A stretch of 23,028 nt of DNA from a virus. Shown piece by piece: positions 1-23,028 of the stretch. The notes below the pieces were generated by a model. It was not told the origin of the DNA. It did no database searches and saw nothing but the letters and a program-made list of their open reading frames with translations. A program made the translations under genes and the position numbers. Position 1 is the first letter of the stretch; the number at the start of each line of letters is the position of its first letter. The DNA lies in IMG/VR virus record IMGVR_UViG_3300044638_003350, positions 1 through 23,028 of that record; one strand, given 5' to 3'.

Positions 1-2244
1 CAGATCGACACTGGCAAGCATCACGCTGACGGTAAGCGTAAATATACTTGGCCCGCGTATTACCCGACGCATAAACGCAAAGCCGGTGAAAGTTGGTTTT
101 TAAACACCGGCTCGTTTATCAAGGACCGTATGCCGGAAAAGCCGTCTGCGGCGCTGGCGAACTGCACGCATGTGCTGTTCCTTATGCTGGACGACATTGG
201 CGAAACGAAAGTCTATGACGGCGAGAGTGTTGTCATCAAGACGCCGCCGGTCAAGCCGACCGCTATCGTCGAGACAAGCGAAGGCAGCTACCAGTATTGG
301 TTCGCCTACAGTGAACAGCCGACCGTCGAAGAACAGACCGTATTTGTCGAGGCGCTTGGCGCGGCTGATTACACGGACAGAGGCGCGCGTAACGCTGTGC
401 GTAACTGCCGTCTTCCGGGTTCCGTAAATCGTAAGCCGGGCAAAGAGGAATTTATCTGCCGTGAGGTGGAGTTTAATCCCGGCGTCGAATACACGATCCA
501 AGAATTGATTGCAGCGTTCGGCGTCACGCCTGCGGAGCCTGGCACCGCTCGCGCTATTACGTTCCGCGTAAAAGACAACGGCGCGGATACGGTGCTGGCA
601 TGGTTGAGCGAGAACAGTTTAGTATTGTCCGGCACGAACGCAGCCGGTTGGTGTGGCGTTGTCTGCCCGAATCATGCGGAGCATACCGATGGCAGCATTG
701 AGGCGCGGTATAAGCCGCAAGATCGTTCATTCTGTTGTCATCATGGTCATTGCGACGGTCTTGATAGCAAGTTCTTTTGCGATTGGGTGGCGGAACAGGG
801 TGGCCCCCGCGCCATCCCCGGACTGCGTGACGACCTCATTGCCGAATATACCAGTAAGATTAACAAACTGACGCCGACGGCTGACTTTCCCGACAAGGGC
901 AAGGAGACTATCGCTGACGTGGAGCGTAAACAGGCAGGTCGCGAAGAACGCGCCGGCTGGCACAAACGCTTTGCGTATATTGTCGACGATGACGCCTATT
1001 TCGATAAAAAGACGTGCAGCGAAATCAGCCGCAAAGCATTTAATGCAATCTTTAGACATATCGAATGCAAGTCCGCTGGCGAGAAGCCGCGGCGTCTTGA
1101 GGCGTCCATCTGGTATGACGAGAACCGCGAGGCGATGGGCGGTTACGCGCTCAAAGGTCTAACCTATGCCGCCGGAGAGGACTGGATGGTGCATAAGGAT
1201 GGGCTTGTCTACGGCAACGTCTGGCGCGACGCGCGACCGGAGGTCACGGGCGGTGGTGATGCGACGCCCTGGCTCGACCACTGCCGCCGGCTTGTGCCGG
1301 ATGCAGCCGAATTGAATCATATCTGGGATGTGATGGCGTTTAAGTTGCAGAATCCTGGCGTCAAGATCAACCACGCGATCTTGCACGGCGGCAAGGGCGG
1401 TTGCGGTAAGGATACGATGTGGGCACCGTTTATCTGGTCTGTGTGCGGCCCACATGAAAAGAACAAAGGTCTGATTGACAATGACAGCCTGTCGAGCCAG
1501 TGGGGGTATCAGCTAGAGGCTGAGATCGTCGTGCTGAACGAACTAAAAGAGCCGGAGGCGAAGGATCGTCGTGCCCTGGCGAACAAGCTGAAGCCGATCA
1601 TCGCCGCGCCGCCGGAGACACTGATAATTAACCGCAAGGGGCTGCATCCGTATCAGATGGTTAATCGCCTGTTCATGCTGGCGTTCACGAATGAGGATCT
1701 GCCGATCACGCTTGATTCGGACGACCGCCGCTGGTTTTGCGTCTGGTCTGAAAGCGCCAAGATGACAGCGAGCGAAGCCGATAAGATATGGGGTTGGTAT
1801 AAGAACGGCGGGTTTGAAGCCGTGGCTGGCTGGCTATATGCGCGCGATGTGTCGGGGTTTGGCCCGCAGGCGATCCCGATGATGACCGAATACAAGCAGA
1901 AGCTGATCTTTACCGGCATGAGCAACGCGGAGAGTTTCATCTATCACTTGATCGAAAAGCGCGAAGCGCCGTTCAATGTGGATATCTTGTCTGGCCCCTG
2001 GCATGAGGTCATCAAGGAGATGGAGAAGACCGCGCCGACGCATATGAAGCTCGTGCAGCCGGCGCTGTTCCATGCCTTGAAAGAGGCGGGGTGGGTTGAC
2101 AAGGGGCTGTGCTGCTCCCCAAAACATAAGTCCAAGCGGCACATATTCGTGCGGCCGGAGATGGCCGGGCTGAGCAAGAGTCAGCTACGCGACGCTGTGG
2201 AGCCCGGAGGGGCGGACAATGTGGTGCCGTTGCGTCATTCTTGA
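1..2244 (+). CDS. Phage primase-helicase (RepB-type primase plus P4/SF3-like ATPase, DUF5906-like), 5' truncated
   Basis: The frame is open from base 1, so the gene starts before the window; 747 codons are visible. The N-terminal part resembles the archaeo-eukaryotic-type RepB primase domain: an acidic LDD motif (about 188-196), the ETSEGSYQYWF strand (about 271-303) and RLPGSVNRKPG (about 409-441). A Cys/His-rich segment follows at 665-755 (CPNH ... FCCHHGHCDG), probably metal-binding. The C-terminal half has a P-loop GGKGGCGKDT at 1387-1416, then a VVLNELKE acidic strand and a DSDDRRWF motif typical of P4-like superfamily 3 helicases. The GKD form of the P-loop is usual in the DUF5906 group as I recall it. 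The role inferred is priming and unwinding at the phage origin. The stop overlaps the end of a convergent small gene by 10 bp. The assignment to a primase-helicase is strong; exact domain boundaries are estimates. Confidence 0.88.
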   Translation, partial: QIDTGKHHADGKRKYTWPAYYPTHKRKAGESWFLNTGSFIKDRMPEKPSAALANCTHVLFLMLDDIGETKVYDGESVVIKTPPVKPTAIVETSEGSYQYWFAYSEQPTVEEQTVFVEALGAADYTDRGARNAVRNCRLPGSVNRKPGKEEFICREVEFNPGVEYTIQELIAAFGVTPAEPGTARAITFRVKDNGADTVLAWLSENSLVLSGTNAAGWCGVVCPNHAEHTDGSIEARYKPQDRSFCCHHGHCDGLDSKFFCDWVAEQGGPRAIPGLRDDLIAEYTSKINKLTPTADFPDKGKETIADVERKQAGREERAGWHKRFAYIVDDDAYFDKKTCSEISRKAFNAIFRHIECKSAGEKPRRLEASIWYDENREAMGGYALKGLTYAAGEDWMVHKDGLVYGNVWRDARPEVTGGGDATPWLDHCRRLVPDAAELNHIWDVMAFKLQNPGVKINHAILHGGKGGCGKDTMWAPFIWSVCGPHEKNKGLIDNDSLSSQWGYQLEAEIVVLNELKEPEAKDRRALANKLKPIIAAPPETLIINRKGLHPYQMVNRLFMLAFTNEDLPITLDSDDRRWFCVWSESAKMTASEADKIWGWYKNGGFEAVAGWLYARDVSGFGPQAIPMMTEYKQKLIFTGMSNAESFIYHLIEKREAPFNVDILSGPWHEVIKEMEKTAPTHMKLVQPALFHALKEAGWVDKGLCCSPKHKSKRHIFVRPEMAGLSKSQLRDAVEPGGADNVVPLRHS

Positions 2245-2474
2245 TCTGATTCGCTGTGGCGTCGCATGGCTATTAGGATTTGCGCTCTCCGATGCGGGTC
2301 TTGCACCTCGTCGAGCGCAAATTCCAGGGCGTTTCGGAGGCGCGTCGCCTCGTCGAGACAGGCGGTAAGGTTCCATTGCGCCCGTTGCCGCGCCTCGGCA
2401 TATCCTTTAAGATAGGCTTCGGATATTTCCTGCTGAAGCGCCTTGAGGCGTCGCTCGAACTCGGATTCGGTCAT
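2235..2474 (-). CDS. Small helical protein of unknown function (79 aa)
   Basis: The protein is charged and almost entirely helix-compatible (ERRLKALQQEISEAYLKGY and TRLRNALEFALDEVQ), with heptad-like spacing of Leu and Ala that suggests a short coiled coil. I chose the ATG at 2474 because GGAGAG lies 10 nt upstream; a TTG at 2480 would leave only 4 nt. Its ATG overlaps the ATG of the rightward gene at 2473 through a shared CATG, so the two genes diverge with overlapping start codons. Its 3' end overlaps the primase-helicase stop. No promoter is obvious; transcription could come from leftward read-through past the terminator at 2997-3012. The function is unknown, and the gene call is moderate because it lies opposite rightward genes. 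Confidence 0.55.
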   Translation of the reverse strand: MTESEFERRLKALQQEISEAYLKGYAEARQRAQWNLTACLDEATRLRNALEFALDEVQDPHRRAQILIAMRRHSESDQE

Positions 2475-2985
2475 GGCCAAGAAACTCTCCGGTAAAGTCG
2501 GCTATGCCGACCCATTCTATGACTTCAGCGGCCCGATGTTTAACCTTTACGGAACGCCTCGCGACGAAACCGACGTTGAACGAATAACTCGGCTCAACAA
2601 TCGCGAGATTACTATGCGCGATGCGCCGCCGTTTACGCCAGATATGGAAGATCAGAATTATTTGCATGTGGCCAGTAAAGCAAGCGCTCTGGGCATTCCT
2701 ATGCCCGCGCCAATAGGCCCGAACAATACGTATACATTGCAGCAAGCGGCTGATTTCATAGCCGCCAATCCAATGCCGAATCGGCTTGGCGAGCAAGTTC
2801 TATCGCCGCAGGAAGCGCTGGCGCTGCGTATTAGACAGGCGCAGGGCGCTCGTATGATCCCCGGCTCTGCAGACATCTTGTCGCCGCGTAGCTTTTCTCC
2901 CGGTATGCAAGAATCCAGCTTTCTGGGCGGCCGTGACTATGAGCCGGGCTTTTTGAATCGTTTGCGGGCGATGCTGGGCTATTAA
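2473..2985 (+). CDS. Phage protein of unknown function (170 aa)
   Basis: An ATG at 2473 begins MAKKLSGKVGYADPFYDFSG. An upstream in-frame ATG at 2443 would add ten Arg/Ser-rich residues and run through the divergent gene, so I prefer 2473, although no clear Shine-Dalgarno sequence precedes it. The protein is soluble, with no membrane segment. It is rich in Pro, Gly and Asn, with a predicted helical stretch LSPQEALALRIRQAQGARM near residues 115-133 and a C-terminal FLNRLRAMLGY. It resembles small virion-associated or linker proteins in composition only, and I do not recognise the family. It ends just before a hairpin that terminates the leftward operon from the other side. Confidence 0.68.
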   Translation: MAKKLSGKVGYADPFYDFSGPMFNLYGTPRDETDVERITRLNNREITMRDAPPFTPDMEDQNYLHVASKASALGIPMPAPIGPNNTYTLQQAADFIAANPMPNRLGEQVLSPQEALALRIRQAQGARMIPGSADILSPRSFSPGMQESSFLGGRDYEPGFLNRLRAMLGY

Positions 2986-2987
2986 GC

Positions 2988-3012
2988 AAAAGAAAACCCC
3001 GCTTTCGCGGGG
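2988..3012 (-). terminator. Rho-independent terminator of the leftward early cluster
   Basis: On the minus strand a 6-bp GC stem (CCCCGC / GCGGGG, 2997-3002 with 3007-3012) and a 4-nt loop are followed directly by TTTTCTTTT (2996-2988). There is no T-run on the plus-strand side, so it acts leftward. It lies 22 bp past the last gene of the leftward cluster (stop at 3035). Confidence 0.88.
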
Positions 3013-3034
3013 CCAGTTCACCGTAGGGAGGAAA

Positions 3035-3247
3035 CTAGCCAGTGTGGCACGTTCCATCCCCAAAATAAAATAGGTCAAGTCGTCGCACTATCTCCTGTTC
3101 GGTGAACACGGGATGCTCCTGCGACATAGGCTCCAGACGCCGCCAGAAGGCCCACAGGGGCTTGTTCACCTCATAGCAGGGCTTATCCTGCGGCCAGTCG
3201 GGAACGACCGCCCCATAATCCTCGAATTGCGTTTCCCAGTGTTTCAT
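3035..3247 (-). CDS. Small acidic phage protein of unknown function (70 aa)
   Basis: Last gene of the leftward cluster. It starts at the ATG at 3247 and is rich in Trp, Glu and Phe (KPLWAFWRRLEPMSQEHP, TEQEIVRRLDLFYFGDG). Its ATG overlaps the stop of the preceding 22-residue membrane peptide in an ATGA, which suggests translational coupling. No known motif was recognised. The strong terminator follows 22 bp after the stop, which supports the gene as the true end of the transcript. Confidence 0.68.
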   Translation of the reverse strand: MKHWETQFEDYGAVVPDWPQDKPCYEVNKPLWAFWRRLEPMSQEHPVFTEQEIVRRLDLFYFGDGTCHTG

Positions 3248-3312
3248 TTTAGCCCCAGCAAGATCTCGATTATGACAGCAAGCAAAATTGACATGACTTC
3301 ACCGATTTTCAT
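3244..3312 (-). CDS. Tiny single-pass membrane peptide (22 aa)
   Basis: A short frame starting MKIGEV and continuing MSILLAVIIEILLGLK: one uninterrupted hydrophobic helix after a polar start. The frame overlaps the DnaA-like gene upstream by 14 nt and shares ATGA with the next gene downstream, so it fills the gap between them exactly. That gap-filling with tight overlaps on both sides is the main evidence that it is translated. There is no recognisable family; small phage membrane peptides can be lysis modulators or host-membrane effectors, but nothing here decides that. Confidence 0.5.
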   Translation of the reverse strand: MKIGEVMSILLAVIIEILLGLK

Positions 3313-3547
3313 AGCGTTCGATCCCGTGCATGATAGTGGAATGGTCCCGGCCGCCTAGCACTTGGCCGATGAGGGCGTAGGGCGCGTTCAACTCGTGCCG
3401 TGCGCGCCACATGACCTCGAACCGGGGCCATATGACCTCTTTGCGGCGGTTGTGCCGTTTGATCGACACGGTGGATAGGTTATGCTTGGCCGCCGTCTCC
3501 CGTATCAGTTGCTCTATCTGTTGTGTGAGTTGAATCGGTGTTGGCAT
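3299..3547 (-). CDS. Stand-alone DnaA domain IV (DNA-binding) protein
   Basis: This 82-residue protein is essentially only the C-terminal DNA-binding domain of DnaA. The DnaA signature GGRDHSTIMHGIERY is at residues 65-79. A gapless alignment to E. coli DnaA (from memory) puts R34 at Arg399, which enters the minor groove of the DnaA box, R42 at Arg407, and R67-D68-H69-S70 at Arg432-Asp433-His434-Thr435, which read the major groove. A basic loop (KRHNRRK, 30-36) precedes the recognition helix, as in DnaA. The AAA+ ATPase and DnaB-binding domains are absent, so it cannot melt an origin alone. Likely roles are a DnaA-box-binding regulator or a competitor of host DnaA. It lies in the leftward cluster, whose leaders carry four DnaA-box-like repeats. 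It overlaps the upstream gene by 68 nt; the start is the ATG at 3547. Confidence 0.88.
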   Translation of the reverse strand: MPTPIQLTQQIEQLIRETAAKHNLSTVSIKRHNRRKEVIWPRFEVMWRARHELNAPYALIGQVLGGRDHSTIMHGIERYENR

Positions 3548-3731
3548 GTTTCCCAGTCCTAAACATAAAATTGAGGGCGTGCGCTGCGGTCATCAGCGCG
3601 CGGTCGTCGGCATAGTCGGCGTTTATTTTCATTATCAGCGAGCCGTCGCGCCGATGGAAGGTTAGCCCCTCGCCGGTGCGCCAGTTGACCCGGACGCCGC
3701 CGGGGATGGTTGTGAGGTCAAGCCTTAGCAC
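3480..3731 (-). CDS. Small phage protein of unknown function (83 aa)
   Basis: A GTG start at 3731 is preferred, with GGGAG 10 nt upstream; a TTG at 3740 is also in frame but has only 1 nt of spacing. The first 60 residues look like a small beta-rich domain (LRLDLTTIPGGVRVNWRTGE, then LTFHRRDGSLIMKINADY). The last 23 residues are Thr/Asp/Gly-rich and low in complexity; they lie where the frame overlaps the start of the DnaA-like gene by 68 nt, so the tail may be an unselected read-through. It follows the 45-residue gene with a short overlap. The function is unknown. Confidence 0.6.
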   Translation of the reverse strand: MLRLDLTTIPGGVRVNWRTGEGLTFHRRDGSLIMKINADYADDRALMTAAHALNFMFRTGKHANTDSTHTTDRATDTGDGGQA

Positions 3732-3855
3732 GTTCTTCAATCTCCCATTCGATCAGTTGGCGCTTGTATTCGTCATCTTCGGCCTGCGCCATTATCAGCA
3801 GCGTTTCGGTTTCTAGTTCACGGATCAGTTGCGAGAATTCGTAATAGTTCTTCAT
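3718..3855 (-). CDS. Small acidic helical protein (45 aa)
   Basis: The start is the ATG at 3855, whose ATGA overlaps the stop of the methyltransferase-like gene. This is better than a longer reading from 4047, which would run 190 nt inside that gene and give an Ala/Pro/His-rich nonsense-like N-terminus. The protein is helical and strongly acidic (YYEFSQLIRELETETLLIM, DEYKRQLIEWEIEERAKA). It could be a small anti-host or adaptor protein, but no family is recognised. Confidence 0.6.
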   Translation of the reverse strand: MKNYYEFSQLIRELETETLLIMAQAEDDEYKRQLIEWEIEERAKA

Positions 3856-4400
3856 GCGCCCCATTGTGCCGCCATCGCTTCCGCGACGCCTCCATAAGTT
3901 CGTGACCGTTCTTTCCACCTGTCCGGGCCGGGCGGCATACGATGAACGCGCGCCGTGCGGCCCTCCACTATGTCCGTGGGCTGTAGGGGCGGGAGCCCGT
4001 GCAGCCATAGGCATGTGGCCTTCGTCTCGCCGTGGCCAAACTGCCAAGGTTGGATGATCTGGTCAGGCTTCCGAATCTTGCTGCTAATGATCGAGACGGG
4101 ATTTTCCAGCGCTATGCGCGGGATCGGCGCGTCGAGCAACAGCCGCACGAAGTCGAGCGCTTCCGCCTGCTCGGCTTGCTTATCCTTGAACCAGCGCGCG
4201 CCGGACACGGCGAGGTGCGTGCAGGGCGGGTGCGCGATCATGAGATCCCAGCCATCGGTGAGGATCATAGACACGTCGCCTTGATGGTGCGGGCCGGGCG
4301 TTTCAGACGGGAGCAAGTCGCACGACACGGCATAATGACCGCGCCGTGTGAAGGCGTCCCGCACCGTCCCGCTAAACTCGCAAGCAATTAGCACTCGCAT
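3852..4400 (-). CDS. C5-cytosine-methyltransferase-like protein (phage type, no target-recognition domain)
   Basis: A 182-residue protein of a type common in phages and often annotated as DNA cytosine methyltransferase. The SAM-binding motif I region is at the N-terminus (RVLIACEFSGTVRDAF). DLMIAHPPCTHLAVSGARW carries the PPC motif IV, with candidate catalytic Cys60, and ALENP (97-101) corresponds to motif VI (ENV in classical enzymes). Then comes a conserved KPDQIIQPWQFGHGETKATC stretch and a C-terminal WKERSRTYGGVAEAMAAQW. Classical C5 enzymes exceed 300 residues; the target-recognition domain and motifs IX and X are not evident. It may be a minimal DNA methylase, a base-modification enzyme acting on another substrate, or may need a partner. 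It is translationally coupled at both ends: the preceding gene overlaps it by TAATG, the next by ATGA. Confidence 0.8.
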   Translation of the reverse strand: MRVLIACEFSGTVRDAFTRRGHYAVSCDLLPSETPGPHHQGDVSMILTDGWDLMIAHPPCTHLAVSGARWFKDKQAEQAEALDFVRLLLDAPIPRIALENPVSIISSKIRKPDQIIQPWQFGHGETKATCLWLHGLPPLQPTDIVEGRTARVHRMPPGPDRWKERSRTYGGVAEAMAAQWGA

Positions 4401-4495
4401 TATAGGCCTCCCAGTAGATAGGTTACGAATAGGGCGAGCGCGGGTATTGCCAGCGCTGCGCCGATTGCGAATGCGAGCAAGTCAGTCTTGCTCAT
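4400..4495 (-). CDS. Small single-pass membrane peptide (31 aa)
   Basis: The sequence begins MSKTDLLAFAIG and continues through one hydrophobic helix (AALAIPALALFVTYLLGG). The Shine-Dalgarno AAGGA sits 5 nt before the ATG at 4495. It overlaps the upstream 98-residue gene by 14 nt, and its TAA overlaps the methyltransferase ATG (TAATG). It exactly fills the 81-bp gap between those genes. It was too short for routine calling, but the ribosome site and overlaps support it. The function is unknown; holin-like or membrane-effector roles are only possibilities. Confidence 0.6.
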   Translation of the reverse strand: MSKTDLLAFAIGAALAIPALALFVTYLLGGL

Positions 4496-4778
4496 AATCT
4501 TCCTTACATGCGGCGTACACGTCGCGGCTGGCGCATAGGATGGCTTCGATCCGCTCAAACAGCGGGTCAGTCTGTTCGATAGCGTAGTCAGGCGCTTTAG
4601 CCTTGTCGGCGCTTATTGTGAGGTGCTGTAGTTCTATGTCGTATGGGCCGCCGTCGTCGCCCGTGTCACGGTCGCGGCCTTCCCAACTATAAGAGAGAGT
4701 CGCGACGCCGTAGCAATAAATCGCCATGCCCGGCCAGGGCTGGAATTCGTCTAATTCATATTCAATATGGTAGGTCAT
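4482..4778 (-). CDS. Acidic phage protein of unknown function (98 aa)
   Basis: The ATG at 4778 has GGAG 6 nt upstream and shares ATGA with the end of the preceding gene; a TTG at 4790 is less likely. The protein starts MTYHIEYELDEFQPWPGMAI, is Asp/Glu-rich, and has a beta-strand-like N-terminal half (YSWEGRDRDTGDDGGPYDIE) and a helical C-terminal half ending CKEDYEQD. The acidic, small character is typical of early phage proteins. No family is recognised with confidence. Confidence 0.7.
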   Translation of the reverse strand: MTYHIEYELDEFQPWPGMAIYCYGVATLSYSWEGRDRDTGDDGGPYDIELQHLTISADKAKAPDYAIEQTDPLFERIEAILCASRDVYAACKEDYEQD

Positions 4779-4939
4779 GGGTTGCTCCAAACGTTCGTCC
4801 AGTATTCTTCAGCGGCGTTGTCGTAAACGTCGCGCAGCGTTAGCAGCGCGTCGTCCAGATGATTTGTTCGAGTTGGTAGGGCGGATAACAGATCTATCAA
4901 CTCTTCTATCGCTTTGGCTTCCAGCTCTAATTCAATCAT
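4775..4939 (-). CDS. Small helical acidic protein (54 aa)
   Basis: A short gene that fills the gap between its two neighbours. ATG 4939 shares ATGA with the stop of the 179-residue gene, and its own stop shares ATGA with the next start at 4778. The protein is Glu/Leu-rich and amphipathic (MIELELEAKAIEELIDLL, then DALLTLRDVYDNAAEEYW). The double ATGA linkage is strong evidence that it is translated. The function is unknown. Confidence 0.66.
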   Translation of the reverse strand: MIELELEAKAIEELIDLLSALPTRTNHLDDALLTLRDVYDNAAEEYWTNVWSNP

Positions 4940-5475
4940 AGCGTTGCCCTCAAAAACTGACGCGCGATCATTTCGGCATTGTCCAGCGATGCGATGGACG
5001 CCGCTAGAGACAGCGACAAGCCGAACCGGGCAAGGAACGCGGTCAATTCGTCCGGTGGCACTTTGGCGATGATAGCGGCGGCCTGTTCAAGTTTAGCCTT
5101 TGGCACGCGTTTGCGCGGAACATGCGGGACAGTCACGGGCATGTCCGGGGCGTCCGTTTTGGGCCATGTGTAATGCGGCATGGGGACTTCTTTGAAGGTT
5201 GTCTTGTCGCGCCATGTCTTGCCGGGGATTTCTTTTAACATTGGGCGCATCTCAGCCGTCGCTCCCGCTAGAATTACCGCGCGCAACTTTTCGTTATACA
5301 TCGCCAGCCCGGCGCGGCGGCGCTTTGTCTCTTTGTCGGGTTGTGGGTTGCGCGCTGTCCCGCCGCGTATATGCAGGGTCTTAAGGTCTGTCCCTAGATA
5401 CGCGACGCCATGGCCGGCAAACTTCACGCCCGGGTTGCGCCACTGTTGATCCATCCATTCTTTTAAGCTGGTCAT
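4936..5475 (-). CDS. Phage protein of unknown function (179 aa)
   Basis: The ATG at 5475 is preferred because AAGGAG lies 8 nt upstream; an ATG at 5481 leaves only 2 nt. The protein begins MTSLKEWMDQQW, has a basic middle segment (KETKRRRAGLAMYNEKLRAV), a Pro-rich linker (PHYTWPKTDAPDMPVTVPHV) and a helical C-terminus (about residues 127-179) that could mediate oligomerisation. It could bind nucleic acid, but no motif proves this. The leader contains one copy of the AACATATCCACA element (5500-5489), directly before the Shine-Dalgarno sequence, and a terminator lies just upstream at 5503-5533. It therefore appears to head its own transcript. Confidence 0.72.
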   Translation of the reverse strand: MTSLKEWMDQQWRNPGVKFAGHGVAYLGTDLKTLHIRGGTARNPQPDKETKRRRAGLAMYNEKLRAVILAGATAEMRPMLKEIPGKTWRDKTTFKEVPMPHYTWPKTDAPDMPVTVPHVPRKRVPKAKLEQAAAIIAKVPPDELTAFLARFGLSLSLAASIASLDNAEMIARQFLRATL

Positions 5476-5488
5476 TGTCATTACTCCT

Positions 5489-5500
5489 TGTGGATATGTT
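5489..5500 (-). promoter_or_regulatory. DnaA-box-like leader repeat, copy 1 (AACATATCCACA)
   Basis: One of four identical 12-bp elements. The minus-strand 9-mer ATATCCACA matches the DnaA box TTATCCACA at 8 of 9 positions. It lies between a terminator hairpin and the Shine-Dalgarno sequence of the 179-residue gene. Confidence 0.7.
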
Positions 5501-5502
5501 GC

Positions 5503-5533
5503 AAAAGAAAAGGCGACGCCGTGAAGCGCCGCC
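5503..5533 (-). terminator. Leftward rho-independent terminator
   Basis: On the minus strand, GGCGGCGC pairs with GCGTCGCC (5533-5526 with 5519-5512, including one G-U pair) and is followed by TTTTCTTTT. It ends the transcript of the 79-residue gene (stop at 5539) just before the leader repeat at 5500-5489. Confidence 0.8.
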
Positions 5534-5538
5534 TGCGA

Positions 5539-5778
5539 TTAGTCTGCCTTTATATGCTTTGCGATTTCATGCCAGTTAACATCGGCAAGGAACGCCATTG
5601 CGTAGTCTAGCGCCAGCCCGTTGGCGGTTTCTTCCATAAGGTTCTCAGCGTATTCCCTCAACATCGCCGGCACGTCGTCGCAGTGGTCGAACAACTCATC
5701 GGTCGCGCCGTCGAACATCTCCAGATTGACCCGCCACGTCGCGTAGTTTGTCCAGCCGTTGTAGGTTGCATCGGTCAT
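5539..5778 (-). CDS. Small phage protein of the NGWTNYATW type (79 aa)
   Basis: Starts at ATG 5778 after GAGGAG. The N-terminal TYNGWTNYATWRVNLEMFDG is a recurrent motif in small proteins of phages and plasmids (DUF7249-like, from memory). The rest is acidic and helical (EYAENLMEETANGLALDYAM). No enzymatic motif is present. It is framed as its own unit by a leader repeat upstream (5811-5800) and a terminator downstream (5503-5533). Biochemical function is unknown for this group. Confidence 0.8.
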   Translation of the reverse strand: MTDATYNGWTNYATWRVNLEMFDGATDELFDHCDDVPAMLREYAENLMEETANGLALDYAMAFLADVNWHEIAKHIKAD

Positions 5779-5799
5779 TGTCGTCTCCTCTTTCTACAG

Positions 5800-5811
5800 T
5801 GTGGATATGTT
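5800..5811 (-). promoter_or_regulatory. DnaA-box-like leader repeat, copy 2
   Basis: Identical to the copy at 5489-5500. It overlaps the TAA stop of the upstream 96-residue gene (5812-5810) and precedes the ATG at 5778 by 21 nt. No hairpin intervenes here, so a purely terminator-linked role does not explain it. Confidence 0.7.
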
Positions 5812-6100
5812 ATATGTTGATTGTTACTTTGGCGAGAAAGCCGCTTTCGTCAATGGTGACGTTCGCCGGTATCTCATGCAGCTTGATATACTCTTTTACG
5901 CCAGCTTCCTTAAACGCGCGTTTGACGATAGCGCCGAACATGTCGCTGTTAGCGTATGACCCATACTTGGCGTGGCTGCGAAACGCCGCCATGTCGCAGT
6001 GGCGTCGTTCTATTGCTGGCACCTTGATCCAACGCCACGCGGGCGTTTCGTCGGCGTTGTATATTGTCTCGACTTTGGCTTTGAAGCTGATGATTGGCAT
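5810..6100 (-). CDS. Phage protein of unknown function (96 aa)
   Basis: Starts at ATG 6100 with GGGAG 7 nt upstream. It has a mixed alpha/beta pattern: MPIISFKAKVETIYNADE, WRWIKVPAIERRHCDMAAF, a central HAKYGSYANSDMF and a C-terminal strand pair ending VTINI. The Arg/His/Cys-containing ERRHCDM segment is conserved-looking but not a known catalytic motif. The stop codon lies inside the next leader repeat. The leader carries copy 3 of the repeat (6131-6120), behind a perfect hairpin. The function is not recognised. Confidence 0.72.
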   Translation of the reverse strand: MPIISFKAKVETIYNADETPAWRWIKVPAIERRHCDMAAFRSHAKYGSYANSDMFGAIVKRAFKEAGVKEYIKLHEIPANVTIDESGFLAKVTINI

Positions 6101-6119
6101 TATCGTTCTCCCTATTCAA

Positions 6120-6131
6120 TGTGGATATGTT
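6120..6131 (-). promoter_or_regulatory. DnaA-box-like leader repeat, copy 3
   Basis: Identical 12-bp element, 19 nt before the ATG at 6100 and directly after the hairpin at 6138-6166. Like copies 2 and 4 it is preceded by T, giving TAACATATCCACA. Confidence 0.7.
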
Positions 6132-6133
6132 AC

Positions 6134-6166
6134 GATAAAGGCCGCGCCCTTGTAAAGCGCGGCCTT
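6134..6166 (-). terminator. Leftward hairpin, probable terminator
   Basis: A perfect 10-bp stem AAGGCCGCGC / GCGCGGCCTT (6138-6147 and 6157-6166) with a 9-nt loop lies 3 bp past the stop at 6170. On the minus strand it is followed by TTTATC, a short U-tract, so termination may be partial. Confidence 0.62.
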
Positions 6167-6169
6167 CGG

Positions 6170-6367
6170 TTACAGTAAATTTTGTATTGAGAAGACCGAT
6201 TGATCGGTTGCGAGACTGAAGACGTGAACCCACGCGATCTCGCCGCTTGTCTCTCTCGCCCATTGCCGTGCGATCTGCACCGCCTCGGCTTTGGTAGTCG
6301 TCACCTCAACACGCGACAGCCGAAGATCGGCCGTTTGTATCGCCACTTCATACGCTGTCATAGTCAT
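6170..6367 (-). CDS. Small phage protein of unknown function (65 aa)
   Basis: Starts at ATG 6367 with GGAGG 9 nt upstream and shares ATGA with the stop of the 36-residue gene. The pattern is strand-helix-strand: YEVAIQTADLRLSRVEVTTT, then KAEAVQIARQWARETSGE, then IAWVHVFSLA. This small alpha/beta layout recurs in early phage proteins, and it resembles the start of the neighbouring 36-residue protein (YRVFVYRHDAWLFVDSTSDL followed by an Ala-rich helix), so the two may be related. The function is unknown. Confidence 0.7.
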   Translation of the reverse strand: MTMTAYEVAIQTADLRLSRVEVTTTKAEAVQIARQWARETSGEIAWVHVFSLATDQSVFSIQNLL

Positions 6368-6474
6368 ATGACCACCCCTCCAATGCGCGCCGCCAGCGCT
6401 TGCGCGGCCGCCAGATCGGACGTCGAATCCACGAAAAGCCAGGCGTCGTGACGATAAACGAAAACCCGATACAT
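6364..6474 (-). CDS. Small protein (36 aa), first gene of the leftward cluster
   Basis: MYRVFVYRHDAWLFVDSTSD followed by an Ala-rich helix and IGGVVI. The start ATG 6474 has GGGGG 5 nt upstream, and the stop shares ATGA with the ATG at 6367, giving translational coupling. Leader repeat copy 4 lies 15 nt upstream of the ATG. It is short, but the ribosome site and the coupling support it. Confidence 0.62.
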   Translation of the reverse strand: MYRVFVYRHDAWLFVDSTSDLAAAQALAARIGGVVI

Positions 6475-6489
6475 TTTTACCCCCTACAT

Positions 6490-6501
6490 TGTGGATATGT
6501 T
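6490..6501 (-). promoter_or_regulatory. DnaA-box-like leader repeat, copy 4, at the head of the leftward cluster
   Basis: Identical 12-bp element. Immediately upstream on the minus strand a weak sigma70-like pair can be drawn: TTGCAA (6530-6525), 16-bp spacer, TATTCA (6508-6503). If real, this would place the start of transcription inside the repeat, an operator-like position. The promoter part is tentative. Confidence 0.6.
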
Positions 6502-6572
6502 ATGAATAGCACGATTGGCGGGTTTTGCAATAAATCTTTTTACGAATAGTCGTGATAGTTAGCGGATCGTTA

Positions 6573-6722
6573 TCAAATCGCCATGGGGAGCGGGGGCTCA
6601 ATACGAGGCGCGACCTAGTAATAGTCATATCGTCATTAGTTGTTAGACTCTAGGAATTTTATATAAATGTATACAGAATAATATATAAATGTAGAGCGGA
6701 TGAAAGTTGCATGGCGATTTGA
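6573..6722. repeat. 13-bp inverted repeat flanking an AT-rich segment
   Basis: TCAAATCGCCATG at 6573-6585 and its exact reverse complement CATGGCGATTTGA at 6710-6722, 124 bp apart. A third partial copy, CATGGCGAT, is at 6807-6815. Confidence 0.75.
6660..6693 (+). repeat. Two direct copies of TATATAAATGTA, possible DNA-unwinding element
   Basis: Exact 12-bp copies at 6660-6671 and 6682-6693, 22 bp apart (about two helical turns), in the most AT-rich part of the region and inside the 13-bp inverted repeat. Confidence 0.65.
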
Positions 6723-6823
6723 CGATATGGCGATAATTGCCCCGCCCCCACGCCCGCGCAAATGGCCAGGCTCGCTCATAGGGAATTCCCACGCGACCTA
6801 AAATCGCATGGCGATACGGCGAT
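6710..6823 (+). repeat. Cluster of GGCGAT repeats
   Basis: GGCGAT occurs at 6714-6719, 6729-6734, 6810-6815 and 6818-6823, with an inverted copy at 6578-6583. ATCGC-ATG-GCGAT at 6803-6815 is itself a palindrome. These are candidate protein-binding sites. Confidence 0.5.
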
Positions 6824-6888
6824 ACGACTATGCTGCATTGCAACATGATCCGCGCTCGGCCGATCCCGATCCGCGCAAGCTCCACGTC

Positions 6889-6930
6889 AACGTTAACCTT
6901 AACGTTTAACCTTAACGCGTAACGTTAACG
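6889..6930 (+). repeat. Iteron-like AACGTTAACCTT block
   Basis: Consecutive units AACGTTAACCTT (6889-6900), AACGTTTAACCTT (6901-6913), AACGCGT (6914-6920) and AACGTTAACG (6921-6930). Two contain the palindrome GTTAAC. Such short tandem units often bind a replication or regulatory protein. Confidence 0.65.
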
Positions 6931-6949
6931 CAGGTGGCGTTGACAAATA

Positions 6950-6969
6950 GGGGGGGGCTGGGCCTGGGG
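6950..6969 (+). other. G-rich tract with G-quadruplex potential
   Basis: G8-CT-G3-CCT-G4. Four runs of at least three G with loops of 1-7 nt can be drawn. It lies in the untranslated leader of the packaging operon. Confidence 0.4.
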
Positions 6970-7023
6970 ATCTCCTTTAAGAAATACGTAGCCATCACGC
7001 GAACTTTTTTATTTTTTATTTTA

Positions 7024-7545
7024 ATGGTAAAAGACTTTATGTTTGAGTCCCTACCTTATGAACCGCGCAAAATAGAGGCGACGGAAGCCGTCCTAGAGCG
7101 CATCTATCTCGCCGCCCGCAAAGGGCTGAAAGGCGACACGCTCGCCTACGCCGCGGGCATGACCCCGACCGAGTATCGGCGGCTGGTGCAGTTCGACCCC
7201 ATCGCGGAGTATGCCGAACAGAAGGGGCGCGCTGAGGGCGAAGCGGAAATGTCCGAGGTGCTGCACAACGCCGCCCGCGCTGGCGACACGAAGGCGGCGC
7301 TGGACATTCTAAAACACGTCCACAAGTGGACGGCCCCGCAGTCGGTGCAGGTGCAGGTCGAGCAGCGCATATCCATCATCGCGGCGCTAGAAGAGGCGCA
7401 GCAGCGCGTGATCCAGGGAGAGATATTAGATGCAAGTGCCGATCTACTCAGCGGACGAAGAACAGAAGCTGATGGCGACCTTATGGTCGGCGCAGGTGAA
7501 GAACGATCCGGTCGCGTTCGTGAGGATGGCGTTCCCGTGGGGTAA
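7024..7545 (+). CDS. terS: Terminase small subunit
   Basis: Recognises phage DNA and delivers it to the large subunit during headful packaging. Position directly before terL is the main evidence. The N-terminal half has a helix-turn-helix-like stretch (GLKGDTLAYAAGMTPTEYRR), followed by a helical region (YAEQKGRAEGEAEMSEVLHN) and the ALDILKHVHKWTAP motif seen in phage small terminases. I start at ATG 7024 (MVKDFMFESL); ATG 7039 is equally possible. An upstream GTG at 6934 would translate the G-rich tract and is unlikely. No strong Shine-Dalgarno sequence is visible; the leader is T-rich. The last 38 codons overlap terL by 116 nt, and that tail is low in complexity. Confidence 0.78.
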   Translation: MVKDFMFESLPYEPRKIEATEAVLERIYLAARKGLKGDTLAYAAGMTPTEYRRLVQFDPIAEYAEQKGRAEGEAEMSEVLHNAARAGDTKAALDILKHVHKWTAPQSVQVQVEQRISIIAALEEAQQRVIQGEILDASADLLSGRRTEADGDLMVGAGEERSGRVREDGVPVG

Positions 7546-8959
7546 GGCCGGCACGCCACTGGAACACTTCACAGGCCCGCGCAAGTGGCAGCTAGAAGTC
7601 CTCCAAGACCTGCGCGACCACATCAAAGAGAATAACGGCAAGGTTGACTTTGAAACCTTTCGCATGGCCACGTCCTCCGGCCGCGGTATCGGCAAGTCAG
7701 CCCTCGTGAGTTGGCTCGTGATCTGGATGCTGACCACGCGCATAGGCTCGACGACTATCGTGTCGGCCAACTCAGAAGCGCAGCTACGCAGCGTCACTTG
7801 GGCCGAGATCACCAAATGGCTATCAATGTGCCTCAACAGCCATTGGTTCGAGGTAAGCGCCACCCGCGTGCTGCCGGCCAAGTGGATTGCGGAACTGGTC
7901 GAGCGCGATCTAAAGCTGGGCACGCGTTACTGGGGCGTGGAGGGGCGGCTGTGGTCGGCCGAGAACCCTGACAGCTACGCGGGCGTGCACAACTTCGCGG
8001 GCGTCATGCTCGTGTTCGACGAGGCCAGCGGTATTGATGACTCTATCTGGGCGGTGGCCAGTGGCTTCTTTACAGAGAACACTCCTAATCGTTTTTGGCT
8101 TAGCTTTAGCAACCCCCGCCGTAACAGCGGATACTTCTACGAGTGCTTCCACAACAAGCGCGACTTCTGGCGAAACAAGGTTGTTGACGCCAGAAGCGTG
8201 GAGGGAACTGATAAGGCAGTCTATCAGCAGATTATCGACGAATACGGCCCCGACAGCGCTCAGGCTCACGTCGAGGTCTACGGAGCCTTCCCGAACGCGA
8301 GCGATGACCAGTTCATACCGTCATCACTGGTCATGGAGGCGCAGCAAAGATCGCCGCAGAAAGATCAGACAGCGCCGATAATCGTGGGCGTCGACCCGGC
8401 GCGGTTCGGGGCTGACGCGACGGTCATCGCTATCCGGCAGGGCCGTGACATCATCGGCATCCGTCGCTACCGCGGCGACGACACGATGGAGGTGGTCGGC
8501 AGAGTCATTGACATCATCGAAGAGTTCCGCCCAGCGCTCGTCGTCGTGGACGAAGGCGGCCTAGGGGCGGGCGTCGTCGACCGGCTCAAGGAGCAGCGAT
8601 ACAAGATCAGGGGCGTCAACTTCGGCAGCAAGTCTTCCCGTCCGATCATGTTCGGAAACAAGCGCGCTGAAATGTGGCACGCCATGCGGGAGTGGCTGAA
8701 GACAGCCAGCATCCCAAACGACCGCTTCCTAAAGAGCGACCTGACCGGCCCCATGATGAAGCCCGACAGTAAAGGGACTATATTCCTAGAAAGCAAGAAA
8801 GACATGAAGGCGCGTGGTCTAGCCAGCCCCGACGCCGCCGACGCTATCGCCGTGACGTTCGCGTATCCTGTGGCGCACAGGGAGGCCAGACCAATGGACA
8901 ACAGACCGCGCGTCAGTTATGGTGGTGGAACAGCCTCTTCAGGATGGATGGGACACTAG
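7430..8959 (+). CDS. terL: Terminase large subunit (ATPase and nuclease)
   Basis: The packaging motor that cuts concatemers and pumps DNA through the portal. Walker A is GRGIGKS at residues 84-90. Walker B is LVFDEAS with Asp197 and catalytic Glu198. The RNase H-like nuclease domain shows GVDPARFGADATV (Asp322), VVVDEGGLGAGVVDRL (Asp374) and SPDAADAIAV (Asp468 and Asp471). The length of 509 residues is typical. The ATG at 7430 has GGGAGAG about 7 nt upstream. That start gives a 116-nt overlap with the small subunit; an ATG at 7472 would shorten the overlap but has a poorer ribosome site. The stop abuts the next ATG (TAGATG). Confidence 0.95.
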   Translation: MQVPIYSADEEQKLMATLWSAQVKNDPVAFVRMAFPWGKAGTPLEHFTGPRKWQLEVLQDLRDHIKENNGKVDFETFRMATSSGRGIGKSALVSWLVIWMLTTRIGSTTIVSANSEAQLRSVTWAEITKWLSMCLNSHWFEVSATRVLPAKWIAELVERDLKLGTRYWGVEGRLWSAENPDSYAGVHNFAGVMLVFDEASGIDDSIWAVASGFFTENTPNRFWLSFSNPRRNSGYFYECFHNKRDFWRNKVVDARSVEGTDKAVYQQIIDEYGPDSAQAHVEVYGAFPNASDDQFIPSSLVMEAQQRSPQKDQTAPIIVGVDPARFGADATVIAIRQGRDIIGIRRYRGDDTMEVVGRVIDIIEEFRPALVVVDEGGLGAGVVDRLKEQRYKIRGVNFGSKSSRPIMFGNKRAEMWHAMREWLKTASIPNDRFLKSDLTGPMMKPDSKGTIFLESKKDMKARGLASPDAADAIAVTFAYPVAHREARPMDNRPRVSYGGGTASSGWMGH

Positions 8960-9211
8960 ATGGTATCGCTGTCAGTAGGGCGTGGCGAGAAGCTATCGAC
9001 TAAGGCGGGCGCTGGTCTGACCGCCAAGGGCCGTCAGAAATACAACGCCGCGACGGGCAGCAAGCTCAAGCCGCCGGCTCCCAATCCTAAGAGCGAGGCC
9101 GACAAGGGCCGTAAGGCCAGCTTCTGCGCACGCATGGGCGGCGTGGTCGCTAAGTCGAAGAACGCAGAGCGGGCGAAGGCCAGCATGAAGAGGTGGAACT
9201 GTGGCAAGTAA
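8960..9211 (+). CDS. Small basic phage protein (83 aa), DUF6321-like
   Basis: Lys/Arg-rich protein with the pattern LSTKAGAGLTAKGRQKYN, then TGSKLKPPAPNPKSE, then KASFCARMGGVV and a C-terminal [15 protein letters not shown]. This order of motifs (KGRxKYN, TGSxLKPP, SFCARM, SxKRWxC) recurs in small proteins near phage head genes and corresponds to DUF6321 as I remember it. The two conserved Cys and high basic charge suggest nucleic-acid or capsid contact, but the function is not established. It starts directly after the terL stop and overlaps the next gene by 11 nt. Confidence 0.82.
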   Translation: MVSLSVGRGEKLSTKAGAGLTAKGRQKYNAATGSKLKPPAPNPKSEADKGRKASFCARMGGVVAKSKNAERAKASMKRWNCGK

Positions 9212-9350
9212 GCCTGGGCTCTACGCCAACATTCACGCGAAGCGCGCGCGCATCAAAGCAGGCTCTGGCGAGAAGATGCGCAAGCCGGGCGCAGAGGGCG
9301 CACCGACCGCCAAGGCGTTCAAGCAGTCAGCTAAAACGAGGAAAAAATAA
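9201..9350 (+). CDS. Very basic small phage protein (49 aa)
   Basis: Starts at GTG 9201 with GAGG 7 nt upstream. The protein begins [20 protein letters not shown], then [20 protein letters not shown], ending KTRKK. I recognise this as a widespread small phage protein with the same [12 protein letters not shown] start, usually placed near terminase and portal genes. It is almost certainly nucleic-acid-binding or virion-packed by charge, but its role is unknown. It overlaps the upstream gene by 11 nt and the next gene by one base (TAATG). Confidence 0.8.
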
Positions 9351-9502
9351 TGCCGCTCGTTAAGTCAACATCAAAGAACGCGTTCCGTAAGAACGTGGCT
9401 GCGGAAATCAAAGCGGGCAAGCCGCCGAAACAGGCGGTCGCTATCGCCTACTCGACCAAGCGCAGCGCTGCCGGTAAGAAAATGGGCAAGTCGTGTAAAT
9501 AA
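9350..9502 (+). CDS. Very basic small phage protein (50 aa)
   Basis: [20 protein letters not shown], then [20 protein letters not shown] and KKMGKSCK. The pattern KSxSKxAFxKNVxxEIxAGKPxKQAxAIAY is common in small phage proteins beside head genes. It is strongly basic with one amphipathic helix. It is joined to both neighbours by TAATG overlaps, so it is part of the terL-portal operon. The function is unknown; DNA condensation or capsid association is inferred only from charge and context. Confidence 0.82.
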
Positions 9503-10305
9503 TGCCGGTCAATGCGCTCGCTCCTGAACCGCGTAACGCCATGCTGCGGCCGTATGAGCCGTCATGGAAGGAACAGATTGCGGCCTATCTGATGGGCGAC
9601 ACACGCCCGTCGCCGGAGCGGCGTCAGTTTGCGACGGGCATAGCTGACATTCTTGGCTATCTGCCCGGCACAGGCAACGTGCTACAGGGCCAAGAGGCCG
9701 CTCGCGCCGGCGACACCAAGGGCGCGATCATGGCCATGCTACCGCTACCCGGCGCTAACGTTGCGGCTAGGGCGGAGCAGAAAGCTGTAAGTGAAGCGCT
9801 AATGCGAGCGCGGCTACATAACACTTTTACAGGACAAACTTCTTCGGCGGGGCGCGGGACAGGATTTACCCAGCCTAAAGGCACGCCGGTAGAAAAACTA
9901 TTCTCTAATTTCGCAGACGAAAAAATGTCCCCGCAAATGCAAGAAACTTTTAGGGGAAAAATGTTCGACCGCGCAAATAAAGAAGTTAGCTCGTTTAAAG
10001 ATACTATACTCTCCGATGCGTTTCCTATAAACGAAGAATTTACAGTTAAATTAGATAGTTCGCCGCTAAAACAAACCCGTGTTCAGCTTTTAAAAGATGG
10101 CGACGTAGTTACGGCGGCTCAACTCGAAAAAGGGCTGTTAGATTCTATAGCCACTAAAAAAGAACACGCCGGTAATAGGTATGGCGCATTTCTTTTAGAC
10201 TGGATAGATCGCGCGGGCGTCGGAAACATTTATGAAGTGCCGGATCGCAGCCCCGGATTTGTAAAAATCCAAAAAGATGTTATCCGTTCTAGGCAAGGTG
10301 AATAA
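9502..10305 (+). CDS. Mosaic protein between terminase and portal (267 aa), unknown C-terminal domain
   Basis: The first 95 residues use the same GC-rich codons as the neighbours and contain a helical, Pro/Gly-punctuated pattern (FATGIADILGYLPGTGNVLQ, then MAMLPLPGANVAARAEQKA). This pattern is often the N-terminal part of phage proteins carrying variable effector domains. From about 9790 the codon use turns AT-rich (AAA, GAA, TTA, ACT), which marks a separately acquired C-terminal domain of about 170 residues. That part has a GNRYGAFLLDWIDRAG segment followed by IYEVPDRSPGFVKIQ. It loosely recalls an acetyltransferase (GNAT) CoA-binding helix and following strand, but the match is weak and I do not assign the fold. 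TAATG overlaps join it to both neighbours. Confidence 0.75.
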   Translation: MPVNALAPEPRNAMLRPYEPSWKEQIAAYLMGDTRPSPERRQFATGIADILGYLPGTGNVLQGQEAARAGDTKGAIMAMLPLPGANVAARAEQKAVSEALMRARLHNTFTGQTSSAGRGTGFTQPKGTPVEKLFSNFADEKMSPQMQETFRGKMFDRANKEVSSFKDTILSDAFPINEEFTVKLDSSPLKQTRVQLLKDGDVVTAAQLEKGLLDSIATKKEHAGNRYGAFLLDWIDRAGVGNIYEVPDRSPGFVKIQKDVIRSRQGE

Positions 10306-12422
10306 TGGCTTCTGATGACGTAATCGCCGCAGGCAAAGTCTCCGACAACCCGGACGATGACCGGCTTGCGACCATGCGTCACCGCTTTACGGTGGCGATG
10401 GCGGCCTATTCGGACTCGCGCGAAGACGAGTTAGACGATCTGCGCTTCATGGCGGGTTCGCCGGACAACGCGTGGCAATGGCCGGCGGACGTGCTGGCGA
10501 CACGCGGCGCGGTGCAGGGCCAGACGATCAACGCACGCCCGTGCCTGACGATCAACAAGCTGCCGCAGCATGTGCGCCTCGTGACGAACGAGCAACGCCA
10601 GAACCGTCCGACTGCGCGCGTCATCCCGGCCGACGACAACGCCGACCCAGAGGTCGCGGAAATCTTCGACGGCATTGTGCGGCACATTGAGTATATGTCC
10701 GACGCTGACGTGGCCTATGACACGGCCTGTGACAACCAGGTCACATACGGCGAGGGCTACATTCGCGTTTTGACGGAATACACGAACGAGAATTCGTTTG
10801 AGCAGGACATTCGCATCGGCCGCGTGCGCAGCAGCTTTAGCGTCTACATGGATCCAATGATTCAAGATCCATGCGGTCAGGACGCGCGCTATTGCTTCAT
10901 TACGGAAGACATTCCGAAGGCTGAATATGAAGACCTCTACCCCGACGCGACGCCTGTGACCGGCATGATGTCGCAGGGCGTGGGCGATCAGACGCTGAGC
11001 ATGTGGGTCAGCCAGGAAACGGTGCGCATCGCTGAGTATTTTTACATCGACAGCAAGCGCGAAACGCTCAACCTCTACCCGGACAATGTGACGGCGTTCG
11101 CAGGCACGCCAGAAGACAAGCGCCTCAAAGCGGCCTATGGCAAGCCGATCAAGTCGCGTGAGAGCGAGCGCCGCCGCGTTATGTGGATCAAGACCAACGG
11201 TTACGAGGTGCTTGAGGAACGCGAGTGGGCGGGCAAATACATTCCCGTCGTGCGCGTCATCGGCAACGAGTTCGAGGTCGACGGACAGATCTACATAAGT
11301 GGACTTGTGCGCAACGCGAAGGACGCGCAGCGCATGTATAACTACTGGGTCAGCCAAGAAGCGGAAATGCTCGCGCTGGCCCCGAAAGCGCCTTTCATTG
11401 GCTATGGCGGCCAGTTCGAAGGCTACGAAATGCAATGGAAGACGGCCAACACGAACAACTGGCCGTATCTTGAGGTCAACCCGGACGTAAGCGATGGTGC
11501 TGGAAACCCTCTTCCCCTTCCTGAGCGCGCGCAGCCGCCTCTGGCCCAGACGGGACTCATTCAAGCTAAAATGGGGGCAGGGGAAGATATTAAATCGACC
11601 ACGGGCCAGTACGACAGTAGCATTGGGGCGACCTCCAATGAACGCACGGGGCGTGCGATCCTCGCTCGGGAGAGGCAAGGAGACACGAGTACGTATCATT
11701 ATGTTGACAACCTCGCTCGGGCGATAAAATACGTCGCGCGGCAGTTAGTCGACCTTATCCCGAAGATTTACGACACGCAGCGCGTCGCCCGTATCATCAA
11801 CGTCGAGGGCGAAGTCGACATGGCGCGCATCAACCCGGCCCAGCCGGAAGCGGTGCGTCGCGTTGTCGACGAGCAGGGCGTGGAGATCATGAAGATCTAC
11901 AATCCGAACGTCGGCACCTACGACGTGCATGTGTCGTCTGGCCCCAGCTACATGACCCGTAAGCAGGAGGCTATGGACACGATGGGTCAGATCCTGCAAA
12001 CGAACCCCGCGCTGTGGGGCGTTGCGGGCGACCTGTTCGTCAAGAATATGGACTGGCCGGGCGCTGAGACGATGGCCAAGCGGTTTGAGAAGATGCTCGA
12101 CCCGCGCGTTCTCCAAAACACCGACGAATCGCCAGAAGCGCAGGTCATGCGGCAGCAGATCATGCAAATGTCGCAGGCGATGGAAGAAACCAAAGCGCAG
12201 GTGCAGCAGGTTCTTCAGTCTTATGAGATACAGAAACTCAAGATTGACGAGCAGAACGCGCAGATTAAGGCTTACGACGCCGAAACGAAGCGTCTGTCGG
12301 CCATGCAGAGCGGCCTGACGCCTGAGCAAGTGCAGGATATAGTGCAGGGCACGATAGCGGCTGCGCTGGATACGGGCGATATAGTGCCGGGCAGCGCGCC
12401 AATGCAGGGGATGGGTCAATGA
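10305..12422 (+). CDS. Portal protein, P22 gp1-like
   Basis: At 705 residues it matches the length of P22 gp1 (about 725). Family features include the N-terminal RFMAGSPDNAWQWPADV, the LTINKLPQHVRLVTNEQRQN helix, TACDNQVTYGEGYIRVLTEY and SFSVYMDPMIQDPCGQDARY, and a C-terminal helical barrel-like stretch rich in Gln (QVMRQQIMQMSQAMEETKAQ). It forms the dodecameric ring at the capsid vertex through which DNA is pumped and to which tail factors attach. It starts by TAATG overlap with the upstream gene and ends by ATGA overlap with the next. There is no frameshift. Confidence 0.95.
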   Translation: MASDDVIAAGKVSDNPDDDRLATMRHRFTVAMAAYSDSREDELDDLRFMAGSPDNAWQWPADVLATRGAVQGQTINARPCLTINKLPQHVRLVTNEQRQNRPTARVIPADDNADPEVAEIFDGIVRHIEYMSDADVAYDTACDNQVTYGEGYIRVLTEYTNENSFEQDIRIGRVRSSFSVYMDPMIQDPCGQDARYCFITEDIPKAEYEDLYPDATPVTGMMSQGVGDQTLSMWVSQETVRIAEYFYIDSKRETLNLYPDNVTAFAGTPEDKRLKAAYGKPIKSRESERRRVMWIKTNGYEVLEEREWAGKYIPVVRVIGNEFEVDGQIYISGLVRNAKDAQRMYNYWVSQEAEMLALAPKAPFIGYGGQFEGYEMQWKTANTNNWPYLEVNPDVSDGAGNPLPLPERAQPPLAQTGLIQAKMGAGEDIKSTTGQYDSSIGATSNERTGRAILARERQGDTSTYHYVDNLARAIKYVARQLVDLIPKIYDTQRVARIINVEGEVDMARINPAQPEAVRRVVDEQGVEIMKIYNPNVGTYDVHVSSGPSYMTRKQEAMDTMGQILQTNPALWGVAGDLFVKNMDWPGAETMAKRFEKMLDPRVLQNTDESPEAQVMRQQIMQMSQAMEETKAQVQQVLQSYEIQKLKIDEQNAQIKAYDAETKRLSAMQSGLTPEQVQDIVQGTIAAALDTGDIVPGSAPMQGMGQ

Positions 12423-12772
12423 GTTGCGCGGATCTGATCGGACATTTGTTCTTGGCGCGCGATGTGACGCATTCCGTGCATCTAAACACGCGATCCTTCG
12501 CCAAACACAAGGCGCTGGGTAAGTTCTATCCGGCCGTGATCGACCTCGCGGACACGCTGGCGGAAGCCTATCAGGGCAGATACGGTCTAATCGGGCCGAT
12601 TACGCTGCATTCGGCCGAAAAAACCAATAATGTCGTCGAATTCTTGGAAGATTCGCTGAAAAAAGTCGAAAAAGAGCGCGAAGAATACGACGATACGGCG
12701 ATTCAGAACATAATCGACGAAATCGTCGCGCTCTACCTCTCGACGCTCTATAAACTCAAATTTTTGGCCTAA
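12419..12772 (+). CDS. DUF5856-like helical protein (117 aa)
   Basis: All-helical protein with the pattern HLFLARDVTHSVHLNTRSFA, then KHKALGKFYPAVIDLADTLA and EAYQGRYGLIG. This H-x(n)-H-x(n)-KHxALGxFY-x(n)-D-x(n)-EAYQG order is that of DUF5856, found in phages next to portal genes. The spacing of His, Asp and Glu on two helices resembles ferritin/Dps-like proteins, so a metal-binding four-helix fold is plausible but not proven. It is coupled to the portal gene by ATGA. Confidence 0.82.
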   Translation: MSCADLIGHLFLARDVTHSVHLNTRSFAKHKALGKFYPAVIDLADTLAEAYQGRYGLIGPITLHSAEKTNNVVEFLEDSLKKVEKEREEYDDTAIQNIIDEIVALYLSTLYKLKFLA

Positions 12773-12775
12773 ATC

Positions 12776-13192
12776 ATGCCGATAGCCACTTACACAAAGT
12801 ATCCGGCCGCCATTGAACCGTTGATGGAGAACATCAATTCGGGCTCGGACGCGTGGTATGTGGCGCTCGCGGCGACGGTCAACCCGGCCGACACGACATT
12901 CGTGTCTGGAACGACGGATCTGCCGACCGCGGGCGGCTATACGGCTGGCGGCAATCCCGCGACCACAGCGTCTGCGACCCAAACGGGCGGCGTCTACAAG
13001 CTAGTCCTCAACAATCCGGCCGCATGGACGGCCACGGGCAGCGGCTTTACCTTCCGTTACGCGATCCTGTGGGATTCGACGACCAGCACGCCCGTCGCCT
13101 ATTGGGATTACGGCTCTAGTCAGCTTGTGTCAGCAGGGGAGAGCGTCACCGTCGTGATGGATTCGGTCAACGGCACCTTCCAGGCGACGTGA
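12776..13192 (+). CDS. Virion-associated beta-rich protein (138 aa)
   Basis: Thr/Ala/Gly-rich protein with a beta pattern: MPIATYTKYPAAIEPLMENI, a long Ala/Thr loop, then GSGFTFRYAILWDSTTSTPV and YWDYGSSQLVSAGESVTVVM. The AILWDSTTSTPVAYWDYGSS motif recurs in phage head-region proteins of unknown role. Small size and Thr-rich strands fit a decoration or head-tail interface protein. It lies 3 bp after the preceding stop, in the same operon. Confidence 0.78.
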   Translation: MPIATYTKYPAAIEPLMENINSGSDAWYVALAATVNPADTTFVSGTTDLPTAGGYTAGGNPATTASATQTGGVYKLVLNNPAAWTATGSGFTFRYAILWDSTTSTPVAYWDYGSSQLVSAGESVTVVMDSVNGTFQAT

Positions 13193-13196
13193 TGAT

Positions 13197-13841
13197 ATGT
13201 TCTATATCTCCCTCCTGCTCACGGAGGACGGCGATTATCTAGTTACTCAGGCAGGCGACAAGATCATTGTCACCGGGCCCGATGACGGCGCGTATCTCCT
13301 TGCCGAAGATGGCAAGTTCCTGATTACGGAAGACGGCGAAAAGATCTGGGCCGTCCTCGACTATAACGCCCGGCTGCTGACCGAGAGCGGCTGGCCGCTA
13401 ATAACTGAAGACGGCGACTACATCATTGCGCAGGTCATCCTTCAGCTATCGGGCTGCGGCGGCGAGTATTTCATAACGGGCTACCCAGCCGACCTTCAGC
13501 GCAGCAAGCGGATTGACGCAGGGTTTGGGTCTTACGCGGTCACGGGCTACCCTGTCACGATCCTCAAGGGCAACGCCATCACGGCCGGGTCAGGCTCCTA
13601 TGCAATCACGGGCCAATCGGTTACGTTCCAATTTAATAGAGAACTTGTCGCCCAAACGGGCAGCTATTCGATCACTGGCCAGAATGTAGACATCCAGCGC
13701 GGACGTGTGCTAGAGGTTCAAAAGGGCGACTATTCAATCACCGGCTACAGTGTTATAATTAACTATGGCCCTGCCCCTGCACCGGCGGAAGAACAGCAAA
13801 TTGCGTGGCTGCGATCAATGGCCCAGCGAAGGAGATCATAA
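13197..13841 (+). CDS. Repeat protein with TEDG and 22-residue ITG repeats (214 aa)
   Basis: Two repeat systems can be read directly. Residues 7-78 hold three copies of a LLTEDGxxLITEDGxxI unit (LLTEDGDYLVTQAGDKIIV, LLAEDGKFLITEDGEKI, LLTESGWPLITEDGDYII). Residues 88-190 hold five units of exactly 22 residues centred on Y-x-[IV]-T-G (positions 93, 115, 137, 159 and 181). It ends in a Pro/Ala linker and a basic tail. Both repeats look like beta hairpins and suggest a fibrous or surface virion protein. The TEDG unit recurs inside the gp10-like protein at 22401-22466. It starts at ATG 13197, 4 bp after the upstream stop. Confidence 0.8.
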   Translation: MFYISLLLTEDGDYLVTQAGDKIIVTGPDDGAYLLAEDGKFLITEDGEKIWAVLDYNARLLTESGWPLITEDGDYIIAQVILQLSGCGGEYFITGYPADLQRSKRIDAGFGSYAVTGYPVTILKGNAITAGSGSYAITGQSVTFQFNRELVAQTGSYSITGQNVDIQRGRVLEVQKGDYSITGYSVIINYGPAPAPAEEQQIAWLRSMAQRRRS

Positions 13842-14150
13842 GTGACTGCTAACGTGAAAGCCATTACTTGCTGCCTTGGCTACCAGCAACTTGACAACGT
13901 CAGCACCGCTACAGGGCTAATCGTTCCGGCGCGCGATCCGATCTCCGGCATGAATGTCAAAGCCAATTTTGCGCTGATCGTTGCGGAGACGCAGGATGTG
14001 CGATGGCTTGATAATGGCGAAGCGCCAACGGCTTCGCGCGGTATGCTCTTAAAAGCTGGCGTTATCTTCCAGTATGACGGCGACCTGTCAAAGATTAAGT
14101 TCATCGAGACGACGGGCAGCGCCAAGGTCAACATTAGCTATTACGTCTGA
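13842..14150 (+). CDS. Virion-associated small protein (102 aa)
   Basis: GTG start at 13842 with AAGGAG 7 nt upstream. The beta-rich sequence includes QDVRWLDNGEAPTASRGMLL, GVIFQYDGDLSKIKFIETT and a C-terminal strand VNISYYV. The RWxDxGxAPTAxxGMxL pattern is frequent in small phage proteins of the head region that may decorate or stabilise the capsid; the role is inferred from this pattern. It directly follows the repeat protein without a gap. Confidence 0.78.
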   Translation: MTANVKAITCCLGYQQLDNVSTATGLIVPARDPISGMNVKANFALIVAETQDVRWLDNGEAPTASRGMLLKAGVIFQYDGDLSKIKFIETTGSAKVNISYYV

Positions 14151-14157
14151 GGTCATC

Positions 14158-14640
14158 ATGCAATTCATCGGCGGATCGTCGGACGTAGATCCGATTGAAT
14201 ATTTCACAAAACAGCTTCCCAAAGATCTCGCGCAGTATGTGAAAGTCCGCGACGAACTGGCCAAGCGTCAGGGCGCGCTGAGCGCGGCTGAAGCGGCGCT
14301 GGCGGATCGTGAGAAGGCCAAAGGCGAATTGGCGGCTGCGCAGGCGCAGGCTGACGCTCTGGTCGCTGAAGCTAAAACGGCGCACGCCAACGCCAAGGAA
14401 GTCAAGTCTGCCGCGGACGCCCGCGACAAGGACGTAACCAAGCGCGAGAAGGCGTTTGAAAAGGCGATGGCTGATCGTGAAGCGGCGGCTTCTGCGGCTG
14501 AAGCGGCTGTCGCTGTGCGCGAAAACGAAGTCGCTGCGCGCGAGGCTAAGATCGCCGCCGACTTGGCTCGCATCGAATCAGATCGTAATGCCCTCGACGC
14601 CCGCATTAAGGCGTTCCAAGACCGCGTTGCTTCTTTCTAA
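14158..14640 (+). CDS. Long coiled-coil protein (160 aa)
   Basis: The start ATG 14158 has GAGG 5 nt upstream; a longer reading from 14074 would overlap the previous gene and have an odd Ser/Arg-rich start. After a short N-terminal motif (MQFIGGSSDVDPIEYFTKQL), almost the whole protein from residue 22 is an Ala/Lys/Glu/Arg-rich coiled coil with repeated AAxxxVAxRE-like units (KREKAFEKAMADREAAAS, AVAVRENEVAAREAKIAADL). It sits before the tail fibre. It could be a fibre-assembly, internal or scaffold-like protein. A separate scaffold candidate exists at 16711, so I leave the function open. Confidence 0.8.
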   Translation: MQFIGGSSDVDPIEYFTKQLPKDLAQYVKVRDELAKRQGALSAAEAALADREKAKGELAAAQAQADALVAEAKTAHANAKEVKSAADARDKDVTKREKAFEKAMADREAAASAAEAAVAVRENEVAAREAKIAADLARIESDRNALDARIKAFQDRVASF

Positions 14641-14651
14641 GGACTAGATAA

Positions 14652-16193
14652 ATGGCCGACGTAAAGATTTCCCAACTTCCGGCGTCTACGACCCCACTAG
14701 ACGGCACGGAAGTTCTGCCGATTGTGCAGTCGGCCACGACGAAGCAAGTTTCCATCGCTAACCTCACCGCTGGCCGCGCTATGTCGGCGTCGAGCCTGAC
14801 GCTCTCGACCCCACTGGCGGTCACATCCGGTGGCACGGGGCTTAACACGACCGGCGCGGGCACGTTCATCGTTTCAGGTTCTGTGAATACAATCTCTGCA
14901 ACGGCTACCCCGACGCTGGGCGTGCAGCAGACGACGCAGGGCACGCTGACGCTGGCGAACACCGCAGCGGGCGCATGGCCGGTTACAATTCAATCGTCGA
15001 ATAGCGCCACTGCTGCATGGACAATGACGCTACCTCCGGCTGTTGCAGCCGGTAACGGCTACATCCTTACGTCTACTACGGGCGGCGTCACGTCTTGGAC
15101 GAACCCGACCGCGCTCGGCGTTGACCTTGATGTTGGCACGACGGCGATCACCGGCGGCACGTCTGGTCGCGTGCTGTATAACAATGCTGGCGTGCTGGGT
15201 GAATATGCTGTTACCGGCACTGGCTCCGTCGTGCTTGGCACGTCGCCCACGTTTACGACTAGCCTAACATCGCCGCTCGTGATTGGTGGCACGACCGCAT
15301 CGTCGTCGCTAACGCTTCAGTCAACGTCCGGTGTCGGCACGTCCGACAGCATTTTGTTCAAAGTCGGCAATAATGGCGCGACGACTGCGGCAACAATTGA
15401 TAGCGCAGGAAATTTAGGACTGGGTGTTACGCCGGGAGTTAGGCTCGATGTATCATCTGGTTCTGTATCGCTAGCGACAAACTTCAACTCTACGAATGCG
15501 TCTGGAGTATACATCAGGTTCACAAATAGCGGAACTGCTATTGGTGATATTGGGTCGGGTGCTAATCTTGTTTCTGGAGGGACTGCGGGTGACTTCGGTA
15601 TAACTAGCCGTAGTGGAAACCTGATACTCGGATCAAGCTCAACAGAACGCGCACGCATCGACAGCAGCGGAAACCTGCTGGTTGGGACGACTGCAAACAA
15701 CGGCGTAATCACATCGTTCGTAAATTCTGCTACGGGGCGCGCTGGCTTCTTTATGAACACACAAGCGTCAAGTTTGGCGTATGATGCCCTTGGTGTTTCT
15801 AAATATGATAACGACACTACAACCTCTCAGGTGTTCGTTAAATTCTTTATTAACAATAACGCTACGGGCAGCGGCCTAATCACCGCTAATGGCGCTAATG
15901 CTGCGACATTCACTTCAAGTTCTGATGCAAGACTTAAAGAAAATATTACACCGCTACCATATCAGTTGAAAAATATTTGCAAACTTAAGCCGTCAGAGTT
16001 TGATTACAAGGATGGAACAGGTCATCAAATAGGTTTTATCGCCCAAGATATGGAGCAAGTTTATCCTGATTGTGTTGCAGAGGACGCAGAGGGGATGCTC
16101 ATGATTTCTGGGTGGAGCAAAACGGAAGCTCGACTTGTCAAAGCAATACAAGAACTCGCCGTAAAAGTAGCTGAATTAGAGGCAAAGATATGA
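14652..16193 (+). CDS. Tail fibre with C-terminal S74 intramolecular chaperone
   Basis: The N-terminus (MADVKISQLPASTTPLDGTE, VLPIVQSATTKQVSIANL) is the typical virion-anchoring start of phage fibres. The middle is a Thr/Ser/Gly-rich beta shaft. The C-terminus has the peptidase S74 chaperone domain: TSSSDARLKENI with Ser424 and Lys429 as the self-cleavage pair, then GHQIGFIAQDMEQVYPD and a final helix KAIQELAVKVAELEAKI. The domain is expected to trimerise, guide folding and cut itself off after Ser424's preceding residue. From about 15360 codon use becomes noticeably more AT-rich, as expected for a swapped receptor-binding part. The stop overlaps the next ATG as ATGA. Confidence 0.9.
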   Translation: MADVKISQLPASTTPLDGTEVLPIVQSATTKQVSIANLTAGRAMSASSLTLSTPLAVTSGGTGLNTTGAGTFIVSGSVNTISATATPTLGVQQTTQGTLTLANTAAGAWPVTIQSSNSATAAWTMTLPPAVAAGNGYILTSTTGGVTSWTNPTALGVDLDVGTTAITGGTSGRVLYNNAGVLGEYAVTGTGSVVLGTSPTFTTSLTSPLVIGGTTASSSLTLQSTSGVGTSDSILFKVGNNGATTAATIDSAGNLGLGVTPGVRLDVSSGSVSLATNFNSTNASGVYIRFTNSGTAIGDIGSGANLVSGGTAGDFGITSRSGNLILGSSSTERARIDSSGNLLVGTTANNGVITSFVNSATGRAGFFMNTQASSLAYDALGVSKYDNDTTTSQVFVKFFINNNATGSGLITANGANAATFTSSSDARLKENITPLPYQLKNICKLKPSEFDYKDGTGHQIGFIAQDMEQVYPDCVAEDAEGMLMISGWSKTEARLVKAIQELAVKVAELEAKI

Positions 16194-16519
16194 GCAACAC
16201 ATATTTATGGGTAATCTCTCAACTAGAGTGCTATCCAGAACACGAAGGACATACTGATGTAGTCTTTACGTGCCACTGGCGCAGACAAGCGACAGACGGA
16301 ACACACACCGCTGACATCTACGGCTCACAATCCGTAACGCTAGACCCAGACAGCGACTTCACACCATACGCTGATCTGACTGAAGCACAGGTTATCGGTT
16401 GGTTAGAAGATGCGATGGGTGAAGAGATATTAGCTGCACAAGTCGCGGCTCTTGACCAACAGATCGCCAATCAAATAAATCCTCCCGTAATTCGACCCCC
16501 GCTGCCTTGGAGTAATTAA
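16190..16519 (+). CDS. Fibre-linked protein of unknown function (109 aa), DUF7936-like
   Basis: Coupled to the fibre by ATGA. Sequence pattern: YLWVISQLECYPEHEGHTDV, VFTCHWRRQATDG, then FTPYADLTEAQVIGWLEDAM and a C-terminal PPLPWSN. This order (W-x-Ix-xLxCxP, VxWRRxATDG, FxPYxxLTxxxVIGW, LPW end) is common in proteins directly downstream of phage fibres (DUF7936 as I recall). A fibre-assembly or capping role is plausible by context only. It ends with a TAATG overlap to the next gene. Confidence 0.82.
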   Translation: MSNTYLWVISQLECYPEHEGHTDVVFTCHWRRQATDGTHTADIYGSQSVTLDPDSDFTPYADLTEAQVIGWLEDAMGEEILAAQVAALDQQIANQINPPVIRPPLPWSN

Positions 16520-16674
16520 TGTTCACAGTTGAAGAATTGAATAAACTTTTGCAGATGCTTGACTTGGCGACTAAAGCTGGCGGTTTGGCCGTAGCGAATG
16601 AAGCGCTACCTTTAGCAGTCAAGATCCAAGAGATCGGTAAGGGTCTTATTGACGACAAAGCCGAAGAAGAGTAA
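16519..16674 (+). CDS. Small helical phage protein (51 aa)
   Basis: MFTVEELNKLLQMLDLATKA, GGLAVANEALPLAVKIQEIG and an acidic tail DDKAEEE. GGAG lies 6 nt before the ATG, and the upstream stop overlaps it by one base. The MFTVxELxxLxxxLDxATKxxGL pattern recurs in small proteins beside phage fibre or head genes. It is all-helical with two amphipathic helices. The function is unknown. Confidence 0.8.
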   Translation: MFTVEELNKLLQMLDLATKAGGLAVANEALPLAVKIQEIGKGLIDDKAEEE

Positions 16675-16710
16675 TTTTTGTAAACCGACTGGCCGGAAAG
16701 CTAGGTGAAA

Positions 16711-17487
16711 ATGGAAGACGAACAGGCTGTAGCGGAGATCAGCCCCGCGCCGGAACCGGAAGCCACGGCAGCGCCGGAATCTGTTGAATCGACGCCGGAG
16801 GAACAGCAGCAGACAAAATCGTTCTCTCAAGAAGAGTTGGACGCGATTGTCAGCAAGCGCCTTGCAAGAGAACAGCGCAAATGGGAAAGAGAGCAGGCCC
16901 AGCGGCTTGCGGAGCAGCAGGCTAGACAGCCGGCCGCACCTCCACCTGCGCCGGACGATTTTGAGAACGCCCAAGTCTATGCGGAAGCATTGGCCAACCA
17001 GCGCGCTCAAGAGCTACTGGCACAGCGAGAGGCCGCACAGCAGCAGGCGGCGATCTTGGAGTCATACCGCGACCGTGAAGAGGAAGCGCGGGATAGATAC
17101 GAGGACTTTGAACAAGTCGCGTATAATCCTAGCCTCCCCGTCACGGACGTAATGGCTCAAGCCATCCAGGCTTCCGACATTGGCCCCGAAGTCATTTATT
17201 GGCTCGGCTCCAATCCAAAGGAAGCCGGACGCATAGCCCGTCTGCCGCCTGTCTTGCAGGCGAAGGAAATCGGTAAGATCGAGATGAATCTCACCTCGAA
17301 TCCGCCGACTAAGCGCACATCGTCAGCGCCCGCACCGCTTGCTCCTGTCACGGCTACCCGATCAAACTCAGGCCCGCGGTATGACACGACTGACCCCCGG
17401 TCATTAAAGTCAATGTCAACGTCGGATTGGATAGAAGCGGAACGTCAGCGGCAGATCAAGAAGTGGGAAGCGCAAAACCGGAGATAA
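16711..17487 (+). CDS. Head scaffold protein (258 aa)
   Basis: Acidic Pro/Ala-rich N-terminus, then a Gln/Glu/Arg-rich coiled coil (SFSQEELDAIVSKRLAREQR, KWEREQAQRLAEQQARQ and AQELLAQREAAQQQAA), a conserved helical domain (LPVTDVMAQAIQASDIGPEV, YWLGSNPKEAGRIARLPP) and a C-terminal basic helix (STSDWIEAERQRQIKKWEAQ) suited to bind coat protein. Placement immediately before the coat gene and high coiled-coil content fit a P22 gp8-like scaffold that is expelled or recycled during maturation. ATG 16711 is preferred; a GTG at 16705 adds two residues, and the ribosome site does not decide between them. Confidence 0.85.
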   Translation: MEDEQAVAEISPAPEPEATAAPESVESTPEEQQQTKSFSQEELDAIVSKRLAREQRKWEREQAQRLAEQQARQPAAPPPAPDDFENAQVYAEALANQRAQELLAQREAAQQQAAILESYRDREEEARDRYEDFEQVAYNPSLPVTDVMAQAIQASDIGPEVIYWLGSNPKEAGRIARLPPVLQAKEIGKIEMNLTSNPPTKRTSSAPAPLAPVTATRSNSGPRYDTTDPRSLKSMSTSDWIEAERQRQIKKWEAQNRR

Positions 17488-17490
17488 AGG

Positions 17491-18687
17491 ATGTCTAACT
17501 CACTTCTTACTATTGATATGATTACTCGCAAGGCTCTTGAGATCCTTGAGAATAATCTTGTCCTGACCCGCACCGTCAACCGTCAGTATGACGACTCTTT
17601 CGCCGTCGAAGGCGCTAAGATCGGCTCGACCCTGCGCATCCGTCTGCCCGACCGCGCTCTGGTCACGGACGGCGCTGCCCTTCAGGTGCAGGACGACAAC
17701 GAACAGTACACGACCCTGACCGTTTCGTCGCAGAAGCACATCGGCGTCAACTTCACGACCGCCGAACTGACGATGCAGTTGGACGACTTCGCGGAACGTG
17801 TGCTGAAGCCGCGTATTTCGCAGCTTGCGTCCTCCATCGACGCCGACGTTGCGAACAGCTTCAAATACATCGGCAACTCGGTCGGCACGCCCGGCACGAC
17901 CCCGGCCACCTCGCTGGTTCTGTTGCAGGCGCAGCAGAAGCTGAATGAGAACGCCGCTGTCATGTCGCCGCGTTACGCGACGGTCAACCCGGCCGCCAAC
18001 GCGTCGCTGATCGAAGGCATGAAGGGCCTGTTCAACCCTGTTTCGGCTATCTCGAAGCAGTTCAAAAACGGCATCTTCGGTGAAGGCATTCTCGGCTACG
18101 ACGAACTGAATATGTCGCAGTCGATTAAGCAGTTCACGACGGGTTCGCGCACGGGCACGGTCACGGTCAGTTCGTCGGTCACGACCGAAGGCTCGACCAC
18201 GATTGTTCTGACGGGCCTCGGCTCCACGACGATCAAGGCCGGTGACGTGTTCACCATCGCCAACGTCTACGCCGTTAACCCGCAGACCCGTGAGTCGACT
18301 GGCTCGCTGTATCAGTTCGTGGCTCTGGCTGACGTTACGGCGTCGACCACCGCTTCGGTCACTGTCCCGGCGATGTATTCGGCCACGCAGGCTCTTGCCA
18401 CGGTCGACGCTCTGCCGGTCGCTTCTGCGGCTGTCACGTTCCTCGGCGCTGCCTCGACGCAGTATCCGCAGAACCTGATCTACCACAAGGACGCTATCGC
18501 GTTCGCCACCGCCGACCTTCTGCTCCCGCAGGGTGTCGACATGGCTTCGCGCCAGGTTCACAACGGTATCTCGCTCCGCGTTGTCCGTCAGTATGACATC
18601 AACAACGACCGACTGCCCTGCCGTATTGACGTTCTGTATGGCTACAGCGTCATTCGTCCGCAGATGGCGGTTCGCCTTTGGGGCTAA
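17491..18687 (+). CDS. Major capsid protein, P22 coat-like
   Basis: A 398-residue protein with the P22-type coat layout: N-terminal helix (LLTIDMITRKALEILENNLV), the KIGSTLRIRLPDRALVTDGA strand pair, the QKHIGVNFTTAELTMQLDDF E-loop-like region, a helical spine (VLKPRISQLASSIDADVANS), and an insertion domain near residues 225-320 rich in Thr/Ser (accessory I-domain position in P22 gp5). The C-terminal sequence is SLRVVRQYDINNDRLPCRID, then VLYGYSVIRPQMAVRLWG. The codon bias is the strongest in the window, as expected for the most abundant protein. It follows the scaffold by 3 bp and is followed by a terminator. Confidence 0.94.
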   Translation: MSNSLLTIDMITRKALEILENNLVLTRTVNRQYDDSFAVEGAKIGSTLRIRLPDRALVTDGAALQVQDDNEQYTTLTVSSQKHIGVNFTTAELTMQLDDFAERVLKPRISQLASSIDADVANSFKYIGNSVGTPGTTPATSLVLLQAQQKLNENAAVMSPRYATVNPAANASLIEGMKGLFNPVSAISKQFKNGIFGEGILGYDELNMSQSIKQFTTGSRTGTVTVSSSVTTEGSTTIVLTGLGSTTIKAGDVFTIANVYAVNPQTRESTGSLYQFVALADVTASTTASVTVPAMYSATQALATVDALPVASAAVTFLGAASTQYPQNLIYHKDAIAFATADLLLPQGVDMASRQVHNGISLRVVRQYDINNDRLPCRIDVLYGYSVIRPQMAVRLWG

Positions 18688-18690
18688 TAG

Positions 18691-18715
18691 AGGGGGCTTC
18701 GGCCCCTTCTTTCTC
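18691..18715 (+). terminator. Terminator after the coat gene
   Basis: A stem AGGGGGC / GCCCCTT closed on a UUCG tetraloop (18698-18701), one G-U pair, followed by CTTTCTCTC. It sits 3 bp after the coat stop and 22 bp before the next gene. The U-tract is interrupted by C, so it may only reduce transcription of the downstream genes. Confidence 0.78.
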
Positions 18716-18737
18716 TCAAATTAAGGAGCATTAGATC

Positions 18738-19220
18738 ATGGCTATCACTACTCAGGGCGCTTCCTACCCGCTTGAATCGTTCGGCCCCACGCCGCCGATC
18801 TCTCAGGGCACGGGCGGCTATCAGTTCTCGGCGGGCGTTCGCGGCGAGCCGCTTATGCGCGCTCAGGCTGCGTCTGCCGATCTGACCGGCGCGACCGTTA
18901 CGATTACGGCGGCTAATCTGTCGACCGGCATCGTCACGATTGATTCCGGCGGCACGGATGCGGGCACCTACACGTTCCCGACGGGCGCGTTGATCGACGC
19001 CGCTTTCCCCAGCGTCGCCGTCAATACTAGCTTCGACGTTAGCTTCATCAATATCGGCGACAACGCCGCTAATGATGTGACGTTCGGCGCTGGCACCGGC
19101 AACACCATCGTCGGCAGCGCGGTTCTGATCGACGGCGCGACGACGACCAACCCGTCTTCGGCCATCTTCCGTTTCCGCAAGACGGGCACGGCGGCTTACA
19201 CGATCTATCGCATCGCTTAA
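18738..19220 (+). CDS. Probable head decoration protein (160 aa)
   Basis: The start has AAGGAG 9 nt upstream. It is Thr/Gly/Ala-rich and beta-stranded (ATVTITAANLSTGIVTIDSG, GTYTFPTGALIDAAFPSVAV, DVSFINIGDNAANDVTFGAG, FRFRKTGTAAYTIYRIA), with strong codon bias like the coat gene. The jelly-roll-like pattern with a FxxxNxG(D)NAxxVTFGxG motif is typical of virion surface proteins. It follows the coat gene behind a terminator, as decoration genes often do. Function is inferred. Confidence 0.75.
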   Translation: MAITTQGASYPLESFGPTPPISQGTGGYQFSAGVRGEPLMRAQAASADLTGATVTITAANLSTGIVTIDSGGTDAGTYTFPTGALIDAAFPSVAVNTSFDVSFINIGDNAANDVTFGAGTGNTIVGSAVLIDGATTTNPSSAIFRFRKTGTAAYTIYRIA

Positions 19221-19235
19221 CACTAGGAGAAGGCA

Positions 19236-19553
19236 ATGCCTAACACTAAACCTGTTGGCGTCGCCTTCTCTGATCCCGAACTCGTGAGTGGCACAACCAT
19301 CACGGGTGCGACGATCAGCGGAAGCACGCTCACCACTGCTACTGTCTCTGGCACGTTCACGTCGACGGCTACGACGGGCGCTGTTGTCGCTAACGCGACG
19401 GCCGGCCTGTATTTCCTGACGACGGCGATCACCGCCAATTCGACCACGACGACCGCTCCGGTCGGCTCGCTGGCGACCACGACCAATGCTACCGGCACGG
19501 GCAAGCTGTTCATTTCGGACGGCACCAAATGGCAGTATCCGGTCGTCGCGTAA
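19236..19553 (+). CDS. Thr-rich virion protein (105 aa), possible second decoration protein
   Basis: AGGAGAAGG precedes the ATG. MPNTKPVGVAFSDPELVSG leads into short repeats (GTTITGATISGSTLTTATVS) and a beta C-terminus (GTGKLFISDGTKWQYPVVA). The repeated S/T-G-x-T units suggest a beta-helix or trimeric strand. The ending ISDGTKWQ is common in phage fibre-like and decoration proteins. It is adjacent to the coat and decoration genes and uses the same strong codon bias. The function is inferred. Confidence 0.75.
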   Translation: MPNTKPVGVAFSDPELVSGTTITGATISGSTLTTATVSGTFTSTATTGAVVANATAGLYFLTTAITANSTTTTAPVGSLATTTNATGTGKLFISDGTKWQYPVVA

Positions 19554-19564
19554 TCTAATCCTAC

Positions 19565-19584
19565 AGGCGGCCTATGGGCCGCCT
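19565..19584 (+). other. Perfect hairpin, possibly an attenuator or RNA-processing site
   Basis: AGGCGGCC-TATG-GGCCGCCT, an 8-bp perfect stem with a 4-nt loop, 11 bp after a gene stop. No U-tract follows (GGCCCTTCCC), so it is not called a terminator. Confidence 0.5.
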
Positions 19585-19605
19585 GGCCCTTCCCATAGGT
19601 GTAAA

Positions 19606-19908
19606 ATGGCCCTCATTTATTTGCGTCATGACGTGCATGGCGTTAAGATCGCTACGCTGGAATTAGAAGCGGAAGCCGACATAGAGAACGGCTGGGAAAG
19701 GTTCGATCCTGATGACGACGGCGGGCGAGCAGATCAACGGAGCCTTGAGGCTTCTGGGGGTTCTGGCAGAAGGCGAAACGCCCTCGGCGGAAACGTCTCA
19801 AGACGCGTTGACCGCGCTGAATCAAATGATCGACTCGTGGAACACGGAGCGTCTAGCGGTCTTTTCAACTCAGGATCAGGTTTTCCTGTGGCCGCCAAGT
19901 CAGCTTAA
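19606..19908 (+). CDS. Small phage protein (100 aa) whose 3' end runs through the gp4-like gene
   Basis: Starts MALIYLRHDVHGVKIATLEL, EAEADIENGWERFDPDDD. This opening is a familiar small phage protein (LRHPxHGTKVATxExEAExDxxxGWERFxP). After residue 40 the reading becomes Gly/Arg/Ser-rich, and it overlaps the gp4-like gene out of frame for 197 nt, to 19908. I think only the first 35-40 residues are the conserved domain and that the tail is extension into the neighbour after loss of an ancestral stop. The long overlap lowers confidence in the true end. The function is unknown. Confidence 0.6.
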   Translation: MALIYLRHDVHGVKIATLELEAEADIENGWERFDPDDDGGRADQRSLEASGGSGRRRNALGGNVSRRVDRAESNDRLVEHGASSGLFNSGSGFPVAAKSA

Positions 19909-20422
19909 TCGGTCGCTTGGCCCGACCGGCGACTTTGTTGGCAACCGACCTGTTCTGTTAGACGACGCGACTTACTTTCGCGACCCGCAGACCAATGTGT
20001 CCTACGGCATCAAGCTGATCAATCAGCAGCAGTATGACGGCATTGCGGTCAAAACGGTTACGTCTACCTATCCGCAGGTCATGTTCGTCAACAATACTTA
20101 CCCGAACATTGAAATGTATATCTACCCGGTGCCGTTGCGGTTGCTGGAATGGCATTTCATTTCGGTCGAGGAACTAACGCGCCCGGCGCAGTTGGCGACG
20201 CAACTTACGTTCCCGCCGGGCTATCTGCGGGCGTTCCGTTACAATCTGGCGTGTGAAATGGCCCCGGAGTTTGGTGTCGAGCCCTCCGCGCAGGTGCAGC
20301 GCATCGCCATGTATAGCAAGCGCAACCTGAAGCGCATCAATAACCCGGATGACATCATGGCGCTGCCTTACAGCATCGTCGGCACGCGCCAGCGCTATAA
20401 TATCTACGCCGGAAACTACTGA
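19712..20422 (+). CDS. Head-completion (packaged DNA stabilisation) protein, P22 gp4-like
   Basis: A 236-residue protein with the family start MTTAGEQINGALRLLGVLAE and the ALTALNQMIDSWNTERLAVF helix, then a YPQVMFVNNTYPNIEMYIYP strand and a C-terminal FPPGYLRAFRYNLACEMAPE. These are typical of gp4-like connector proteins that bind below the portal and close the filled head. It is longer than P22 gp4 (166 residues, from memory). GGAAAGG lies about 10 nt before the ATG. It overlaps the preceding small gene for 197 nt and ends 2 bp from the stop of the convergent HNH gene. Confidence 0.85.
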   Translation: MTTAGEQINGALRLLGVLAEGETPSAETSQDALTALNQMIDSWNTERLAVFSTQDQVFLWPPSQLNRSLGPTGDFVGNRPVLLDDATYFRDPQTNVSYGIKLINQQQYDGIAVKTVTSTYPQVMFVNNTYPNIEMYIYPVPLRLLEWHFISVEELTRPAQLATQLTFPPGYLRAFRYNLACEMAPEFGVEPSAQVQRIAMYSKRNLKRINNPDDIMALPYSIVGTRQRYNIYAGNY

Positions 20423-20424
20423 TT

Positions 20425-20907
20425 TTAAAGGGTATTTTTGGCATGAAGTCTTCGTTTAGTCAAGATATACGCTTCATGCGCTTCTTCGGGAGTCTTAAAA
20501 GACCCCAAATGCGTGATGACGCCGTTTGTGCATATCCTTGCGATAAATCCGTGTTTTCTTTCACTAACCCCCAAAAGTTTCATTTTATTTCTTTTTTGCG
20601 CCGTTGTCTGATGTTGTATATTTTCGGCCGTCGTAACGTCGCGCAAATTTTTTATCCTATTATCGCTGCGTTGACCGTTTATATGGTCGATATCGTTAAC
20701 GGGCCAAGTTTTATAAACATAAAACCACGCAAGCCGATGCGCTCGGTAACGAAAACCATTAAGTCTTACTATTACATACCCTTGATCGTTTATAGTGCCC
20801 GCACCACTGCCTATGACTATTCGGCGATTATTTTTAACTTTCCACAGCAAATCGCCGGTTTCTGGAATATAATCCAAAAGCGATGTAAGTTCTTCGTGTG
20901 TTATCAT
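20425..20907 (-). CDS. HNH-AP2 homing-type endonuclease (160 aa)
   Basis: The HNH_3-type core is at residues 57-88: AHRLAWFYVYKTWPVNDIDH, then INGQRSDNRIKNLR, with His57, Asp74-His75, Asn77 and Asn83. An AP2-like DNA-binding domain follows at about 111-156 (LLGVSERKHGFIARICTNG, then THLGSFKTPEEAHEAYI). This pairing is characteristic of free-standing phage homing endonucleases that cut intron- or gene-less alleles and spread by repair. It is antisense to the virion operon and AT-rich, both signs of recent insertion, and it sits between two head genes without breaking either. AAGGAG lies 6 nt before the ATG at 20907, and a good sigma70-like promoter lies upstream at 20928-20956. Confidence 0.9.
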   Translation of the reverse strand: MITHEELTSLLDYIPETGDLLWKVKNNRRIVIGSGAGTINDQGYVIVRLNGFRYRAHRLAWFYVYKTWPVNDIDHINGQRSDNRIKNLRDVTTAENIQHQTTAQKRNKMKLLGVSERKHGFIARICTNGVITHLGSFKTPEEAHEAYILTKRRLHAKNTL

Positions 20908-20927
20908 GTTGAACTCCTTGTGGAGCT

Positions 20928-20956
20928 TTCATACGCAAATATAAATTTGCAGTCAA
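20928..20956 (-). promoter_or_regulatory. Sigma70-like promoter of the HNH gene with palindrome in the spacer
   Basis: Minus strand: TTGACT (20956-20951), a 17-bp spacer and TATGAA (20933-20928). The spacer contains the palindrome GCAAAT-TTAT-ATTTGC (20950-20935), a candidate operator. The ATG lies 20 nt past the -10 box. Confidence 0.68.
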
Positions 20957-20969
20957 GGATGAAAGCACC

Positions 20970-22712
20970 GTGAAAAGTCCAATTCTCGGCTCGTCTTATG
21001 TTCTGCGTAGCCCCAATGCGGCGGATAGCCGCATGGTTAATCTATACCCTGAAGTCATCCCCGAAGGCGGCAAAGAGGCGGCGTGGCTACAGCGTGCGCC
21101 AGGATTGCGCGCGCTAACACAGCTTCCGACCGGCCCCGTGCGCGGGCTGTGGCAGTATGGCAATTACGGCTATGCCGTCGCGGGCAGTCGGTTATATCAG
21201 ATCAATAGCGATTGGACGTATATTGATCGCGGTCAGATCTTAGGCACGGACAATTCCACGACGCAGCCCGTCAACATGGTCGATAACGGCACGCAAATGT
21301 TCATTGCGGCCGACGCCAACGGCTACATTTACACAATAGAGTTTTCTATATTTTGCGATACGACTAACACGTCGACGACTATTGCGACGGCTGATTCTAG
21401 CGTCGTAATGATCGGCCAGCCTGTATCTGGCGCGGGCATACCCGCTGGCGCGACCGTTGTTAGCATAACCGACTCAACACATTTTGTAATTTCGGCCGCA
21501 GCTACAGCTACAGCTACGAGTGTCTTGTTAACATTCTCGCCGTTTCTTTCCCAGATAACTGATCCTGACTTTGACGGCGCAGTTGGCGTCGGCTTTCTTG
21601 ACGGCTACTTCGTCTTTAACGAGCCTAACAGCCAGCGCTTATGGGTGACAGATTCTTATAATGGGTTGTCGATTGGCGATCTTTCGTTCGCCAGCGCGGA
21701 AGGTTCGCCTGACGATCTTGTCACGCTGATCGTCGATCACCGCGAGGTCTGGCTATTTGGCGTCAACACCGTCGAAGTCTGGTATAACGCCGGCACGCCG
21801 GATTTTCCGCTTGCGCGTATTCAGGGAGCGTTTAACGAAATAGGCTGTCTTGCCGCCTATTCAGTCGCCAAACTCGACAATGGCCTATTCTGGCTTGGCC
21901 GTGACGCACGCGGTAATGGCGTCGTTTATCGGTCTAAGGGCTATTCCGGTGAGCGCGTTTCGACGCACGCTGTCGAGTGGCAGATCCAGCAATACACCGA
22001 TCTTTCCGACGCTGTGGCTTATACCTATCAGCAAGACGGCCATAGCTTCTATGTGCTGAATTTTCCAACTGCCAATACGACGTGGGTTTATGACGTGGCG
22101 ACGGGGCTTTGGCATGAGCGCGCTGGTTGGGAAAATAACCAGTTCACGCGTCATCGCGGCAACTGCCAAATGAACTTTAACAAGGAAATCGTTATTGGCG
22201 ATTACGTTAGCGGGTTTCTTTTCGCCTATGATCCGACCGTCTACACGGAAGCCGGCACCGTTCAGAAATGGCTGCGGTCATGGCGCGCATTGCCGACCGG
22301 CGAAAACAATCTGAAGCGCACGACGCAGCACAGCTTGCAACTTGATTGCGAAACGGGCGTCGGTCTTAACAGTAATGACTACGGCTTGCTCGGCACGACG
22401 TATCTTATTACGGAAGATTTTAAGAATATCATAACCGAAGACGGCGACTTCATCGTTTCGTCGCTCAACCTTCCGGCTCCTGGTATCGTTCCGCAGGTCA
22501 TGCTGCGCTGGTCAGATGACGGCGGCCATACATGGTCAAACGAGCATTGGAAATCTATGGGCCGAATTGGCCAGTTCGGCTACCGCACGATTTGGCGGCG
22601 TCTCGGCATGACGCTTAAGATCCGCGACCGCGTTTATGAGATCTCTGGCACAGATCCGGTGAAGATCGCCATTATGGGCGCAGAACTCATAATGAGCCCG
22701 ACGAATGCCTAA
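20970..22712 (+). CDS. Packaged DNA stabilisation protein, P22 gp10-like, with inserted modules
   Basis: A GTG start at 20970, with AAGGA about 10 nt upstream. Family features are the N-terminal SSYVLRSPNAADSRMVNLYP, then RGLWQYGNYGYAVAGSRLYQ, GFLDGYFVFNEPNSQRLWVT, DLVTLIVDHREVWLFGVNTV and the C-terminal QVMLRWSDDGGHTWSNEHWK, SMGRIGQFGYRTIWRRLG. It forms the tail hub or plug ring below gp4. Length (580) exceeds P22 gp10 (472, from memory). Two insertions account for the difference: residues about 127-193, a Thr/Ala-rich beta module (GAGIPAGATVVSITDSTHFV), and residues about 475-500, which contain the TEDG repeat (YLITEDFKNIITEDGDFIV) also seen in the repeat protein at 13197. There is no frameshift. 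Confidence 0.9.
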   Translation: MKSPILGSSYVLRSPNAADSRMVNLYPEVIPEGGKEAAWLQRAPGLRALTQLPTGPVRGLWQYGNYGYAVAGSRLYQINSDWTYIDRGQILGTDNSTTQPVNMVDNGTQMFIAADANGYIYTIEFSIFCDTTNTSTTIATADSSVVMIGQPVSGAGIPAGATVVSITDSTHFVISAAATATATSVLLTFSPFLSQITDPDFDGAVGVGFLDGYFVFNEPNSQRLWVTDSYNGLSIGDLSFASAEGSPDDLVTLIVDHREVWLFGVNTVEVWYNAGTPDFPLARIQGAFNEIGCLAAYSVAKLDNGLFWLGRDARGNGVVYRSKGYSGERVSTHAVEWQIQQYTDLSDAVAYTYQQDGHSFYVLNFPTANTTWVYDVATGLWHERAGWENNQFTRHRGNCQMNFNKEIVIGDYVSGFLFAYDPTVYTEAGTVQKWLRSWRALPTGENNLKRTTQHSLQLDCETGVGLNSNDYGLLGTTYLITEDFKNIITEDGDFIVSSLNLPAPGIVPQVMLRWSDDGGHTWSNEHWKSMGRIGQFGYRTIWRRLGMTLKIRDRVYEISGTDPVKIAIMGAELIMSPTNA

Positions 22713-23028
22713 TCTTCCCAACAACACGCTCGTGCCCGCCGCACGCGTTCCAATCTGGGATAAGGTGACGAACTTTGTCACCCGCGAATGGTATCGCTGG
22801 TTCTATAACACTTACATCGCCGTCGAAGCTGGCCGGCGTTACGGCTCGTTCTACAGCACAACGACGTTTACGCCGGCGGTAATCAATACGGCATACGCGA
22901 TTACGTTCAACAATACCTATGAACGCGCTGACGGGTCTGAGTTGGTTTACGGGGTTTATGTTGGCCCTGTCACGTCGCAGATATTCGTAGATAATACGGC
23001 GACGTATAATTTCCAGTTTTCGGCGCAG
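22705..23028 (+). CDS. Virion protein with jelly-roll-like domain, 3' truncated by the window
   Basis: ATG 22705 overlaps the gp10-like stop by 8 nt. 108 codons are visible, open to the window end. The start, MPNLPNNTLVPAARVPIWD, is followed by FVTREWYRWFYNTYIAVEAG and a beta segment FYSTTTFTPAVINTAYAITF. That FYSTTTQTPAxINTAYAxTFN-type domain is common in virion proteins from freshwater and marine phages and recalls a trimeric jelly roll (C1q/TNF-like). The likely role is in the tail needle or fibre region, as expected downstream of gp10. The C-terminus is not seen. Confidence 0.78.
   Translation, partial: MPNLPNNTLVPAARVPIWDKVTNFVTREWYRWFYNTYIAVEAGRRYGSFYSTTTFTPAVINTAYAITFNNTYERADGSELVYGVYVGPVTSQIFVDNTATYNFQFSAQ

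Follow-up and report, generated by a model that had tools for sequence, protein, structure and literature searches.

The known regulators closest to the protein considered here are GafA and GafY (formerly HdaB), of the gene transfer agents of Rhodobacter and Caulobacter, which are transcription factors built on DnaA domain IV (PMC6363796, PMC9638019, PMC9632790, PMC11150451). Both are phage-derived and, like the protein at our locus, use a domain IV (DnaA-IV) module that lacks the ATPase; GafY is small and stands alone, and both act at their own promoters. They differ in that they activate structural genes from upstream. GafY does so together with IHF, through contact with sigma and with a sigma-like partner; its mapped element (mutated core ACTATG), moreover, is not reported as a DnaA box. 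A preliminary description of this DNA proposed a phage regulon based on DnaA-box recognition without a DnaA ATPase; to call this kind of regulator unprecedented would go too far, since GafA and GafY are already DnaA-IV transcription factors. A phage repressor made of DnaA-IV was not found in the literature searched, coverage of which was partial.

For the layout of the sites, the nearest parallel is the L5/TipsyTheTRex system of Cluster A mycobacteriophages, in which a repressor binds as a monomer to sites that are short and asymmetric, lie at early promoters and in short intergenic gaps, and are all oriented with transcription (PMC9283540). The sites at our locus are likewise asymmetric, lie at the promoter and at gene junctions, and are all oriented with transcription. 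However, the L5 repressor is an unrelated two-domain protein (a helix-turn-helix plus a stoperator domain) with 20 or more sites genome-wide, in temperate phages; whereas here there is an 82-aa DnaA-IV protein with few sites in one cluster, and neither integrase nor resolvase was found in the relatives searched. Host DnaA itself shares the DNA-binding fold and has a near-identical 9-bp site, but is an AAA+ ATPase, and the E. coli protein prefers paired boxes 2-3 bp apart (PMC11317965). Finally, early circuits of the Cro/C type (as in phage DSL-LC05, considered below) also have a repressor gene in the early cluster and operators in its promoter, with the same gene slot and the same spacer position being used; the difference is that the DNA-binding domain here is DnaA-IV and the sites are non-palindromic.

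Set beside these systems, a group of lake-water phages appears, from sequence comparison, to control its early genes via a protein that is DnaA-IV only; this protein probably sits on a DnaA-box-like site at each early gene and switches that gene off. We lean, with modest confidence, towards the stand-alone DnaA-IV being a monomeric early repressor, with a repeated 12-mer providing its operators and stoperator-like sites. If true, this would be a new class of phage repressor, derived from the DNA-reading half of a replication initiator, and its natural protein and site variants could be used to decode box choice by DnaA-IV. It would also raise a possible link between phage early control and the initiation of host replication.

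The domain IV protein and the repeated element

The window (the whole 23,028-nt stretch analysed, an IMG/VR record) is a fragment of a P22-like phage, with P22-type portal, coat and tail accessory proteins and a RepB_primase/DUF5906 replication protein. An 82-aa ORF on its minus strand (3299-3547) matches Bac_DnaA_C (PF08299) above the cut-off, at E = 6e-15, with no other domain: the protein belongs to the DnaA domain IV family but, the AAA+ ATPase domain being absent, is not a DnaA initiator. Its AlphaFold model (pLDDT 94) superposes on the E. coli DnaA-IV/DnaA-box complex (1j1v) with a TM score of 0.84 and an rmsd of 0.7 A. At the base-contacting positions 399, 423, 432-435 and 438-439, taken from PMC5043019, the residues R399, R432, D433, H434 and H439 are kept, while T435 is substituted by S, L438 by M and P423 by A, position 423 being variable in true DnaA too. 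The preliminary description was thus correct that the protein is domain IV alone; its further statement that the box-reading residues are intact holds for five of them but not for 435, 438 and 423. The genes adjoining that for DnaA-IV (3480-3740 and 3035-3247) gave no match to the sigma-like GafZ-type family. The early cluster also encodes, at 3852-4400 on the minus strand, a DNA methyltransferase (phrog_757, E = 4e-70).

The element AACATATCCACA has four exact copies in the window, all on the minus strand, at 5489-5500 (copy 1), 5800-5811 (copy 2), 6120-6131 (copy 3) and 6490-6501 (copy 4), lying respectively 13, 21, 19 and 15 nt before the likely leftward starts at 5475 (ATG), 5778, 6100 and 6474; coordinates and counts match the first account of them exactly. 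The Markov expectation for the exact 12-mer in the window is 0.0013, and when up to two mismatches are allowed the count is 9, where 1.1 are expected from shuffled sequences, none of which reached 9. Of the core TATCCACA, the minus strand carries five copies and the plus strand none; the fifth (1977) is within the primase gene and is probably due to chance.

The genes that follow the four copies are all leftward. Copy 4 is followed by a 36-aa ORF (6364-6474, read from the sequence), copy 3 by a 96-aa early gene (5810-6100) with no confident family match, copy 2 by a 79-aa early gene (5539-5778; DUF7249, E = 4e-6), and copy 1 by an early gene at 4936-5475, its likely start at 5475 being taken from the ORF list and the sequence. 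Copy 2 shares bases with the stop codon of the 96-aa gene before it, and copy 1 lies directly 5' of the Shine-Dalgarno sequence of the 4936-5475 gene.

The likeness to a DnaA box was also described correctly: there is one mismatch between the core and TTATNCACA in the window's clade, and ATATCCACA, the clade A core, is one base off TTATCCACA. A scan of the window for TTATNCACA, allowing one mismatch, found 16 sites against 11.3 expected, which is no enrichment, so that what stands out is this one element, not DnaA boxes as a class.

Placement at early promoters and gene junctions

Relatives were gathered by scans with the terminase (80 loci) and with the DnaA-IV protein (27 loci). The element is kept across dozens of P22-like phages among them, and most of the close ones have the 12-mer on the leftward strand. 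Those relatives that are genome contigs come from metagenome bins only (Rhodoferax, beta- and gammaproteobacteria), so that any host assignment is tentative. An unseeded motif search of leftward leaders recovered GTAACATATCCACA in the window's clade and, at the same place in a more distant clade, TGTAACAAATC(C/A)AC; nothing clear emerged for clades B, C/E and F in the grouping used, and the boxes of clades B and F, found only by targeted search, are therefore given lighter weight. Across eight records of 12-38 kb, TATCCACA is nearly confined to the early cluster and oriented with transcription, the copies elsewhere being limited to the primase gene, in the window and in its near twin, and to a single one at a contig end. 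A similar clustering is seen for the clade D element.

The first leftward promoter, P1, is predicted in the window at 6502-6530 (minus strand), from the sequence and from relatives, as TTGCAA (6530-6525), a 17 bp spacer and ATTCAT (6507-6502), with copy 4 lying over the predicted start. By consensus it is weak, and a sigma-70 consensus scan, itself at chance level overall, missed it; the promoters thus rest on comparison with relatives. In 16 distinct relatives, a set selected by the presence of a box in the spacer, P1 consists of TTGACR or TTGCAA, an invariant TATCCACA in the spacer, a -10-like hexamer, and AACATATCCACA over the predicted start, with the two cores 26-27 bp apart; the spacer box is absent in the window and its nearest relatives (L008, L020 and L025 being without it). 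The P1 hexamers are near-consensus for sigma-70, at a spacing of 16-18 bp, in most relatives. Perfect TTATCCACA stands in the spacer of L007, L010, L017, L090, L093 and L094, and other DnaA-like 9-mers occupy the same spacer elsewhere: TTATCCCCA in L055 and L069, TTGTCCACA in L068, and CTGTCCACA in the complete genome MW202483.1. Since a word conserved between the -35 and the -10 cannot serve that transcript as a signal in RNA, a reading at the DNA level is the better explanation.

The same placement bears on the sign of control. DnaA-IV might bind the boxes and yet activate the early genes, as do GafY and GafA, which carry the same domain; we hold this to be highly improbable, in that the boxes overlie the spacer and start of promoters that are near-consensus in most relatives, whereas GafY has its site at -113 to -123 of a promoter that is weak and is used with IHF. 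With the phage boxes over the core of strong early promoters, and not at far-upstream sites, the predicted sign is opposite to that of GafY.

We infer instead a repressor circuit whose reader would most likely be the phage DnaA-IV; its gene belongs to the same leftward cluster, some 3 kb further downstream, and the protein would bind, as a monomer, the asymmetric box (N)TATCCACA. At P1 the bound protein would lie over the start region, plus the -35/-10 spacer in most relatives, and thereby block RNA polymerase. The copies at gene junctions would either overlie secondary promoters set within terminator hairpins or act as stoperator-like roadblocks. As DnaA-IV accumulated, the early cluster would be turned off and the synthesis of the protein itself limited. 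Searches with PF00589 and PF00239 (tyrosine integrase and resolvase) gave no match in 18 records of this lineage each, most of them perhaps incomplete and the window included in the second search only; early shut-off thus fits better than lysogenic immunity.

The downstream copies lie at gene junctions and several of them, in the window's clade, come directly after a terminator-like hairpin. In the window, a hairpin scan places an intrinsic-terminator-like hairpin with a T-tract (5511-5534, minus strand) just 5' of copy 1, and a second terminator-like hairpin (6138-6166, minus strand; z = -4.9) is directly 5' of copy 3. At copy 3 the promoter-like pair TTTACA (6156-6151) and TAACAT (6132-6127), separated by 18 bp (6127-6156, minus strand), has its -35 within the terminator loop; it is the sole minus-strand promoter-like site in 3000-7100, where the scan expects about 3 by chance on both strands. 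At the homologous hairpin-borne sites, similarity to TTGACA peaks 17-18 bp from TAACAT (2.7-3.4 of 6, against about 1 at most spacings), and the -35-like bases sit in the hairpin loop. This pattern suggests that such sites are fused terminator, promoter and operator units; common descent of the cassette, or duplication of the terminator, could yield the same picture of embedded promoters. The clade D copies follow the upstream stop codon without a hairpin or a clear -35, and look more like the stoperators of L5.

TAACAT, at the 5' side of the element, would by itself make a plausible -10, and it could be argued that the element is simply a motif of the promoter (TAACAT plus discriminator) or of the mRNA leader (unstructured and translation-enhancing), without relation to DnaA-IV and with its likeness to a DnaA box due to chance. 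The spacing of TAACAT from the -35-like loops agrees with this, as does the Shine-Dalgarno sequence, which is always 3' of the element. The GTAAC of the 5' part is also kept in leaders of DSL-LC05, from which DnaA-IV is absent, so GTAAC probably has some separate function in the promoter or leader. However, TATCCACA also stands between the -35 and the -10, ahead of the predicted start, and could not act there in that RNA; the clades with the element encode DnaA-IV, and where DnaA-IV is lost from its slot there is no box. An Rfam search of the leader region returned no family at threshold (its single match being far under its own threshold), and the RNA of the element forms no hairpin of its own, the strong hairpins being upstream of it. 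We therefore regard a motif resembling the DnaA box by accident as quite unlikely. A promoter or leader motif, which the preliminary description set up as the alternative to operators, does not exclude them.

Co-variation and co-loss of box and protein

If the phage DnaA-IV is the repressor that reads these boxes, the variation of each is of interest, and the box does differ between clades of the protein. Clade A has the core ATATCCACA in the element GTAACATATCCACA. Clade B, which has its own clade of DnaA-IV, has (C/T/A/G)TATC(C/A)ACA or TATACACA, yet its terminases are as near to that of the window (91-94%) as are many in clade A. The clade D box is AAATC(A/C)ACA, with the forms AAATCAACA and GTAACAAATCAACA, and that of clade F is AAACNCACA, in the element GTAACAAACTCACA, where the recognition helix RDHTT has become RTHAA. 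Position 5, the N of TTATNCACA, is the freest in the box. This matching of box to protein is based on linked genes in few clades, and as gene and boxes are in one linked block the co-variation is partly shared descent. A rule connecting R399 with box position 2 was dropped, because R399 is retained in clade F and in L069, where that position is A.

The preliminary description had proposed looking for co-occurrence of gene and repeats in relatives. Where the slot of the DnaA-IV gene is covered, a TAAC-box is found in 28/36 records that have DnaA-IV there and in 0/4 that do not (one-sided Fisher 0.005, a value that ignores kinship and linkage and uses a box pattern drawn from these same clades). 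A short unrelated ORF occupies the slot in L057, L058 and L076, between flanking genes that are still present. The eight records that have DnaA-IV in the slot but lack a recognisable TAAC-box encode a divergent form of it; gene and box are thus not linked in every case. The operator reading as first put forward is partly supported, namely by co-occurrence, by promoter placement, by box variation that follows the clades and by loss of the box with the gene, and is weakened by those eight divergent proteins.

The phage DSL-LC05 (OR003940.1, portal 67% identical) has in the slot a 'repressor protein C' with a weak helix-turn-helix match, and in its promoter spacer, at the position of the box, the palindrome TGACCCAGTGGGT. 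Judged by its sequence, DSL-LC05 seems to have had regulator and operator exchanged together, which is our main reason for preferring repression. A search for an HTH_3 repressor found none in the clade A or D genomes searched, except for a sub-threshold fragment in G038. Two further repeats were seen in DSL-LC05: a palindrome ACCCAGTGGGT, in several copies around the early promoter (L153:33444-33970), and a repeated leader CTGTAACCCGTAACCGTAAAGGAACC (L153:34152-34185 and 34702-34735), which holds the stop codon of the upstream gene and no DnaA-like box.

Host DnaA could itself be the reader of the boxes, in which case the early promoters would respond to the level of host DnaA or to the state of replication, and the phage DnaA-IV would compete with it or have some other job. 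DnaA is known as a transcription factor (PMC11317965), and the single base that separates the clade A core from TTATCCACA, the spacers of some relatives with a perfect match, and the arrays of TTGTCCACA in L155 and L156, where phage DnaA-IV is absent from the available stretch, are all compatible with such a role. Yet clades D and F keep the layout with AAATCAACA and AAACNCACA, which are two to three mismatches or more from TTATNCACA; the boxes are single or 26-27 bp apart, and not in the close pairs that E. coli DnaA favours in vivo (PMC11317965); and they follow the clade of the phage protein and vanish with its gene. We consider host DnaA an improbable reader. Its recruitment, offered as an option in the preliminary description, is less likely than reading by the phage protein, given clade boxes that are three mismatches off TTATNCACA and the lack of pairs 2-3 bp apart.

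The arrays in L155 (6980-7470) and L156 (450-750), from betaproteobacterial MAGs, are tandem repeats of TTGTCCACA, with a period of 9 in places, beside the terminase; they are perhaps an origin or sites for host DnaA.

Some relatives encode a second DnaA-IV protein, and it is conceivable that this, or some other phage protein, reads the boxes. Candidates with a C-terminal sigma-region-4-like helix-turn-helix or a zinc ribbon occur in G006, G014 and G015 (230-238 aa) and in G020, G022 and G025 (161-210 aa). But the clade D records G041 and G042 (30 and 36 kb) each have one DnaA-IV only and four clear boxes, and the second proteins are without the GGRDH loop form of clade A; a different phage reader thus seems to us very unlikely.

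In relatives of the window's clade the second protein (230-238 aa) is encoded in the replication operon, on the minus strand (L149:8766-9455, L143:7873-8562 and L098:7120-7833). The match of its C-terminus to a sigma-region-4-like helix-turn-helix is below the cut-off (E ~5e-4), and the domain order resembles that of GafA. In clade B the second DnaA-IV has a C-terminal, zinc-ribbon-like CxxC pair and is on the plus strand (L127:1489-1971, L130:1309-1938 and L124:945-1427). Because relatives thus also carry a GafA-like fusion of DnaA-IV with a sigma-like part, the phage group bears on the origin of the DnaA-IV activators of gene transfer agents. Contigs L106-L111, from separate phages (~31% identity), encode 228-aa proteins with an N-terminal DnaA-IV, unrelated to the box system.

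Returning to the phage's own stand-alone DnaA-IV as repressor, a broader form of the proposal would have it be the master early repressor of a widespread P22-like freshwater lineage, in which protein and boxes co-evolve into different specificities and each downstream site is a fused terminator-promoter-operator, and in which the protein may also occupy host DnaA boxes, linking early shut-off to a block of host replication. We offer this larger scheme tentatively, and taken whole we think it somewhat doubtful.

Between the divergent early and late genes of the window, short GTTAACG-like repeats are clustered at 6880-6945, perhaps marking an origin; at the matching place, MW202483.1 has repeats of GTTTATGTAAAC.
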